Below are positions 1 to 64,000 of a DNA stretch of 64,000 bases, piece by piece. A program made the position numbers and the translations under genes. This DNA comes from Methanogenium organophilum (lineage in GTDB: Archaea > Halobacteriota > Methanomicrobia > Methanomicrobiales > Methanomicrobiaceae). Numbering within the stretch: position 1 is the first letter of the stretch; each line of letters begins with the position of its first letter. Under the pieces are notes generated by a model that was given only the letters and a program-made list of their open reading frames with translations, made no database searches and was not told the origin of the DNA. The stretch lies in NCBI RefSeq assembly GCF_026684035.1, contig NZ_CP113361.1, positions 620,001 through 684,000 on the forward strand, written 5' to 3'.

Positions 1-152
1 ACCTTCACCTGGCAGGAGTAAATCTCTGCCATCCAGTGAGAGAATTGCAGACGAATGATTATAAGATTACCTGATTGCAGCAGATATGAACGTTCCAAAT
101 CTTAAGAAAATCATTGAAAGACGTGAAAGGAAAGACTGCTACCAGAAATGCG

Positions 153-165
153 GCCAAAAAAAATT
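153..165 (-). terminator. T-tract terminator of the surface-layer gene
   Basis: On the minus strand an eight-base T run (A run 156-163 on the plus strand) lies about ten bases after the stop codon of the surface-layer gene. T runs of this kind are the usual archaeal terminator. The rest of bases 1-174 shows no gene. Confidence 0.55.
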
Positions 166-174
166 TGGGTTAAT

Positions 175-2781
175 TTAGTCCTTGCGGACAATGAGAGCTG
201 CTACAGCGCCAAGACCGATGAGTGCAACAAGAACACCAAATCCAGGTGTTGCGGTTGATTCAGGGGTAGGCTCTGCAGTTGGGACCGGGGTAGCGGTAGG
301 CTGTGCGGTCTCAACAGGGGTAGCGGTAGGCTCTGCGGTAGGCTCTGCCTTCAGGACATTGAAGGTCTGGGTTGCAGTCTGCTGTGCCTCAACACCCTCG
401 ACGGTAACGATGTACTCGTCAGGAGTGAATGTGGATGCGTCAACTGCGAATTCCCAAACGTTCACGCCATCTTTGTCACCTGCGGTAACAAGGACAGTGC
501 CGGATGCACCGGAGAATCCACCAGCCTGAGTCTTCTCAGTTGGCTTGAATGAGGATGAGGTAGCTTCAACAATAAGCTGGTCGCCAACAGCGAGGTTGGT
601 GGTACCGGTGATTGAGAAGGTCTCTCCAACATACTTGTCGCCGATTGCATCGATCATGATCCAGGGTTCCTCAACCATGAAGGTGAGTTTGTAGTAGGTA
701 TCATCGATGTCAGGGCTGTCCATTGCGTTGACAAGAGCGGTTGCTGCGTCAGATCCCTGGAGACTGCCGGTGCCTTCGAGGATGAAGACAGGTGGGAAGT
801 TACCAGTAATCGGGTCAATAAGCTGTGCGTCAAGGATTGGGCGGACAACTGCGGTCTGGCCTCCTGCAGGGTTACCTGCCTGAGGAGCAAGGTCGAACTG
901 GTCGTTGTACATCGGGTGCTGAACGACTACGAAGTACTGTCCTGCTGCAAGGTTTGCAGTGTTGGAGAACTTGTACTCGAATGCACCGTTGTCCTCAACG
1001 GTCTCGGTTGTCTGTAAAGCATAGTTCTTACCGAGGATCCAGACTGCAATTCCCTGTGTGGGGTCGCCTTCTGCGTTACCGGTAATGTACATGTCATCTC
1101 CCTTTGCAACAGTTGCTGAGGAGGTGGTTGCTGTAACGAATGGTTTCTTGATGACGATGGATGCAGTGCCGTAGGTTGCGTCTGCTGTGCCAAGGTCATC
1201 CTTGTTGGTTGCGGTGGTGACTGCGTAGATGGTGTAGGTACCTGCATCGAGGTTCACACCTGCGGTGTCCCACTTGTATTCCCAGGTGTCGTCTGTCTCA
1301 ACGTTCTCGCCAGTCCATGCGGTTACAGGGACGGTGTCGAGAGTTCCGTCAGGATAGAAGATACTGGTAACGACTGCAGTGTTTACTCCAACACGGGGGT
1401 CCTCGATTGAACCGCCTTTGTTAGGCAGGTTTGGACCGGTGATGAACACCCAGGTGAAGTCACTGTCGGTGTTTGTACCGGAGATAACGATCTCCTCACC
1501 AATGTAGTATGAGCTGTCGCCGGATGCGGTGATTGTAACGTCACCAGCTTCGACCTTTACCTTGACAGTGTCATAGGTTGGGTTGTTTGCAACAACTGCT
1601 GGCTGAGGTACAGATGCATCGAGTGGATAGTAGTCAGTCCGGATGGTGTAGGTCTGATCCTTTGTGGTTTCGTCAGTGCCGAAACCGACTGTGCGGGTAC
1701 CGGAGCTGGCGAGTTTCACCATTGCATAGTAGTCGTTTGCACCAATAGCGCAGACATCAGCTGCAACAGCCTGTCCTGCACGGAACTGGTAGATACCTGC
1801 GTTTGTACCTTCAACGGATGTCGGGTCATAGACGCTGTTCTGGTTCGGTTTGATGTACGGTGCAGTGTCAGGTGCAGTGATACTGCTGGTTCCCTTCACC
1901 CAAAGAACGTAGTATTCGTTAGGACGTCCGGTGATGGTGACAGAGAAATCGTTGTTGCGGACAACAGTGTCCTTGTTTGCCTCGATCTTCACGTCATCTT
2001 TACCGAGTTCAATGGTGTATACATCTGACTTGGTGACACCGGTAATAGTACCGAGGTTGTCCTTTAACGAGTTCAGGTTAACCTGTACGTAGAAGGTGTA
2101 GACACCAGCCTTGTAGTCTGTCCGGTCAAGAGCCCAGTTGGACTGGAGGGGGACACCGGCAATTACAGCACCTGGAAGGTTAAACTGTGAAGTTGTCGGA
2201 ACAAGATTTGTCAGACCAGTGGTAGTAACTGCAGGTGCAACATCGTTGTAGAGTGCAGTGTAGGTTGTTCCTTCTCCGTCAACAACAACGATCTTGATGT
2301 CAGTTTTATCTCCAGCAACGAGTGCACGCTGGGTGACAACTGTGTAAAGGTTACTGTCAACACGGAAGTTGATATATGTGCTATCTTTAACAACACGCTC
2401 ATTGGTCATGTCCTCTTGTGTACCTGCATTGTATGCCTTAACATCAATTGAGGGCATCTGAACGTTCATAACGACCGTACCAGTGTTTGGTGCAAGATAC
2501 CAGTTCCCGGTGCGGGTCTGGAATGTGGAAGGGTCAATCACGTTTGCGCCAGCGGCCTGTGTAATATAGGTGTACGCTGGTGTATCTGTAAGTGGATTGG
2601 CACCAGATTCGAACCACTCAAGAGTGGTGCCAGCTGGTATAGCACCTAAGGTGAGGCCTTCCTCACCAACTAATGCGACTCCACCCGCTGGGACAGTGCC
2701 CACAACAGCAGCTGCAGGTGCAACTGCGACAAGTGCCACTGCCACAAGGGCAAGGAGCATAATACTAATTTTTGCTTTCAT
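175..2781 (-). CDS. Surface-layer-type protein with DUF3821-like N-terminus and PGF-CTERM-like anchor
   Basis: A secreted cell-surface protein of 868 residues. It has a signal peptide (hydrophobic run ending in AAA before VVGTVPAGG), a DUF3821-like first section with the PAGG...VGEEGL pattern, several repeated beta-sandwich modules (stretches resembling 'ITGxxxxxxxY.VWI.G' recur), a Thr/Pro/Glu-rich stalk (TAEPTATP-type repeats), and a C-terminus of PGF followed by one hydrophobic helix and Arg-Lys-Asp. That last part fits the PGF-CTERM signal processed by archaeosortase. The start is set at the second Met because GGAGG (2787-2791) lies five bases before it; the upstream ATG at 2793 overlaps this ribosome site. 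It is probably the major or an abundant S-layer component, judged from its architecture and strong promoter; the exact role is inferred. Confidence 0.8.
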   Translation of the reverse strand: MKAKISIMLLALVAVALVAVAPAAAVVGTVPAGGVALVGEEGLTLGAIPAGTTLEWFESGANPLTDTPAYTYITQAAGANVIDPSTFQTRTGNWYLAPNTGTVVMNVQMPSIDVKAYNAGTQEDMTNERVVKDSTYINFRVDSNLYTVVTQRALVAGDKTDIKIVVVDGEGTTYTALYNDVAPAVTTTGLTNLVPTTSQFNLPGAVIAGVPLQSNWALDRTDYKAGVYTFYVQVNLNSLKDNLGTITGVTKSDVYTIELGKDDVKIEANKDTVVRNNDFSVTITGRPNEYYVLWVKGTSSITAPDTAPYIKPNQNSVYDPTSVEGTNAGIYQFRAGQAVAADVCAIGANDYYAMVKLASSGTRTVGFGTDETTKDQTYTIRTDYYPLDASVPQPAVVANNPTYDTVKVKVEAGDVTITASGDSSYYIGEEIVISGTNTDSDFTWVFITGPNLPNKGGSIEDPRVGVNTAVVTSIFYPDGTLDTVPVTAWTGENVETDDTWEYKWDTAGVNLDAGTYTIYAVTTATNKDDLGTADATYGTASIVIKKPFVTATTSSATVAKGDDMYITGNAEGDPTQGIAVWILGKNYALQTTETVEDNGAFEYKFSNTANLAAGQYFVVVQHPMYNDQFDLAPQAGNPAGGQTAVVRPILDAQLIDPITGNFPPVFILEGTGSLQGSDAATALVNAMDSPDIDDTYYKLTFMVEEPWIMIDAIGDKYVGETFSITGTTNLAVGDQLIVEATSSSFKPTEKTQAGGFSGASGTVLVTAGDKDGVNVWEFAVDASTFTPDEYIVTVEGVEAQQTATQTFNVLKAEPTAEPTATPVETAQPTATPVPTAEPTPESTATPGFGVLVALIGLGAVAALIVRKD

Positions 2782-2898
2782 TCTAGCCTCCATACGATTA
2801 AGTTGAGGAACAGTAACTCAATTTCGTCATATGACGAAAAACGATTCACTTTGCTCCATACTCCGAACGACGGAATATACCACAATATTTGACAAACA

Positions 2899-2913
2899 CT
2901 TAATATATCCTTT
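2899..2913 (-). promoter_or_regulatory. TATA box/BRE of the surface-layer gene
   Basis: Read on the minus strand this gives AAGGATATATTAAG, a near-consensus archaeal BRE plus TATA element. Transcription would start about 25 bases downstream, leaving a leader of roughly 90-95 bases, longer than is usual here. The surrounding 2782-3211 interval otherwise contains no convincing gene. Confidence 0.6.
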
Positions 2914-3211
2914 GTGGTTGGAGAGTTCATCCAAACCCAATAAGGCGGCGAAATCTTCCGCCAAAACTCGAATTTATCGGGTTTTTCACGAACAATGTAC
3001 TTGCAGGATGCACCCTTCCGACCAGTAGGATGTCAGGAAGAGAGCAAACTGTCGATGAGATGATCAAAACCAATGGGAACATGCGCCCATGAGGGGTAGG
3101 AAGACATACCGCAGATATAATTCATTGTACACCCGCCCCCACCCCACGACAATATCGTCAGATTAATTAGGGGACAGTGCCAATTTAGTAGAGCAATACG
3201 ATGCATTGCAC

Positions 3212-3284
3212 AGTCCGGTAGTGTAGCGGTCAATCATGTGAGACTCTGGATCTTGCGACAGCAGTTCGAATCTGCTCCGGACTA
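3212..3284 (+). tRNA. tRNA-Gln (CTG anticodon)
   Basis: A complete cloverleaf folds by hand. The acceptor AGTCCGG pairs with CCGGACT and the discriminator is A. The anticodon stem TGAGA/TCTTG (two G-U pairs) closes loop CTCTGGA with anticodon CTG at 3246-3248. The T arm is AGCAG-TTCGAAT-CTGCT. The CCA end is not encoded. No intron is seen. Confidence 0.92.
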
Positions 3285-3475
3285 TCATTCCTTCTTTTGT
3301 GAAAATTATCCACAGACCATTGCACCCGTACTATCCTGTCCATATCTTCCATACCCGGATGTATTCCACCCACATCTGAGAACCTGCAATAAGATACCAA
3401 CGAATTAATTACGAAAAACATCACAGCGATTCGGGATCATACACAGCGAACATTGTTTTATTCCGGCATAGTGAT

Positions 3476-4186
3476 TTATGCCAGAAATGCCGCGAGAATA
3501 CCGCTCAGAAATATCCCGTCAAAGGTGCCAGCACCGCCAATGCTTATCATAGGGGCACCAATTTTATCCAGATGCCGCCAGTTCAGGAGATCTGCACCGA
3601 TCAATGTACCCATCGTGCCTGCAGCAAACGCAATCGGCGGAGCTGCGAGCGGATCACCAAAAGAGAAGAGAATCCCACACAGAAGGGCACAAAGCGGCGG
3701 AATGAAGATAGGGGTCGTGATGCCAAGACCGGGAACCACCTTTGCCACACTGTGCGTAATGCCGGCAACGAGAAGAATTCCTGCACCCCCCCCCATTATA
3801 ACTGCCAGAGGCTGCGGAAAGAACGCAGGTGATGAGAGGACATAGTACACCAGATAGAGCGTCACAAGAAGCGGGACAACCACCCCACCCACATTAACAG
3901 CAACAATTGTATCCGGACGGTCGTGCACCGCATATATTCTGCCAAACCGGTCCCGGAACGGATATGCCTGGTTTCGGGCGCCCTCAATCCGGGTTACCGG
4001 AATATTGATAAAACTCCCGATAACAGATACAAGAATCAAACAGAATATCGCCCAGCCTGAAAATCCCAGGCTTTTAAGTGCCCCGCCGACAATCCCAAGG
4101 AAGAGCAGCGGGAGAAAGAGCAGAAGGAGAAGTATCAGTACAAATATCAGAACGAGGGAGAACGGATTGAAATAATACTGCCTCAT
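3476..4186 (-). CDS. DUF1614 family membrane protein
   Basis: An integral membrane protein of 236 residues with about six or seven hydrophobic segments. It opens with a strongly Leu/Phe-rich helix, followed by a segment ending in GSFINIPV, which is typical of the DUF1614 family found in methanogens and some bacteria. The family has no established function. It lies 18 bases downstream of flpA on the same strand, so it may be the last gene of a nop5-flpA transcript; that linkage is positional only. A Gly/Ala-rich C-terminal half (GGAGTFDGIFLSG near the end) suggests closely packed helices. Confidence 0.7.
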   Translation of the reverse strand: MRQYYFNPFSLVLIFVLILLLLLFLPLLFLGIVGGALKSLGFSGWAIFCLILVSVIGSFINIPVTRIEGARNQAYPFRDRFGRIYAVHDRPDTIVAVNVGGVVVPLLVTLYLVYYVLSSPAFFPQPLAVIMGGGAGILLVAGITHSVAKVVPGLGITTPIFIPPLCALLCGILFSFGDPLAAPPIAFAAGTMGTLIGADLLNWRHLDKIGAPMISIGGAGTFDGIFLSGILAAFLA

Positions 4187-4204
4187 TCCACCAGCCCCCT
4201 CACC

Positions 4205-4807
4205 CTATTCTTTCATACAGAGTATGGCCATATGGTCACGATGATACGGATTCAACGTGCCGGTCCAGAGTATTGTCAGGCCCATCTCCCGGAGTGCGGC
4301 GCAGGTCTCCTCTGCAATCTCCTCTGTTGGTTTCCGGACATCCACGCTCCGTGCTTTCAGCATCAGGACCGCTATCCCACCGTCTTTGAGGAATGGCAAA
4401 TTCTTTCTGAGGATATCTGCCTGATTTGGCTGTGCCACATCCTGATAGATCATATCCACCAGCTCCACAAAGCACCCATAAACCTCTGGGCGGTTTACGT
4501 CCGCCATAATGGGCACAATATTCGGTCTGCGGCGTGCCACCTCGATAAGGTCCTGCATCGGGCGGGGAGCAAATTCAATGGCATATATCGTCTCAACGTA
4601 ATCTGCAACGTGGGAGACAGTGGTCCCGTTCGCCGCACCCATATAGAGCACCCGCATGTCTGCGGTAAGATCCAGCGGAGCACCATTAAGGATAGCGGCA
4701 GGGAGTTTGCTGCGGTGCGGATCCCATACCCGGCATCCGTTCATCATCCGCTCGCCATAGACGCCGCCTTCCCCCTCTGAAACAATCGTCCCACGGATTA
4801 CTTTCAT
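4205..4807 (-). CDS. flpA: Fibrillarin-like rRNA/tRNA 2'-O-methyltransferase
   Basis: The S-adenosylmethionine-dependent catalytic subunit of the box C/D RNP, which 2'-O-methylates rRNA and tRNA at sites chosen by guide RNAs. The 200 residues match the compact archaeal fibrillarin length. The SAM-binding region reads VLYMGAANGTTVSHV (about residues 54-68), followed by YAIEFAPRPM, MADVNRP and IYQDVAQPNQ, all family hallmarks. The start codon overlaps the end of nop5 by four bases, so the two partner proteins are translationally coupled. Confidence 0.95.
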   Translation of the reverse strand: MKVIRGTIVSEGEGGVYGERMMNGCRVWDPHRSKLPAAILNGAPLDLTADMRVLYMGAANGTTVSHVADYVETIYAIEFAPRPMQDLIEVARRRPNIVPIMADVNRPEVYGCFVELVDMIYQDVAQPNQADILRKNLPFLKDGGIAVLMLKARSVDVRKPTEEIAEETCAALREMGLTILWTGTLNPYHRDHMAILCMKE

Positions 4808-5661
4808 TCCTTCTCACCTACCGCATCAATTCTCTGCTGGGCACGTTCAATGAATTCAGGGTCCGGTTCACCCCGATAATAATCAATCCTCGCTGCAATC
4901 GCAAGTTTTCCTGCAACCGCACGCGACACCTTGCCCCGAACATTGCGGGGAGCATTATGTACGCGACGGTGCTGGAAGATGATCCCGTGTTTGGGCGGCG
5001 GACTTCCTGCCCGGAGATGGGTAAAGAGGGCCCCCTCCGCACCCAGCACCTGAATGGTGGAGGCAGGAAGGCCCGCCAGTGTCGAAAGACCACCGGCACG
5101 CTCCATCAGGCGTGCTGCCACAAGCCCGCCCACCAGAGCACTACAGTTGGGCATCACTGCATCAGTTCGCTTTGATATATCCCGCATCAGCGTGGCACGG
5201 TGATTTGAGAGGGCATCAATCTCAGCACAAATTTTACCAAGGGGACCCCTCTCTTTCTTCATCACCCCAACCATCCGTTTCGCACTCATTGATTTGTACT
5301 TACGGGAGAACCCGGGATTCTTGACAAGATACCACTCCCCTGCCTTCTCGGTCAGGAGGTTGATCACCTCGTCCATCTCATCAAGCATCCGCACCATCTG
5401 TATCAGTTCGGCATCGCCTTCACTGAACGCTTCGACAATCTTCTTCCGGGCATCCCTGATAGTGATACTGCGCAGCCGTGCAAGATATTCCGCACGGTCT
5501 GCAAAAAAACCGCAGTTACATGCCTCATCCACAGAGAGCGGGACAAAGCCGACATCCACCTTCTCCCGTATCGTATCGCACCGTTCCAGGATTCTGTCTT
5601 CATCCCCCTGGGCGGGCGTGCATACACTCCCGTCAATGTCACCGAACCAGTATCTGCGCAT
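4804..5661 (-). CDS. Nop5/Nop56-58 family C/D-box RNP scaffold protein
   Basis: The scaffold of the archaeal box C/D guide RNP: it bridges L7Ae-bound guide RNA and fibrillarin. At 285 residues it is shorter than many archaeal Nop5 proteins (about 370-410), mainly because the N-terminal fibrillarin-binding part is reduced. The middle is a coiled-coil region. The C-terminal Nop domain is clear: NCSALVGGLVAARLMERAGGL, then IQVLGAEGALFTHLR and PKHGIIFQHRRVHNAPRNVRGKVSRAVAGKLAIAAR. It sits directly before flpA with a four-base overlap. The compact N-terminus is the only odd feature. Confidence 0.93.
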   Translation of the reverse strand: MRRYWFGDIDGSVCTPAQGDEDRILERCDTIREKVDVGFVPLSVDEACNCGFFADRAEYLARLRSITIRDARKKIVEAFSEGDAELIQMVRMLDEMDEVINLLTEKAGEWYLVKNPGFSRKYKSMSAKRMVGVMKKERGPLGKICAEIDALSNHRATLMRDISKRTDAVMPNCSALVGGLVAARLMERAGGLSTLAGLPASTIQVLGAEGALFTHLRAGSPPPKHGIIFQHRRVHNAPRNVRGKVSRAVAGKLAIAARIDYYRGEPDPEFIERAQQRIDAVGEKE

Positions 5662-5684
5662 CTACCTTACCATTGCATATATGT

Positions 5685-5697
5685 CATAATAAATAGG
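5685..5697 (-). promoter_or_regulatory. Probable TATA box for nop5-flpA
   Basis: On the minus strand the interval reads CTATTTATTATGA, about 28 bases upstream of the nop5 start. This predicts a very short leader, as is common for archaeal genes. The divergent exchanger gene has a weaker AT-rich element near 5727-5735. Confidence 0.4.
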
Positions 5698-5770
5698 TGG
5701 GAGAAGGCGGAATTCAGACACAAATAGGCTTAAACCCGGAGCACACATTCTGTTCCCACAGAACATATCC

Positions 5771-6700
5771 ATGATCGCTGCCGCAATACTCCTGTTTCTC
5801 TTTGGCATGGGGCTCCTTATCAAAGGAGCCGACTACTTTGTGGAAGGAGGAGGAGGACTTGCTGCACGCTATGGAGTATCCTCAGCCACCATCGGGTTTA
5901 CGGTGATCGCGTTCGGGACATCCCTCCCGGAATTTGTGGTGAGTGTAAATGCGGTTATCTCCGGCAACTCCGGTGTAGCACTGGGCAATGCACTGGGCAG
6001 CAATATCGCCAATATCGCCCTGGTGCTTGCACTCTGTGCCCTCATCAGTCCCGCCATGTTCATGACAGGCCCTTCAGGCAAAGGCCGGGTGCAAAACGAG
6101 ACCATCCTGATGATCGCAGCGACTGTCTTTTTTGCGCTCCTGGCACTGACAGGGGAGCTGACCCAAATTTCCGGGGTGCTGATGCTCGCAGGATTCGGTG
6201 TCATCCTCTATATCATCTGGAAGAAACTCGGCACCGAACCGGTGGAGAAGATCGAGGTGCACGGGAGAATGGACTGGGCGCTGACCGCCGGCGGACTTGT
6301 CGCTGTCATCATCGGGTCACAGCTGGTTCTGGACAGTGCAATCACCATCGCAGAGGCATTTGGCATTCCGGAATTTGTCATCGGCATGACCATCGTGGCT
6401 TTCGGGACATCCCTCCCGGAGCTCGCCACCTCCCTCATGGCCATCCTGCGTGGTGACCTCGGCATATCCGCAGGCAACCTGATGGGCAGCAATATCTTCA
6501 ACCTGCTCCTCGTCCTCGGTACCGGTGCCATCATCCGACCGATTCCCATTCCGTCATATACCGATGTCCTTGTCGTGTTGGTCTTCTCGCTTGCAGTCAT
6601 CCCAATTGTGAAGGGCAAACCAAAGGTGATCCGTGCCTGGGCTGCGATTCTTGTGGTGGCATACTTCACCTATGTGATCAGCCTCTACATCGGGTTCTGA
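5771..6700 (+). CDS. CaCA-family calcium/sodium antiporter (YrbG-like)
   Basis: A membrane exchanger that swaps Ca2+ (or another cation) for Na+ or H+. The 309 residues contain about ten hydrophobic helices arranged as two inverted halves. Each half carries the alpha-repeat signature: AFGTSLPEFVVSVNA...ALGSNIANI near residues 50-80, and AFGTSLPELATSLMA...LMGSNIFN near residues 215-245. The paired GTSLPE glutamates are the cation ligands in this family. It is transcribed divergently from nop5. Substrate preference cannot be read from the sequence. Confidence 0.9.
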   Translation: MIAAAILLFLFGMGLLIKGADYFVEGGGGLAARYGVSSATIGFTVIAFGTSLPEFVVSVNAVISGNSGVALGNALGSNIANIALVLALCALISPAMFMTGPSGKGRVQNETILMIAATVFFALLALTGELTQISGVLMLAGFGVILYIIWKKLGTEPVEKIEVHGRMDWALTAGGLVAVIIGSQLVLDSAITIAEAFGIPEFVIGMTIVAFGTSLPELATSLMAILRGDLGISAGNLMGSNIFNLLLVLGTGAIIRPIPIPSYTDVLVVLVFSLAVIPIVKGKPKVIRAWAAILVVAYFTYVISLYIGF

Positions 6701-6797
6701 TACCAGACGAACACATACTGGCAGAACCGGCATCCAGCAGACACTTTTTTTTGAAAACTCGATTCCGGTTCATCCCGTGAAACATCTGAAAAAATCA

Positions 6798-8006
6798 TCA
6801 CAGAATATTCAGCGAAAAGAGAATCACCGGTACCATCACCGCACCCATACAGGTGACCCGCCGGACGTTCACGAGGGATGGAACGAGCCCCACCATCGTG
6901 GCGCAGACCAGAATGAACATACCAAAGATCCCGGTTAAGAGGAAGGCTAAGAGTGTTACCACCCCTATCACTGCATAACTCATCGCCCGCACCGGGACGC
7001 CCCCCAGAAACCGGGCACCTCGCCCACACACCAGTGTGATGACAAAGCCACAGAGTGCCGCAGCGACTCCCCCGGCAATAATCAGGAGTGGAGACGGCAT
7101 ACCGATGGTGTCCAGCACCACCATCACCCCGTTTCGCATCCGCCCAAGGGCGATGAGGGCCGCAAGACCGAGGAAGGCATTCGCCGTGTTCGCCGCACTG
7201 GTCGCAATGATATACCCCTTTCCCTCGCTCCCCGCCCGGAAGAGCGGTGAGAGGAGGGCATTCCCTGTGGCATTGGAGAGGCCCGGCAGCCAGCCGACCA
7301 CCGCACCGGCAGTCGTCCCCAGCCCTGCATGCCATGCAAGGCTTTTACCTGCCACGGACGGGCCACAACGCACCTGCTCCGGCATCTTCCCGCCGGATGC
7401 ACGCAGCAGGACAGAGATACCAAAGAGCCCGGTCAATAGCGGCATCAGGACCGAAGAGACACCGGAGGTATGGGAGATGAGCCAGGCATACCGGAAGGCA
7501 AAAACACCCAGAAGGCCGGAGAGGAGAAATACCGCGGCAGACCATTCCGGCGATTCTGAACTGAGAATGAGCATTCCTGCAATAATGATGAGGATGATGC
7601 CCAGCCACCAGTCGATATATCCCTGCAGCCCCGGCAGAAAGAACATAAAGATCGCAAAGAGCGGCATCACGAACGCCATCGAGACCGCACTCCCCAACGC
7701 AGAGAGACGCACGGCCTCCTCGCCCCGGCCCTGCATACAGAGGGCATGCGCCGGAAGAACAGAAATCGCCGTGTCTGCGTCCGGGACACCAAAGAAGGTG
7801 CTCGGGACACAGTCAGTGAAGGTATGAACCACAAGGGCACTAAAGAGAGCCACCCCCACCGCCGGCGCACCGAGAATCGCGAGCAATCCGCTTTCGGCTG
7901 CAACCAGCATGCCTGCCATGGTATTCGCATGAATTCCGGGGATGAGGCCGCTGATGGTGCCGAGAATGGTGCCGATGAGAATACCTGCGATAATCTCTGC
8001 TGCCAC
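6798..8006 (-). CDS. TctA/DUF112-like membrane permease
   Basis: A membrane protein of 402 residues with about ten to twelve helices, resembling the TctA subunit of tripartite tricarboxylate transporters as found in archaea. The N-terminus contains the family pattern GTILGTISGLIPGIHANTMA and then FFGVPDADTAISVLPAHA, similar to the conserved Gly/Pro loops of TctA. No TctB or periplasmic TctC partner is next to it, which is normal for the archaeal stand-alone form. The substrate is unknown. It is convergent with the exchanger upstream in the window and divergent from the HemD-Cbf5 gene. Confidence 0.75.
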   Translation of the reverse strand: MAAEIIAGILIGTILGTISGLIPGIHANTMAGMLVAAESGLLAILGAPAVGVALFSALVVHTFTDCVPSTFFGVPDADTAISVLPAHALCMQGRGEEAVRLSALGSAVSMAFVMPLFAIFMFFLPGLQGYIDWWLGIILIIIAGMLILSSESPEWSAAVFLLSGLLGVFAFRYAWLISHTSGVSSVLMPLLTGLFGISVLLRASGGKMPEQVRCGPSVAGKSLAWHAGLGTTAGAVVGWLPGLSNATGNALLSPLFRAGSEGKGYIIATSAANTANAFLGLAALIALGRMRNGVMVVLDTIGMPSPLLIIAGGVAAALCGFVITLVCGRGARFLGGVPVRAMSYAVIGVVTLLAFLLTGIFGMFILVCATMVGLVPSLVNVRRVTCMGAVMVPVILFSLNIL

Positions 8007-8089
8007 AGATATTCTGTGGCATGCAGTGAGGGAAAAAGCATCCGATACGCAAAAAGCAATGATACCTCAGGGAGCATGCATATAGTACC

Positions 8090-10000
8090 ATGAAGATTGC
8101 AATCACCAGGCTTCCGGAGAAGGCGGGATCAGACCAGTCGCTCTGCCGGGAATTCGGCCACGAATGCCTCATTGTCTCGCCCATGCAGGCACGGGTGTAC
8201 GACGATGCCGTGCAGGCCTTTATCGCTGCCGCAAATGAGGATACCTATGACTGCATCTTCTTCACGAGTGCGCTCCCCGCCCGTCTCATCGGGCCGCACC
8301 TGGAGACTGCTGCACGCATCATCGCGATCGGCCCGCAGACCGCCGAATATTTGGAGATGGCAGGGGTCGCCCCGGAAACCCTGCCATCCCATTACTCCCG
8401 CGACTTTGTACCGTTCCTCGGAGACTGGATCGAGGGAAAGAAGATCGGAATTCCCCGTGCGGATGTCCCCAACCCTATTCTTATGAATGCTATCGCAGCG
8501 GCAGGTGCTGACGGTTACGAAGTGCCTGTCTATGCATTGGAACCCACAAATGTTCCTCTCGATACCGACGATGCGGAGGCCATCCTCTTCACAAGCGCCA
8601 ACTCCTACACCTATGCCTCCTATCAAAAAGAGGGACTGCTGCCGATCGCAATCGGCGAGATCACCGCCGACCGGATGCGCGGGGACGGAACCGTGCCGGT
8701 GGCTGTTGGGGACGGCACCCTGATGGGAACCCTCGCGGCACTGAACCACTACCTGGAAGAGAACGGGGACTCAGCACCGGGGTTGGATATCGACCTGCCA
8801 CGGGGAGGTATCATCGCAGTGGATAAACCACGGGGGCCGTCCAGCCACGAGGTGGCCGCCTGGGTGCGTGATATGCTGGGGATGCCCTGCGGTCATGGCG
8901 GAACCCTTGACCCGGATGTGTCCGGCGTCCTTCTCGTAATGGTGGGCAGGGCGGCTCGTCTGGCACCGGTGATCCTCAGTCACGAAAAGGAGTACATTGC
9001 CCTGATGCGGCTCCACGGCGATGCGACAGAAGAGCAGATCCGGGAAACCGTAAGAGAGTTTGTCGGGAAGAACTACCAGCGCCCGCCCCGCCGGAGTGCC
9101 GTCGCAAGGGCCCTGCGGATACGGACGATGTATGAAATCGAGGTGCTCGATATCGACGGCCGGGACGTGCTCCTCCGGGTCCGCTGTGAAGCAGGCACCT
9201 ACATCAGGTCCCTCTGCCGTCATATCGGATTTGCCGTCGGAACCGGCGGACAGATGGTCGAACTCCGCCGGTCTCGCTCCGGGGGATACGATGAATCGAT
9301 GTGCTGCACGCTGCACGCTCTCCGGGATTCGGTTGAACAGGCAAAAGAGGGAGACACCGAAGAACTGCGTTCATACATCCGGCCACCGGAATCGGTTTTG
9401 GAAGGCATTCCTACCGTCACCATCCGTGACACGGCAGTGGATGCCCTCTGCCACGGGGCATCCCTTGCCGGAGTGGGCATCACGGCCACCGATACCTTCA
9501 AAAAGGATGCAGATGTCGCGGTGATGACCGCGCAGGGTGAACTTGTCGGTATCGGCAGAGCACTTGTCCCGTCAGATGAGATCGTGCCCGGTACAACAGG
9601 CATCATGGTCCGGCCAAAGATGATCATCATGCAACCTGGCACCTATGAAAAGGGTTGGATCACAAAACCACCTGCGGTACGTCCGGCAAAACCACCGGCA
9701 CCCACCCCCACCCCCTCCTATCAGGACGGAGTGATAGCAGAGAGCCGGGATACTACGCCCGATAAACGGAAATCGTTACACCCCGGACCGAAGAGACGCC
9801 CGGCTGACAGTAAAAAATACCTGAGCACCAGCAAAAACGGCAAACGACGGGGTGCCGGAGAAAAACCGTCCAAAGGCAAAGGAGCAGGGGCAAAAAGTGC
9901 ACAGAAGGGCCGGAAAGATGAAAAGAACCAGGGAAGTAAGGGAAGCAAGGGCACCTACAACAAAAAGAAATCAATACAGCGCAAGAAGGGAAGCCGCTGA
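8090..10000 (+). CDS. Uroporphyrinogen-III synthase / Cbf5 tRNA-rRNA pseudouridine synthase fusion
   Basis: One uninterrupted 636-residue frame. Residues about 1-225 resemble HemD (start MKIAITRLPEKAG, FFTSALPARL, RIIAIGPQTAEYL, ILFTSANSYTY), which closes the tetrapyrrole ring for siroheme, F430 and cobamides. Residues about 240-515 are Cbf5, the H/ACA pseudouridine synthase: VDKPRGPSSHEV, GHGGTLDPDVSGVL with catalytic Asp about 274, RPPRRSAVAR, AGTYIRSLCRHIG, then a PUA domain. Residues about 517-636 form a Pro- then Lys/Arg-rich disordered tail, probably RNA-binding. An in-frame GTG at 8819 preceded by GGGGAGG (8802-8808) could give a separate Cbf5, but it would remove the first strand. No stop or frameshift separates the parts. 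Confidence 0.88.
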   Translation: MKIAITRLPEKAGSDQSLCREFGHECLIVSPMQARVYDDAVQAFIAAANEDTYDCIFFTSALPARLIGPHLETAARIIAIGPQTAEYLEMAGVAPETLPSHYSRDFVPFLGDWIEGKKIGIPRADVPNPILMNAIAAAGADGYEVPVYALEPTNVPLDTDDAEAILFTSANSYTYASYQKEGLLPIAIGEITADRMRGDGTVPVAVGDGTLMGTLAALNHYLEENGDSAPGLDIDLPRGGIIAVDKPRGPSSHEVAAWVRDMLGMPCGHGGTLDPDVSGVLLVMVGRAARLAPVILSHEKEYIALMRLHGDATEEQIRETVREFVGKNYQRPPRRSAVARALRIRTMYEIEVLDIDGRDVLLRVRCEAGTYIRSLCRHIGFAVGTGGQMVELRRSRSGGYDESMCCTLHALRDSVEQAKEGDTEELRSYIRPPESVLEGIPTVTIRDTAVDALCHGASLAGVGITATDTFKKDADVAVMTAQGELVGIGRALVPSDEIVPGTTGIMVRPKMIIMQPGTYEKGWITKPPAVRPAKPPAPTPTPSYQDGVIAESRDTTPDKRKSLHPGPKRRPADSKKYLSTSKNGKRRGAGEKPSKGKGAGAKSAQKGRKDEKNQGSKGSKGTYNKKKSIQRKKGSR

Positions 10001-10059
10001 GGTTCTATAAGCCCATCCGGCATTATCCCCCATTTTTGTCCAATTTTCAGCATGAATCC

Positions 10060-10073
10060 CCCGAATGTTCGGG
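10060..10073. repeat. Short perfect inverted repeat downstream of the fusion gene
   Basis: CCCGAA-TG-TTCGGG is a 6-bp stem with a two-base spacer, about 60 bases after the stop codon. It could be a hairpin or a protein site; nothing else is seen between 10001 and 10255. Confidence 0.3.
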
Positions 10074-10255
10074 AACGTCCGTTAACATTGGTTAGGCTTA
10101 CTGTCAAAATTCATACAGACCTCCCCAGATCTGCGCACACACAATCACAGACAGGAAGACTTTCCGGTTCCGGGTCCGTTTCCAGAGGATTTCACCAGCA
10201 GAAAACCCATACCATTAAGAAATGCTGTCCCGAATATAGTAGGGCAGCATTCTGT

Positions 10256-10340
10256 GCTGAGGTAGTCTAGTCTGGAAGGGCGCAGGCCTGGAAAGCCTGT
10301 GGGGTTCTGCCCCTCGGGAGTTCAAATCTCCCCCTCAGCG
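10256..10340 (+). tRNA. tRNA-Ser (GGA anticodon)
   Basis: An 85-base type II tRNA. Acceptor GCTGAGG pairs with CCTCAGC and the discriminator is G. The anticodon stem CAGGC/GCCTG closes loop CTGGAAA (anticodon GGA). A long variable arm (GGGGTTCTGCCCC) and T arm GGGAG-TTCAAAT-CTCCC follow. CCA is not encoded. Confidence 0.92.
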
Positions 10341-10608
10341 TTTTGACATTTTTGGGCTTTTTTCTCGCAGTTTTATATTGATCAGTATCGGTTGGTTTTT
10401 CAGTTCTGTTCAGCGTCAGGACATATACCCGGCTAAGGAATACAGAGAAAAACCGACCTCACGGGAAGAGCACAATTCCTGCAATCCCTTAGACTCCCTT
10501 ATTCTCAAAGAAGTCATTTCAGAGAGAAGCTTATTTTCCACACCTGTGAAAGAGCTCCCGCAATCAAAGACCGCATGGGACCCCACCTGAAATAAACGAA
10601 AAACGAAT

Positions 10609-12426
10609 TCACCTCAGGCACCTCCATCCGGAACAGGGAATACGGATCTCAAACCGGGCACCTTTCCCTTCAGTTCCCGTCTCAGATATTTCTATATCGG
10701 TGACGGAAAGGATTTCAGAAGAAAACGCCAGCCCGAATCCGGTATTTTTTCCGTACCCGAACCGAAAGATCTTCTCCTTCTCGGAATCACCCACCCCAAT
10801 GCCGTCATCTTCGAATACGACCACCAATGTGCCGTCAGCCTCCACGTTCGTGGAAATAGAGACGCGGGTGACCGTTTCTCCATGCCGAATTGCATTTTCC
10901 AGCAGATTGTACATCACCTTTTCAGACAGGGGATCCGCATATATCTCCACCGGGATGATTTCCACCCGTATATCAACCCCCCCATGGGGAAGGTTCTCTA
11001 CCGCACGGCCAATCATTGTTCCGAGCATCTCCCAGACGGGTTTTTTCGAACCAATCTCCTGATACTCCTGAGAGTACTGCAGGTGCTGAATGATTTTATC
11101 GACGATATCAATAGATTGCGAAAGATATTCACCCCTTTCCTCGGCATTGCAGCCATCTTCAAGGATGGTCAGGTACCCGGAGAGGCCGGTGACGAGATTG
11201 TTAATGTCGTGCCGTGTCAGTTGGGAGAGCAGAGATATTTTTTCATTCGCGATCCTAAGAGCAGTCTCTGACGACTTCCTCTCTGTGATATCCCGAATGA
11301 TGAGGACAGTACCGGCAGGCTTCTCATCCCGGTCCATGACCATCGACCCCGCAATACTGACAACACGGGGAATCTCATTGGGGAGAGTCGCTTCGAAGTC
11401 CGAAACTCTCGCCCCCCAAAATATCGTCTGCCGAATGTCCTCATAGGCACCATCCGGGATGAGCGACCCAATATCTCTCCCGACAAGGCCGGCCTCCGTG
11501 TCTCCGAAGATCTCTGTTGCAGACTGATTCACCGCGATGATATGCCCATTCTGATCCACGAGGACCATTCCATCGGGCATGGTCCCGAGGATCTCGGTGA
11601 CCGCGGTCTCCGGACTCAGAACAAAGAGCCCGTACCGGCGAATTGCATAGGCAATGAGCATAGAGAATATAACAATCCCAATAAAGACCAGATTGGGTGC
11701 ATAAATGCCATATGCCGGGAAGAACACAGCTGAGAGAAAGCCAAAGGCGATCACAGTGGCAACGCCGACACAGACAAGATAGTTTTGGCGACGGATCCTC
11801 CCGTGAGGTGCCCGCCGCCATGAAAGGAAAATGGCATAGACAGCCCAAACCATGAGACAGATGTAATAACCGATTATAATCTGGCATACGGGATTCGTCA
11901 GTACCGGCAGATAGACATATCCGAAACCTGGTTCGTAGGCAGCAATATAGATCCAGTCGGTAAGGATCCCGATAAGGGCAAAAATAACGGCAGGCAGATA
12001 CAGGCCCGTACCCAGAATAAAAATCCGCTGCATACCCTTCGAAGGGATAGCATCGGTAAATGCAATGATGAAATGGACGGTGAGAGCGAAGACGATAGTC
12101 CATACAGAGCTTGCCTTCAGCCAGAAGAGGAAACCATTAAAGTCAGTAGCCTGCCAGATAAAGAACTCCCCGAGGCCCCAGTATGTCGCAGCGAGCGTCA
12201 ATACGAGAAAGAGGCGATGAATCGGTGACGCTGTTTTTTGCGCATATACAAAGATTCCGAGACTATAGGTGATAATGGCGGAAAGGAGACAGAACCCGAC
12301 AAGGGCATCTAAGACGAACGGGGAGAGAAGAGGCATCACGCCCACCAGAAACCTGCAGTTTGTGGCCCCATCTTTGAAATGCCCCAACCTGACCAATAAG
12401 GAATCTTTATTCTCACCATCCGGCAC
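10609..12426 (-). CDS. Membrane sensor histidine kinase (7TM-PAS-HisKA-HATPase)
   Basis: A signal-transducing kinase of 605 residues. Residues about 35-265 contain seven or so transmembrane helices of the 7TM histidine-kinase N-terminal type. A PAS domain follows (MPDGMVLVDQNGHIIAVNQSATEIFG, about 285-385). The phospho-acceptor motif is LTRHDINNLVTGLSGY, with His in the RHDINN form common in methanogens. The ATPase boxes are LLENAIRHGE, FEDDGIGVG and GFGLAFS. No response regulator lies beside it, so it is an orphan. A later Met (12336, MPLLSPF) would start just before the first helix and is a possible true start. Confidence 0.85.
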   Translation of the reverse strand: MPDGENKDSLLVRLGHFKDGATNCRFLVGVMPLLSPFVLDALVGFCLLSAIITYSLGIFVYAQKTASPIHRLFLVLTLAATYWGLGEFFIWQATDFNGFLFWLKASSVWTIVFALTVHFIIAFTDAIPSKGMQRIFILGTGLYLPAVIFALIGILTDWIYIAAYEPGFGYVYLPVLTNPVCQIIIGYYICLMVWAVYAIFLSWRRAPHGRIRRQNYLVCVGVATVIAFGFLSAVFFPAYGIYAPNLVFIGIVIFSMLIAYAIRRYGLFVLSPETAVTEILGTMPDGMVLVDQNGHIIAVNQSATEIFGDTEAGLVGRDIGSLIPDGAYEDIRQTIFWGARVSDFEATLPNEIPRVVSIAGSMVMDRDEKPAGTVLIIRDITERKSSETALRIANEKISLLSQLTRHDINNLVTGLSGYLTILEDGCNAEERGEYLSQSIDIVDKIIQHLQYSQEYQEIGSKKPVWEMLGTMIGRAVENLPHGGVDIRVEIIPVEIYADPLSEKVMYNLLENAIRHGETVTRVSISTNVEADGTLVVVFEDDGIGVGDSEKEKIFRFGYGKNTGFGLAFSSEILSVTDIEISETGTEGKGARFEIRIPCSGWRCLR

Positions 12427-12480
12427 CTACGCAATACAAAGAGCTCTGTTTTCCATTATGAAAATGCTTTCTTCCTGACG

Positions 12481-12494
12481 CTTTATTTTATCCG
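12481..12494 (-). promoter_or_regulatory. Possible TATA box for the histidine kinase; surrounding gene-free stretch
   Basis: On the minus strand GGATAAAATAAAG lies about 55-65 bases before the kinase start and fits a BRE/TATA element. The rest of the 12427-12925 interval (about 500 bases) shows no gene with a plausible ribosome site or composition. Confidence 0.35.
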
Positions 12495-12925
12495 CCAATC
12501 AGAAAACGAGAAAATATTCACAGCATAACAAAAATAATGTCTTTTCGTTGAATTGTAGCGCTAATGTACCGGAATTCCCCTTTACACAGATCGGGAACAC
12601 AATTGCAGCACACGCAAAATACCCGGAATGGGCAGATAGCAAGGATGCCCCGACCCTCCCGGGAACCATCACATCCGGGAAAGGGCTTGTAGCTTGAGGG
12701 TGCCCCATCTCACTTTTTGCCGGAACAAAAAACCAACAAAAATCCGGCATCTAAGACACCATGTTGAGATACCTGCGAAAATCACCCAATAGTAATAGAC
12801 CATGAAATGAAATCAGACTCCCCATCAGACGAAGTAACAGCCGGATATGGACAACCATCGCAATCCCCAGGAGGGCGGGGGAACAACACACACCGAAAGA
12901 TTGCTGGCAGAGATCCACTCTGCTT

Positions 12926-13087
12926 TCACACCACCATCACAAAATCCTTCTTATCAGCGCCACACCGGGGGCAGACCCAGGTGTCGGGCAGTTCTTCAAA
13001 CGGAGTATTCGCCGGGATACCCTGAGACTGATCCCCCGTCTCCGGAAGATAAACATACCCGCATCGTGTGCATTTATACTGCTGCAT
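12926..13087 (-). CDS. Rubredoxin
   Basis: A small redox protein of 53 residues that carries a single Fe(Cys)4 centre and passes single electrons in the cytoplasm, often to oxygen- or peroxide-detoxifying enzymes in methanogens. The two knuckles CTRCGYVY and CPRCGADK are present, with the conserved [13 protein letters not shown] before the second. The start is placed at MQQYKC, preceded by AGGGGC, which gives the normal family length; a longer frame upstream is unlikely. It stands alone with no adjacent partner. The 13088-13551 stretch upstream shows no further gene. Confidence 0.95.
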
Positions 13088-13551
13088 GCCCCTGAGTTGC
13101 CCGGCAGACCAGATATGTGTTTTGAGAAACACGGTGAACATAGGATAGATCTCCCACAGGAGAAAAACAGCACCTCAACTCAGGTTCATCCGTCCAAAAT
13201 ATGTAACCATCTTCAGGATAGGATACAGGAACAGAAAAGCGTCGAACACGCAGAATAGAACTATCAAACACCTTTCAGCAACTGACCGCCAGTAGTGAAT
13301 CGTGTGTGGTGGCACGGGGATTTGTGCAGTTCTCAGGAATATATGCTGCCTTTCCCGTATCAAGGAGGCAGATGAGAGAGTTGTCCCGACTGATCAGGCA
13401 TAAGCCACCACATCTTCGTTCTTTTACTAGCCGCACACTATGTGCCATACCCGCATCAGTAATTATTCGAAGAGACAGCCCTAAATGGTTTGTGTGTCAG
13501 AGGGAAACAGAGCATGGCAATACTCCATAATCCAGATAAAATATGGAGAGG

Positions 13552-13890
13552 TTAGATTGCACCATCTCCTTCTTCACCGGTTCGCACCCGGATCGTTCTC
13601 GTAACCGGAACAACGAATATCTTTCCGTCGCCGACTTGCCCGGTGCGGGCCGCCTCACAGATTGCGTCAACCACCGGGTCCACATCCCCGTCAGGAACCA
13701 CAATCTCTATCTTTGATTTGGGGATAAGGTCCAGGACATACTCCGAACCCCTCCACTGCTGCTTAATGCCCTTCTGCTGTCCCCGCCCTTTCACATCGGT
13801 GATGGTCAGGGAGACTTTGCCGATGCCTTCAAGCGCATGCTTCACGTCCTCGACTTTGCTGCTCCTGATGATTGCATGAATCAGCTGCAT
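13552..13890 (-). CDS. glnK: PII nitrogen-regulatory protein (GlnK type)
   Basis: A trimeric PII signal protein that senses 2-oxoglutarate and ATP/ADP and plugs the ammonium channel when nitrogen is sufficient. The 112 residues match the family length. The T-loop region reads VKGRGQQKGIKQQWRGSEYVLDLIPKSK. The C-terminal nucleotide-binding motif is TGQVGDGKIFVVPV, and VRTGEEGDGAI ends the protein. It follows amt directly (the genes abut), the standard amt-glnK pair, so it is most likely a GlnK acting on that transporter. Confidence 0.95.
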   Translation of the reverse strand: MQLIHAIIRSSKVEDVKHALEGIGKVSLTITDVKGRGQQKGIKQQWRGSEYVLDLIPKSKIEIVVPDGDVDPVVDAICEAARTGQVGDGKIFVVPVTRTIRVRTGEEGDGAI

Positions 13891-15270
13891 CTACTCCACC
13901 TCCACAAATGGTTCGGTTACGACATAATTAGGGTATGCCGACATACCATGTTCACTGATATCCAGTCCTTCAAGTTCCTCTTCAGGTGAGACACGGATGC
14001 CGATGGTCTTCCTAAGAATCCAGAACACGAGGACACCAAGTCCAAATGCCCAGGCGAAGTTTACCACTACACTAAGAGCCTGCACGAGGAAGAACCCGGA
14101 ATCTCCATACAGAAGCCCTGATACCCCGCCGTATGTGCCGTCGGCAAATATTCCCAGCGCCAGAAGTCCCCAGGCACCACAGATACCATGGACACTAACC
14201 GCACCTACGGGGTCATCGATATGCAGGACCCAGTCAAGGAACCACACACCCAGAACCACGAGCACACCGGCAACAGCGCCGATGATTACGGACGAGAGCG
14301 GAGTCACCCAGGCGCAGCCCGCAGTGATTCCGACAAGACCGGCGATAGCACCGTTCCCTGCCATACCCACATCCGGCTTGCCGTGCCACTTCCAGGTGAT
14401 GAGCATTGCGACAACAAGACCTGCTGCTGCAGCAAGCGTTGTGTTCGCAGCGATTACTGAGATCCGCAGATCGGTGCCGACAAGGGTTGAACCACAGTTA
14501 AAGCCGAACCATCCGAACCACAGGATGAAGACACCCAGGGTGGCCATCGTGATACTGTGGCCGGGTATGGCATTTGGTGTACCGTCCTTCTTGTACTTCC
14601 CAAACCGTGGCCCGAGCACAAGAGCACCAGCCAGACCAATCCACCCGCCGAGAGCGTGAACCACACCGGAACCAGCGAAATCGAGTGCTCCCATCTGTGA
14701 AAGCCAGCCGCCTCCCCAGATCCAGTGGCCATAGAGGGGATAGATGAACGCCGTGACGACGATACTGATGAGGATATATGTGCTAAACTTACAACGTTCC
14801 GCAACGCATCCGGAGACAATGGTTGCTGCTGTCGCAGCGAATACCATCTGGAAGAACCATGACTGTATGGTTACCACATCATAGGCATCCCCCATCAGGA
14901 AGAACCCGGACCAGCCCATCAGCCAGTTGAGTCCCTCCATCGTACCATACATGATGGCAAATCCGATTGCCCAGTACGAAAGAGCCCCGATGGAGAAGTC
15001 CATCAGATTTTTCATCATAATGTTTGCTGCATTCTTTGCCCGGGTAAAGCCGCTTTCAAGCATGGCAAAGCCAGGCTGCATGAACATCACAAGGAATCCA
15101 CACATCAGTACCCAGATAAAATCCAGGGGTGCAGAGGGGTTCTCAGCAAGAGTTGTCTCCCCGGAAGGATCAGCAGCTCCAACAGGACCTACGATCATTC
15201 CCAGGAAGATGAGAACCATAATAATCAGGAATGGTGATTTATTCGACATGTTGTTTCGTCCCATCCCCAT
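13891..15270 (-). CDS. amt: Ammonium transporter
   Basis: An Amt/Rh family channel that admits ammonium under nitrogen limitation. The 459 residues include an N-terminal signal-like helix (ending GPVGAA) and eleven core helices. Recognisable motifs are MQPGFAMLESGFTRAKNAANIMMKN at the start of the core, DFAGSGVVHALGGWIG with the first pore His, and GAVSVHGICGAWG with the second. The start could be the first Met (short leader from the TATA at 15307-15320) or the internal Met at 15249; the difference lies outside the mature protein. It is co-transcribed with glnK. No GGAA-N6-TTCC NrpR-type operator is obvious. Confidence 0.95.
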   Translation of the reverse strand: MGMGRNNMSNKSPFLIIMVLIFLGMIVGPVGAADPSGETTLAENPSAPLDFIWVLMCGFLVMFMQPGFAMLESGFTRAKNAANIMMKNLMDFSIGALSYWAIGFAIMYGTMEGLNWLMGWSGFFLMGDAYDVVTIQSWFFQMVFAATAATIVSGCVAERCKFSTYILISIVVTAFIYPLYGHWIWGGGWLSQMGALDFAGSGVVHALGGWIGLAGALVLGPRFGKYKKDGTPNAIPGHSITMATLGVFILWFGWFGFNCGSTLVGTDLRISVIAANTTLAAAAGLVVAMLITWKWHGKPDVGMAGNGAIAGLVGITAGCAWVTPLSSVIIGAVAGVLVVLGVWFLDWVLHIDDPVGAVSVHGICGAWGLLALGIFADGTYGGVSGLLYGDSGFFLVQALSVVVNFAWAFGLGVLVFWILRKTIGIRVSPEEELEGLDISEHGMSAYPNYVVTEPFVEVE

Positions 15271-15306
15271 GTAATATATAGGGATAGAAAGAAGATTCCA
15301 CCCAAT

Positions 15307-15320
15307 AATTTATAAATTTA
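15307..15320 (-). promoter_or_regulatory. TATA box of amt-glnK; content of the 15271-15745 stretch
   Basis: On the minus strand ATAAATTTATAAAT lies about 37-50 bases before the amt start and is a good TATA element, predicting a leader of under 20 bases. Apart from this promoter and an AT-rich zone to about 15400, no gene is visible between amt and the M24 peptidase gene. Confidence 0.5.
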
Positions 15321-15745
15321 TCGTACAATCCATTCTGAGATATATAGTAATGCAATAGATCTATAGTGGACTATAATTTTTCATCTGCTACCGGATATAC
15401 TCTTCAGCCCCTGTTCGAATATATTCGATCGCCGTGCGGATCGGAAAGATAAAACAGACAAAATACGATGAAATACGCAGTTATCAGGAAATATAAAAGA
15501 GATTACCCGGACAAAATCTTCTCACGGTTCCTGCTGCGTGAAGCGGTGAATGTCCCGCCACCAAAGTTGTGGAGAATTGTTTCAATCATCACAATCCCCC
15601 TGTACGGGAAGACCGATTTTTGGACGGCTTCCGCCTGCCTGCCCCGTCCCGAAGGATCTCCGGTATCCCGGCAGAAGAGCACTTTCTGTTCATACGGCAG
15701 TTGCACACCACCATTATCACCGGGGAACCCATACCATATAGCCAT

Positions 15746-16945
15746 ATGAGCACACCCGTCCCCCTCACAGAACTGCAACAGCGAATGACCCGGTTCCGCG
15801 AGAGAATGGATACCAGAGAACCGGACTGGGAATGCACAGTGATATTCAGCAATATCAACCTCTACTACCTCACCGGCACCATGCAGGACGGCATGCTCCT
15901 CATTCCCCGGGACGGCGAGCCCGTATTCCGGGTGAGGCGCAGCTATGAACGGGCCTGTGATGAATCGGTATTTCCCCGGATTGCACCGATGCGGAGTTTC
16001 CGCGATGCGACAGGAGACATGGCAAAGATGTCTGCCTCCATCCACCTCGAAACAGAGATCGTGCCGCTCGCCCTTCTGGAGCGTTTCCGCAAACACTTCC
16101 CGGTCAAAACCATTCTCGCAGCAGACTCCCATCTCGCCGCAGTGAGAGCGGTAAAAAGCCCATACGAACTTGCCAAGATGGAAGCCGCGGGAAAAGTTCA
16201 CCAGAGAGTGTTTGAAAAACGGGTGCCCGAACTCCTCCGGGCAGGAATGAGTGAAGCGGAGTTTGCCGCACTCCTGTATCCGGTATTCATTGAAGAAGGG
16301 CACCACGGCATCGTCCGGTTCGGCATGTTCGAAACCGAAATCATCATCGGCCAGATCGGATTTGGTGTGAGCAGCCTCTACCCAACCGCATTCGACGGGC
16401 CGGGGGGCTCACGGGGCCTCTGTCCCGCTGTCCCCCTGCTTGGAAGCCGGAAAAAAACCCTGCAGGACGGAGACCTGGTCTTCGTTGACACCGGCTGCGG
16501 AGTTGACGGCTACCATACGGACAAGACCATGACCTATGTCTTTGGGAAAGACCTGCCGGATGAGGCCGTGGCAGTTCACCGGCAGTGTGTCGAAATTCAG
16601 GACCAAATGGCTGCAATGCTCAAACCCGGTGCTATTCCTTCAGAAATATACCAGACCATTACTGAATCACTCTCCCCGGAATTCCGGGAGAATTTCATGG
16701 GGTTCGGTGACCGCCGGGTGAACTTCCTTGGCCATGGGGTTGGCCTCCTCATTGACGAACAGCCGGTGATTGCTCGCGGATTTGACGAACCCATCACCGA
16801 AGGCATGGCCTTTGCCCTCGAACCCAAAAAAGGAATACCCGGAGTCGGCATGGTGGGTATAGAAAACACCTTTCTGGTCACCCCGACAGGCGGGCGGTGC
16901 ATCACCGGCAGCCACCCCGGACTTCTCCCGGTGCCATTCCGGTAA
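15746..16945 (+). CDS. M24 family metallopeptidase (Xaa-Pro aminopeptidase-like)
   Basis: A cytoplasmic enzyme of 399 residues with the creatinase/aminopeptidase P layout. The N-terminal domain begins with CTVIFSNINLYYLTGTMQDG, and the C-terminal pita-bread domain holds the dinuclear metal site. The ligands are visible as Asp in VFVDTGCGVDG, Asp in YHTDKT, His in FLGHGVGL, Glu in ALEPKKG and Glu in GIENT. It probably removes N-terminal residues next to proline, but the exact substrate is unknown. The start at MSTPVP gives the usual length; extending upstream would add a non-conserved segment. It stands alone. Confidence 0.87.
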   Translation: MSTPVPLTELQQRMTRFRERMDTREPDWECTVIFSNINLYYLTGTMQDGMLLIPRDGEPVFRVRRSYERACDESVFPRIAPMRSFRDATGDMAKMSASIHLETEIVPLALLERFRKHFPVKTILAADSHLAAVRAVKSPYELAKMEAAGKVHQRVFEKRVPELLRAGMSEAEFAALLYPVFIEEGHHGIVRFGMFETEIIIGQIGFGVSSLYPTAFDGPGGSRGLCPAVPLLGSRKKTLQDGDLVFVDTGCGVDGYHTDKTMTYVFGKDLPDEAVAVHRQCVEIQDQMAAMLKPGAIPSEIYQTITESLSPEFRENFMGFGDRRVNFLGHGVGLLIDEQPVIARGFDEPITEGMAFALEPKKGIPGVGMVGIENTFLVTPTGGRCITGSHPGLLPVPFR

Positions 16946-17112
16946 CCTTCCACAGACACCTGATTCCTCCCATTTTTCCCCGTACACCGCCCATCGCCCA
17001 CATCCCGATGACAGGACCACACCCTCAACCATCGCCACCACTATTAAATATCACACCACCGTATTCCGGGATCATGACGGCACCATCAGGTGCCGGAAGA
17101 GAGGTTATACAA

Positions 17113-17808
17113 ATGGAAGAAGGTCCCCGAGGAGCAATCCTCCAGCGCGACAAAGAGTCGTATGCGATCGTCCCCCGTACACCCGCTGGCATCGTCAGCC
17201 CCGAGCATCTGGAGAGCATCGTGAAAGTAGCTCGGCGATACGAGATTCCGGTTATAAAGATCACGTCCGGCCAGCGGATGGTTCTGGTTGGTATCAAAGA
17301 AGAGGATGTGGAACCGATCTGGAACGAACTCGGCATGACCGTCGGTGAAGCAACAGCACCCTGTGTCCATTACGTGCAGGCATGCCCCGGCACTGTCGTC
17401 TGTAAATACGGGCTGCAGGATTCGCTGACCCTCGGGCTTGAACTCGAGGAGATGTACCTGGACATGCATCTGCCGGCAAAACTGAAGATGGGAGTCTCCG
17501 GTTGTCCCCGGTGTTGTGGAGAGAGTCACCTGCGTGACGTCGGGGTGCTGGGCAAAAGAAACGGATGGACGGTGATCTTTGGCGGCAACTCCGGCGGCAG
17601 GCCACGGATTGGTGATGTTGTAGCAAAAGACCTCTCCGCGGATCAGGTCAAAGACCTTGTGAAACGCCTCCTCGTGTATTACCGCGATGCGGCAAACCCG
17701 GGTGAACGAACCGCACGCTTTGTTGAACGCGTCGGGCTGGATGCGATAAAAAGCGATGTGCTCTCACAGGTGCCCTACATCCCAATAGAAGACCTGAACC
17801 TGAAATAG
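17113..17808 (+). CDS. Small siroheme-[4Fe-4S] protein of the sulfite/nitrite reductase family
   Basis: A 231-residue, single-module relative of sulfite and nitrite reductases. It has an N-terminal ferredoxin-like half domain (GIVSPEHLESIVKVARRY). The coupled siroheme/[4Fe-4S] motif follows as Cys-x5-Cys in ACPGTVVCKYG and Cys-x3-Cys in SGCPRCCGES. Methanogens contain several such small Dsr-like proteins whose roles are mostly undetermined (sulfur assimilation, detoxification or F430-related chemistry have been considered). No extra ferredoxin domain or F420 module is present. The start is chosen at MEEGPRG because GAGGT (17100-17104) lies eight bases upstream. It is a monocistronic gene. Confidence 0.8.
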   Translation: MEEGPRGAILQRDKESYAIVPRTPAGIVSPEHLESIVKVARRYEIPVIKITSGQRMVLVGIKEEDVEPIWNELGMTVGEATAPCVHYVQACPGTVVCKYGLQDSLTLGLELEEMYLDMHLPAKLKMGVSGCPRCCGESHLRDVGVLGKRNGWTVIFGGNSGGRPRIGDVVAKDLSADQVKDLVKRLLVYYRDAANPGERTARFVERVGLDAIKSDVLSQVPYIPIEDLNLK

Positions 17809-17949
17809 GCATCGGGGACCCGACATCCCAAAATCCCAACCCTCATTTTCACCAAAGAGAGAAGGGTGGCACCCCCACATGCTGAACAATCAGGCAGCCC
17901 GCCCCCCGTTTTTTGATAAGAAAGCGCACTCTGATGACAATACAGCAGG

Positions 17950-19152
17950 TCACAACAGTGTACGTTCAGAGCCTGCTTCCATAACGCGCCGTGCATAGAA
18001 GAATACCGGAAGAGCGATGCACTGAACCAGTGCCATGATTGCAATGACCAGCGGGACGGAGATCTCATAGACCCACCCCAGAAGCAGGCTGCCTGCAAAC
18101 CATGACGCTCCATAAATGGTATTGAAGATGCCATATGCCAATCCTCGTTTTGATACTGCGGTATAATCTGCAACAGCGGCCCTGAGGATTGTCTCCTGGA
18201 TACCCATCACTGCTCCCCAGAGAATGGCTGCAAAGAGCGCCGAACCATACGATGCCCCAAAGGCGAAAAAAGGAATGACAAAGCTCACCACCGGCGCTGC
18301 GGCAAGGACAATGAGCCCGTGCCGGTCATACAATCGTCCGGCAACAAGTGCCACTACCGCATCAACACCCATTGCTATCGCATAGAAGAGCGGGATCTGG
18401 GCATTCGAGACAATCCCTGTAGATGAATAATGATATGCAATCAGCGGGAATACGGCAAAACCGGCCATTGTCAGCGCCGTAAATATGCCATAGGGCACCA
18501 GTGCCTGCGCGGAGAGATGCTTCCCGGACGTACCTGATACCATCTCCATCTCCTCAGGCACCGGCGCCTTCATACGGGTGATATACAGTGCCGCCATCAT
18601 CAGGAAGAAAGGAATGAGAAGAAGTGCGAAGCCTCCCCGGTAGTCTCCCTGCACCAGAAATACCGCAGAAAATATGAGCGGGCCTGCAATGGCCCCTATC
18701 TGGTCCATCGCCTCGTGGATGGCAAACCCCCACCCTCTTCCGACAGTGACCGTCACGTTCGAGAGGATCGCATCCTTCGCGGGTGCCCGGATGCCTTTCC
18801 CCATCCGTTCGATTATATAAAGGACAGCAGCAATCTCCCATGACCCGGCAAGAGCAAGGAACGGTACTGCAAGAAGCATCCCATACCCAAGAAAGGTCAG
18901 TGTCCAGTAATGACGTGTGGCATCCGCAACATACCCGGAGATGAGACGGAGGCCATACCCGACAAACTCCCCAAAACCGGCAACAAACGCAACAACAAAC
19001 GCACTGCCCCCAAGGATGTACAGGTACGGGCCTGCCACACTCCGTGCCCCCTCATAGCACATGTCCCCGAAAAGGGAGACAATGCCAAAAAGAAGGATAA
19101 CAGCATATGCATTCCGCCTTGTACCCGCCGGGAGAGGAGAAAACGGCCCCAT
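17950..19152 (-). CDS. Major facilitator superfamily transporter
   Basis: A membrane transporter of 400 residues with about twelve helices. The signature loop between helices 2 and 3 appears as GLRLISGYVADATRHYW, and the equivalent loop in the second half as VAGRLYDRHGL, both MFS hallmarks. Residues AKDAILSNVTVTVGRGWGFAIHEAMDQIGAIAGPLI resemble MFS proteins from archaea often annotated as multidrug or metal-resistance carriers. The substrate cannot be told. I set the start at MGPFSPLP, just before the first helix; an upstream frame (to 19245) would add a non-conserved head overlapping the divergent promoter region of znuA. Confidence 0.82.
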   Translation of the reverse strand: MGPFSPLPAGTRRNAYAVILLFGIVSLFGDMCYEGARSVAGPYLYILGGSAFVVAFVAGFGEFVGYGLRLISGYVADATRHYWTLTFLGYGMLLAVPFLALAGSWEIAAVLYIIERMGKGIRAPAKDAILSNVTVTVGRGWGFAIHEAMDQIGAIAGPLIFSAVFLVQGDYRGGFALLLIPFFLMMAALYITRMKAPVPEEMEMVSGTSGKHLSAQALVPYGIFTALTMAGFAVFPLIAYHYSSTGIVSNAQIPLFYAIAMGVDAVVALVAGRLYDRHGLIVLAAAPVVSFVIPFFAFGASYGSALFAAILWGAVMGIQETILRAAVADYTAVSKRGLAYGIFNTIYGASWFAGSLLLGWVYEISVPLVIAIMALVQCIALPVFFYARRVMEAGSERTLL

Positions 19153-19236
19153 ACATACTATTCTCAACCACCATCCGTAATCAAACAATGTGTCCACCCT
19201 CCAGAACACCCGTACATTCTCACCACCAAACCATTT

Positions 19237-20265
19237 ATGAATCAATACCGAAAATACAGTGACAGGGAGGCCGTTCCCACGGAAAAATCTCAGAACAACC
19301 GAACAACGAATATTGCCCCGTCACAAGGGCTGCAACAGAGAGCCGTATTTATCATTGGAATAATCCTGGTTTCGGCCATATTTACCAGCGGATGCATGAA
19401 TAATACGACAACACCAGCAACGCAAACAGGCGGTATCACTGACTCTGCACCATTCACGGTTGCAGTCACCATCCCGCCATACCGGGAATTCGCGGAAGCC
19501 ATCGGAGGGGATCACGTCACGGTCATGGTCATGGTGCCCGCCGGGGCAAGTCCCCACACCTATGAACCCACGCCCGGTCAGTTGCGGGCGCTTGCAGATA
19601 CACCACTGTACCTGGCAGTGGGTTCCGGCATTGAATTCGAGGAGGCATGGATGGAGAGCCTCACCGCAGTCAACCCCGGTATGCAGGTCGTTGATACCTC
19701 TGCGGGCATCACCCTTCTCCACACCGACGAGGGGGATGCACCCGTCACTGATACTACAGTAGGTACAGATGGCGACATCCGCTATGACCCCCACATCTGG
19801 CTGTCACCTGCAAACGCCCGCGTCATCGCACGCACTATCGCTGACGCCTATATCACGTATGCACCGGCAGACGCTGCATATTTTGAGGGGCAATTTGCAT
19901 CATACGATGCAGAACTCGAACAGCTGGACCAGGAAATAGAGGAGACTTTTGCCGGAACGGATAAAAAAACGGTACTCGTCTATCACCCGGCATGGGGATA
20001 CTATGCCGACCGCTACGGACTTGACATGCACGCGGTTGAAACAGACGGAAAAGAGCCCTCGCCAGCCAATCTTCAGAAAATCATCTCCACCGCAAAAGAG
20101 AACGAAATCCCGGTCATATTTGCCTCACCGGAGTCCCCGACACGCAACGCAGAGGCCATCGCAGATGAAATCGGCGGGCAGGTTGTCTACATAAGTCCCC
20201 TTGCAGAGGACTACACGGACAATCTGGTACAGGTGACAGATGCGTTCAGGACGTGGGGCGTATGA
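19237..20265 (+). CDS. znuA: Zinc/manganese ABC transporter substrate-binding lipoprotein
   Basis: An extracellular metal-binding receptor of 342 residues. A hydrophobic helix followed by a lipobox (TSGC) anchors it to the membrane. The cluster A-1/ZnuA fold is shown by FTVAVTIPPYREFAEAIGG, the first ligand His in GASPHTYEPTPGQ, the second in DPHIWLSPANA, the third in VYHPAWGYYADRYGL, and the C-terminal IFASPESPTRNAEAIADEIGG. The His-rich loop of typical Zn receptors is absent and a short acidic insert occupies that place, so the metal (Zn or Mn) is uncertain. It is the first gene of a three-gene operon with four- and three-base overlaps. Confidence 0.9.
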   Translation: MNQYRKYSDREAVPTEKSQNNRTTNIAPSQGLQQRAVFIIGIILVSAIFTSGCMNNTTTPATQTGGITDSAPFTVAVTIPPYREFAEAIGGDHVTVMVMVPAGASPHTYEPTPGQLRALADTPLYLAVGSGIEFEEAWMESLTAVNPGMQVVDTSAGITLLHTDEGDAPVTDTTVGTDGDIRYDPHIWLSPANARVIARTIADAYITYAPADAAYFEGQFASYDAELEQLDQEIEETFAGTDKKTVLVYHPAWGYYADRYGLDMHAVETDGKEPSPANLQKIISTAKENEIPVIFASPESPTRNAEAIADEIGGQVVYISPLAEDYTDNLVQVTDAFRTWGV

Positions 20266-21047
20266 ATACGAAACCGCCGGTCATCGAAGTTGAGCAGGTA
20301 AACCTCTTCCAGAACGGGCATCCGGTTCTTGAGGATGTCAGCCTGACGGTGAATGAACATGAGTTCCATGCGATCATCGGCCCGAACGGTGGGGGAAAGA
20401 CCACACTCCTCAAGGTGATCCTCGGCCTCATCCGTCCGGATTCCGGCACGGTCAGAGTAATGGGCGGCACACCCCACGCGATGCGGGCACATCTCGGGTA
20501 TGTGCCGCAGTTTCGCACCTTTGACTTCCAGTTCCCGATATCGGTAGAGGACATGGTGGTATCAGGACGTCTCGGCCATCTTGATAGTCCCTTCCGGCGC
20601 CTGTCACATGTAGACAGGGAGGCAGCGGACGAGGCGATGGCAACAATGGAGATCACCCATCTCAGGGACCGCCCCATACACGACATCTCAGGCGGGGAAC
20701 GACAGCGGGCAATCATTGCCCGTGCCCTTGCCGGAAAACCCTCCGTCCTGCTCCTTGACGAACCGACCGTCTATGTGGACAGTCCGACCGCAGAACGTTT
20801 TTATGATATTCTCAGTCGTCTGCGCGAAACAATGACCATCGTGCTCGTTACCCATGACATCACCGCCCTCTCACCGGATGTCACCCACATCTCCTGTGTC
20901 AACCGGCGTCTCTTTACGCACCATGACAACCAGATCACAGAAGAGATGATCACAGGCGCCTACCACTGTCCGGTAGACCTCATCGCCCACGGTATCCCTC
21001 ACCGGGTCATCCCCGACCACGACAACCGAGTATTCGGGGGCAGATAA
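20262..21047 (+). CDS. znuC: Metal ABC transporter ATP-binding protein
   Basis: The cytoplasmic ATPase of the metal importer, 261 residues. Walker A is GPNGGGKTTLLK, the Q loop is LGYVPQ, the signature is ISGGERQRAIIARAL, Walker B is VLLLDEPTVYVD, and the switch is VTHDI. The ATG overlaps the znuA stop codon, and the stop overlaps the znuB start codon, so the three proteins are translationally coupled. A Met three codons upstream is in frame but lies inside znuA and has no ribosome site. Confidence 0.93.
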   Translation: MNTKPPVIEVEQVNLFQNGHPVLEDVSLTVNEHEFHAIIGPNGGGKTTLLKVILGLIRPDSGTVRVMGGTPHAMRAHLGYVPQFRTFDFQFPISVEDMVVSGRLGHLDSPFRRLSHVDREAADEAMATMEITHLRDRPIHDISGGERQRAIIARALAGKPSVLLLDEPTVYVDSPTAERFYDILSRLRETMTIVLVTHDITALSPDVTHISCVNRRLFTHHDNQITEEMITGAYHCPVDLIAHGIPHRVIPDHDNRVFGGR

Positions 21048-21874
21048 TGATAGAAGCACTGGGATTTGAATTCTTTCGCAATGCCCTCATCGCAGGGGTG
21101 CTTGCTGCGATCGCCTGCGGCGTCATCGGCAGTTTTGTGGTTGTGAAACGGATGGCCTCCCTTGCAGGCGGCATCTCTCATGCAGCATTCGGCGGCATCG
21201 GTCTGGGGTATTTTCTCGGAATAGATCCGCTTGCAGGTGCTGCAGCAGTCGCACTCGGCACGTCTGCTGCCACCGCGTGGATACGAATGAAGGCGCACCA
21301 GCACCTCGACACCCTCGTTGGTGCAGTATGGGCCACCGGCATGGCGGCAGGTATCCTTTTTATCTACCTCACCCCTGGGTTTGCCCCCGACCTGTTCAGC
21401 TATCTATTCGGAAATATTCTCCTCGTCCCGCGTGACACACTCCTCATTATGGCTGCACTCACCGCAGGTATCTGCATCGTTGTGGCGGCCCTCTATCCCC
21501 GCCTTGTGGCGGTAAGTTTTGACGAGGAGTACGCCTCAGTAATGGACCTGCACCCCGATTGGATCATGGTCATCCTTCTGCTGTTGACCGGCCTCACGGT
21601 AGTGATGCTCATCCAGATTGTCGGAATCATCTTGGTGATAGCACTCCTGACACTGCCGGCGGCAACCGCACGCCTCTTCTCTAATAGTATGAAAGAGATG
21701 ATCATCAGTGCGTCCCTCCTGGGCATTCTCTTCACCACCGCCGGCATATGGCTCTCGTACGCCTTTGACATCCCATCCGGAGCGACGATTGTAATGGTGA
21801 GTGCGTGTGTGTATTTTGGAGCACTGCCCATCCAACATCACATACGGGGCGGGAACCGCGGCGAATCCCAATAA
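21047..21874 (+). CDS. znuB: Metal ABC transporter permease
   Basis: The membrane channel subunit, 275 residues with about eight hydrophobic helices, of the ABC-3 (zinc/manganese) permease family. The N-terminus reads FFRNALIAGVLAAIACGVIGSFVVVKRMASLAGGISHAAFGGIG, a very characteristic opening in which the SHAAFGG loop is conserved. LLTLPAATARLFS later marks the ATPase-contact region. The gene ends the znuACB operon. Confidence 0.93.
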   Translation: MIEALGFEFFRNALIAGVLAAIACGVIGSFVVVKRMASLAGGISHAAFGGIGLGYFLGIDPLAGAAAVALGTSAATAWIRMKAHQHLDTLVGAVWATGMAAGILFIYLTPGFAPDLFSYLFGNILLVPRDTLLIMAALTAGICIVVAALYPRLVAVSFDEEYASVMDLHPDWIMVILLLLTGLTVVMLIQIVGIILVIALLTLPAATARLFSNSMKEMIISASLLGILFTTAGIWLSYAFDIPSGATIVMVSACVYFGALPIQHHIRGGNRGESQ

Positions 21875-21943
21875 TATCATCTATGAAACTCCGGATGGAT
21901 GAGAACGAACCCGATTAACAGAAAAGAGGGAGACTGATGAAGG

Positions 21944-23446
21944 TCAGACCTCCTGCATAAACCGGACACAGGTGCTGTCGTCTTCTGTATGCAGTGTCAA
22001 TTCATTCCCGCTCATCCGGTAGGAGACCGCCTGTTCCAGCGCCGCAAGATACCCACTCTCCTGATCCATCACCCCAACAGGCGTTTCACAGTACATCATC
22101 GTCATACCCAGCGGGCCAATGGAGATTGTCGGCCCGTCTGTCGTGTATGAACCAAAATAACTGTTGCAGCCGCTCTTACCCGTCACCTGTCCGTCTTCAC
22201 CGAAGACTGCGGTCACATCGGTGCCCGCCAGTGCAGATACCGTATTCCCGCCCGCATCCCGGTATGAGACCATCTGCCACTCACCTGCGGTCAGTTTCGG
22301 CTGTGCAATGGCATAGGTCACGAGAATACTACCGTCTTCATCCCGCAGGGTGAGCGTCTCCGGCGCCCGTTCAAACGTGGAAACATCACCCAGAAGGGCC
22401 AGATACTGAGACTCCTGCTCCATCACTCCTTCAGGCGTTTCGCAGGACATCCGGGTCGAGCCGACAGGGCCGATGGTTAACTCCATCCCACTCACCGAAT
22501 ATGACGCAAAATAATTGTTGCAGCCCGCACTGCCGGTCACCTGCCCGTCTTCACCGAAGACCGCGGTGATGGTGGTGCCCACGAGTGGGGAGATAACACC
22601 ACCCTGACCATTATTGTAACCAGTCACTTCCCAGTCCTCCCCCTGCGGAGCCGGAGTGTATCTTTTGTATACCGCCATTCGCGTACCGTCTGCATCCGTG
22701 ATGGTCAGATCACCAGGTCCAACACGGAAGGAGGCAGCCGCCTGCACAGCCGCAAGATACGCACTCTCCTGTGCCATCACACCTTCAGGGTCCATGCAGT
22801 ACATCTCCGTCATGGCAAGCGGCCCGATGGAGATGGCACTACCGGTCACGACATATGCTCCGGAATAGCTATTGCATCCCGCCGTCCCGGATATCTGCCC
22901 GTCTTCACTGAATGCTGCCGTGACAGCAGTCCCTGTGAGAACAGAGACAAAACCGCCCGCCCCATTGTTGTAGCCAGTGAGCATCCATTCTGTTCCACCC
23001 AGGTTCTGGTTCACCGCACGGTAGACAAGGATTTCCTGCCCGGATGAGTCCGTTATTGTAAGCTGATCACCTGAGACCATGTATCCTGCCGCTGTCCGGA
23101 GGAGTGACAGGTAGCGTGACTCCTGGTCCATCACACCCGACTCACCGCAGTACATCATCGTCACTACTGGCATTTCCACTGTAAGCGACTGCCCATCCGT
23201 GACATATGCCGCAGTATACGTGTTGCACCCGGATGTGCCCCCCACAGAACCGTCTGCGAACTCAGCGGTGACAGGTGCTGTTGCAAGCGATTCTGTCATG
23301 GAACCGTCCATATTCATATAACTCTCCAACATCCAGACTGTGCCGGTCAGGTCGCCCCCTCCCATCGGTTCCTCTGTACATCCACAGCAGAACACGACGC
23401 CAAGGAGAATAAGAACCGTCCCCACAGTCATTGTCCCTCTTCTCAT
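21944..23446 (-). CDS. Lipoprotein with four META/HslJ domains
   Basis: A secreted lipoprotein of 500 residues. A signal helix leads to a lipobox Cys about residue 23 (FCCGC). Four tandem META (HslJ-like) domains follow, about residues 33-143, 148-260, 268-380 and 386-498. Each repeats the same plan: W-x-L/V-x-Y near the start, T-AFxEDG-x-GxxGCNxY, then IGP-x-x-TxMxC, GVMxQESxYL, and a final LTI strand. Each unit keeps the GCN cysteine and the MxC cysteine, so four possible disulfides exist. META domains in bacteria are linked to stress and drug resistance, but the function here is unknown. Monocistronic. Confidence 0.85.
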   Translation of the reverse strand: MRRGTMTVGTVLILLGVVFCCGCTEEPMGGGDLTGTVWMLESYMNMDGSMTESLATAPVTAEFADGSVGGTSGCNTYTAAYVTDGQSLTVEMPVVTMMYCGESGVMDQESRYLSLLRTAAGYMVSGDQLTITDSSGQEILVYRAVNQNLGGTEWMLTGYNNGAGGFVSVLTGTAVTAAFSEDGQISGTAGCNSYSGAYVVTGSAISIGPLAMTEMYCMDPEGVMAQESAYLAAVQAAASFRVGPGDLTITDADGTRMAVYKRYTPAPQGEDWEVTGYNNGQGGVISPLVGTTITAVFGEDGQVTGSAGCNNYFASYSVSGMELTIGPVGSTRMSCETPEGVMEQESQYLALLGDVSTFERAPETLTLRDEDGSILVTYAIAQPKLTAGEWQMVSYRDAGGNTVSALAGTDVTAVFGEDGQVTGKSGCNSYFGSYTTDGPTISIGPLGMTMMYCETPVGVMDQESGYLAALEQAVSYRMSGNELTLHTEDDSTCVRFMQEV

Positions 23447-23639
23447 ACGTCCCTGAATATCATTCAGACCATATATGTACTATGGTAAAAAGATGGATTT
23501 CCGGTTCACACAACCGGTATCAATGACCCATATTCCATCACACACCATGAGGATTTCATGAGATCCCGCACAAGAACAGGAATAACCGAATCTCCAACCA
23601 TGGAAGAATCGGCCGGATGATATGAAAAATATGGTATGA

Positions 23640-24221
23640 TTATGGATTCAGGGCTTCGCGACCCAGTTCAAAGGCACGGATATTGGTCTCGACGGTCTTT
23701 GGCGGGACAGACCGGGAGATCGCTTCCCTGAGGGCCTCAACACTCAGTGGCAGCACGTGTGACGCCGCACCAAGCATCACCACATTCTGTGCGAGAATCG
23801 TGCCCGCCTCGATCGCAAGACCTGCCGCATCAATAGCGGTGCAGGAGACATCCGCGAGTCGCTCCATGACTTCAGCCTCTGTCGGCACCTCAGCGCCTGC
23901 TGTGAAGGCCGATGTAGGCACAATGACCGAATCGCTCGTCACGATGGTGCCGCCGGGTTTCAGGAAATGGCGGTACCGGAGCGCCTCAAGGAGATCAAAC
24001 GAGATGATAAGATCAGCAGTACCCGGTGAGATCAGCGGGCCATATACCCCGCCGATACGGATATGGGTCTCCACAGATCCACCGCGCTGTGCCATCCCGT
24101 GGGTTTCAGCTCCGCGTACAGGCACTCCCGCAACGAGGCATGCCGTGCCCAGAATGTTTGACGCAAGAATCGTGCCCTGTCCGCCGACACCGACAATCAG
24201 CACATCAAAGGATTCGGTCAT
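23640..24221 (-). CDS. iorB: Indolepyruvate ferredoxin oxidoreductase, beta subunit
   Basis: The gamma-type (beta) subunit of indolepyruvate:ferredoxin oxidoreductase, 193 residues, which with IorA converts aryl pyruvates to aryl-CoA and reduced ferredoxin, or runs in reverse for aryl acid assimilation in methanogens. The family patterns are visible: VLIVGVGGQGTILASNILG at the start, GAETHGMAQRGGSVETHIRIG, and LIISFDLLEALRY. It starts four bases before the iorA stop codon, so translation is coupled. Confidence 0.95.
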   Translation of the reverse strand: MTESFDVLIVGVGGQGTILASNILGTACLVAGVPVRGAETHGMAQRGGSVETHIRIGGVYGPLISPGTADLIISFDLLEALRYRHFLKPGGTIVTSDSVIVPTSAFTAGAEVPTEAEVMERLADVSCTAIDAAGLAIEAGTILAQNVVMLGAASHVLPLSVEALREAISRSVPPKTVETNIRAFELGREALNP

Positions 24222-25987
24222 TTCGCACCCCCCTTGTGAATTGCCCCCGCAGGACAGATGTCAGCACATACCGAACATCCGCTGCAGAGACTCGTAATCA
24301 GCGCCTTTCCGTCATGGAATTCAATGGCCGGACACCCGAATTTTACACAGAGGCCACAACCGGTGCAGACCTCCGGGTCCACCACATACGGTTTCCGGCG
24401 GATACCCTCACGGCGTGCGGCAATCACACACGGCTGGCGGGCCACAATCACCTTTACACCGTCGCGTCCCTTCGCTGTTTTCAGTGCCTCGAGAAGACCG
24501 GTGAGATCATAGGAGCTGACCGTCTCAACCCAGGTCGCACCGACGGAGCGGCAAATCGCTTCAAGGGAAACGGGGGGAGAGGCCACACCGGTGGCAGTCA
24601 CTCCCGTATTCGGGTTGGGTTGGTGACCGGTCATCGCCGTGATACGGTTATCGAGAATGACGACCGTTATATTGGCACCGTTATAGACCGCATTCAGGAG
24701 TCCCTGAATACCGGTGTGCAGGAATGTCGAGTCTCCGATGGTGCAGACCACCGGACGTGTCTCACCAGACTGCGCGATCCCGCTTCCGACAGTGATGGAC
24801 GCACCCATACAGATGGTAGTGTCCACCACTCCGAGCTGGATGCCGAGGGTATAGCAGCCGATGTCACTCGGGAAGATGCCGTCTTTAAACACCCTCTTCA
24901 TTGCATAGAAGACCGCACGGTGGCCACATCCGGCACAGAGAAGCGGCGGGCGGGAAGGGATGCCGGCCTCAGGCTCTACCACGGGGTAGGTCTTTGTGGG
25001 AACATATCCTGCAGATACCATCGCCTGCGCCACCGCCGCAGGAGATAGCTCCCCTTCCAGCGCCAGATGACCATCCATCTTTCCGTGGACAACCGTTGTC
25101 GTCGCAGCCATGCGGACTGACTCTTCAATGACAGGCGAGAGTTCTTCGATGACAAGCACCGTCTCATGCTGGTCCACAAACGCTTTGAGCCATTCGGCAT
25201 CAATCGGGTAGGCACCGATTTTTGCAAAGGAAACACCCTCGGGAATGAGTTCTTCCACATAAGATGCGGCAATACCTCCACTGATGATGGCTGTTTTCCC
25301 GCGCACCTCTGCGGAATTAAACCCGCCTTCAACAAGCATCTTTGCAAGGGGCGCCTGTTTTTCATTGAGCGTTTTGTGCAACACACGCGTATGGACAGGG
25401 ATGACCACATACTGCTGCGGGTTTCTGACAAACTCACCCGTCCGGTGCCCGGTGCCGACGTCACCGGGTTCAATATCACTTTTCGAGTGGCATATGCGTG
25501 TTGTCGGGCGGAATAGCACAGGCAGTCCCACCTTTTCCGATAGAGTAAATGCCGCCTTCATCATTGAATGCGCATCACGGATACTTGCAGGGTCAAGACA
25601 CGGGATCTTTGCGAAGAGTGCATATCGCCTGCTGTCCTGTTCATTCTGTGAACTGTGTGCATAGGGATCATCGGCAGAGAGAATCACAAACCCGCCTGTC
25701 ACCCCGGTGTAGGCACTGGTAAGGAGCGGATCTGCTGCCACATTAAGCCCGACATGCTTCATCGTGACAAGAGAGCGGATACCCGTCCATGCCGCAGCAA
25801 GGGCATTTTCAAAGGCAACCTTCTCATTTACCGACCATTCAACGTAGAAATCACGGTCTTTCTGGTGGCGGAGGGAATCAATCACTTCTGACGACGGAGT
25901 CCCCGGGTACCCGCTTGCAAAGTCAATCTCTGCTTCCAGGCACGCGTGGGCAATCACCTCGTTCCCCAGCATATATCGAGTATTCAT
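24218..25987 (-). CDS. iorA: Indolepyruvate ferredoxin oxidoreductase, alpha subunit
   Basis: The thiamine-diphosphate catalytic subunit, 589 residues. The N-terminal pyrimidine domain begins with GNEVIAHACLEAEIDFASGYPGTPSSEVID. The TPP domain shows CAGCGHRAVF, GDIGCYTLG in the form SDIGCYTLG, and GDSTFLHTGIQGLLNAVYN with NITVVILDN. The C-terminus carries two ferredoxin clusters: CTGCGLCVKFGCPAI and CSGCSVCADICPAGAI (one with a CxxCxxxxxC spacing, as is usual in IorA). It is the first gene of iorAB. Confidence 0.96.
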   Translation of the reverse strand: MNTRYMLGNEVIAHACLEAEIDFASGYPGTPSSEVIDSLRHQKDRDFYVEWSVNEKVAFENALAAAWTGIRSLVTMKHVGLNVAADPLLTSAYTGVTGGFVILSADDPYAHSSQNEQDSRRYALFAKIPCLDPASIRDAHSMMKAAFTLSEKVGLPVLFRPTTRICHSKSDIEPGDVGTGHRTGEFVRNPQQYVVIPVHTRVLHKTLNEKQAPLAKMLVEGGFNSAEVRGKTAIISGGIAASYVEELIPEGVSFAKIGAYPIDAEWLKAFVDQHETVLVIEELSPVIEESVRMAATTTVVHGKMDGHLALEGELSPAAVAQAMVSAGYVPTKTYPVVEPEAGIPSRPPLLCAGCGHRAVFYAMKRVFKDGIFPSDIGCYTLGIQLGVVDTTICMGASITVGSGIAQSGETRPVVCTIGDSTFLHTGIQGLLNAVYNGANITVVILDNRITAMTGHQPNPNTGVTATGVASPPVSLEAICRSVGATWVETVSSYDLTGLLEALKTAKGRDGVKVIVARQPCVIAARREGIRRKPYVVDPEVCTGCGLCVKFGCPAIEFHDGKALITSLCSGCSVCADICPAGAIHKGGAK

Positions 25988-26012
25988 ACCTGACAGAAGA
26001 TATGAGTAAGAA

Positions 26013-26026
26013 CCGGTTTATACTAT
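26013..26026 (-). promoter_or_regulatory. TATA box of iorAB
   Basis: The minus strand reads AATAGTATAAACCG, about 26-39 bases upstream of the iorA start codon, so the transcript would be nearly leaderless. Confidence 0.5.
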
Positions 26027-26137
26027 TCTGATCCAATTGGCACTTGCCGCCCGAAAGGGGAAATTTGAGACCGACGAGACGTGAATCAAAACTGTTAATT
26101 ACCCAGGAGTCCCATCTAATTAGGTAATTCTACGAGT

Positions 26138-26210
26138 GGGCCCGTAGCATAGTCGGTGGTGCACCCGGCTGATAACCGGGAGGTCGTGCGTTCGAGTCGC
26201 ACCGGGCCCA
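26138..26210 (+). tRNA. tRNA-Ile (GAT anticodon)
   Basis: Acceptor GGGCCCG pairs with CGGGCCC, discriminator A. The anticodon stem CCCGG/CCGGG closes loop CTGATAA (anticodon GAT). The T arm is GTGCG-TTCGAGT-CGCAC. No intron and no encoded CCA. Confidence 0.95.
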
Positions 26211-26331
26211 TTATTCTTTCATATTTTTGGTGATGAGAGTCATCCTTTAATGCATCTTTTCGGATTATGCCCGGTATGTTCGCCATTGTTAATTCATTTC
26301 CTTAATAAGGGGGCGCTTCCCAATACACTGT

Positions 26332-26802
26332 ATGGACATACGACAGGCCGCGGCGGTCGCTCTTGCAGGGGTTGTGCTTTTTATATACCTCTCAATCATT
26401 GGCCAGTATGCGGCAAGCATCGCAGTTATGATCATCCTGATCATCGGCATGACCATCTACATGACCAGGCTTGGAAAAATAATTGGAGACATACCTGAAC
26501 TGACCGCAAAACTCAGCCCGGATGCAAAAAGCGTTATCATCAGAAACTCTGGAAATACCAGTGCCGTGCAGATTCATGTCGCACTCGTCCCGCTTGATAT
26601 TGAATATGATATCACAGAGATACCGGCAGAGGAAGAGCACACACATTCCCTTGACACGATGATCAACGAGGCGAAGGCATTCATCACATGGAAAGATAGT
26701 GAAGGCCACACATTCAGCCATGAAAGTGCCATCTCCGCGCTGGGGAAAGGAGAGGACGACCTTCTCAAACCGATGTTCCCGATGTTTGATATCAAAAAGT
26801 AA
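26332..26802 (+). CDS. Unrecognised membrane-anchored protein
   Basis: A 156-residue protein I do not recognise. Two hydrophobic helices at residues about 7-24 and 27-45 form a hairpin. They are followed by a soluble, predominantly beta domain of about 105 residues (SVIIRNSGNTSAVQIHVALVP), rich in charged residues, with no cysteines or known catalytic motif. The sequence of the soluble part, with a small immunoglobulin-like pattern, suggests an anchored domain on one membrane face. The codon use resembles its neighbours, so it is probably real. It lies alone between tRNA-Ile and a long gene-free stretch. Confidence 0.65.
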   Translation: MDIRQAAAVALAGVVLFIYLSIIGQYAASIAVMIILIIGMTIYMTRLGKIIGDIPELTAKLSPDAKSVIIRNSGNTSAVQIHVALVPLDIEYDITEIPAEEEHTHSLDTMINEAKAFITWKDSEGHTFSHESAISALGKGEDDLLKPMFPMFDIKK

Positions 26803-27176
26803 TACGGAAGAGAGCAGCCGCTGTCACTGTATTGGTATGGAATCACCTGAAAGGTCTTCTCCTACAGGTTCTGAAACATTCGTTTATCCTTTTTTCCCTG
26901 TCTCAGACTGAAGCTTTGAAAAGAGAGGAGGTGGAAATCCCCTCTGAATGATAATCGTATGAAATTAATTTCCGGGATGCAGAATATTGCATTTCCTCTC
27001 AGGAAACAATAACCCTGCAGGAAGGATATGTTCTGGTAATGACAGGTATTGCACCGGTGCGATATGCAATCAGGCAATCCATCCGGAATTATCAGGGAGA
27101 GATTCCCCGTCCGGCCATTCATCCCGACTGGTATGTACAAATACTGATAGGTATCTGTCCCGGTTCATTTCCGGAC
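26803..27176. other. Gene-free stretch
   Basis: About 370 bases between the membrane-anchored protein and a convergent exported protein. I see no tRNA, no long stem and no frame with plausible composition. It may hold the two genes' terminators. Confidence 0.4.
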
Positions 27177-27713
27177 TCACTCCAATAAATCCTCACTATT
27201 TATATCCGGATACTCTGTAAACCGCTGACATTGGTCATTTCCGGCAGGAAAATCTTCCTGGAGTTCCGTAAAGAACGTGCGGACTGCATCCATATCCCCC
27301 CGTTCAAAGGCAGCACGGATTTCTGCCACATCTACTCCCCACTCTTCGAGGATGGAAATATGGCCCTCGATCTGCTCATTACGTTTTCGCTCACCAGTCT
27401 GGTCACGGCCACATTCACCGTCTCCGGACCCGGGGTCATGCTCTTCACCGGTACCGATTAGACCCTCATCCTGGAGTTCTTCCACCAGAATATGGATCGC
27501 ATCGGTGTCTCCCGATTCAAAGACAGCCTGTATTTCTGTTACATCTATACCCTGCTCTTCAAGAAGAACAAGACAATGCACCAGTAATTGATCCGGGTCA
27601 CTGACACTGTTTGTATCAGTGCCGGGACCTGCGCTCGCCGGGAAGATGACAAGTGCAGAGAGACAGAACGTCACGAAAAGGCCTGCCAGTAGTATCTTCG
27701 AATGTCTGATCAT
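27177..27713 (-). CDS. Unrecognised exported protein with an internal repeat
   Basis: A 178-residue protein with a signal peptide (hydrophobic stretch ending FPASAGPG). The body contains two copies of a roughly 34-residue helical unit: LLEEQGIDVTEIQAVFESGD-type near residues 45-80 and ILEEWGVDVAEIRAAFERGD-type near residues 115-150. Between them is an acidic linker of Gly/Asp/Glu residues. Each unit has an LEE-G-DV-EI-AFE-GD-DA pattern, like small helical hairpins seen in other methanogen secreted proteins. I set the start at MIRHSKIL, since GGAAG precedes it and a signal peptide follows; a longer frame upstream has no ribosome site. Function unknown. Confidence 0.6.
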   Translation of the reverse strand: MIRHSKILLAGLFVTFCLSALVIFPASAGPGTDTNSVSDPDQLLVHCLVLLEEQGIDVTEIQAVFESGDTDAIHILVEELQDEGLIGTGEEHDPGSGDGECGRDQTGERKRNEQIEGHISILEEWGVDVAEIRAAFERGDMDAVRTFFTELQEDFPAGNDQCQRFTEYPDINSEDLLE

Positions 27714-27928
27714 CTGTGAACTTCCTTTTTCTTTTTCATTGCCGGGTGTGCCGAACCGAAACATCTCGGACACATCCTGCTCTCTCCATACATCAGTCAG
27801 ACAAAGGATAAATGAACAAAATGATAATGATTGCACGACAAAACCGGACGGTTAAATTCATCCGCTCTGCGTTCATCAGCGGTGAAAAAAATAGTTTGCA
27901 GTATGGACTGCTCTGCTCTGCAAGATTA

Positions 27929-28516
27929 TCAGTTTTCGGCGTCTTTCTGTTCAGCCAGAAGGAACTCAAGAACCGTGCCCATCGCCTCATGCAGACGGGA
28001 TTCATCCGTTGCATACTGCTGGACTGCCTTATAGAGCATCACAATCGCTTCAAATCCGTACAGGTCGGCGGCATCCTCTGCAGTGAGGTCTTTTTTGTAT
28101 GAATCGACTAAAAAACCGTCACTGCTGTACATCAGTTCTGAGAATACACCGTCTTCCCCCAGCACAAGATACTGGTTGTCCACCTTCTTTGTCATGTTGT
28201 CCGGACGGTAGGGCAGAGGCTCAGTCTTTCCCAAAATCAGCATCTTCTGGTCAAAATAGACAGTATCATAGAGTTCTCCTTTCCCATCCCGTTTTCCCCG
28301 AACCATCATCATGAGACCCGCCTGGGGAACAATCTCTGCGGCATCCTTTGTCAGACGCACAATCATGGGCACTACCGCCGCATGCATCTCCGGGGAGAGG
28401 GCGTCGACCCCTTCTGTGCTCTTCTTTGCACAGGCAACTGCTGCCTGAAATCCTTCTTCAATCTTCTCCAGATCGCATGAACCCTGCATAGATGAATGAT
28501 TATTCAAAAGAAGCAT
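27929..28516 (-). CDS. Unrecognised cytoplasmic protein
   Basis: A 195-residue soluble protein with no signal or membrane segment. It is mixed alpha/beta, with a stretch of amphipathic helix (LEKIEEGFQAAVACAKK) followed by a beta section (KGELYDTVYFDQKMLILGKTEPLPYRP) and a helical C-terminus. No cofactor or metal motif is evident. GGGGAAG lies five bases before the first ATG, supporting this start. I cannot name its family. It is on the same strand as the exported protein but separated by about 215 bases. Confidence 0.6.
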   Translation of the reverse strand: MLLLNNHSSMQGSCDLEKIEEGFQAAVACAKKSTEGVDALSPEMHAAVVPMIVRLTKDAAEIVPQAGLMMMVRGKRDGKGELYDTVYFDQKMLILGKTEPLPYRPDNMTKKVDNQYLVLGEDGVFSELMYSSDGFLVDSYKKDLTAEDAADLYGFEAIVMLYKAVQQYATDESRLHEAMGTVLEFLLAEQKDAEN

Positions 28517-28585
28517 TAATTCTTCCCCAACATTAACCGGAAATCCGGAAAAATGAGTGATGAAAATGCCAGATCCAGAACCCGA

Positions 28586-29797
28586 TCAGAGTGGTTCAGC
28601 CAGCAGGTAATGGCGGCGGTGCCCGGTCACTTTTACCCGGAGACGGGTCCCCATGGCGATTTCAGTTGGAATGACAATATTCTGATAGGTGGCATCCCGT
28701 GCAATGACCGTCCCGTCCTTCTTCTGTTCGGTGACAAGCACCGGGAGTTCGCGCCCGATCCAGCGAAGATTCTCTTCATCATAGATCCGTTCGGTGAGGC
28801 GCGTGAGAGCACGGGACCGTTCTTTTTTCACCCAGTCAGGGAGATCACGGTGAAGGGCAGCAGGTGTCCCCTTCCTCATTGAGAAACGCGTGATGTTCAC
28901 CTTGGTCGGACGCACCCGGCTAATCATCTCAAGGGTTTCGTCAGACTCGCGGCATCGTTCTGTGGGATAACCTGCAATGATATCTGTTGACACACGCACA
29001 TCCGGAATCTCTTTGCGGAACGCCGCTACAATCGCCTCAAACTCTGCTGCTGTGTAACCGCGGTTCATGGATGCAAGGACCGCATCAGACCCCGACTGCA
29101 CCGGTAGATGCACAAACCCGAAGATCTTCTCGTGGGCAAATGCGGGCGCAAGTCGGTCAATGATCCGGCCCGCTGTCGCAGGATTCATCATCCCCACCCG
29201 GAGGCGGAAATCGCCCTTCGCACCGGCAATCTGCTCCAGCAGGTATGCTAAGTCCAGCCCGATGTCCATGCCCCATGCACTTACATCCTGACCGGTGAGC
29301 TGAATTTCATAGGCACCTCCTGCTGCAAGCCGCTCTACTTCTGAAACAATTGCGTCAGCGGAAAAACTCTTCAGTGGGCCGCGGGCCTGCCGGGTGATGC
29401 AGTACGCACATGACCCAAGGCAGCCGGTGCCTGTCTGGACGACACCCGTATGGGGGTCGGTCATCGCTCCTACCTCCGGGCATGTCCGATACATCTCCTC
29501 CGGCAAAATCAGGTGAAGAGTTGGATCGGTCTCAAGGAGGAGATTACGCTGCACCACCGGCATGCACCCCGTCACAACGATTTCTCTCCCGGCAAATGCA
29601 CGGATACGGCGCAGCATCGCCCGCTCGGTTGCCCCCACAACCGTGCAGGTGTTCAGGATAATGCACTCCGCTTCCTCAGCAGGCACCTGCACACATCCCT
29701 GCCGCTTTGCAACCGCGACAATCTTTTCCGTATCGGCGTGATTGAATGTACAGCCATATGATTCAACGTGGATGGTCTTGTCTCGAAGGGTGTCCAT
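28586..29797 (-). CDS. tRNA (N6-threonylcarbamoyladenosine) methylthiotransferase, MiaB/CDKAL1-like
   Basis: A radical-SAM enzyme of 403 residues that adds a methylthio group to t6A37 of ANN-decoding tRNAs (e-MtaB type). The N-terminal UPF0004 domain holds three cluster cysteines in ESYGCTFNHADTEK, ILNTCTVVGATERAML and VVTGCMPV. The radical-SAM motif is CLGSCAYCITRQARG (Cys-x3-Cys-x2-Cys). A C-terminal TRAM domain (ELPVLVTEQKKDGTVIARDATYQNIVIP) binds RNA. The archaeal length and the CAYC motif point to t6A rather than i6A as substrate, which is inferred. Confidence 0.92.
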   Translation of the reverse strand: MDTLRDKTIHVESYGCTFNHADTEKIVAVAKRQGCVQVPAEEAECIILNTCTVVGATERAMLRRIRAFAGREIVVTGCMPVVQRNLLLETDPTLHLILPEEMYRTCPEVGAMTDPHTGVVQTGTGCLGSCAYCITRQARGPLKSFSADAIVSEVERLAAGGAYEIQLTGQDVSAWGMDIGLDLAYLLEQIAGAKGDFRLRVGMMNPATAGRIIDRLAPAFAHEKIFGFVHLPVQSGSDAVLASMNRGYTAAEFEAIVAAFRKEIPDVRVSTDIIAGYPTERCRESDETLEMISRVRPTKVNITRFSMRKGTPAALHRDLPDWVKKERSRALTRLTERIYDEENLRWIGRELPVLVTEQKKDGTVIARDATYQNIVIPTEIAMGTRLRVKVTGHRRHYLLAEPL

Positions 29798-29824
29798 ATC
29801 TGCTCCGTTTCGTGGAATAACGTT

Positions 29825-30322
29825 TCACCGGCAGGGTGATAATGATGAGGATAGAGCAGTATCAAGATTTTTTTTCATGATAAGCCGGTCTTCCCCTTCT
29901 CCAAAATATGCAGATCTTATCTCTGTGACCATATAGCCGAGGGTGTCATATAAAGAGCGTGCCGGGAGATTTTCGGGATGGACTGAGAGATATAGTTCCC
30001 GGATCTCCAGAGCCGCAAAACGCTCTTCAAGGGCCTGCATCAGGGCACGCCCAATTCCCCGGCCACGATGGGACGGCAACACCCCGAGGCGGATGACCCA
30101 TGCCACGTTCCCGCCGGTTACCGGCGCACCGATGGCATATCCGCAGATCACATCATCACAGACGGCACAGAGAAATGTTCCCCCGTACAGAACCCCCGCC
30201 TGACGGACGAAGACTGCTCCCTCATAAGATTCGTGCTGCTCATCCCCGTTGAGGGTCCGGACAGCGCCAAAGTCATCGTCAGTATACTGCCGGATGGAAA
30301 AACCACGTTCTTCGGCCATCAT
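29825..30322 (-). CDS. GNAT family N-acetyltransferase (RimI-like)
   Basis: A 165-residue acetyl-CoA-dependent acetyltransferase. The acetyl-CoA motif is LGVLPSHRGRGIGRALMQALEE, followed by LYLSVHPENLPARSLYDTLGYMV, the RimI-type ending where the Tyr near LYDTLGY acts as general acid. The target is not predictable: protein N-termini or small amines. I start at MMAEERG, since GAGGAAG is four to five bases upstream and it lies 13 bases after aroC ends; an upstream extension would overlap aroC. It is the final gene of the aromatic amino acid operon, apparently a passenger. Confidence 0.83.
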   Translation of the reverse strand: MMAEERGFSIRQYTDDDFGAVRTLNGDEQHESYEGAVFVRQAGVLYGGTFLCAVCDDVICGYAIGAPVTGGNVAWVIRLGVLPSHRGRGIGRALMQALEERFAALEIRELYLSVHPENLPARSLYDTLGYMVTEIRSAYFGEGEDRLIMKKNLDTALSSSLSPCR

Positions 30323-30335
30323 CTTCTTCCTCAGG

Positions 30336-31343
30336 TTATCCACTCCGGGAGCGAAATCCCTGCACAATTGTCTGTTCGCAGAGGGCCTCTGTGAGAACAA
30401 GAGCCAGCATACTCTCTGCAACTACCCCTATCCGCGGCACAATACAGGAGTCATGCCGACCCTCAACGGTGACCATCGTATCTTTCAGATCCATCGTGAC
30501 GGTCTGCTGCGGTTGCGCGATAGACGGGGTCGGTTTCACCGCGATCCTCACAACAATGGGAGCGCCGGTCGAGATACCGCCAAGAATGCCGCCGGCGTTG
30601 TTGGATACATATCCGGCAGAGGTGATAGGGTCATTATGCTCAGAACCCCGCATCCGTGCTGCGGCAAACCCGGAGCCAATCTCCACACCTTTCACCGCAC
30701 CGATGGAGAACATCGCATGACCCAACTCCGCATCCAGTTTCCCGGCCGCAGGAGCCCCAAGCCCAGGAGGACAACCGGTGGCAGTCACTTCCAGAATGCC
30801 GCCAACCGAATCGTGCTCCCCTTTCGCACGAAGGATGACCTCTGCAAAACGGTCCGGGTCCGTCTCCCCGCCAACCTCACAGACTCTGCTATCAATGGTG
30901 ATCCCGCGGGTGGCAAGCACCTGCATTGCAAGAGCTCCGGCCATCACCCGTGAGACCGTCTCACGACCGGAACTTCTGCCGCCACCCCGGTGGTCCCGGT
31001 AGCCATACTTCTGGTGATAGGCAAGGTCGGCATGACCCGGCCGGGCAGTATCACGAAGAGTGTCATATGCACTGCTCTGCGCGTCACGATTGCGCACGAT
31101 CATCGCAACAGGCATACCGGTTGTCTCCCCCTGGAAGATACCCGAGAGGATCTCCACCTCATCCGCTTCATCACGTGGTGTGGAGAGCGGGCTCTTACCG
31201 GGCCGTCGTCGTTCCATCAGGGGTTTCAGGTGTTCTGTACCAAAGGGCACCTCCGGCGGGCAGCCGTCAACAACCACACCCAGTGCCGGCCCGTGACTCT
31301 CACCAAACATCGTGCAACGAAAATATCGTCCAAAGGTATTCAT
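30336..31343 (-). CDS. aroC: Chorismate synthase
   Basis: Converts EPSP to chorismate using reduced flavin. The 335 residues match archaeal AroC (often slightly shorter than the bacterial form). Family signatures: GRYFRCTMFGESHGPALGVVVDGCPPEVPF at the start, then ARPGHADLAYHQKYGYRDHRGGGRSSGRETVSRV, and the end signature RHDSCIVPRIGVVAESMLALVL. The start overlaps the aroKE stop by four bases. Confidence 0.96.
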   Translation of the reverse strand: MNTFGRYFRCTMFGESHGPALGVVVDGCPPEVPFGTEHLKPLMERRRPGKSPLSTPRDEADEVEILSGIFQGETTGMPVAMIVRNRDAQSSAYDTLRDTARPGHADLAYHQKYGYRDHRGGGRSSGRETVSRVMAGALAMQVLATRGITIDSRVCEVGGETDPDRFAEVILRAKGEHDSVGGILEVTATGCPPGLGAPAAGKLDAELGHAMFSIGAVKGVEIGSGFAAARMRGSEHNDPITSAGYVSNNAGGILGGISTGAPIVVRIAVKPTPSIAQPQQTVTMDLKDTMVTVEGRHDSCIVPRIGVVAESMLALVLTEALCEQTIVQGFRSRSG

Positions 31344-32722
31344 TCCAGTATCTCCCGTATTAATGCAGCTTCAGCAGCAACGCCGGTGAAAAGGCGCATC
31401 TGTTCCTGCGCCTGGTGCACAAACATTTCCGTGCCCCGGATACACCGGCAGCCTGCGTGCCGTGCATTCCGGAGAAGTTCTGTCTCAGGCGGGGTGTAGA
31501 CCAGGTCAAAGACTGTCTGGTGCGCCCGGAGGGCATTAGCCTCAAGAACCGTCCCTTCACGTCCCTCCATCCCCACCGGGGTTGCGTTCACAATCACATC
31601 TGTTTCCTCCGGATCATATGCATCCGGGGTCCCGTATTCACATCCAAAGTGGTTGGCAATCCTTTGGGCCCGTTCCGGGGTCCGGTTCAGCACCGTGACG
31701 TCCATCCCGAGGTCCTGCAGGGCATATACTGCCGCACGGGCCGCCCCGCCGGCCCCGAATACCACCGCATGACCGGCCATAACGCCTGCAAGCGGCTGCC
31801 GGATACCCACCCAGTCGGTATTTGCACCGACAACCCGGTCGCCGCACCGGACCACCGTGTTCACTGCACCAATCGAATGAGCATCTGCGGTGATCTCATC
31901 ACAGTATTGCATCACATCCGACTTGAACGGAATGGTCACAGAGAGGCCCTTCAGCCCCGCCGACCGCACCGCAGTCATGATATCATCCAGCACCGGCCAT
32001 TCAATACGGGTATAGACACCGTCCACCCCGCAGGCGGCGAAGAGGGCGGTAAAGAGTTCCGGGCTCCTGCTGTGCAGGCAGGGATTTCCGATGACTGCAT
32101 AGAGACCATGGAGGGGCATGCCTGCTGTACCGCAGAGGCGTTCCTCCACGGTCCGCCATTCACGTCTCTCCATCCGGGTCTGCTCCAGAAACGCAACAAA
32201 CTCCCTGCAGAATGCAGGCGACTGCCGTTCCTCCATGAATTCCGTAATCTGGCGAACAACCATCTCCGGCGGGATATTCCCGGTATTAAAGCAGAGATCT
32301 GCTGCTCCCCGGTAGAGGGGCAGTCGAACCGTTCGTACTGTAGCTGTCTCCTCGGCATGGGAAAGCCCCGTTAACGGGGGGCGGGTGCCCCCTGCTGTTC
32401 GCGCCGCAAGGACAGACGAATCCGCATCGAGAAACACTGTCAGACTGCCTGCACGGAGTGCCTGCACATTACTGCTTCTGAGGACAGCACCCCCGCCCGT
32501 TGCAACCACCACACCGTCCGGCGGCAGTGACCGGATAGCAGCAGTTTCGGCGTCACGAAATGCAGGTTCGCCCCGTTGTGTGAAGATGTCAGGGATAGAG
32601 ATGCCTTCTGTCTCCTCCACGACACCATCGGTGTCCAGAAACCGCCAGCCCATCCTATCAGCAAGAAGAGCACCAATGGTTGTCTTCCCGCTGCCACGCG
32701 GACCGATGAGAACGATTCTCAT
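31340..32722 (-). CDS. Bifunctional shikimate kinase / shikimate dehydrogenase
   Basis: A 460-residue fusion. Residues 1-165 are a bacterial P-loop shikimate kinase (GPRGSGKTT at residues 7-15, FLDTDGVVEE, FRDAET, VVATGGGAV, RPPLTG). Residues about 206-460 are shikimate dehydrogenase AroE (YAVIGNPCLHSRSPEL, VTIPFKSDV with the catalytic Lys, NTDWVGI, VFGAGGAARAAVYAL, VLNRTPERA for NADP). The two parts are joined by about 40 residues without a stop. The chemistry is NADPH reduction of 3-dehydroshikimate and phosphorylation of shikimate. Most archaea use a GHMP-type shikimate kinase, so the P-loop type is unusual. It overlaps aroA and aroC by four bases on each side. Confidence 0.92.
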   Translation of the reverse strand: MRIVLIGPRGSGKTTIGALLADRMGWRFLDTDGVVEETEGISIPDIFTQRGEPAFRDAETAAIRSLPPDGVVVATGGGAVLRSSNVQALRAGSLTVFLDADSSVLAARTAGGTRPPLTGLSHAEETATVRTVRLPLYRGAADLCFNTGNIPPEMVVRQITEFMEERQSPAFCREFVAFLEQTRMERREWRTVEERLCGTAGMPLHGLYAVIGNPCLHSRSPELFTALFAACGVDGVYTRIEWPVLDDIMTAVRSAGLKGLSVTIPFKSDVMQYCDEITADAHSIGAVNTVVRCGDRVVGANTDWVGIRQPLAGVMAGHAVVFGAGGAARAAVYALQDLGMDVTVLNRTPERAQRIANHFGCEYGTPDAYDPEETDVIVNATPVGMEGREGTVLEANALRAHQTVFDLVYTPPETELLRNARHAGCRCIRGTEMFVHQAQEQMRLFTGVAAEAALIREILE

Positions 32723-33990
32723 ATCATCCCTCCTTCGCGGAGTGCATCCCAGAAACCAGGATACGATTTATGAACGCATCCGGGATTCATAATGCCCACA
32801 TCGCCCCGTTTCAGGGCAACCACGGCAGCGCTCATCGCCGTCCGGTGGTCGTCCTCCGGATCAATGATGCCGCCGCCCGGCAGTTTTCCGGGGATAATCG
32901 TAACCGTATCATCCGTCAGTTTCGTCTCCGCCCCGCCAAGGGCTGCAATCCGGACCACCGCATCAAGACGATTACTCTCCTTTATTTTCAGGTTCCGTAC
33001 ACCCGTGATCGTGGTCGGCCCACGGGCAAAGGGTGCGACTGCGGCAAGTGTCAGAACAACATCCGGTGCGTCTCCCATAGCTACGGCAATGCCTTTCAGG
33101 TCGCCGTCTGATGCAACTGTAACAGAATTTGTACCTTCTGTCACCCGGCAGCCCATCTCTGAAAGCAGACGGAGAAAGACCCTGTCTCCCTGACAGGACG
33201 CAGGGTTCAGATGGGTGACCTCCACGGTTCCCGTACATACCGCAGCAATGGCAAAGAAGTATGAGGCAGAGGAGTAGTCTCCTTCCACGGTGTAATCTGC
33301 CGGTGAATACCCTTCCGGAGAGACAGTAAAGCGCCGGTACCCGTCCCTCTTCACGGGGACACCAAAAGCGGCCATCACATCAGCAGTAATGTCGAGATAC
33401 GTGCGTGACGCCGGCTCGCCGGGGGTGGTAATCACCGTGTCCTCTGTACCGCAGGGCGCTGCCATCAGCGCAGACGAGAGAAACTGGCTACTTGCAGAGG
33501 CATCAATCTCCAGATGCCCTCCCCGGAATACCCCGTCCACGCAGACAGGGGGATAGCCGGCTTTCTTCAGATACCTAACCTCCCCTCCCACAGTGTTCAG
33601 TGCATCCACCAGGGGTGCAACCGGCCGCTCCTGCATCCGCGGGCTTCCGGTCAGGCATACCGGCCCGTCTGCAAGAAGCACCAGGGAGAGGAGTAAACGC
33701 ATGGATGTCCCGGAATTGTGGCAATCGATGGTGCATCCCGTCGGTGCGTGAAATGCCCCTCCGGTGCCTTCCACTACATAGTCACCGTCATCTGTGAGAG
33801 AAATCTCCGCACCAAGCTGTCGGAGGGCGGAGACTGTCACCCCGGCATCCTCTGCATGCAGTGGACGGGAGATGACAGACCTGCCGTCTGCACATGCGGC
33901 CGCAATGAGCGCGCGGTGGGTAAAACTTTTCGAGGGCGGTGCTGCAATACAACCATCAATCCCCGAAACGGCAGGCAGGTGCAGGCTCAT
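32719..33990 (-). CDS. aroA: 3-phosphoshikimate 1-carboxyvinyltransferase (EPSP synthase)
   Basis: Transfers the enolpyruvyl group from PEP to shikimate-3-phosphate. The 423 residues show the two-lobed fold. Motifs: PPSKSFTHRALIAAACADG at the start, HNSGTSMRLLLSL, SASSQFLSSALMAAP, DYSSASYFFAIAAV, and LKIKESNRLDAV followed by DHRTAMSAAVVAL. The genes on both sides overlap by four bases. Confidence 0.96.
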   Translation of the reverse strand: MSLHLPAVSGIDGCIAAPPSKSFTHRALIAAACADGRSVISRPLHAEDAGVTVSALRQLGAEISLTDDGDYVVEGTGGAFHAPTGCTIDCHNSGTSMRLLLSLVLLADGPVCLTGSPRMQERPVAPLVDALNTVGGEVRYLKKAGYPPVCVDGVFRGGHLEIDASASSQFLSSALMAAPCGTEDTVITTPGEPASRTYLDITADVMAAFGVPVKRDGYRRFTVSPEGYSPADYTVEGDYSSASYFFAIAAVCTGTVEVTHLNPASCQGDRVFLRLLSEMGCRVTEGTNSVTVASDGDLKGIAVAMGDAPDVVLTLAAVAPFARGPTTITGVRNLKIKESNRLDAVVRIAALGGAETKLTDDTVTIIPGKLPGGGIIDPEDDHRTAMSAAVVALKRGDVGIMNPGCVHKSYPGFWDALREGGMI

Positions 33991-34790
33991 ACGCCTTCCC
34001 CCAGTCTGCCGTACCAGCCAAGGTCTTTGACGGATGCAATCCCTCCGACTGCCTCCAGCGCTTCCGTAAGTCCGGGGGCGATCTCCACATCGACAAAGAA
34101 GATGTAGTTCCCCATGCCCCGTTTGGACGGACGGGACTCAATACGGGTCAGGTTGAGACCCTGCCTGTCAAACACGCCCAGCAGCTCATACAGGAGGCCC
34201 GGACGGTCAGTGGCTGGATCAATGATCAGCGAACATTTGCCCGTCTCCGGCCGGGTTTGCGGGCGCCGCGTGGATATGCGCAGAAACCGCGTGGTATTGT
34301 TCCCTGTGTTCTGCACATCGCGCTCTCGCAGGGGCAACCCAGCCATACGGGCGGCGGCCTCGGTCGTAATAGCACCGCTACCGGGATGGGCGGCGGCCAT
34401 TGCGGCGCTCGCGCTGTTGCTCTCCGTATGGATGACCGCCACCCCCAGCCGGTCAATGAATTTCAGACACTGGTCATGCGCCTGCGGATGAGCATAGAGG
34501 GTGGTGATCTCCGCTGCGGGCACGGTTGCGGCAAAATGGTGATGTATTGAGAGATATGCCTCACCAGTGATCACAACCGTGAATCGGGAGAGTCCGTCCA
34601 TCACCGGCCCGACTGCACCGGCGTCACTGTTCTCCACCGGCACAACACCGTCACATCGGCCTTCTGTTACCGCCCGGAAGACATCCGTCACTGTAGGTAA
34701 GAGGAGAATGTCATCACTGTCCTCATCGCTAAGAAGGCGGGCCATCTCGTGGCTGAACGTGCCTTCCGGCCCCAGACAACAGAGACTCAT
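33987..34790 (-). CDS. pheA: Prephenate dehydratase
   Basis: Converts prephenate to phenylpyruvate for phenylalanine. The 267 residues have the periplasmic-binding-like catalytic domain (YLGPEGTFSHEMA in the form CLGPEGTFSH, GVVPVENSDAGAVG, the active-site Thr-Arg-Phe in NNTTRFLRI). A C-terminal ACT domain (GLLYELLGVFDRQGLNLTRIESRPSK) carries the ESRP feedback-binding motif, so feedback inhibition by phenylalanine is likely. No fused chorismate mutase is present. Confidence 0.95.
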   Translation of the reverse strand: MSLCCLGPEGTFSHEMARLLSDEDSDDILLLPTVTDVFRAVTEGRCDGVVPVENSDAGAVGPVMDGLSRFTVVITGEAYLSIHHHFAATVPAAEITTLYAHPQAHDQCLKFIDRLGVAVIHTESNSASAAMAAAHPGSGAITTEAAARMAGLPLRERDVQNTGNNTTRFLRISTRRPQTRPETGKCSLIIDPATDRPGLLYELLGVFDRQGLNLTRIESRPSKRGMGNYIFFVDVEIAPGLTEALEAVGGIASVKDLGWYGRLGEGV

Positions 34791-35626
34791 TTCTCAACCA
34801 GCCCCTGTATCAGCCGGTTTGTTGTCTCCATGGACTCCGGGATGACTGGTGCAAAAAATGCAGAATTTTCCTGGAAGAATGCGGCAAACCCGTTCTGATC
34901 GCGGGTGTAGACAATCTCCTGCAGACGTGCTGCGGCACTGGAAAACGCCGTCACCACCTCCCGCACCTCAGGATTGTCCTGGAGGATAGGGCCGTAGAGA
35001 TCTGCGTCCTGTCCCAGAATTCTCCCGATAATTGCGGTCTCGATCTGGTATATGGGACTCTGGTACCGGAGGAGTTCCGCCGGTGCGGCACCGACATTTC
35101 GCATCGTCTCCGCGACAACAAGCGTGGAGAAGTGCATCAGACCCTGGATGACCGCCATCATCCGGTCATGCTCTGCTGCGGTTGCAACCGTTACCCGGGC
35201 TCCCTGCCGGGAGAGAAGCCCCATGATCTCATCACCTGCGGCGGGCATACACCGGGCGGGCACTGCGATCACCGTCTGGCCCTCCAGTGACGAAACACCC
35301 GGCCCAAACATCGGGTGCAGACCCAATACCTGTGCGGGTGTCGCAAGCATGGCCTCCATCGCCCCCTGCTTTATTGAGGTGAGGTCACAGAGAATCTGGC
35401 CTCCGGAGAGAAACGGGGCAATATCATTGATGACTGCCACCGTATCACGGATAGGGACAGAGACCACAACAATGCGTGCCTGCTGTGCACAGTCACGTGC
35501 AGAAAGCGGCGTGGTGCGCCCGGAAACAATGACCCGGTAGCCTTCTTTTTCGAAGATATCACGGAAGAACTGCCCCATAGCACCTCTGCCACCGATGATG
35601 CCCACGGTATTGTCGTCAGGTTTCAC
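34787..35626 (-). CDS. tyrA: Prephenate dehydrogenase
   Basis: An NAD(P)-dependent enzyme of 279 residues that makes 4-hydroxyphenylpyruvate for tyrosine. The nucleotide-binding loop is VGIIGGRGAMGQFF. The family motifs VVVSVPIRDT, LCDLTSIKQ and GLHPMFGPG follow; the HPMFGPG His is catalytic in TyrA. I choose the GTG at 35626 (VKPDDNTVG) because GGAG lies seven bases before it and the start then overlaps the end of the DHQ-synthase gene by a few bases; an upstream ATG (35683) would read far into that gene and add a non-conserved head. Confidence 0.88.
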   Translation of the reverse strand: MKPDDNTVGIIGGRGAMGQFFRDIFEKEGYRVIVSGRTTPLSARDCAQQARIVVVSVPIRDTVAVINDIAPFLSGGQILCDLTSIKQGAMEAMLATPAQVLGLHPMFGPGVSSLEGQTVIAVPARCMPAAGDEIMGLLSRQGARVTVATAAEHDRMMAVIQGLMHFSTLVVAETMRNVGAAPAELLRYQSPIYQIETAIIGRILGQDADLYGPILQDNPEVREVVTAFSSAAARLQEIVYTRDQNGFAAFFQENSAFFAPVIPESMETTNRLIQGLVEK

Positions 35627-36602
35627 GTATCGTCTCCGAAACAGCCACCCCGAAATGGCGTCCGCCCTCTTGCCGGTGGCCAAGAATGATGTCCCCGGGT
35701 TTCAGGGTAGCAACCGAGACTGCATCTCCGTCGGGACACACCAGACGGACCGTCTCTGCGTTCTGCAGCACAAGAGACGACTTCATTCCGTCCTGCTCAA
35801 CCTCAACGAGAACCATGGGCCGCCGTTCGGTCTTCACCCTTCCGACCATCGCCACCGTGGTGGAGCCGTCCTCGCGGGCGACAAGCACCCGGTCACCGGC
35901 CACCACCTCTGAGAGATATTTGGTCTTTCCGTCCGCCATCATAACGTAGGCATGCACCGCTCCTGCGTTCACCCGGAATGGACGGGGTGCCACATAGGGA
36001 TTCTCCAGTGTCTCCGCCTGCACCAGAAGAAAGGCTGACGAGGTATTGCCAATAAGCATCCCTTCTCCTTCATGGAGGAGGGAACAGGTATCAATACAGA
36101 CACGGTCCCCCATAATGCCCGGAGAAATTGCCGTGACGGTGAACGGCACCAGATCATAGTGCGGGGTGATAACACGCACGCGGGCGGCTGTTGCGATGAT
36201 CTCTGCAGGGTCGTCTGTTACAAGACATATACCGGCGGTCCCGCGTTCAAGTACGGTGAGCGCCATCTCCGCCTCGTCTGCATTTCGGACAACCGCAATG
36301 ATACGGTCAGACTGTGAAACCAGATTTTCCAGCGGAATAACCGACCAGTCTGTTGTTGTGACAATCACCGGTGTCTTCTCTGCAAAACGGAGGGCATCTT
36401 CTTCACCCTCCTTCCCATCAATGCAGACCTCATGCACATCGGTTCCGAGGATCATATCACCGTCCGGTGCGATGACCGTCACCCTGCCAAGGGCATGGAA
36501 CGGTGCTGCCTCGGCTGCCACCAGGGCATCTGCCCCCTGTTCAATTGCCGTTGTCGCACATTCCTTCCCACAGGAACGCACATCCACCCAGAAGGTCTTC
36601 AT
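35616..36602 (-). CDS. 3-dehydroquinate synthase II (archaeal AroB')
   Basis: The archaeal enzyme that oxidatively deaminates and cyclises 2-amino-3,7-dideoxy-threo-hept-6-ulosonate to 3-dehydroquinate. The 328 residues begin KTFWVDVRSCGKECATTAIEQGAD, and contain GICLVTDDPAEI, SPGIMGDRVCIDTCSLLHEGEGMLIGNTSSAFLLV, the strongly conserved FRVNAGAVHAYVMM, and KTKYLSEVVAGDRVLV, all typical of this family (no relation to bacterial AroB). It sits next to the ADH-synthase genes that supply its substrate. Confidence 0.95.
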   Translation of the reverse strand: MKTFWVDVRSCGKECATTAIEQGADALVAAEAAPFHALGRVTVIAPDGDMILGTDVHEVCIDGKEGEEDALRFAEKTPVIVTTTDWSVIPLENLVSQSDRIIAVVRNADEAEMALTVLERGTAGICLVTDDPAEIIATAARVRVITPHYDLVPFTVTAISPGIMGDRVCIDTCSLLHEGEGMLIGNTSSAFLLVQAETLENPYVAPRPFRVNAGAVHAYVMMADGKTKYLSEVVAGDRVLVAREDGSTTVAMVGRVKTERRPMVLVEVEQDGMKSSLVLQNAETVRLVCPDGDAVSVATLKPGDIILGHRQEGGRHFGVAVSETIRET

Positions 36603-37384
36603 ACATCTCCCCCAAGTGCATCCTCAGGCGTTGCGTTCTGGTGCACCACACGGGTGATAGCACGGATGAACGGTGCCGGGTTGTCACGCTGGAAGGCATT
36701 TCTTCCCATCGCGACCCCTGCTGCACCGGCACCCACCGCCTCACGGATCATCGCAAGGGACTCAATATCTCCACCCTTTTCACCGCCTGCGATCAGCACC
36801 GGTACTGCACAGGCACTGGTAATTGCGGCAAACGTCTCCGGATCACCAGTGTAACTGGTTTTAATGATATCGGCGCCCAGCTCTTCTGCCACCCGCACAC
36901 AGAGCCCGATTGCCTCCGGATCTCTCGTGTCAACACCCTCCCCACGGGGGTAGATCATGATGAGAAGCGGCATACCCCATCGGGTACACTGCCGGGAGAT
37001 GACACCCGCCTCCTCAATCATCTTTGATTCATTCGGAGCCCCCAGATTGATGTGAATGGAGACACAGTCTGCACCAAGGAAGATAGCCTCCTCCACCGAG
37101 CATACCGACACCTTATCATTCGGGTCCGGATTCAGCGACGTGCTCGCCGAGAGATGGACGATGAGACCGATATCAGGGCCTGTCTTCCGGTGCCCGTGGC
37201 GAACCATCCCCTTATGAAGGACAATCGCGTTCGCACCACCCTCACTCACCGCAGAGATGATCTCCGGCATATCGTGCAGCCCGTAGATCTGCCCGAGAGA
37301 GAACCCGTGGTCCATTGGGATGATGACTGATCGCCCGGTATTCCGGTTCATGATCCGCTCCAGACGGATGGCTTTTCCGATCAT
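36599..37384 (-). CDS. ADH synthase / class I aldolase family, second paralogue
   Basis: A 261-residue TIM-barrel protein of the archaeal DhnA-type aldolase family. It shares the family frame with its neighbour (LERIMNR, PMDHG, GGANA, GHR, LSAS, MIYPRG, the Schiff-base Lys in IIKTSYTGDP, IAGGEKGG and VAMGRNAFQ). It differs by IIPMDHGFSLGQIYGL near the start. In methanogens one member makes 2-amino-3,7-dideoxy-threo-hept-6-ulosonate (ADH), the other acts as a fructose-bisphosphate/DKFP aldolase, and I cannot assign roles from sequence alone. Four-base overlaps on both sides place it in the aromatic operon. Confidence 0.85.
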   Translation of the reverse strand: MIGKAIRLERIMNRNTGRSVIIPMDHGFSLGQIYGLHDMPEIISAVSEGGANAIVLHKGMVRHGHRKTGPDIGLIVHLSASTSLNPDPNDKVSVCSVEEAIFLGADCVSIHINLGAPNESKMIEEAGVISRQCTRWGMPLLIMIYPRGEGVDTRDPEAIGLCVRVAEELGADIIKTSYTGDPETFAAITSACAVPVLIAGGEKGGDIESLAMIREAVGAGAAGVAMGRNAFQRDNPAPFIRAITRVVHQNATPEDALGGDV

Positions 37385-38184
37385 ACACGGGTTCCTGCCC
37401 TGAGGATCTCTGCCGCTTCCTCTGCACTGCGGTGTTCATGCACGACCTGTGCCATTGCACGGACAAAGAGGTCAGGGTGCGGGTGCTGGAAGGCATTTCT
37501 GCCGATGGAAATACCTGCGGCGCCCCCTTCCATTGCGCCTTCTATCATCTGCAGGGTCGCAAGATCATCCCCGCGTGCACCACCTGCGACGACGACCGGG
37601 ACGTGGCACCCGGCGGTGACCTCACGGAATGAATCCGGATCCCCGGTGTATGGAGTCTTTACGATATCAGCACCGAGTTCAGACGCCACCCTGGCCGCAT
37701 GTTTCACTTCATCTTTTCCCTTCTCATTGAGTACATTTGGTCCTCGCGGGTACATCATCGCGAGAAGAGGCATGCCCCATTCCATACACTCAACTGCGAT
37801 ACGGCCCAGGTCTTCGAGCATCCGCGCCTCAGAGTCAGCACCGATATTGCAGTGAACCGACACCCCGTCCGCCCCCATCTTCAGGGCATTTGTGACCGTG
37901 TTCACGATCACCTTGTCGTTCGGGTCAGGGCCCATATCAGTGCTTGCAGAGAGATGGAGAATCAGACCGATGTCCGGGCCCCCTTTCCGGTGACCATGCA
38001 GGGCAAGACCAATGTGGCCAAGGACTGCATTGGCTCCCCCCTGTGCCACCAGGTTTATGCTTTCATCCAGATCGATGACACCTGCAATCGGCCCGCTCGA
38101 TACCCCGTGGTCCATGGGAACGATTACTGTTGCGCCCGTGTCACGGTTCATAATTCTTTCCAGTCGGATTTGTTTTCCTCTCAT
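37381..38184 (-). CDS. 2-amino-3,7-dideoxy-D-threo-hept-6-ulosonate (ADH) synthase
   Basis: The first gene of the aromatic operon, 267 residues, of the DhnA-type aldolase family. It uses aspartate semialdehyde and DKFP for the archaeal first step toward 3-dehydroquinate. The pattern VIVPMDHGVSSGPIAGVID is very close to known ADH synthases (PMDHGVSNGPI in Methanocaldococcus). GGANAV, GHRKGGPD, LHLSAST, MYPRG, Lys in IVKTPYTGD, VVAGGARGDD and ISIGRNAFQ are present. It is closer to ADH synthase than the next gene. Confidence 0.87.
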   Translation of the reverse strand: MRGKQIRLERIMNRDTGATVIVPMDHGVSSGPIAGVIDLDESINLVAQGGANAVLGHIGLALHGHRKGGPDIGLILHLSASTDMGPDPNDKVIVNTVTNALKMGADGVSVHCNIGADSEARMLEDLGRIAVECMEWGMPLLAMMYPRGPNVLNEKGKDEVKHAARVASELGADIVKTPYTGDPDSFREVTAGCHVPVVVAGGARGDDLATLQMIEGAMEGGAAGISIGRNAFQHPHPDLFVRAMAQVVHEHRSAEEAAEILRAGTRV

Positions 38185-38397
38185 GGTAAGTCACTCCCCG
38201 GCAGTTAATGCCAGACAGAATAAATGCACCTACCTCAGAGAATAAACGCAAACCGGTTAAAGATTGCGCTCACTTCGTAGTAGGGCCAAAAAAACTGATA
38301 ATAACGATATGCGGAATGCTGAGCGCTTGTGCTGGGGTTAAGACCCATAACAGACACCAGACGATCTCCACACATTAGAAAAGTATTGGGTACATAT

Positions 38398-38410
38398 CAG
38401 ATATAAACAT
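38398..38410 (+). promoter_or_regulatory. TATA box of the nad operon
   Basis: CAGATATAAACAT matches an archaeal TATA element and would start transcription near 38430-38435, leaving a leader of about 70 bases. Confidence 0.45.
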
Positions 38411-38449
38411 TTGTTCGGTTGCGAGGAGAATGTATACCGATATGTATTG

Positions 38450-38467
38450 TACCGGCATGTCCCGGTA
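38450..38467 (+). promoter_or_regulatory. Candidate operator, inverted repeat TACCGG-N6-CCGGTA
   Basis: A perfect 6-bp inverted repeat with a six-base spacer, about 17 bases after the predicted transcription start of nadXAC and 39 bases before the nadX ATG. The geometry resembles archaeal repressor sites such as those of NrpR-type proteins, but the regulator is not known. Confidence 0.4.
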
Positions 38468-38505
38468 AAGATGATAAGCAATAAAAACCTATTTTTTAAG
38501 TACAA

Positions 38506-39264
38506 ATGCGCAGGATTGGATTACTGGGGTGCGGAAATGTTGGAGAAATCATCGCACACAAACATGAGGGGTTTATTATCGCAGCTCTCCATGACGCCGT
38601 ATATACCAGAGCACAGGCCGTTGAGGACGCGTGCGGAGCCAGGGCATACGAGTCATTTGATGAGTTTCTTGCACAGGACATCGACATTGTGGTGGAAGCG
38701 GCATCGGTTTCTGCGGTGAAGACACACGCCGAAGCAATCCTTCTTGCGGGAAAAGATATGGTTATCCTCAGTGTGGGCGCCCTCACAGACAAACCATTCC
38801 GGGACCACCTGAAGGAGTGTGCAGTGTCGACCGGTGCACGGATATACATCCCGAGTGGTGCCATCACCGGCCTGGACAACCTCAAGGTCTGCCAGATTGC
38901 GAGAGTAAGTAAAGTGCTGCTGAGGACCACCAAAAATCCGCGTTCACTGGGCATTGAGGCAGACCATCCCATGCTCCTCTTTAAGGGGACCGCACGTGAC
39001 TGTATCCGCCAGTATCCGAAGAATATCAATGTCGCGGTAGCAATCGAACTGGCCTCAGGGCATGAAACTGAGGTCGAACTGTGGGCAGACCCAAATACTG
39101 ACCGCAATACCCATGAACTCATCGTAGAAGGTGAATTCGGAGATATAAATATCACGGTGAGCAACCGCCCCAGCCCGGAGAACCCGGCAACGAGTTATCT
39201 TGCCGCACTCTCCATCCTGACATTGTTGCGCAACCTCGATAACCCCATCCAGATAGGGACATAA
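38506..39264 (+). CDS. nadX: L-aspartate dehydrogenase (NAD biosynthesis)
   Basis: An NAD(P)-dependent enzyme of 252 residues that oxidises aspartate to iminoaspartate for quinolinate formation. The Rossmann motif GLLGCGNVGE is at the start. Family residues include VVEAASVSAVKTHAEAIL, VLSVGALTD in the form ILSVGALTD, IYIPSGAITGLDNL and INVAVAIELASG, with the catalytic His region later (NTHELIVEGEFG). It replaces L-aspartate oxidase in anaerobes. The gene directly precedes nadA and nadC. Confidence 0.95.
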   Translation: MRRIGLLGCGNVGEIIAHKHEGFIIAALHDAVYTRAQAVEDACGARAYESFDEFLAQDIDIVVEAASVSAVKTHAEAILLAGKDMVILSVGALTDKPFRDHLKECAVSTGARIYIPSGAITGLDNLKVCQIARVSKVLLRTTKNPRSLGIEADHPMLLFKGTARDCIRQYPKNINVAVAIELASGHETEVELWADPNTDRNTHELIVEGEFGDINITVSNRPSPENPATSYLAALSILTLLRNLDNPIQIGT

Positions 39265-39266
39265 CC

Positions 39267-40172
39267 ATGAATTCCGACCAGTTAAAACGGATAGAACAAC
39301 TTAAAAAAGAAAAGAATGCGATTATCCTCGCCCATAACTACGAGCCTCCGGAGATTCAGGACGCCGCAGACATCATCGGGGACAGTCTCGAACTTGCTGT
39401 GAAAGCACAAAGTGTTACAGAGGACACTATCGTCCTCTGTGGTGTCCGGTTTATGGCAGAAACCGCTAAAGTGCTTAACCCGGAGAAGACCGTCATTCTC
39501 CCGGCAAAGGATGCCGGATGTCCCCTTGCAGACTTCCTCACCCCGGAGATGGTCCGGGAGGCACGCAGCGCTCACCCCGGTGCGGCAGTCGTCCTCTATG
39601 TCAACAGTGATACTGCAGCAAAGGCGGAGGCGGACATCGTCTGCACATCGGCAAATGCCGTTGAGGTTGTCCGCTCACTCAAAGAGAAAACCGTTCTTTT
39701 CGGTCCTGACTCAAACCTTGCAGACTATGTGGCATCGCAGCTGCCGGAGAAAACGATCATTCCCCTGCCACCGGAGGGACACTGCTATGTTCATGCAAAG
39801 TTCAGCTGCGATGATGTCATCGCAGCAGCTGAGATGGGCTGCACCACAATTTGCCACCCGGAATGTCCCCGTGAGGTCAGAAACGGGGCGGATGTGGTGG
39901 CATCGACCGGCGGCATGGTGAAGATGGCAGAGAATGCGGATTCATGGATGCTTCTCACGGAGAAAGGCATTGCTTACCGGCTTCAGAAACTCTTTCCCGA
40001 AAAGGAATTTCACGTCCGTGAAGATGCTGTCTGTGATGATATGAAGAAGATTTCGCTTGATATGCTGGAACAGGCACTCATCACCGGTGAGTATGCAGTA
40101 GAACTCCCCGCAGATCTGATGGAGCGGGCACGTGGCCCCATCGAAAGGATGATAGCACTCCAACGGAGATAA
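39267..40172 (+). CDS. nadA: Quinolinate synthase
   Basis: A [4Fe-4S] enzyme of 301 residues that condenses iminoaspartate with dihydroxyacetone phosphate. The family pattern is clear: AIILAHNYEPPEIQDAADIIGDSLELA, GVRFMAETAKVLNPEKTVILPAKDAGCPLADF with the first cluster Cys, GHCYVHAKF, then CTTICHPECPREV with the second cluster Cys, and ASTGGMVKMAE. A third cysteine toward the C-terminus (AVCDDMKK) completes the cluster. It starts two bases after nadX. Confidence 0.96.
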   Translation: MNSDQLKRIEQLKKEKNAIILAHNYEPPEIQDAADIIGDSLELAVKAQSVTEDTIVLCGVRFMAETAKVLNPEKTVILPAKDAGCPLADFLTPEMVREARSAHPGAAVVLYVNSDTAAKAEADIVCTSANAVEVVRSLKEKTVLFGPDSNLADYVASQLPEKTIIPLPPEGHCYVHAKFSCDDVIAAAEMGCTTICHPECPREVRNGADVVASTGGMVKMAENADSWMLLTEKGIAYRLQKLFPEKEFHVREDAVCDDMKKISLDMLEQALITGEYAVELPADLMERARGPIERMIALQRR

Positions 40173-40179
40173 GGGGACT

Positions 40180-41034
40180 ATGCAACTTCGCGAAGATCTC
40201 CTCCGCTACCTGAATGAAGATATCCCCTTCGGCGACGTTACCTCACGGGCTGTTATCCCGGACCGCAGGTGTGCGGCCTACATTACCGGAAAAGAGAACG
40301 CAATTATTTCAGGCCTCGCCGAGGCAGAAGCACTCTGTAATCACTGCGACATCACATTCACCAGGAAGGTTTCGGAAGGTGCAGAGATTCGGCCGGGTAC
40401 CGTTATTGCAGAACTTGCAGGCACCGCAGCAGCAATCCTCATGGTGGAACGCACCATGCTCAACCTGATGAGCAGGATGAGCGGCATCGCAACGGCAACC
40501 CGCCGGGCAGTCAGAGCAGCAGAAGCGGCAAATCCTGCCGTCCGAATTGCAGGCACCCGCAAGACCGCACCCGGCCTGCGCCTTTGTGACAAAAAGGCAC
40601 TCATCACCGGCGGCGCGGACCCGCATCGTATGAGCCTCTCTGACATGATCCTCATCAAGGACAACCATCTGGCACTTGTCCCCTTAGAAGATGCGGTAAA
40701 AAAGGCCCGTGCCTATAGCCGCTATGTCAATGTGGAAGTGGAAGTGGAGACCGCATCGGACGCACTCACTGCAGCACGGGCAGGGGCAGACATTATTCTC
40801 CTCGACAACATGCTTCCCCGTGACGTGCAGGAAACGCTTGACATCCTCACAGAAAATAATCTGCGGGAACAGGTGATCATCGAAGTCTCCGGCAATATCA
40901 CACCTGACACCCTCGAGTCCTATGCCGTTTTGGGTATTGACACTATCAGCATGGGAAGACTCACCCATACGGTGAAAAACATCGATCTATCACTTGAAAT
41001 TATGCCCGCAATGAACACCGTCAAAATATTCTGA
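40180..41034 (+). CDS. nadC: Nicotinate-nucleotide pyrophosphorylase (quinolinate phosphoribosyltransferase)
   Basis: Converts quinolinate and PRPP to nicotinate mononucleotide, 284 residues. Signatures: ERTMLNLMSRMSGIATATRRAV, IAGTRKTAPGLRLCDKKALITGGADPHRMSLSDMILIKDNH, VEVEVETASDALTAARAGADIILLDNM and IEVSGNITPDTLESYAVLGIDTISMGRLTH. It ends the nadX-nadA-nadC operon. Confidence 0.96.
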   Translation: MQLREDLLRYLNEDIPFGDVTSRAVIPDRRCAAYITGKENAIISGLAEAEALCNHCDITFTRKVSEGAEIRPGTVIAELAGTAAAILMVERTMLNLMSRMSGIATATRRAVRAAEAANPAVRIAGTRKTAPGLRLCDKKALITGGADPHRMSLSDMILIKDNHLALVPLEDAVKKARAYSRYVNVEVEVETASDALTAARAGADIILLDNMLPRDVQETLDILTENNLREQVIIEVSGNITPDTLESYAVLGIDTISMGRLTHTVKNIDLSLEIMPAMNTVKIF

Positions 41035-41302
41035 CAGGTTTCCAACATTTTTTTCCGGCAACGATTCCGCCCAAAGACGAATCGATATGCATACCTTCCG
41101 CACCAATATAGTATCACCGTAAAAACACCCCAGTGCAGATACCCCCTTGCGTTTTTTCCCGCAGAGTCCAAAGGAGAATTCTCATATGACCCGGAAATCG
41201 GACATTAACGTATCATAAACAATTTTTTCCCAGACGAAGCATGTCCACATTCAGTGACGACTGGTAAGGATTCTGACTGCACAATTCCAAGTGGATGCAG
41301 AG

Positions 41303-41324
41303 ATAAAAAAAGCCAAAAAAAAGA
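41303..41324 (-). terminator. T-tract terminator after mtrH
   Basis: Two T runs on the minus strand (A runs 41305-41311 and 41315-41322 on the plus strand) lie 10-30 bases past the mtrH stop codon, marking the end of the mtr operon. Confidence 0.6.
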
Positions 41325-41332
41325 TATTGGGA

Positions 41333-42370
41333 TTAGACCAGCTTGAAGAGCGGGTGGTCCTCTGTTGCGACGTCCACACCAAGCTCTTTTGCTGCTTCTG
41401 CAAGGACAATATCGGTGAATGCGATTGCGGTGGATGCACCTTCACAGTTCTCGATAGGTCCGTACATGATAAGGTCTGCACCAAGGGTTGCTGCCATGAT
41501 GTTACATCCGATATCAGGTGCTGACCATGCAGCCTGCTTGATACCATCGAATCCACCGAAGTGGTGATGTCCCATCTGCTCAAGAAGAAGGTCCTTACCT
41601 TCATACTGGCTGAGAAGCACAGAGGGGTTCTTTGCAGTTCCTCTCCAGCGCTTGAGCCACGTCCAGGAGACAGTCATGTTGTGGTATGCACCACCGGTTG
41701 GGAGACCGTGGATTGCCTTGCATGCAAGAATCTCACGGAATGAACCGCCTGACCCGAGACCGAGCGGTGTTGCTGCGGTATCGAGGATAGGCCGGGTAAT
41801 GCCACACTCTTCTGCGATTGAAAGCATGGACTTCTCCTGACCAGCGACGCCACCCTCTGCGAGGACAGCCTCACGGCCCTTTACACTTGCGTCACCAGGG
41901 TTGAATGCGAGCACAATAGCTGCGTCAACGTCACTGTTCTTGAGTGCCTCAATGTTCTCCGGGAGGATTGAACCATTGATAGAGTTGTAGATAGCACGGT
42001 CTGCCAGTCCAACCTCGGTCACATACTCACATGCGTGAGCAAGTGCAGGAGGCATGGACGAGTCCATGAGGAATGCCGTCTTGCTGTCAATGGAGTCAAA
42101 CCATGAGAAGTAGCTCTCAAAAGCCTCTCCTGATTCAGAGATAATCTGGATGAAGTGTTTTACACCTGTCTGGTCAGAAAGTTCCTGACATCTGTTCCAG
42201 AGCGCCTCTGCACGATCCTTGTCAATTATGCCTTTCTCATCATCAATAACACACTCGTGCTTGTTATAGAAGATGGATGCACCGAGAACCCGTGGATATT
42301 CGCCGGGCTGCCCGCCTATCTTGGTACCGTTGAAATCGTGTACCGCCTGTTCTTTCTCGAATTTGAACAT
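41333..42370 (-). CDS. mtrH: Tetrahydromethanopterin S-methyltransferase subunit H
   Basis: The cytoplasmic subunit that moves the methyl group from methyl-tetrahydromethanopterin (or its sarcinapterin form) to the corrinoid of MtrA. The 345 residues form a TIM barrel of the pterin-binding family: FNGTKIGGQPGEYPRVLGASIFYNKHECV near the start, YNSINGSILPENIEAL, AIVLAFNP, and the C-terminal LGADLIMYGPIENCEGASTAIAFTDIVLAEAAKELGV. It is the last gene of the mtr operon, 13 bases after the MtrA'-MtrG gene. Confidence 0.96.
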   Translation of the reverse strand: MFKFEKEQAVHDFNGTKIGGQPGEYPRVLGASIFYNKHECVIDDEKGIIDKDRAEALWNRCQELSDQTGVKHFIQIISESGEAFESYFSWFDSIDSKTAFLMDSSMPPALAHACEYVTEVGLADRAIYNSINGSILPENIEALKNSDVDAAIVLAFNPGDASVKGREAVLAEGGVAGQEKSMLSIAEECGITRPILDTAATPLGLGSGGSFREILACKAIHGLPTGGAYHNMTVSWTWLKRWRGTAKNPSVLLSQYEGKDLLLEQMGHHHFGGFDGIKQAAWSAPDIGCNIMAATLGADLIMYGPIENCEGASTAIAFTDIVLAEAAKELGVDVATEDHPLFKLV

Positions 42371-42383
42371 TTTTTCCCCCTCC

Positions 42384-43127
42384 TCAGATAAATCCGCCTA
42401 ACTTGGGGAGTAATACCAGTAACATCATGAATACAATCAGACCAGCGACAAGGCCATAGAGAATGCCTATGTCACGGCCGACCTTACGGCCATAGCGCTG
42501 AGCAAGTTCTGCATCAGCAAACTCCAGTTTCTTCTCGATAGCGTTGAGTTTGGCCTCAATTTCGAGGAACTGTGGGTTCGCTGTGGCAGCCACTGCACCG
42601 CCTTCGGCACCGCCTTCACCTTCGCTGACATCGACGACCATCGCGTCACCCTCGAATGCACCGGGATCCTTCCCTGCACACTCGGTGATCTTTGCGGTGA
42701 TAGCGCCCATGTCTTCCGATTCCATGATGTCGATAATCTCGACCTGCTGCTGGAACCGCTCGATTGCGGCTGCGTCAAGGTTCTCGATGAATGCGATTGC
42801 ACCCTGTGAACCGACGATCTTACCGCCTTCGACACCATTTTCGTGCAGAGCTTTCAGTGACTGGGCCGAAAGGTGACCCTTCACTTCTGTTCCACAGAAG
42901 ATGACGAAGCGGATGTTCGGATTCGAGATGGTGTTTGCAATCAGCTTCTCAAGTCCAAGGTTCTCTGTCTTACAGGAACCACAGATAGCAGCGCCTGCAT
43001 CACAGATACCCTGTTCGTCAAGGTGAGACCCGAACGTACAGACAGCAACACAGCTCTCTGCACTGCCGGAGTGATAATCACCCTGGATGATTGGCCAGCC
43101 TGATGCCGGAGATTTCTTGTCTGCCAT
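42384..43127 (-). CDS. MtrA-domain / MtrG fusion protein
   Basis: A 247-residue protein at the mtrG position. Residues 1-168 differ from the MtrA encoded upstream at only four places (D24E, G88A, N133D, E166D), keeping His85 in EVKGH, the expected lower cobamide ligand, and all cysteines. After an acidic Gly-rich linker, the tail (about residues 183-247) is not MtrA-like but matches Mtr[21 protein letters not shown], then [25 protein letters not shown], one C-terminal membrane helix. So the MtrG subunit carries its own cobamide-binding domain. An in-frame GTG at 42593 with GGCGGT ahead could also make free MtrG of 69 residues. Confidence 0.9.
42612..43127 (-). repeat. Second copy of the mtrA cobamide-domain DNA
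   Basis: This 516-base part repeats 43551-44066 (offset 939 bases) with only scattered, mainly synonymous differences by eye. Sequence similarity stops abruptly after the domain end, where the linker and tails diverge. Confidence 0.85.
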
Positions 43128-43128
43128 T

Positions 43129-43335
43129 TCACAGACCTCCTATCAGTAGTGCTGGTATCATCACAAGGACGATGGAAATGATCAGACCGAGTGCAAATCC
43201 CATGACACCGCTGGCACTTATTGCAGAATCAAGCTTGTTGGTACGCGCAAGAATCTGCCCTTTGTACGAGATATCAGACATCATGTCATCAATCGCTGCA
43301 GTACGAATTGTTGTGGGTTGTTTTTCATCTGTCAC
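43129..43335 (-). CDS. mtrF: Tetrahydromethanopterin S-methyltransferase subunit F
   Basis: A small subunit of 68 residues with one C-terminal transmembrane helix ([21 protein letters not shown]). The cytoplasmic part has the [27 protein letters not shown] pattern of MtrF, which resembles the C-terminal linker of some MtrA proteins. It sits between mtrA and the MtrA'-MtrG gene, the normal mtrF position. Confidence 0.88.
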
Positions 43336-43340
43336 TTATC

Positions 43341-44066
43341 TCACCCCATCAGAAGGAAGCCCAAAAGGACAAACGATATGACCAGTCCGATCATTACTCC
43401 CTCGACTTTACCGGAATACACACCCGCTGCATAGCGGTTGCGGTATCCCATGTCTGTCACCATCATCTGGATAGCTTTCATCCGGGCATGGATCAGAGCA
43501 AGTTCGCCGGACATCTCTGCCTCGACGCCTTCGCCTTCGCCTCCGGCACCGCCATCTTCATCGCTGACTTCGACGACCATCGCGTCACCCTCAAATGCAC
43601 CGGGATCCTTCCCTGCACACTCGGTGATCTTTGCGGTGATAGCGCCCATGTCTTCCGATTCCATGATGTTGATAATCTCAACCTGCTGCTGGAACCGCTC
43701 GATTGCGGCTGCGTCGAGGTTCTCGATGAATGCGATTGCACCCTGTGAACCGACGATCTTACCGCCTTCGACACCATTTTCGTGCAGAGCCTTCAGTGAC
43801 TGGCCGGATAAGTGGCCTTTCACTTCTGTTCCACAGAAGATGACGAAGCGGATGTTCGGATTCGAGATGGTGTTTGCAATCAGCTTCTCAAGTCCAAGGT
43901 TCTCTGTCTTACAGGAACCACAGATAGCAGCGCCTGCGTCACAGATACCCTGTTCGTCAAGGTGAGACCCGAACGTACAGACTGCAACACAGCTATCTGC
44001 ACTTCCGGAGTGATAATCGCCCTGGATAATTGGCCAGCCTGAGGCCGGTGATTTCTTATCTGCCAT
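43341..44066 (-). CDS. mtrA: Tetrahydromethanopterin S-methyltransferase subunit A
   Basis: The corrinoid-carrying subunit of Mtr, 241 residues. The cytoplasmic domain (residues 1-168) shows [37 protein letters not shown] with His85 as the probable cobalt ligand, and [15 protein letters not shown]. After a Gly/Glu linker comes the true MtrA C-terminus ([14 protein letters not shown]...[19 protein letters not shown]), with one membrane anchor. It receives the methyl group from MtrH and passes it to coenzyme M, driving Na+ export by MtrE. It lies just after mtrB. Confidence 0.96.
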
Positions 44067-44077
44067 ATCATATCACC

Positions 44078-44362
44078 TCATAAGAATCCAAACGCGATTA
44101 TCCCCGCGATGAAAAGTCCAACGGCAAGACCGTACCACATTGCTGTGACACCACCTGCGTAAAGCAGGGACTGATCTCTTCCGGGGAACGAAGCAAGGAA
44201 TTCTCCCTCTCCGGAAAGCATGTTGACGATGTCGTCTGCGACCTTGTCGAGTTTTTCGACACGCTCAACAACCGGGCCGAGAGATGCCCCTGCGGTAGTC
44301 ACAAGACCGACCATGGGGTCAGCGACAAGACCATATTCAGGCAATACCTGGATATATCCCAT
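44078..44362 (-). CDS. mtrB: Tetrahydromethanopterin S-methyltransferase subunit B
   Basis: A 94-residue subunit with one C-terminal membrane helix (VTAMWYGLAVGLFIAGIIAFGFL). The soluble head begins GYIQVLPEYGLVADPMVGLV, as in MtrB of other methanogens. The ATG overlaps the end of mtrC by one base. Its role is structural in the membrane-bound Mtr complex. Confidence 0.93.
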   Translation of the reverse strand: MGYIQVLPEYGLVADPMVGLVTTAGASLGPVVERVEKLDKVADDIVNMLSGEGEFLASFPGRDQSLLYAGGVTAMWYGLAVGLFIAGIIAFGFL

Positions 44363-45225
44363 TACTGTTCACCTCCGACTTCGCGGATAGGCTGTGCGTC
44401 AAGCCAGTCATATGCATCACGCTTCGAGAGCTTGATCAACTCACTGTAGGACCATCCCCAAAGGATGATTGAAATAGCAAATGAGATGACGACAGCTGGA
44501 ATCGAGAGGAATGCAATTGACATAACAGCAACGCCAATCATGCTCAGAGCACCGCACTCAATTGCGCACATCTGTGTACGGTCCCATGATTCATTCGGAC
44601 CGAGACATGCATTGAACGGGTGCTGGATTGCAATTGCACCAAGCATGAAGATTGTTGCGAGCACACATCCACCAATTACGGATGATGCATAGCTTGCAAT
44701 TTCAACGCCAAAGACTGATGTTGCACCGGTGATGAGGTCTCCGAATGAGAACGTACCTGCAACCATTGCAGTGAACCCGAGCATTGTCAGTGAACCGACA
44801 ACGGTGAGCTCTGCAATCATGCGGGTCATAACCGGGATGTTCATGTTGAGAACCTTATCTGAGATGAATCCGAGGATTGCTCCGAGGATTGCTGCAACAA
44901 CAACACAGCCGATAGGCACGAGAAGCGGGCTGATACCTGCAAGTTTTGTTGCAAAGAGCATGGCAACAACACCGGAACCAAGCGCGATCATACCCGCGGA
45001 TGGCACACCGGTACCAAGACCATAGCTGCAAAGGTTCTTAATTGAGTCAGTACCCCACCAGAGTACGATGATAGCCGCAAGCCCGCCAAAGAAGGCGAAG
45101 ACTTCCGTTGACATCAGGGTGTTGAGGTAGACCAGATAGATACAGACCAGTGCGCCAACGACCCCAATGCCAAGCATGACATTGTGGTCCATTCCGCCTT
45201 CTGATGCTTCAATTTTTACTGACAT
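44362..45225 (-). CDS. mtrC: Tetrahydromethanopterin S-methyltransferase subunit C
   Basis: An integral membrane subunit, 287 residues with about seven helices. MtrC-typical segments include ITPLL-like GISPLLVPIGCVVVAAILGAILGFISDKVLNMNIPVMTRMIAELTVVGSLTMLGFTA and FNACLGPNESWDRTQMCAIECGALSMIGVAVMSIAF. With MtrD and MtrE it forms the membrane part of the complex. It follows mtrD after 11 bases. Confidence 0.94.
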   Translation of the reverse strand: MSVKIEASEGGMDHNVMLGIGVVGALVCIYLVYLNTLMSTEVFAFFGGLAAIIVLWWGTDSIKNLCSYGLGTGVPSAGMIALGSGVVAMLFATKLAGISPLLVPIGCVVVAAILGAILGFISDKVLNMNIPVMTRMIAELTVVGSLTMLGFTAMVAGTFSFGDLITGATSVFGVEIASYASSVIGGCVLATIFMLGAIAIQHPFNACLGPNESWDRTQMCAIECGALSMIGVAVMSIAFLSIPAVVISFAISIILWGWSYSELIKLSKRDAYDWLDAQPIREVGGEQ

Positions 45226-45236
45226 TCTCTAACACC

Positions 45237-46067
45237 TCAGATTACCACCAGAAGAATAGCAACAAGACCGCAGGCTGCACATGCTGCAGACGATCCGATT
45301 ACTGCACGGGGCCATCTCTTGAACTTCGGGTCGTGAGGACCTTCGATTGTACCGGTAATGTTGTACGCGGTAAGTACTGCTGCTACAAGGAACATTCCGA
45401 CAGCAAAGATACCTGCAAGGGATACTGCAAGCGTGGTCATGCCCTCGGGGGTCATGCCAAGGAATGACGGAAGTGCCTCCTCGTAGACGGAGAGAAGCTC
45501 AAGATAAATGAGTGTTCCACCCATACCACCGAAAATACCACCAATTACACCACCAACGTAGGAGATGAACGGAAGTCCGTGACCCTCTGTTCCCTGAGAC
45601 TTGTATGCAGGGAAGGTGTCACCGGTGATGGGGTCTTTGTCGATCTTACCGGATGCAGCGGGAATACCCATTGCATAGACGTAGACAACGTTCACCATCA
45701 GACAGGTAATTGCCATCAGGAGACCGCCACCCATTGCGCCTGCACCGAGTGCAACCCAGATACCCATCTCAGCTGCCCATGCACCTCCGAAGAGACCTGC
45801 AAGGCCACCACCGGCAGCGAGCATTGCAACACCGGTAGCGATACCGGGTGCCTGGCCCATTGCTGCTGGTGCACCACCAACCGGTACGAAGTGCACACCA
45901 AAGGAGATGAGCACGCCGCCGATGATGACGCCGATGAGGGGAATGAGTGCCGACGGATAGAGAGCATAGATGATGCCCACAGATACCAGTACGATAACGA
46001 GTGCGATCACTGATGCTGCGGGGTTAATACCCTCTCCACCAGCTGAACCGCCACCTAATGCGCTCAT
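45237..46067 (-). CDS. mtrD: Tetrahydromethanopterin S-methyltransferase subunit D
   Basis: An integral membrane subunit of 276 residues with about six or seven helices. The family is shown by IIGGVLISFGVHFVPVGGAPAAMGQAPGIATGVAMLAAGGGLAGLFGGAWAAE, CLMVNVVYVYAMGIPAASGKIDKDPITGDTFPAYKSQGTEGHGLPFISYVGGVIGG, a strongly conserved extended loop. The ATG overlaps the mtrE stop codon by four bases. Confidence 0.95.
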   Translation of the reverse strand: MSALGGGSAGGEGINPAASVIALVIVLVSVGIIYALYPSALIPLIGVIIGGVLISFGVHFVPVGGAPAAMGQAPGIATGVAMLAAGGGLAGLFGGAWAAEMGIWVALGAGAMGGGLLMAITCLMVNVVYVYAMGIPAASGKIDKDPITGDTFPAYKSQGTEGHGLPFISYVGGVIGGIFGGMGGTLIYLELLSVYEEALPSFLGMTPEGMTTLAVSLAGIFAVGMFLVAAVLTAYNITGTIEGPHDPKFKRWPRAVIGSSAACAACGLVAILLVVI

Positions 46068-46975
46068 GCTGTTGCCTCCTCTTCTGCTGCTGTTTCTTCA
46101 GTATACGGGCCGTAGGTCTTACGTGCCCATGTCTCGACAAAGCGGTCGATGACCATGAAGATGATAATGATTACTGCACCGGCGATCACTGCTCCCCAGC
46201 CTGCTGCGAATGGCTCGAAGAGAATGGTACGCCATAACTCGAAGAACACAATAAGACCGAAACAGATACCGGATGCGGGACCTGCTCCCTTGGATGTGAA
46301 CCATCCGTTGTCGAGTGAACTTCTCTGTCCTGCCTCTGCATACCGGACAATGTCACCAGATGCGGAGATAGGTAAACCTGCTCCGAAGTCGTACTTCTGG
46401 TACTGGCGTTCTTTTCCGTAGAACGGGTTACCAGTCGCCGACCCTGCTGCTCCCAGTGCAATTCCCCATACAATACCCATCAATGGCAGCGGGAACGGGT
46501 GTCCCAGAGCCTCGATGATGAGGAAACACATAGTAACAGTGGTGAAAATCGCCACGAATGCGTGGGCCATAGTCACGGATGTAACCGATTTCAATATATC
46601 GATATACACCGGCTGTTCGAATTTTGCGAGACTTGCTGTACGACCGAGATATGCAGTCGTTGCGTAAACGCCCTGCACAAAGACTGCGACCGCAGAACCA
46701 ATGATGAGAGCAAGAATCGCATTGTACTGAATCGCCATCAACGCCCAGGCAATTCCAGCAGCTAATGCCACCCATAGACCGTACGCAGGGGGTTCACCGG
46801 ATACTGCTTTATTGTAGATCCTGTGAATATACCCCATCTGCGGAGCCAGCTGAACCTGTGAGTTCGGGTCACCCTGTGATCCGATATCAGATTCAGTGTC
46901 CTCCGCAGCGCCAGCCACAGTGGCAAGAGCGCCGGCTAAAGCGCTGATACCGATGCCAAATAGTATTTCTTCCAT
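46064..46975 (-). CDS. mtrE: Tetrahydromethanopterin S-methyltransferase subunit E
   Basis: The subunit that is thought to translocate Na+, 303 residues with about six or seven helices. It has the typical start ILFGIGISALAGALATVAGAAEDTESDIGSQGDPNSQVQLAPQMGYIHRIYNKAVSGEPPAYGLWVALA and the internal GNPFYGKERQYQKYDFGAGLPISASGDIVRYAE. GGAGG lies eight bases before the ATG. It heads the mtr operon. Confidence 0.96.
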   Translation of the reverse strand: MEEILFGIGISALAGALATVAGAAEDTESDIGSQGDPNSQVQLAPQMGYIHRIYNKAVSGEPPAYGLWVALAAGIAWALMAIQYNAILALIIGSAVAVFVQGVYATTAYLGRTASLAKFEQPVYIDILKSVTSVTMAHAFVAIFTTVTMCFLIIEALGHPFPLPLMGIVWGIALGAAGSATGNPFYGKERQYQKYDFGAGLPISASGDIVRYAEAGQRSSLDNGWFTSKGAGPASGICFGLIVFFELWRTILFEPFAAGWGAVIAGAVIIIIFMVIDRFVETWARKTYGPYTEETAAEEEATA

Positions 46976-47056
46976 TCAGGCATCCTCCTGTGTGTCAAAG
47001 CACCAGAGTAACACGTTACACAAACCCTTTTTGGTTCAATTAAACCTCGATAGGGA

Positions 47057-47072
47057 TTTTATTAAAGGTTTC
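47057..47072 (-). promoter_or_regulatory. Possible TATA box of the mtr operon
   Basis: On the minus strand ACCTTTAATAAAATCC lies about 80-95 bases upstream of mtrE, between the mcr terminator and mtrE. It would allow mtr to be transcribed independently of mcr. Confidence 0.35.
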
Positions 47073-47149
47073 GAAAAAAAGAGAATCACGTTTTTACCAT
47101 AGAAACGGAATGCTGGCTACGTTTCCAAACAATCAATGGAATACTTACA

Positions 47150-47166
47150 TTAATGAAAAAAAAATT
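47150..47166 (-). terminator. T-tract terminator after mcrA
   Basis: A nine-base T run on the minus strand (A run 47156-47164 on the plus strand) about 12-20 bases after the mcrA stop codon. Confidence 0.6.
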
Positions 47167-47175
47167 GGGTAGATC

Positions 47176-48882
47176 TTACCGTGCTGGTATGATCAGTGAA
47201 CGCTCGCCTGCTGGCTTGAACTCGCGGATTGCACCCTTTGCGAATTCGCGGCGGGGCTCTGCAAAGTCGAAGGTCAGTGACGGATCTGCGAAACAGATCT
47301 TGATCAGCGGGTCGAAGCAGAATCCGTCGCCGCGTCCGTAGTGTGCACCACCGACGATAGCTGCGTATTCTCCCTGGTGACCGACATTCATGGCGTAGTT
47401 CGGGTAGTTTGGTCCACGAAGTTCGCCCATCAGACCGCGGTCAGGCTCCATGGAGAGGGAGTTTGCTGAACCACACTGGTCCTGAAGATCGTATCCGAAG
47501 AACCCGAGACGTGACCAGCCTTCCTTGTGCATGAGCATGGAAAGGTACCAGCCGTTCAGACCGGCGTTGGAGTTTCCGGTACCGATGGAACACGTCAGAC
47601 CACAGGCTGCTGCCATAACACCAGCACGCTGTGAACCACCGAAGTGGTCTTCCATCATGGTTGGATACTGCTCGTACTGCTCCATTGCATTGAGGTTTAC
47701 CTCGGTTGCAAGGTCGTTGACGACCTCCTGGGTCGGAGCGATGGTTGCTGCGGGGTCAGGACTGGAGTAGTCGAAGCCGTACTTGTCCTTCAGGTAGTCC
47801 ATACCATAGTAGGTGTACTCATCGAGGATGTTGTCGGTGTATGCTGCGGTAGCGTACTGGGTGAAACCGACACCACCGGACATGTATGAACCAAGCCAGA
47901 TCTGGTCGAAGAGCATGGTACCTGCACCGACAACCTCAAGGGAAGCACGGGCGGGGTCCTTCGGGTATTTCCGGTTTGCCTGAACAATATCGGAGAAGAC
48001 ACCGAACTTGATACCACCGGGCTCGTTTGGACCACGGGCACGACGTGCCGGAAGGATGGATGCCATCTGTGAGACACCGGCGTGCTTTGCGGCGAATGAA
48101 AGGTCAGCGACTGCTGCTTCACCCGCGCACATGCGGTATGCTGCGATGAAGGACATACCGATCTGCATAGCAGACCATCTGGAGGTAGTTCCACCATCAC
48201 AGGTACGGGAGACAATGGTCGGAATGTGGATTGCCTGGTACATCGATTTGCCTACCTGTGCCTTCAGGGCCTCTGCCTGGTCGTCAGGGAAGAGCTTGTC
48301 GATGTTGATCAGGAACTGTGGCTCAATGTCGTCTGCCATGGCGTCGTCGCCGGTGAAGACCTTCACGTAACAGTCATCGACAAGGCCCGGGTGGGTCTCG
48401 ACCATGTGTTCCTGAACCACTGCTGCACCGGGCATTGCGTGGTTGAGGATGTGGAGATATTCGTTGATGGTCTCAGGGGTAACTTCCTTGCCGAGACGCT
48501 TCTGGAGTGTGGCGTGTGCAAGGTCCATACCGACAACGACAGTACGGCGGATGTCATCCCACATCTGCTGCATGGCAGAGTTGTTGACAAAGTGCAGGTC
48601 GTCACCCTCTACGAAGATACCGCTCTGGGATACTTCGTAGGTCATGAGCTGTCTCTGACCCATGGGCAGTCCGCCAAGGTGGCAGTGCTCGGGGTCGTAC
48701 ATGGAGATTCCACGCTCCATCTCGATACCCTGTGCAGCCTTCATGAATTCGCGCTTACGCGGAGACTGGCGGATACCGTTGAAGTTGTAGAATGTGGTCT
48801 TTACGGACTCAGGATCCTGGCCCTGGAACTTCTCTTTGAGTGCGTCAAGGAAAAGCTTCTGTGATCTCTCAATTTTTGCCAT
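47176..48882 (-). CDS. mcrA: Methyl-coenzyme M reductase, alpha subunit
   Basis: The catalytic subunit of the enzyme that releases methane from methyl-coenzyme M and coenzyme B with nickel F430. The 568 residues are usual for McrA. Active-site elements include [20 protein letters not shown] (the Arg modification region), [21 protein letters not shown], and [18 protein letters not shown] with the site for the thioglycine. The C-terminus reads [23 protein letters not shown]. It closes the mcrBDCGA operon. Confidence 0.98.
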
Positions 48883-48887
48883 TCAAA

Positions 48888-49652
48888 TCACTCCTCAACC
48901 GGCATGAAGCCGTATTTTGTCCTCAGCGTGTGGATGCGCTGGATGTATTCAATGTACTCCTCATCATCACGGTATGCAACGCCCGTGAGTGAGTGGAAGA
49001 TAGTCGAGTGAGCCTTGACCCATGCGTCGTCGAGAGGCTTGCCGACGGCGACAGCACGATCGAGGGGTTCTCCGATCTGGTCTTTCACGTAGGTAACAAC
49101 GCCATCGTCACCAAGGATACACCTCTGGAGCATGTCGAACATCAGGCCGTCTTCTGCAAGACGGAGTGAGTGTCCGTGCACGGTTGCACCACGGATTGAG
49201 GTCAGGGCGGGCTCAAACATTTCGGTCTCGATGAGCCACTTGGAGTATGCCTCGAGGTCACGCTCACGGCACTCGACGATCTGACGACCGGAGAGTGTAC
49301 CGGGGTCGATACCACGGAAGCGGTAGCATTCTGTGTAGGTTCGCTGGTATGGCTGGGACGGACCGTCATACATGGAGTCTACAAACTGGATGTAACGGAC
49401 ACGGTCTCCGGCCTTTGCACCCTCGGTCGGCTCGACAATCTTACGGATTGGGCAGTCAGGTTCCTGCTGCTCTGCGAGTGGGGGGTGTGCTGTTGGATAT
49501 GCGGAACCCGGTGCACGGTGACCGAGGACCAGCACAACATCTTCATCAGTTACGTCACGAACTTTGTCAAGTTCAATGCTCGGGTTCATCTGGCGGCGCC
49601 TGTTCTCGGCGACGTGGGAAGTTCCCGGGCCATACTGTGGTGTGTATGCCAT
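48888..49652 (-). CDS. mcrG: Methyl-coenzyme M reductase, gamma subunit
   Basis: A structural subunit of the Mcr hexamer, 254 residues: AYTPQYGPGTSHVAENRRRQMNPS at the start, VLVLGHRAPGSAYPTAHPPLAEQQEPDCPIRKIVEPT, RVRYIQFVDSMYDGPSQPYQRTYTEC. It contributes to the F430 pocket. It is five bases upstream of mcrA. Confidence 0.97.
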   Translation of the reverse strand: MAYTPQYGPGTSHVAENRRRQMNPSIELDKVRDVTDEDVVLVLGHRAPGSAYPTAHPPLAEQQEPDCPIRKIVEPTEGAKAGDRVRYIQFVDSMYDGPSQPYQRTYTECYRFRGIDPGTLSGRQIVECRERDLEAYSKWLIETEMFEPALTSIRGATVHGHSLRLAEDGLMFDMLQRCILGDDGVVTYVKDQIGEPLDRAVAVGKPLDDAWVKAHSTIFHSLTGVAYRDDEEYIEYIQRIHTLRTKYGFMPVEE

Positions 49653-49664
49653 AATTTTTTCACC

Positions 49665-50291
49665 TCAATTTGGTTTTTTCATTTCTTTCAATACTGCCTG
49701 AACGACTTCAGCTAGTTTATCCCGCGGCGGAGTCTGACCCCGTGTCACACCGCTGACAATAGCTGCCACCTCTCCTTTCGTCCGGATGTGCTCCGGTGGC
49801 GGCCTGACATATGCGGTTTTGACGCCGACTTTTGCGAGATCTTCATAGTCAATTGGTGCCTGTGAGACAACAACTGCGCGGACATCGGCCTGTGAGAGAA
49901 TAAAACGAACCTTTTCAACCACATGGGAACGTACATTCCCGTGATGTAAAATGGCCACCTTATGCTGCTCAATCTGAGATACCTCTTTTCCTGAGAGACC
50001 AAAATATGCCCCCAGGACTGAACCGGCAATCTTCGGAGCATCGGCAGGAACACCGCTTCCGGCATTCAGCACAAGCGTGCTTACCGAAAATTCCACACCT
50101 TCTCTCCGCAGGGCGGATGTAATATCACACACCGGTTTTGTCACATGGCGCCTCCCGGGCGACATCCCGACAACAATCACATCAGGATGGCGGCACTCTG
50201 ATATCGTGCCCCGCTGGGCAAGACCTCCGCCTTTACCCATCCCCATGGATTCCCGGCAGTCAACAACCTGTGTTACTCGACCTATTGGCAT
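49665..50291 (-). CDS. mcrC: Mcr-associated protein C (activation component)
   Basis: A 208-residue protein that, in other methanogens, belongs to the Mcr activation complex. The family patterns MPIGRVTQVVDCRESMGMGKGGGLAQRGTISECRHPDVIVVGMSPGRRHVTKPVCDIT and VLNAGSGVPAD are strongly conserved. No catalytic residue is known from sequence alone. It lies between mcrD and mcrG. Confidence 0.95.
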   Translation of the reverse strand: MPIGRVTQVVDCRESMGMGKGGGLAQRGTISECRHPDVIVVGMSPGRRHVTKPVCDITSALRREGVEFSVSTLVLNAGSGVPADAPKIAGSVLGAYFGLSGKEVSQIEQHKVAILHHGNVRSHVVEKVRFILSQADVRAVVVSQAPIDYEDLAKVGVKTAYVRPPPEHIRTKGEVAAIVSGVTRGQTPPRDKLAEVVQAVLKEMKKPN

Positions 50292-50297
50292 GATGTA

Positions 50298-50774
50298 CTA
50301 TCTTCCCTGAATGATTATCGGTCCTTCTTTATTCCGCGGATCTGTAAGCCCGAGCATGCGGGGGTCCGCGTCAGGACCATATTTGGCGTAGTCCACAATC
50401 GTCGGCTGGGTTCTCATGTACTTCTTCCCGGTCTGGAGCTGATAGGGAAATTTTGAAAAGAACCGGTCACATAGTGCACGGATTTCTTCAATGACACTCT
50501 CGTCACGCACCTCAAGGATGATCGTTCCTACCTGAACATGAAGCTCAAATTCAGATCCGCCAACCGTAATGATTCTCCGGTTGGTGTTAGGGTTGGGTTT
50601 CCCCCGTGCAGGCCCGTAAGGAACCGTACGCGGGAGATTGGGACCATTTATCATCATTCGGACAATTCCGGGGATTTTCACAATCTCATTGAGCAGTGAT
50701 TCCGCGGAGTCCGGCTTGAGCATGCGAAGGGGTGTGATCCGGCACTGGGGATAATCAACGACAGCTTCAGTCAT
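50298..50774 (-). CDS. mcrD: Mcr operon protein D
   Basis: A 158-residue accessory protein thought to act in Mcr assembly or cofactor loading. The family is recognised by PQCRITPLRMLKPDSAESLLNEI, VRMMINGPNLPRTVPYGPARGKPNPNTNRRIITVGG and FFSKFPYQLQTGKKYMRTQPTIVDYAKYGPDAD, which are conserved in McrD. It follows mcrB with a 17-base gap. Confidence 0.95.
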   Translation of the reverse strand: MTEAVVDYPQCRITPLRMLKPDSAESLLNEIVKIPGIVRMMINGPNLPRTVPYGPARGKPNPNTNRRIITVGGSEFELHVQVGTIILEVRDESVIEEIRALCDRFFSKFPYQLQTGKKYMRTQPTIVDYAKYGPDADPRMLGLTDPRNKEGPIIIQGR

Positions 50775-50791
50775 TCAAATCAATACTCTGT

Positions 50792-52093
50792 TCAGACACC
50801 GTCTGCGATATTCTGGATCGGTTTGTTAAACACGTCAATCTGGCCGTATGTCTCGCCCATGATAGCAGAAGTGCCCTCAGGAGTGAACATCTGTGTACCT
50901 GCATCAAGTGCACATGCTGCAACAACACACGGAATTGCACAGCCATTTGCGTGGCGTGTTACGACGTGGTTACCGTTAAAGATACCAGGACCACCGCCAC
51001 CATAGATGGAGTGGCTGAAGAAGGAGAAACCGACAGCAGTTCCCATCACACGGCCGAAGTCAGTGGCCGGGAGACCGGTCTCGTGCTCAAGCAGGTCGTT
51101 GAAGTACAGGAGAGTCGAGGAGACTGCCTGTGCGAAACGTCCTGCACCACAGTTGACCATGGTTGCTGCAAGTGTTCCTGCTGCTGCGTATGCGTTCCAC
51201 AGCATGGGGTCCTTGGTGTCATAGTACTGGAAGTAGCCGCCCTTCTTGCCTGCAATGATGACCTTGTCCTCAATTGCACGCTCAACAAGGGACTGGACAA
51301 CTGTACCGATAGTACCGGTTGCACCGTTCTCTTTGGTCAGTTCGTAGACGAGGTTGTTTGCGTTAAGACCCTGGTATGCATACTGCAGAAGCATGTGGCG
51401 CTCGAACGGGCCGATTGCGCCGCCCATCTCGAACTCTCCTGCGGTTTCGAGGGTAGCTGAGAGAGCTGCACCCTGCATTGCATTTCTGCCGGTCATCATT
51501 ACATAGTGGTTGACACCGATGTTACGAAGTGCAAAACCGATACCCTCATTGTTCTGTGGAATGTTGAGGACAGAGGTACATCCTGCGCCCGGCATGTCCA
51601 TCGTGTGGGGGTATCCGCCCCAGCAGGCTGCCTTGACGGTGGATGCGTTGAATGCATCGATGTTAAACTGGTCAACAATTGCATAGGTGGTTGCTGCTGC
51701 AACAGATGAGATAGCTGCATCGTAGGTTGCTGCTGCCTCGAGGCGTGCCGCCGGAACCTCAATGAGGAGAAGGTTGCCGCCCTTAAACTCATTTACAACT
51801 GTGTCGCCACCTTCAACGTCAACCATCTCTTTGATCTTTGCGACGATTGCGTCTTTGTTGGCCATAATCGGGAGGTCAAGCTCACGACCGGGGATGGTAC
51901 CCTTGCCGAGTTTACCGGCCTTGAGTCCACCCTCGATACCACCGAGGTTGACTGCGATTGACCTCTTGGTGAGGTCGATGATCTTCTTTGATGCCGGGTT
52001 GACGAGAGGGCTGACCTTGTCGATGGTCACACCGCTCTTCAGGAGCTTTCCGTCATCTGAATAGAGATCGATAGTGTCGGAATATTTTGCCAT
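50792..52093 (-). CDS. mcrB: Methyl-coenzyme M reductase, beta subunit
   Basis: A structural and active-site subunit of Mcr, 433 residues. It begins KYSDTIDLYSDDGKLLKSGVTIDKVSPLVNPA, and contains IDQFNIDA-type segments, GYPHTMDMPGAGCTSVLNIPQNNEGIGFALRNIGVNHYVMMTGRNAMQGAAL and FSFFSHSIYGGGGPGIFNGNHVVTRHANG, with the conserved ...YGGGGPGIF loop near F430. GGAGG lies seven bases before the ATG. It is the first gene of mcrBDCGA. Confidence 0.97.
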   Translation of the reverse strand: MAKYSDTIDLYSDDGKLLKSGVTIDKVSPLVNPASKKIIDLTKRSIAVNLGGIEGGLKAGKLGKGTIPGRELDLPIMANKDAIVAKIKEMVDVEGGDTVVNEFKGGNLLLIEVPAARLEAAATYDAAISSVAAATTYAIVDQFNIDAFNASTVKAACWGGYPHTMDMPGAGCTSVLNIPQNNEGIGFALRNIGVNHYVMMTGRNAMQGAALSATLETAGEFEMGGAIGPFERHMLLQYAYQGLNANNLVYELTKENGATGTIGTVVQSLVERAIEDKVIIAGKKGGYFQYYDTKDPMLWNAYAAAGTLAATMVNCGAGRFAQAVSSTLLYFNDLLEHETGLPATDFGRVMGTAVGFSFFSHSIYGGGGPGIFNGNHVVTRHANGCAIPCVVAACALDAGTQMFTPEGTSAIMGETYGQIDVFNKPIQNIADGV

Positions 52094-52225
52094 TTATTTT
52101 CCTCCAATTACCTTTTTGTGCAATGCATTTCGTTTTCTGAACACAGACAGGAAAAAATCCTGTCGGAAATCGATGATAGTAACTACTGCACGTCCCCGCA
52201 TGGGACAAGGAGATATACACAATGT

Positions 52226-52242
52226 CAACATATAAGTATTAC
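52226..52242 (-). promoter_or_regulatory. TATA box of the mcr operon
   Basis: On the minus strand TACTTATATGTTGA lies about 130-150 bases upstream of mcrB, implying a leader of about 110 bases. A long leader in front of mcrB is common. The remaining AT-rich stretch to 52517 contains no gene. Confidence 0.45.
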
Positions 52243-52517
52243 TAATGAAGAGAACCATTAATTTATAAAAATAAATCCACAAATGAGATTCTATGAGAAA
52301 TCAACGGATATTTCAGCGACTATTTTTACCCAGTATTACAAACACAATGTACTCGTAGCACAATATACAACAAATATTACTGTTTTTTATCATTCATATG
52401 ATGCGCTCCTTTTAAGCCATTTTTTCAAAAATTAACGCACATTTAGCGAAAAACAATACCTATAAAAATGAGAATGACAGAGGAATCAGACATTCCCCCC
52501 TCATCCGAAACGGACAC

Positions 52518-53399
52518 TCAATACTGATCTACCACAGAATCTTGCGGGAGTTTGGCACGAACTGATTTTACAATCAGATCAAATCCAATTTCATCAAGCT
52601 GATCTGCAAGGAGATGGGTGCCGACTGCCTGCCGGTAGATGCGATACATTGCCTCATCAACTGCCTTTTCTGCTGCTTCAAGGGAGGTAACTGTTACAAG
52701 ATGCCGCCCTATCTTCGGATGACGACCGCGTCTGCCGCCAAAGGTAATTTCATAGACCGGATCACCAGCAGTAATCACCCCATACGGACAGGTATGCACA
52801 CAGGCGCCGCAACGGATGCACCGGTCATCATTCAGCACAACAATGCCGTTTTTCACTTCAAGAGCATCTTCCAGGCAATGTTCGACACAGGCACCACATC
52901 CCGTGCATCGTTCCGGGTGACGAACAGGCTTAAGAAGACCGGTTATACCCAGTTCACAGAGACGTTCACTCACACACGAATTGGGACATGCTGAGATACC
53001 AATTCGGGTCTTTACGGGCATTTCACGGCCAAAATATTTCTGGTCGATACGAAGAGCGAACGGAATGGAATCAATATTTGCAAGACGGCACCGTTCAGTT
53101 CCCGGACACGCAGTCACATTGACCACATTCAGGTGTTCTGCACCAAAGGGCGTCCCATTTTCCTCAAGTACTTTTCCAAGCACCTGCAGGTTTTCCTCCG
53201 GCACATGCGGAATTTCTACAGTCTGCCGTGTCGTGAGGTGGATACCATCTCCACCATACTTCTCTGCAGCGTCAGCAATGCCCTGTAGCTGATGCGGAGT
53301 AATAATGCCTGCGGGGATGCGAAGCCGAACCGTAAATGCCTCTTCTCCGCTCTCCACAATTACCCCACTCTGAGAATCTGGATCATATGAGTGCTTCAT
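52518..53399 (-). CDS. Siroheme-[4Fe-4S] sulfite-reductase-like protein with fused ferredoxin domain
   Basis: A 293-residue member of the small Dsr-like family. After a ferredoxin-like half domain (IITPHQLQGIADAAEKYGGDGIHLTTRQTVEIPHV), the siroheme motif is ACPGTERC (Cys-x5-Cys) and SACPNSC (Cys-x3-Cys). A two-cluster ferredoxin insert follows: CTGCGACVEHCLEDAL and CIRCGACVHTCPYGVI. The C-terminal half domain begins ITFGGRRGRHPKIGRHLV. The ferredoxin insertion matches group II small proteins of methanogens; the reaction is unestablished. Located immediately upstream of mcr on the same strand, with its own TATA box near 53425-53437 (GAAAATTAATACTCC on the minus strand). Confidence 0.85.
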   Translation of the reverse strand: MKHSYDPDSQSGVIVESGEEAFTVRLRIPAGIITPHQLQGIADAAEKYGGDGIHLTTRQTVEIPHVPEENLQVLGKVLEENGTPFGAEHLNVVNVTACPGTERCRLANIDSIPFALRIDQKYFGREMPVKTRIGISACPNSCVSERLCELGITGLLKPVRHPERCTGCGACVEHCLEDALEVKNGIVVLNDDRCIRCGACVHTCPYGVITAGDPVYEITFGGRRGRHPKIGRHLVTVTSLEAAEKAVDEAMYRIYRQAVGTHLLADQLDEIGFDLIVKSVRAKLPQDSVVDQY

Positions 53400-53563
53400 T
53401 ATCTATACCAGTGCTGTCTCCGGAGTATTAATTTTCACGGCATTACCTGAAGCCCAAAGGTCATCAAAACCAATCTGCGCCTATTCCAGGAGGTCATATT
53501 GATTTAATTGACATATTAACCCAATTACACCAATAATAATCAGAAATGTGACCCACAGCAGGA

Positions 53564-53575
53564 CAATTAAAATAG
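53564..53575 (+). promoter_or_regulatory. TATA box of the fdhAB-like pair
   Basis: CAATTAAAATAG about 30-40 bases before the ATG suggests a short leader. Confidence 0.35.
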
Positions 53576-53605
53576 TTTACTTCCAGAATTAATTAATTGA
53601 AATAC

Positions 53606-55186
53606 ATGAAATTCAGATACAGTTCAACGATCTGTCCGTTTTGTTCAACGGGCTGCTCATTTAATATAGCAGTTCGTGACGGAGCAGTTGTAGCATCCGG
53701 ACCATACCACCGTTCCCCCGTGAATGATGGTAAGACGTGCCCGAAGGGTCATTATGCATATGAAATGATTTCAGGAAACGAGCGGATATATTCACCTCTT
53801 ATCCGCAAGAATGGTGCTCTGACTGAGTGCAGCTGGGAAGAGGCACTTGCCTATGCCACAAAAAAATTAGCCGAATATGCAGGCCCCGAGATAGGTATTG
53901 TTGCATCAGGACATACGACAAACGAAGATATCTATGCCCTGAAGTGTCTCGCAGACATTATGGGTAGCGATAATTTCACATCACCTGCCGCAGTGGGCAT
54001 TGATGCCGCTGCAGGCAGTATTGCAGACATTGCTGATGCAGACTGCATCGTCGTAGTCGGAAACCTCGCATTATCACACCCTCTTATTGCACGCAGGGTC
54101 GCAAACGCAAAGGATAGGGGTGCAAAAGTGACCGTTGTGGATACCTATCTCAGTCCAACTGCCAGGTTGGCCGATGAATTCATTCAGGCAACTCCGGGCA
54201 GTGAATGCAAGGCGGTAAAAGAGGCCGCAAAGTTCATTGAAGGAGAGAATGCCTATGTTCTCTTCGGCATCAGTGCAGGAGATGCAGAGGCATCAATCGC
54301 TGCGGCAGCACTGAACGTGGCCGAAGACAAGGGGGTGGCATTCTTTGCATTCCCGGCGCAAAGCAATGGCCGTGGCGCCCTTGATATCGGTGCCTTCACT
54401 CCTATTGAACGTGTACTTGCCGATAAAACGATCAAGGCGTGGTATATTATGGGAGAGGAAATGGGCGCTGTTGAGGCTGATTTCGTCGTCGTTCAGGATG
54501 CATTTATGACCGTAACAGCACAGTACGCTGATGTTGTCCTTCCTGCAGCCGTCTTTGCTGAAACCGAAGGCACAGCCACCAATGCTGAACGCCGTGTCCA
54601 GCGTCTTCACCAGGCTACTGAACCAGCCGAAGGTACGAAACCACACTGGAGAATAGTTGCAGATGTTGCGTCCGGTTTGGGAACAGACCTGGAATATGAA
54701 ACATCAGAAGAAGTCTTTACAGACATTGCCGCCAATGTCAAAGGGTATGACGGCCTCACCTATGCAGCACTCGAAAAAGACGGATTTCTTATTGCACCCC
54801 GGAAGGCTTCTGTTAGTGCAGGACCGGAACCTGCATCTGTGAAGACCAGTGACGAATTTCCCATTGTTCTTTCAATGACCCCTACAATCTGGCATGGATT
54901 TGGCAGTGCAGGCACATATTCAAAGAACTGTCCGACTCTGGTACAGGAATCCCCTGGCATATGGATTGGTATCAACCCTGACGATGCCAAAGAAAAAGGG
55001 CTTCAAAATGGCACAAAGGTTACCGTATCTTCCAATATCGGTGAACTGACAGCTGCCGTAAAGGTGATGAACAGCGTCGCTGTGCGAACCGCAATAATTC
55101 CTGCGATGAGAATGAAAGACATCTGTGCCTGTGCAGTCACCGGCGGAAGAAAAACATGTGCAGTACGTATTGAGGAGGTGGCCTGA
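53606..55186 (+). CDS. FdhA-like molybdopterin oxidoreductase without the catalytic Cys/Sec
   Basis: A 526-residue relative of the formate dehydrogenase alpha subunit, shorter than the usual ~680. The [4Fe-4S] ligands are CPFCSTGC (Cys10, 13, 17) and KTCPKG (Cys45). The molybdopterin domains follow (GHTTNEDIYALKCLADIMG, GSIADIADADCIVVVGN, QYADVVLPAAVFAETEGTATNAERRVQ) and a C-terminal pterin-dinucleotide domain (FPIVLSMTPTIWHG). In ordinary FdhA the catalytic Cys or Sec lies in a segment of the type NNVDHCARLCH. Here the equivalent place is SDNFTSPAAVGID, roughly fifteen residues shorter with no Cys, Sec or adjacent His. It is probably not a formate dehydrogenase on its own. ATG at 53606 is preferred over an upstream TTG. 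Confidence 0.8.
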   Translation: MKFRYSSTICPFCSTGCSFNIAVRDGAVVASGPYHRSPVNDGKTCPKGHYAYEMISGNERIYSPLIRKNGALTECSWEEALAYATKKLAEYAGPEIGIVASGHTTNEDIYALKCLADIMGSDNFTSPAAVGIDAAAGSIADIADADCIVVVGNLALSHPLIARRVANAKDRGAKVTVVDTYLSPTARLADEFIQATPGSECKAVKEAAKFIEGENAYVLFGISAGDAEASIAAAALNVAEDKGVAFFAFPAQSNGRGALDIGAFTPIERVLADKTIKAWYIMGEEMGAVEADFVVVQDAFMTVTAQYADVVLPAAVFAETEGTATNAERRVQRLHQATEPAEGTKPHWRIVADVASGLGTDLEYETSEEVFTDIAANVKGYDGLTYAALEKDGFLIAPRKASVSAGPEPASVKTSDEFPIVLSMTPTIWHGFGSAGTYSKNCPTLVQESPGIWIGINPDDAKEKGLQNGTKVTVSSNIGELTAAVKVMNSVAVRTAIIPAMRMKDICACAVTGGRKTCAVRIEEVA

Positions 55187-55188
55187 AC

Positions 55189-56427
55189 ATGTCAGCAAAA
55201 GGAGATTTTGTATACGCATGGGCATCTGATGCCGGAATGGCAGAGAGAGGAGAGTGCGGAGGTGCGGTATCAACACTTCTGAAATACGCACTGGAGAGTG
55301 GAATGGTCGATGCCGTGCTTGCCGTGAAGAAGGGTGTTGACCTCTATGACGCAGTCCCCGCACTCATCACCAACCCGGCAGACGTGGATGAAACCGCCGG
55401 ATCGCTGCACTGCGGAACCCTGCTGCTCCCGAAACTCATCAAGAAATACTGCGACGGAGCAAAGGACAAAAAGATTGCCGTAACTCTAAAGGGATGCGAT
55501 GCAAAGGCGATGTATGAACTCGCCAAACGCAACCAGATAAACCTCGACAATGTCATAATGATCGGCCTCAACTGTGGCGGCTCCGTGAGCCCGGTTCAGG
55601 CACGAAAGATGATTGCAGAGAAATTTGAGACCGACCCCGACACCGTTATCAAAGAGGAGATTGACAAGGGCCAGTTCATCATCGTCACCGAAGACCACGA
55701 GCATAAGGGTATCAAAATTGATGACCTGGAAGAAGAGGGATACGGACGTCGCCCAAACTGCCAGCGCTGTAAGACAAAGATCCCGCGCCAGTGCGATCTT
55801 GCATGCGGAAACTGGGGAGTCATCGGAGATAAGGCGGGCAAAGCCACCTTTGTCGAAGTATGCAGTGATAAGGGTGCTGCCCTCCTCGATGCTGCTGCAA
55901 AAAACGGTGCCATCGAGACCTGTGAACCTGTCCCTCAAGGACTGGTCATCCGCGGAAAAGTGGAGAATGCCATGCTCAAACTCGGTGACAGATGCCGTGC
56001 AGAACAGTTCGAAAAACTGGGTGACAGTGAAGATCGTCTGAAATATATCATGGACAAGACGTCCCGTTGTATTAAATGCTACCAGTGCATTGAAAACTGC
56101 CCGATCTGCTACTGTGTTGAATGTTCGACAAAAAAGCCGCACCTCGTCATACCCGGTGAAGTGAATCCGCCCTTTATGTTCCACCTCATCCGGTTCAGTC
56201 ACATCTCGGACTCATGCATCAACTGTGGACAGTGCGAAGAACTCTGTGCGATGGATATCCCGAATTCGCTCTTCATGCATTCCCTGCAGCTGGAGATGGA
56301 GAAGATGTTCGGGTTTGTTCCTGGCATCAACATGGACCTGCCCGTCCTCGCGCTCGTTGAAGAACCCACTGAACGCAGGCGTCTTTCAGACACCGGTGAT
56401 GACCAGATATTCAATATCTTTTCATAA
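55189..56427 (+). CDS. fdhB: F420-reducing formate dehydrogenase beta subunit (FdhB/FrhB type)
   Basis: A 412-residue subunit that transfers electrons to or from coenzyme F420 through FAD and iron-sulfur clusters. The F420/FAD domain includes GGAVSTLLKYALESGMVDAVL, GSLHCGTLLLPKLIKKYC, LKGCDAKAMYELAKR, MIGLNCGGSVSP, RRPNCQRCKTKIPRQCDLACGNWG. Two ferredoxin-like motifs follow: CIKCYQCIENCPICYCVEC and CINCGQCEELCAMDIP. Spacing to the FdhA-like gene is two bases, so they form one operon. It is full length and apparently intact. Confidence 0.93.
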   Translation: MSAKGDFVYAWASDAGMAERGECGGAVSTLLKYALESGMVDAVLAVKKGVDLYDAVPALITNPADVDETAGSLHCGTLLLPKLIKKYCDGAKDKKIAVTLKGCDAKAMYELAKRNQINLDNVIMIGLNCGGSVSPVQARKMIAEKFETDPDTVIKEEIDKGQFIIVTEDHEHKGIKIDDLEEEGYGRRPNCQRCKTKIPRQCDLACGNWGVIGDKAGKATFVEVCSDKGAALLDAAAKNGAIETCEPVPQGLVIRGKVENAMLKLGDRCRAEQFEKLGDSEDRLKYIMDKTSRCIKCYQCIENCPICYCVECSTKKPHLVIPGEVNPPFMFHLIRFSHISDSCINCGQCEELCAMDIPNSLFMHSLQLEMEKMFGFVPGINMDLPVLALVEEPTERRRLSDTGDDQIFNIFS

Positions 56428-56634
56428 TCCCTACTATTTTTGAATGAAAACAATGCCAAAAAAAAGTTCTGCACGCAACTTCGGCATTTTTTCAATCTCT
56501 CTCATATATCCCCACTTACCCCCACTTTTCGGATAAAACCTATGAATAATATCCCTGAATGCTTCACCGGAATTTATCACGGAGAAGATACTCCTCCGGA
56601 TGGGTAGTATAACAGCAAATATCCGGACGATATA

Positions 56635-58428
56635 TCAGTCCTTCTTTGAGAGTTCATTCATCCTTCGGGTATATGAACGCATAATATCCGTCGAGGTCAC
56701 AAATCCCAGAAGGATATCAGGATTATCCCGGTCAACAACCGGGAGATGATGAAGGCTCTTCTCCATCATAATAGAAAGGGCCATTTCAAGAGTGGAATCC
56801 GGATAAATCGTATAGAGAGACGTATTCATCACGTCCTCAATTATCGGAACGGACTGCCCTTCCGGTTTCGCACTTCTGTGTGTAACAATACCCACAAGTT
56901 TCCCGTCTTCACAAACCGGAAATCCCGTGTGTTGCGTCTGATCCATTATGCTGACCATTTTTGCCCAGGAATCATCAGGTGAAAGACAGATCAGATCTTC
57001 CCTTTTTTTCATGGCACTCTCTGCGGAAATATCCTCCAGAATCTCAACCTGGTACTCTCCCCGGTGAGCCGGAGACTGTGCCTTTGTTCTCAATTGTTCG
57101 ACAAAGATTGTTTTCTCTCCCGTAAGAACGTTTGAAACCGCAACAGCACCCATGGCAGGCACCAACAGGGAAAAGTCGTTGGTCATCTCGACAACCATAA
57201 TCATCACTGAAATAGGAGAATTGGCAATTCCACCGAAAAGAGCGATCATACCCACGATAACAAATGCAGGAACGGATGCGAGCGGCACAATCTGGGGCAC
57301 CAGACCATGAAGCGTCATTCCAAATGCTCCACCGGCAGCACCGCCAATGGCAAGCCCGGGGGCAAAGACACCTCCGCTGCCTCCTGAACCAATAGTAAAT
57401 GATGTGGTGAGTATTTTGGTAAAAGGCAGCAGAAGAAGCACACTCAAAGGCAGCATATTGTACATGGCGAGCTGAAGAAATCCATACCCAGTGCCAAGGC
57501 TTCCAAGCGCCGTTATCATGGTTTGCGGTGAGATATAGGCAAGAGACACCACAAGTACAGCAATCAGAAATGCTCCGGCGACCGGTTTGAGATATTTCGG
57601 CAACCGGTATTTCTCAAAAACTTTGTTGAACGTTCGTTTCGTTCCATAAAAGGTCGAAATATACAATAACCCGACAAATGCACTGATTGCTCCCAGCACA
57701 AGGAAGAGGGGAATCTGTGCAATTTCCCACTGAATTCCCACCGCGCCAAAGACAGGGTCATATCCTTCAAAGAACCCAAATATCGAATATCCAATTATTG
57801 ATGCCAGAAATGAAGGCATGATTGCTTCTGATTCAAAGTCACGCGTATAGAGAATCTCTGCGGCGAGTATCGCACCACCCAGTGGTGCTTTGAATATTGT
57901 ACCGATACCGGCACCAATTCCTGTTGCAAGGGCAATTCTTCGTTCCCGGGGTGAAAGTTTTAGTGCATCAGCAGCAATCGAACCGAATCCCGCCGATATC
58001 TGTGCCGTAGGACCTTCTCTTCCGGCACTTCCACCAGTTGATATCGTGAGAATGGAGGCAACTGCCTTAACCAAAGGAACCCTCCAGCGTATCTTACCTT
58101 CACCGTGAAATGCCTTTATCGCCGCATCGGTACCGTGCCCTTCGGCTTCAGGAGCAAATTTATACACAAGGAGCCCGGAAAGAAAGGCTCCACCACATAT
58201 TACCGGGAAAATCAACCAGATAAGCGCCGGAGGAGCCCACCCGGATATACTTTCAATTGACTGACCTTCCATGGGATAATGATAGCCAAAAAGACTGTCC
58301 ATCACAAAATGGGTGCCGAACTTGAGCCCCCAAAAGAAAAGCAATGCACCAATTCCGGAAATGATGCCAACGACTATCCCTATCAGCATTATCTTTCTAA
58401 ATGAAGAGGAATTGTCAACCGTTGACAT
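56635..58428 (-). CDS. ClC family chloride channel/antiporter with C-terminal CBS domains
   Basis: A membrane protein of 597 residues with about eighteen helical segments typical of ClC. Conserved motifs are GGSAGREGPTAQ, where the Glu is the gate, and GSGGSGGVFAPGLAIGGAAGG. A CBS-domain pair follows at about residues 475-590 (SWAKMVSIMDQTQHTGFPVCEDGKLVGIVTHRSA and LEMALSIMMEKSLHHLPVVDRDNPDILLGFVTSTDIM), suggesting nucleotide regulation. Chloride/H+ exchange or channel activity cannot be told. A TATA element near 58453-58464 (TAATTATATCGG on the minus strand) predicts a very short leader. The fdhB gene is convergent. Confidence 0.92.
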   Translation of the reverse strand: MSTVDNSSSFRKIMLIGIVVGIISGIGALLFFWGLKFGTHFVMDSLFGYHYPMEGQSIESISGWAPPALIWLIFPVICGGAFLSGLLVYKFAPEAEGHGTDAAIKAFHGEGKIRWRVPLVKAVASILTISTGGSAGREGPTAQISAGFGSIAADALKLSPRERRIALATGIGAGIGTIFKAPLGGAILAAEILYTRDFESEAIMPSFLASIIGYSIFGFFEGYDPVFGAVGIQWEIAQIPLFLVLGAISAFVGLLYISTFYGTKRTFNKVFEKYRLPKYLKPVAGAFLIAVLVVSLAYISPQTMITALGSLGTGYGFLQLAMYNMLPLSVLLLLPFTKILTTSFTIGSGGSGGVFAPGLAIGGAAGGAFGMTLHGLVPQIVPLASVPAFVIVGMIALFGGIANSPISVMIMVVEMTNDFSLLVPAMGAVAVSNVLTGEKTIFVEQLRTKAQSPAHRGEYQVEILEDISAESAMKKREDLICLSPDDSWAKMVSIMDQTQHTGFPVCEDGKLVGIVTHRSAKPEGQSVPIIEDVMNTSLYTIYPDSTLEMALSIMMEKSLHHLPVVDRDNPDILLGFVTSTDIMRSYTRRMNELSKKD

Positions 58429-58662
58429 AAACTGAGAGATAGTTTTGTTCCCGATATAATTAGAACATTATTATTTTTTTACGCCATTTGTTATGCAATT
58501 TCGATGAAAAATATCTCCTTAATACCCATACATCACATGCACAATCTTCCGCCAAATCAGCCTCATCGTTATCGTGTACCGAACATATCCTTTCCGGAAA
58601 GAGTGTTCCGGATTCTTCAGAACATGCGTCACTATACTAAAAAATGCAGATAAACTGCAACA

Positions 58663-58675
58663 ATAAAAAAAGGAT
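58663..58675 (-). terminator. T-tract terminator after fwdC
   Basis: A seven-base T run on the minus strand (A run 58665-58671 on the plus strand) just past the fwdC stop codon, ending the hdrA-mvhD-fwd operon. Confidence 0.55.
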
Positions 58676-59476
58676 TTAGTATTTCATGTATAGCTGACCG
58701 TAGATGACTTCGCCCTTGCGCTTAGGATGACGTTCGCCCATATCTCCCTCATACAGAGCAAAATGTCCTTCCTCACCATCTACTTCAAGGTCAACATCAT
58801 TGCGATACTGGAACCCTGGCATCATTACATCAATGTCACCATAGACGTAAATCGTTCCTTTCACCATCTGTCCGCCGACACGACTCTTTGCATCGCCTTT
58901 GACGATGATCGTGCCGCCTTCCATGTGTGTTCCGACATGCACGTCGATGTCGCCACCGACAATGATCGTGCCGCCACGCATGAACGTACCGACATCACTG
59001 CCGGCATTGCCGCTGACCCGGATCTCTCCGCCCTGCATACCACGCCAGTCGCCACGGTATGCTGCACCGAGATAATTGCCTGCGTTTCCGTTGACAATCA
59101 GCTCGCCGCCGGTCATGCCAAGACCTGCGAATGCATCGATGTCGCCATTGACGGTGATCTTTCCACCAGCCATCCAGCTGCCGACATACATGTCTGCATT
59201 GCCATTAACAACAACCTCGCCCGCGGTCATCTTCATGCCAATGTATTTCACACGACTGACATCACCATTGATGACAATCGTGGTGTCTGCTGCCGCCTGC
59301 CCACCTTCACCCTCAACGGTGAAGTAGTCACCGAGGGTGACTGTGGTCTTGCCAACAAAGGCATGCAGTGCTGCAATCTCCTGTGCATTCTTCCCTGCAA
59401 AGACATCGGGTGTGATGTTCTCTGCCTCAAGGAAGAGTGTGGGGGTCTGGGTTGGGATAAGAGTTACTTTTGCCAT
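58676..59476 (-). CDS. fwdC: Formylmethanofuran dehydrogenase subunit C
   Basis: A 266-residue structural subunit. Residues about 70-220 are the repeating parallel beta-helix typical of FwdC/GltB-C proteins, with repeated G-x-x-V-x-G-x-x-x units such as GEVVNGNADMYVG-like, GEIRVSGNAGSDVG, GTIIVGGDIDVHVG and GTIYVYGDIDVMMPG. It caps the FwdA-FwdB interface. It is the last gene of the operon. Confidence 0.95.
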   Translation of the reverse strand: MAKVTLIPTQTPTLFLEAENITPDVFAGKNAQEIAALHAFVGKTTVTLGDYFTVEGEGGQAAADTTIVINGDVSRVKYIGMKMTAGEVVVNGNADMYVGSWMAGGKITVNGDIDAFAGLGMTGGELIVNGNAGNYLGAAYRGDWRGMQGGEIRVSGNAGSDVGTFMRGGTIIVGGDIDVHVGTHMEGGTIIVKGDAKSRVGGQMVKGTIYVYGDIDVMMPGFQYRNDVDLEVDGEEGHFALYEGDMGERHPKRKGEVIYGQLYMKY

Positions 59477-59488
59477 ATCTCCGTCACC

Positions 59489-61210
59489 TCACCTGGTTGC
59501 ATCGACCTCGATGACATACGGATTCGGCACAAAGTGGTGTCCCTCAACCGTGTAGTTGTTCTGCGTCACGGTGTAATACCGGCGGAACTTCTCTGCAATG
59601 TCGCGCTCGACCATTGGGTTTTCATTGACCTTGGCATCGACCCAGAAGGTACGCTTGTTGCCCATGTCAACGATTTCACCCTCCTTGACAATCATTCTGC
59701 CGCCCTTGATGAGATAAGCTGCATTACCGAATGCATACTCAATCTTCTCAGGGTCGTCAGTATCAGTCTCAGGGTTGTACGGATAGACAGCGACATCACC
59801 CTCAAGACCTGCCTTGAGTGAACCGAACATGTGACCAAGACCAAGGGTCTTTGCCGGTCCTGCACGGGTCATCATGGCAAGTTCGTAGAGTGAGATCTCA
59901 CGGTCGATTTCACCGATGTAACACCGCTCGCGGATCTTGTCTCCGTACTTGAGGGTGTTGTCAAGCATGTCGTCACGTGCCTTTGCACTCATGAGCCACT
60001 TGTAGACACGCGGGTAGCGGCACAGCGGTCCTGCATTGGGTGCATCGGTTGTGATATATGCACGCATTGGGTCCTTGATGAAGAGACCACACTCAAGACC
60101 GACTGCCCACTGGGCACCGGCGATGAATGTCTTCGGGTTGTAGATGAACGGAACAATACCGGACCCGGTCTCAAGCTCCACATCTGTGTTTGCCCACTTG
60201 AGGTTGTTCATGTGGGAGAGGTGGTGCTCGAACGGACCGTCTGCTGTCATCGTGGTGGTCTCGTCAAGGGTTACGACACCAAGGTCGTAGCTGATGTTGT
60301 CAACAGAGTTGATATACTCAACAACTTCCTTGGACTTGGACTCAAAGGACTTGGATGCATAGCTTTCACCGCCGTAGCAGTGGAACTGCAGGTGCGTGTT
60401 GTGCAGCACAACTTCACGGCCAAAGTCATTCTGTGGACTGTAGTCCTCTGCGATCTTCAGTGTGTCAAGGGTGATTTCGTAGTTGCCGGGTTCACCAAGA
60501 CTGTTGCCATGCACATGCATACAGTGCGGAAGGCCGAGGTACTCGTTTGCTGCGATGAGGCCGGAGACGATCTGGCGCGGAGTCACGTCAAAGTACGGGA
60601 CCACGTCGTCAACTGTCTCACAGTTCATTCCCCATCCCCAGGACTCGGTACCGCCGGGGTTCACACACTTGACGCCGAATCCCTTGGTCTGGTTGAGAAG
60701 CCATGCAATGTATGCGGCGGTATTCTCAATCTCGTTCTCCTTGAGGTACTCAAGGACAAACCAGTTGTTACCAAAGACCGGGAGTGCTCCCTGGTCGATG
60801 ATTGGGGTGTCGCGGATCTCCTCGTGGGTATGGCGTGCATACAGAGGCGGCATTGCTGCCTCCATGGAGAAGCCAAATCCCATACGTGCATACAGGTATG
60901 CGGTTCTGAGAACGGTAGGGACGGAAAATCCACCCTCCATGCGCTTCAAACCGCTGCCTGCAGCAGCATTGAAGAGTTTATCTTCCGGACGGAAATTCCG
61001 GCCGACGTTCACCTTAGGGCCTGCAACATGTGCATGAACGTCAACACCTGCCGCCATCACGGTCATACCGGTGGCATCGATGATAGTCGGCTTTGTGACA
61101 TCGCCTGCATCGACCATCTTGCCGTCTTTAATGGCGACATCAACTTTGTCTCCGTTAATCCCCTGTATGGGGTCGTAGACAAAACCATTTTTGATGAGAT
61201 ACTCTGTCAT
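59489..61210 (-). CDS. fwdA: Formylmethanofuran dehydrogenase subunit A
   Basis: The dinuclear-zinc amidohydrolase subunit that condenses formate with methanofuran after CO2 reduction in FwdB. The 573 residues are full length. Motifs: MAAGVDVHAHVAGPKVNVGR for the first metal ligands, GLPHCMHVHGNSLGEPGNYEI, VLHNTHLQFHCYGG, and TTDAPNAGPLCRYPRV with the Asp. A formate tunnel connects it to FwdB. It is two bases after fwdB. Confidence 0.96.
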   Translation of the reverse strand: MTEYLIKNGFVYDPIQGINGDKVDVAIKDGKMVDAGDVTKPTIIDATGMTVMAAGVDVHAHVAGPKVNVGRNFRPEDKLFNAAAGSGLKRMEGGFSVPTVLRTAYLYARMGFGFSMEAAMPPLYARHTHEEIRDTPIIDQGALPVFGNNWFVLEYLKENEIENTAAYIAWLLNQTKGFGVKCVNPGGTESWGWGMNCETVDDVVPYFDVTPRQIVSGLIAANEYLGLPHCMHVHGNSLGEPGNYEITLDTLKIAEDYSPQNDFGREVVLHNTHLQFHCYGGESYASKSFESKSKEVVEYINSVDNISYDLGVVTLDETTTMTADGPFEHHLSHMNNLKWANTDVELETGSGIVPFIYNPKTFIAGAQWAVGLECGLFIKDPMRAYITTDAPNAGPLCRYPRVYKWLMSAKARDDMLDNTLKYGDKIRERCYIGEIDREISLYELAMMTRAGPAKTLGLGHMFGSLKAGLEGDVAVYPYNPETDTDDPEKIEYAFGNAAYLIKGGRMIVKEGEIVDMGNKRTFWVDAKVNENPMVERDIAEKFRRYYTVTQNNYTVEGHHFVPNPYVIEVDATR

Positions 61211-61212
61211 GA

Positions 61213-62529
61213 TTATGCTGCCCCCTTCAGTTCGCGTACGCGGGTAAGGACCTTCTGGAGGAACTCCTCATCTGTGAGCATTCCCTCTGGGGGTTCGACG
61301 ACCTTTCTGGTCTCAATCGGGACATTGTCCATACGATATGCACAACCACCGACTTCAACACCCACAAATGCCACCGGGACATGTAGCTTTGAGACAGCGG
61401 ATGTCGGGGTGATATGTGGGTCGATACAGACTGATGGAAGCTGTGCAATTTTCTTCACGGAACCAACCGGGAAGTGTGCACCGGGGTCTGATCCAAGGAC
61501 AAAGACCGCATCCACTTCGTCACGAATAAGCAGGTCATTGGATGATGAATCACCGGGGTTGTACCGGGCGAATCCACGGGTCAGGTCAAGACAGAACGGG
61601 AATCCGAACTGCCATCCCCATACCTGTCCGGAGCCGGTCACATTGTAATGGCCCCGCATCGGTACGATGGCTGCTTTTGTATAGTCATTGAGGTCACGGG
61701 TGACCGCAATTGCAATATCGATGTTGTGATTCTTCCCGAGTGAGTGGGTCACACCCATTCCGAAGAAGATAACCGTAAACCGACCGGACCGAAGAGTCTC
61801 TGCGGTCTCGTAAATCTGTTCTTTAGGTATACCTGCAACGAAATCCGGAAGTGCCTCGCCACGGAGAGCAACCCGGATTGCACTCAGGAGCTCATAGTCA
61901 TGGCCCTGTTCAAGCTGGAGATGTACATCTGCCATCTTGGCGGTATCGGTGTTGCGTGGATCTACCACGAACATCTTCCTTGACTTTGAACCCTTGCCGG
62001 TAAAGAAACCACGGGGGAATATTGAGTACCGCGACATGTGACGCGGGTGTGCATGTGCCGGGTTGCATCCCCAGAAGACCACACGGTCTGCACGGTTCGC
62101 AATCTCACCGAGAGTCGCTGAGGGTACACCTACATCCTGCACAGCAATCAGGGTTGAACCGTGACAGACAGTAGCGGTGTTGTCCATGCATGCGCCGACA
62201 ATCTCACCGATCTCTGACCCGGTTCCCTGTGCAGTACAGCTTGTTGATGACCAGCCATACATCAGTGGCTTCTTGGCATCAACGAGCAGATTTGCGGTAT
62301 ATTCAACTGCCTCATCATATGTTACTTCTTTCCAGGAGCCGTCTTCCTGCTTCATCTGTGGGCGGGTTACACGATCCTTTGCCTGGGAATGGAGAAACTT
62401 TGTTGCTCCAATGGTGCAGGCATTGTACACCTCGAGGATCTCCTCTCCGTCATCGGAGAGGGCGACCTCAAGATCATCGCAGAGCGTCCCGCAGAACGGG
62501 CAGACGACATCTGTTACTATTTTCGCCAT
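61213..62529 (-). CDS. fwdB: Formylmethanofuran dehydrogenase subunit B
   Basis: The Mo/W-bispterin subunit that reduces CO2 to formate. The 438 residues start at MAKIVTDVVCPFCGTLCDD (cluster Cys10, 13, 17). The metal ligand Cys122 lies in TATVCHGSTL, in Cys form rather than Sec. IFFGMGVTHS and VDAVFVLGSDPGAHFP are typical pterin-binding loops. I start at 62529 since GGCGGTG lies just upstream; the ATG at 62550 would overlap fwdD. Whether it binds tungsten or molybdenum cannot be seen. Confidence 0.95.
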   Translation of the reverse strand: MAKIVTDVVCPFCGTLCDDLEVALSDDGEEILEVYNACTIGATKFLHSQAKDRVTRPQMKQEDGSWKEVTYDEAVEYTANLLVDAKKPLMYGWSSTSCTAQGTGSEIGEIVGACMDNTATVCHGSTLIAVQDVGVPSATLGEIANRADRVVFWGCNPAHAHPRHMSRYSIFPRGFFTGKGSKSRKMFVVDPRNTDTAKMADVHLQLEQGHDYELLSAIRVALRGEALPDFVAGIPKEQIYETAETLRSGRFTVIFFGMGVTHSLGKNHNIDIAIAVTRDLNDYTKAAIVPMRGHYNVTGSGQVWGWQFGFPFCLDLTRGFARYNPGDSSSNDLLIRDEVDAVFVLGSDPGAHFPVGSVKKIAQLPSVCIDPHITPTSAVSKLHVPVAFVGVEVGGCAYRMDNVPIETRKVVEPPEGMLTDEEFLQKVLTRVRELKGAA

Positions 62530-62540
62530 TTTTACACCGC

Positions 62541-62933
62541 CTATAAGCACTCCTCTGTAATCAGAGCAATGGCATCAAGGACCACTTCATCCTCAGCGAC
62601 GTCAACCGTCACTGGGGTGCCCTTAAATGTTGGCATCCCGGTAGAGTAGGTGTTGGGGTTAACAACTGCATTGGCCCACGGTCCCATAGGGATCCACCCG
62701 AGCCCGGGGTGCGGGCCCTGGGTTGCGCCAATTGCCTTGACAACAACACTCCCAAATTCACTGGAAACACGAACATTCGTGTTCTTGAAGCACCCGAGAC
62801 GCTTAAACTCAGCGTCATCGAGTTCGAGGATCCCGCAGGCATCCCGATAGGCAAGTTTCTCCTTGCCGTTTTCCATCGAGACGCCCTGCTGGATCGTCCT
62901 ACCTGAAATCAGGTTTATCTGAATAGCTGCCAC
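62541..62933 (-). CDS. fwdD: Formylmethanofuran dehydrogenase subunit D
   Basis: A 130-residue subunit equal to the pterin-dinucleotide-binding C-terminal domain of other molybdopterin enzymes. The sequence begins IQINLISGRTIQQGVSMENGKEKLAYRDACGILELDD, with VRVSSEFGSVVVKAI and GLGWIPMGPWANAVVNPNTYSTGMPTFKG, very close to known FwdD. It completes the active site of FwdB. Confidence 0.95.
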   Translation of the reverse strand: MAAIQINLISGRTIQQGVSMENGKEKLAYRDACGILELDDAEFKRLGCFKNTNVRVSSEFGSVVVKAIGATQGPHPGLGWIPMGPWANAVVNPNTYSTGMPTFKGTPVTVDVAEDEVVLDAIALITEECL

Positions 62934-62952
62934 ACCTTCATCTCCGATTCAG

Positions 62953-63378
62953 TTATCTCTCGTACTTCTTAAGCGGACTTGGGCCAAGTTCTGTGACCGT
63001 TTTGACAACATCTTCCATGACCATTCCCCACTTTGCACCCTCGGATGCAGAGACGAAGGTCATTCTCAGACGGTTGTCATCAAGACCGATATTCTTCAGG
63101 AGGTTCTTTACGAGGAACATGCGCTTGGCACACTTGTAGTTGCCCTCAAGGTAGTGGCAGTCACCGAAGTGGCACCCTGAGATGAGCATTCCATCAGCAC
63201 CATCCTGGAACGCCTTCATAATGAAGAGCGGGTCGACACGACCGGTACACATCACACGGATTGCACGGACATCTGGCGGGTACTGAATACGGGCACCGCC
63301 GGCAAGGTCTGCACCTGCGTATGAACACCAGTTACAGATGATTGCGATAATCTTTGGCTTCCAGTTCTCATCTGTCAT
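62953..63378 (-). CDS. mvhD: Hydrogenase/heterodisulfide reductase iron-sulfur subunit (MvhD)
   Basis: A [2Fe-2S] protein of 141 residues that in methanogens passes electrons from hydrogenase or formate dehydrogenase to HdrA. The cysteines appear in ICNWCSYAGADLAG, VMCTGRVDP and GCHFGDCHYLEGNYKC. No hydrogenase genes are next to it, so it may serve formate dehydrogenase or another donor. It starts at the hdrA stop codon. Confidence 0.94.
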   Translation of the reverse strand: MTDENWKPKIIAIICNWCSYAGADLAGGARIQYPPDVRAIRVMCTGRVDPLFIMKAFQDGADGMLISGCHFGDCHYLEGNYKCAKRMFLVKNLLKNIGLDDNRLRMTFVSASEGAKWGMVMEDVVKTVTELGPSPLKKYER

Positions 63379-64000
63379 TACTGCTCCCCTCCCTCAAGAA
63401 GGAATGCGTCTATCTGAGCACAAATCTGTGGTGAAGTAAAGTGCTGCATTCTGATTGCACCGCCAGGACAGAATCCTCCGCAGGTACCACAGCCCTTACA
63501 CTTTGCTTCGGTAACTTCCATCACTGTACGACCATTCTTCTCAACAAGATCAAGTGCACCATACGGGCACTGATTCAGACACATACCACAACCTGCACAA
63601 AGGTCATCAACACACTGTGCGAAGTACGGTTCAAGCTGCACTTCTCCGGTGTGGATTGGAATCGATGCTGCGGATGCTGCACCCTCTGCCTGTGCGACGG
63701 TGTCAGGAATATCCTTTGGTGCCTGACAGACACCGGCGAGGTAAATACCTGCAGTGGTAGTGCCACACGGGTTGAGTTTCGGGTGAGCCTCAAGGAGCCA
63801 TCCGTCCTGTGACTTGGAGACACCGAACATCTGGCGGATCTTCTCTGCTTCAGGCTTTGGCTGAATAGCTGCGGCGAGGACAACCATGTCCATCTCCATC
63901 GAGACAGGTCTGCCGAGCAGTGTGTCTTCGGTATTTACGATGAGGTTCTTTGTGATCGGGTCTTCCAGAATGTTTGCCACACGACCGCGGATGAACTTTG
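63378..64000 (-). CDS. hdrA: Heterodisulfide reductase subunit A, C-terminal part (runs off the window)
   Basis: The visible portion is about 207 residues, the C-terminal end of the flavin-bifurcating HdrA; the N-terminus lies beyond base 64000. Visible motifs: MDMVVLAAAIQP, CGTTTAGIYLAGVCQAPKDIPDTVAQA, and two ferredoxin clusters CAGCGMCLNQCPYGAL and CKGCGTCGGFCPGGAI. A GTG at 63980 is in frame but is internal, not the true start. With MvhD and Fwd downstream, it links heterodisulfide reduction with ferredoxin supply for CO2 reduction. Confidence 0.93.
   Translation of the reverse strand, partial: KFIRGRVANILEDPITKNLIVNTEDTLLGRPVSMEMDMVVLAAAIQPKPEAEKIRQMFGVSKSQDGWLLEAHPKLNPCGTTTAGIYLAGVCQAPKDIPDTVAQAEGAASAASIPIHTGEVQLEPYFAQCVDDLCAGCGMCLNQCPYGALDLVEKNGRTVMEVTEAKCKGCGTCGGFCPGGAIRMQHFTSPQICAQIDAFLLEGGEQ

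Follow-up and report, generated by a model that had tools for sequence, protein, structure and literature searches.

In the window analyzed here, a 64,000-nt stretch of the Methanogenium organophilum genome (contig NZ_CP113361.1, positions 620,001 to 684,000), the mtr operon reads mtrE-D-C-B-A1-F-(A2::G)-H on a single strand (minus) and lies downstream of mcrA (47176-48882, minus strand). Two of its genes carry an MtrA corrinoid domain (Table 1). The domains score 278.6 and 275.9 bits against PF04208 (curated cut-off 25), and on profile score, cobalamin contacts and operon position both can be assigned, from the sequence, to group I MtrA of the Mtr complex.

Table 1. Genes and domains of the mtr locus (positions in the 64,000-nt window).
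Feature	Position	Strand	Match or remark
mtrH, methyl-H4MPT side methyltransferase	41333-42370	-	PF02007, E=1.7e-96
mtrA-2 fusion gene (MtrA-MtrG)	42384-43127	-	247 aa, between mtrF and mtrH
MtrG portion of mtrA-2 (residues 184-238), forming stalk and membrane helix	42414-42578	-	PF04210, E=2.3e-22
Gly/Ala/Glu-rich MtrA-to-MtrG linker, residues 173-183	42579-42611	-	gap between Pfam matches; low pLDDT
MtrA corrinoid domain copy 2, mtrA-2 codons 1-172	42612-43127	-	PF04208, residues 4-173, E=1.4e-82
mtrF, between both copies	43129-43335	-	PF09472, E=8.1e-19; NCBIfam MtrF equivalog
mtrA-1	43341-44066	-	241 aa; TIGR01111 mtrA (NCBIfam) over residues 1-239, 332 bits
mtrA-1 Glu/Gly-rich linker and single membrane-anchor helix	43341-43550	-	does not align to copy-2 tail
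MtrA corrinoid (cobamide-carrying) domain copy 1, mtrA-1 codons 1-172	43551-44066	-	PF04208, residues 4-172, E=2.1e-83
mtrB	44078-44362	-	PF05440, E=1.7e-32
mtrC	44362-45225	-	NCBIfam equivalog TIGR01148
mtrD	45237-46067	-	NCBIfam equivalog TIGR01112
mtrE	46064-46975	-	NCBIfam equivalog TIGR01113

The MtrH of Methanomicrobiales, that of this operon included, has ∼34 extra residues near 244-277 relative to Methanosarcina- and Methanocella-like MtrH. MtrH matches are split (1-243 and 278-345) in loci L206-L209 and most of L213-L216, and unbroken in L082, L092, L137, and L210; the insert is not simply tied to a second MtrA domain, since Methanocella-like genomes with an MtrA-F fusion are without it. 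Elsewhere in the window, all on the minus strand, lie a large DUF3821 protein with a PGF-CTERM sorting motif (175-2793), which is probably an S-layer or cell-surface protein, a 500-aa secreted-looking protein with four tandem META domains (21944-23446; PF03724 in four stretches, E=1.7e-95), and two tandem, overlapping DeoC/LacD-type aldolase genes (36599-37384 and 37381-38184; PF01791). The aldolase pair adjoins a chain of shikimate-pathway-like genes and its members, unlike the mtrA copies, are by eye clearly diverged paralogues.

The two corrinoid domains form a direct repeat with an offset of 939 bases. Only 25 of 516 bases (codons 1-172) differ, spread over 23 codons, and 7 of 172 residues are changed (24 D/E, 88 G/A, 133 N/D, 166 E/D, 169 D/E, 170 E/G, and 171 D/E); a 96% identical in-frame repeat of 500 bases is far beyond chance. 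Homology sets in at the ATG, with no match over the preceding 60 bases, and decays past approximately codon 172, beyond which the tails are unrelated and cannot be aligned. An earlier note on this DNA had given the same coordinates, orientation, offset and unrelated tails; its count of four residue changes applies only up to codon 168. Most differences are synonymous, as the synonymous/non-synonymous count proposed in that note brought out: dS was 0.158 and dN 0.0105 (NG86, over the 165 codons used in comparisons), giving a dN/dS of ∼0.07, in keeping with its view that selection keeps both copies functional. No third copy was found at the DNA level in the whole genome (one contig of 2,648,164 bases). 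Recombination between the repeats would delete mtrF, as had been pointed out; it would also remove the anchor tail of MtrA1 and leave one MtrA-MtrG gene.

The tail of the second copy had been overlooked as a known subunit. It is MtrG (PF04210, E=2.3e-22 and 79.1 bits, cut-off 27; TIGR01149, 73.7 bits, cut-off 50.65), which makes the gene an MtrA-MtrG fusion rather than an MtrA copy with a tail. Residues 175-237 of the fusion match MtrG of structure 9qtq (chain 9qtq_S) and residues 185-240 that of 8q3v (8q3v_G). In a profile search of the genome the fusion part was the sole MtrG match; a small free-standing MtrG was not found. The fusion, modeled with AlphaFold2 from 28 sequences, had a mean pLDDT of 77.4 with a confident MtrA domain, pLDDT <50 at model residues 169-190 (linker), and one long helix at 184-243. 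The linkers of the two genes are composed of 26% E, 23% G, and 17% A in A1 and of 30% A, 21% G, and 12% E in A2. For outgroups we turned to a phylum-level search for MtrG, the class-level search having returned only Methanomicrobiales again; a free mtrG ORF (∼80-107 aa) together with a single mtrA was found in related lineages (L180-L193, L197, L198, L200, and L201).

MtrA matches were present in 170 of 199 Methanomicrobiales genomes, mostly two per genome, and MtrG matches in 163 of 199, one each among the matches listed; genomes of the order lacking an MtrA or MtrG match are largely drafts. From 206 scanned sequences we obtained 141 full-length pairs, and 89 after identical copies were dropped. 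We excluded outgroups, contigs that were truncated, loci containing N runs, and one frame-broken locus (L064), and the sample of loci leans to intact pairs. Draft assemblies tend to break or collapse within the mtrA repeat (L082, L092, L137, L139, and L210, and several contig ends): of 77 loci, 13 start inside mtrA, with a match start of 1-3, and the locus contains 365 N in L082 and 350 N in L092. Where drafts of this kind lack mtrA or have a short one, gene loss is not to be concluded. In L064, a draft of Methanogenium cariaci, mtrB, mtrA-1, and mtrF (1755-2855) are each split between frames; three adjoining broken essential genes suggest sequencing errors rather than decay.

In all 89 pairs the second copy is an MtrG fusion, with 178-181 aa from MtrA residue 1 to the MtrG reference position, and the start-to-start offset of the copies is 926-956 bases. 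Because the fused arrangement and the spacing are common to every pair, the duplication is ancient rather than recent, and a single ancient origin of the A1/A2::G pair is the simplest reading of the sequences. The recent duplication that the earlier note had entertained thus finds no support across these 89 distinct pairs.

The other process considered there, continuing gene conversion, is supported for the genus of the window. Within-genome identity of the 89 pairs over 165 codons had a median of 0.968 (range 0.790-1.000, seven pairs at 1.000). The window pair is 0.960 identical, vs. 0.899 (A1) and 0.921 (A2) to the nearest orthologue; the nearest named loci are those of Methanogenium marinum and M. 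cariaci (92% protein identity), and four relatives in the sample share the Methanogenium genus code or name. The window A1 and A2 are sisters (support 100/92) in the maximum-likelihood tree built from 178 sequences, and placing the four Methanogenium A1 copies in a single clade was rejected (p-AU 0.0003; groups for the AU tests were picked after the identity table and the tree had been seen). Site patterns, written as genome-wise : paralogue-wise : cross-wise, were 25:2:1 for the window against genome G037, 41:2:0 against M. marinum, and 36:0:0 against CSMAG_280. Against a dS of 0.158 within the pair, dS from the window to its nearest relative reached 0.37 (A1) and 0.29 (A2) for the domain, with 0.25-0.30 for the unconverted tails, which places the last homogenization after the nearest species split sampled. 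These sequence comparisons support gene conversion in Methanogenium with both copies under selection.

A conversion tract was not detected by the longest-identical-run test in the window pair (p=0.54), nor was the test significant in three relatives (L063, p=0.15; L140, p=0.22; L066, p=0.053). We also considered GC-biased conversion. In 82 of 89 pairs, GC3 of the MtrA domains (0.653/0.650) was not above that of mtrH (0.672), nor clearly above that of mtrC (0.632, p=0.09), and the GC3 difference between MtrA and mtrH was uncorrelated with pair identity (rho 0.13, p=0.24). A counter-signal came from single-mtrA relatives, in which that difference was -0.063 vs. -0.020 in the pairs (p=0.004; 23 rows, three of which repeat a genome). 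We read these figures as giving no clear signal of GC bias in conversion.

The two copies are sisters in 61 of the 89 pairs, which is a count for this sample and not a rate for the order, and non-sisters in 28; among single-contig genomes the corresponding numbers were 15 and 10 of 25. In five genus-level groups A1 and A2 form separate clades, nested inside a clade made up solely of that group: Methanomicrobium (L056 and L058; M. mobile and Methanomicrobium sp.), one Methanocorpusculum group, and groups g2, g6, and g35, which we take to be Methanoplanus-like, Methanolacinia, and Methanospirillum, respectively. In a second Methanocorpusculum group A2 forms a clade and A1 is not resolved as one. 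Site patterns in the lapsed groups (0:70:1 in g35, 0:61:3, and 0:39:0) are the reverse of those in the window, and forcing the pair together was rejected for one g35 pair (p-AU 2.6e-5) and for Methanomicrobium mobile (p-AU 1.3e-4). Orthologues clustering across species, the pattern that the earlier note had set against conversion, are absent in Methanogenium and present in other genera of the order. In the lapsed genera the copies predate the species: paralogue differences are common to relatives, and the spacing is unchanged. All non-sister pairs are confined to clades of close relatives, which indicates that homogenization took place earlier in every lineage and later lapsed or slowed in some. 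From these patterns, homogenization appears to be episodic, with copying lapsed in several genera. Pair identities are bimodal, with 13 below 0.86, 76 above 0.88, and none between, and it is possible that an identity threshold for recombination lies behind this distribution. Spacing was rejected as the cause of the lapse (offset vs. identity, rho 0.14, p=0.18).

The sequences speak for function being retained in both copies: pooled pN/pS was 0.102 (89 pairs), mean dN/dS was 0.064 (42 pairs with dS 0.1-1), and at 60 of 165 codon positions the encoded residue never varies among the 178 copies, those of pairs only 79-85% identical included. H85, E55, D17, K53, T54, G58, and N65 are invariant in A1 and A2 of 89/89 pairs. 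Published cobalamin contacts are His84 (cobalt-ligating), Glu54, Asp17, Lys52, Thr53, Gly57, and Asn64 (PMC4915002), and we read the invariant residues as these contacts, with a one-residue numbering offset past position 17. Copy-specific residues that resist conversion were sought among the 25 most often differing columns and none was found; the changes go both ways. In Methanocorpusculum, A1 is under somewhat weaker constraint than A2 (pN/pS 0.167 vs. 0.055, and 0.151 vs. 0.067).

The fusion, its order-wide pairing with mtrA-1, and concerted evolution by gene conversion are already known (Wang et al., 2015, G3; PMC4632066). In eight Methanomicrobiales species these authors reported a mean nucleotide identity of 92.4%, and same-species paralogues clustered with bootstrap >98. 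Their mtrA-1/mtrA-2b pair resembles that of the window in its position between mtrF and mtrH, the MtrA-MtrG fusion, the homogenized domain and the unrelated membrane parts, and was likewise explained by long-lasting gene conversion; Methanogenium is absent from the species named in the legend of their figure 2. The 28 non-sister pairs among 89 add to what the accessible text of that paper reports. Apart from it and a 2023 paper (PMC9982363), our literature search, which left most subscription journals outside its reach, found no other work on concerted evolution or gene conversion of mtrA. In the comparable mtrA-1/mtrA-2a pair of Methanococcales and Methanocella arvoryzae, too, a second MtrA domain is fused to a small stalk subunit and kept identical, but the partner is MtrF, mtrG is free, and the origin is independent (PMC4632066). 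We found MtrA-F fusions in three Methanocella-like genomes (L206-L208, from G219, G237, and G246), with domains 100, 99.6, and 100% identical; a fourth Methanocella-like relative (G228) has an ordinary single-mtrA operon, and L208 carries two MtrG-like ORFs in tandem ahead of mtrH. Genes such as tuf in long-lasting concerted evolution, a list that includes mtrA, also have paralogues more alike than orthologues (Wang and Chen, 2018; PMC6053082); most of the listed genes are whole-gene copies, whereas homogenization in the window ends at the domain border.

We consider it very probable that an ancient duplication producing A2::G, followed by recurrent gene conversion of the MtrA domains, accounts for the locus, with a second cobamide arm as its likely product. 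Had mtrA been duplicated recently and independently in every species or genus, within-genome clustering, as in 61 of 89 genomes, would also result, and Wang et al. (2015; PMC4632066) stated that they could not completely exclude this. Such duplications would however have to re-form the same fusion point and the same spacing each time, in 89 of 89 cases, and always to swap the MtrA anchor for MtrG across mtrF, and in several genera the copies are older than the species (0:70:1 in the Methanospirillum-like g35); we regard this origin of the near-identity as very improbable. About equally improbable, or slightly more so, is that purifying selection and codon bias alone, in the absence of DNA exchange, keep the copies alike. 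The very low dN/dS (mean 0.064) fits such an explanation, as does the high expression to be expected of mtr genes; but at synonymous sites the two copies of the genome are closer to each other than to sister-species orthologues (dS 0.158 vs. 0.29-0.37), and under constraint alone orthologues should be just as similar and 25:2 or 36:0 site patterns would not arise. An assembly artefact, in which one copy was read as two or the copies were blended, is hardly credible. Short-read contigs do break or carry N runs at the locus, and 100% identity in drafts needs care; the window copies, however, differ at 25 sites and have distinct neighbors on each side within one 2.65-Mb contig, the same junctions recur in independent genomes, and the 25 single-contig genomes give sister and non-sister pairs alike.

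Under the favored reading of ancient duplication and gene conversion, the duplication would have placed a second corrinoid domain ahead of MtrG. Recurrent non-reciprocal recombination between the direct repeats would then keep the MtrA domains nearly identical, while the linkers, anchors and mtrF, which share no homology, would evolve separately. The Mtr structures of Methanothermobacter marburgensis and Methanosarcina mazei show MtrA, B, F, and G as a stalk around MtrCDE, with MtrG as a central membrane helix and a mobile corrinoid domain on MtrA, as the parts of the window would suggest; unlike the window, they have a single corrinoid domain in each protomer, and their MtrG is free (PMC10998594, PMC12774963). 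The portions of these two texts available contain no mention of a fused MtrA-MtrG form, and the 2024 and 2025 Mtr structures come from single-mtrA organisms. In the Methanothermobacter structure the N-termini of MtrA, MtrB, MtrF, and MtrG are cytoplasmic, the three-fold core in the membrane is built of MtrG helices, and the soluble domain of MtrA, mobile on a disordered Glu/Gly-rich linker, shuttles between MtrH and the MtrCDE cavity (PMC10998594). Since the N-terminus of MtrG is cytoplasmic, an MtrA domain fused there would face the correct compartment, and the linker that carries it is similar in composition. Through the fusion each protomer would gain a second cobamide arm on a flexible tether, at the center of the stalk, and a putative second arm on MtrG beside the usual one on MtrA is its likeliest function. 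We infer cobamide loading and turnover for the two arms alike, and likewise their number per complex. Both arms would dock to the same MtrH and the same MtrCDE cavity, and selection for alike arms is plausible because each must fit the same two docking sites; a related argument on subunit interactions was made by Wang et al. (2015; PMC4632066).

With fusion and conversion both real, the second domain may instead serve MtrG in structure or assembly, or store cobamide. Our literature search found no biochemistry on Mtr of Methanomicrobiales, and the weaker constraint on A1 than on A2 in Methanocorpusculum would allow non-equivalent arms. We nevertheless judge this alternative unlikely: the 60 invariant positions, among them the cobalt ligand and the cobalamin contacts, are common to A1 and A2 (178/178), identical docking surfaces would be needless in a store, and both paralogues are essential as stated by Wang et al. 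(2015; PMC4632066), citing Sarmiento (2013). A more far-reaching proposal combines a two-armed Mtr (six cobamide domains per trimer rather than three, half of them on MtrG) with a conversion threshold at ∼86-88% identity and with specializing arms in the lapsed genera. Above that threshold conversion would keep the arms interchangeable; the gap in pair identities, the paralogue differences that predate the species, and the unchanged spacing would fit such a view. We advance this combination tentatively, as somewhat more likely to fail than to hold; if it is true, the arms of the lapsed genera (Methanospirillum-like, Methanomicrobium, Methanoplanus- and Methanolacinia-like, and Methanocorpusculum) would be free to specialize for the two half-reactions.

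In methanogenesis without cytochromes, Na+ is pumped at the Mtr step, and whether a protomer has one or two arms bears on the mechanism of Mtr; recent Mtr structures cover the one-arm form only. The mtrA pair has been quoted as a case of conversion throughout the history of the order, and in our denser sample conversion appears episodic and reversible. The genera with diverged copies may serve as natural replicates for asking what homogenization is for.
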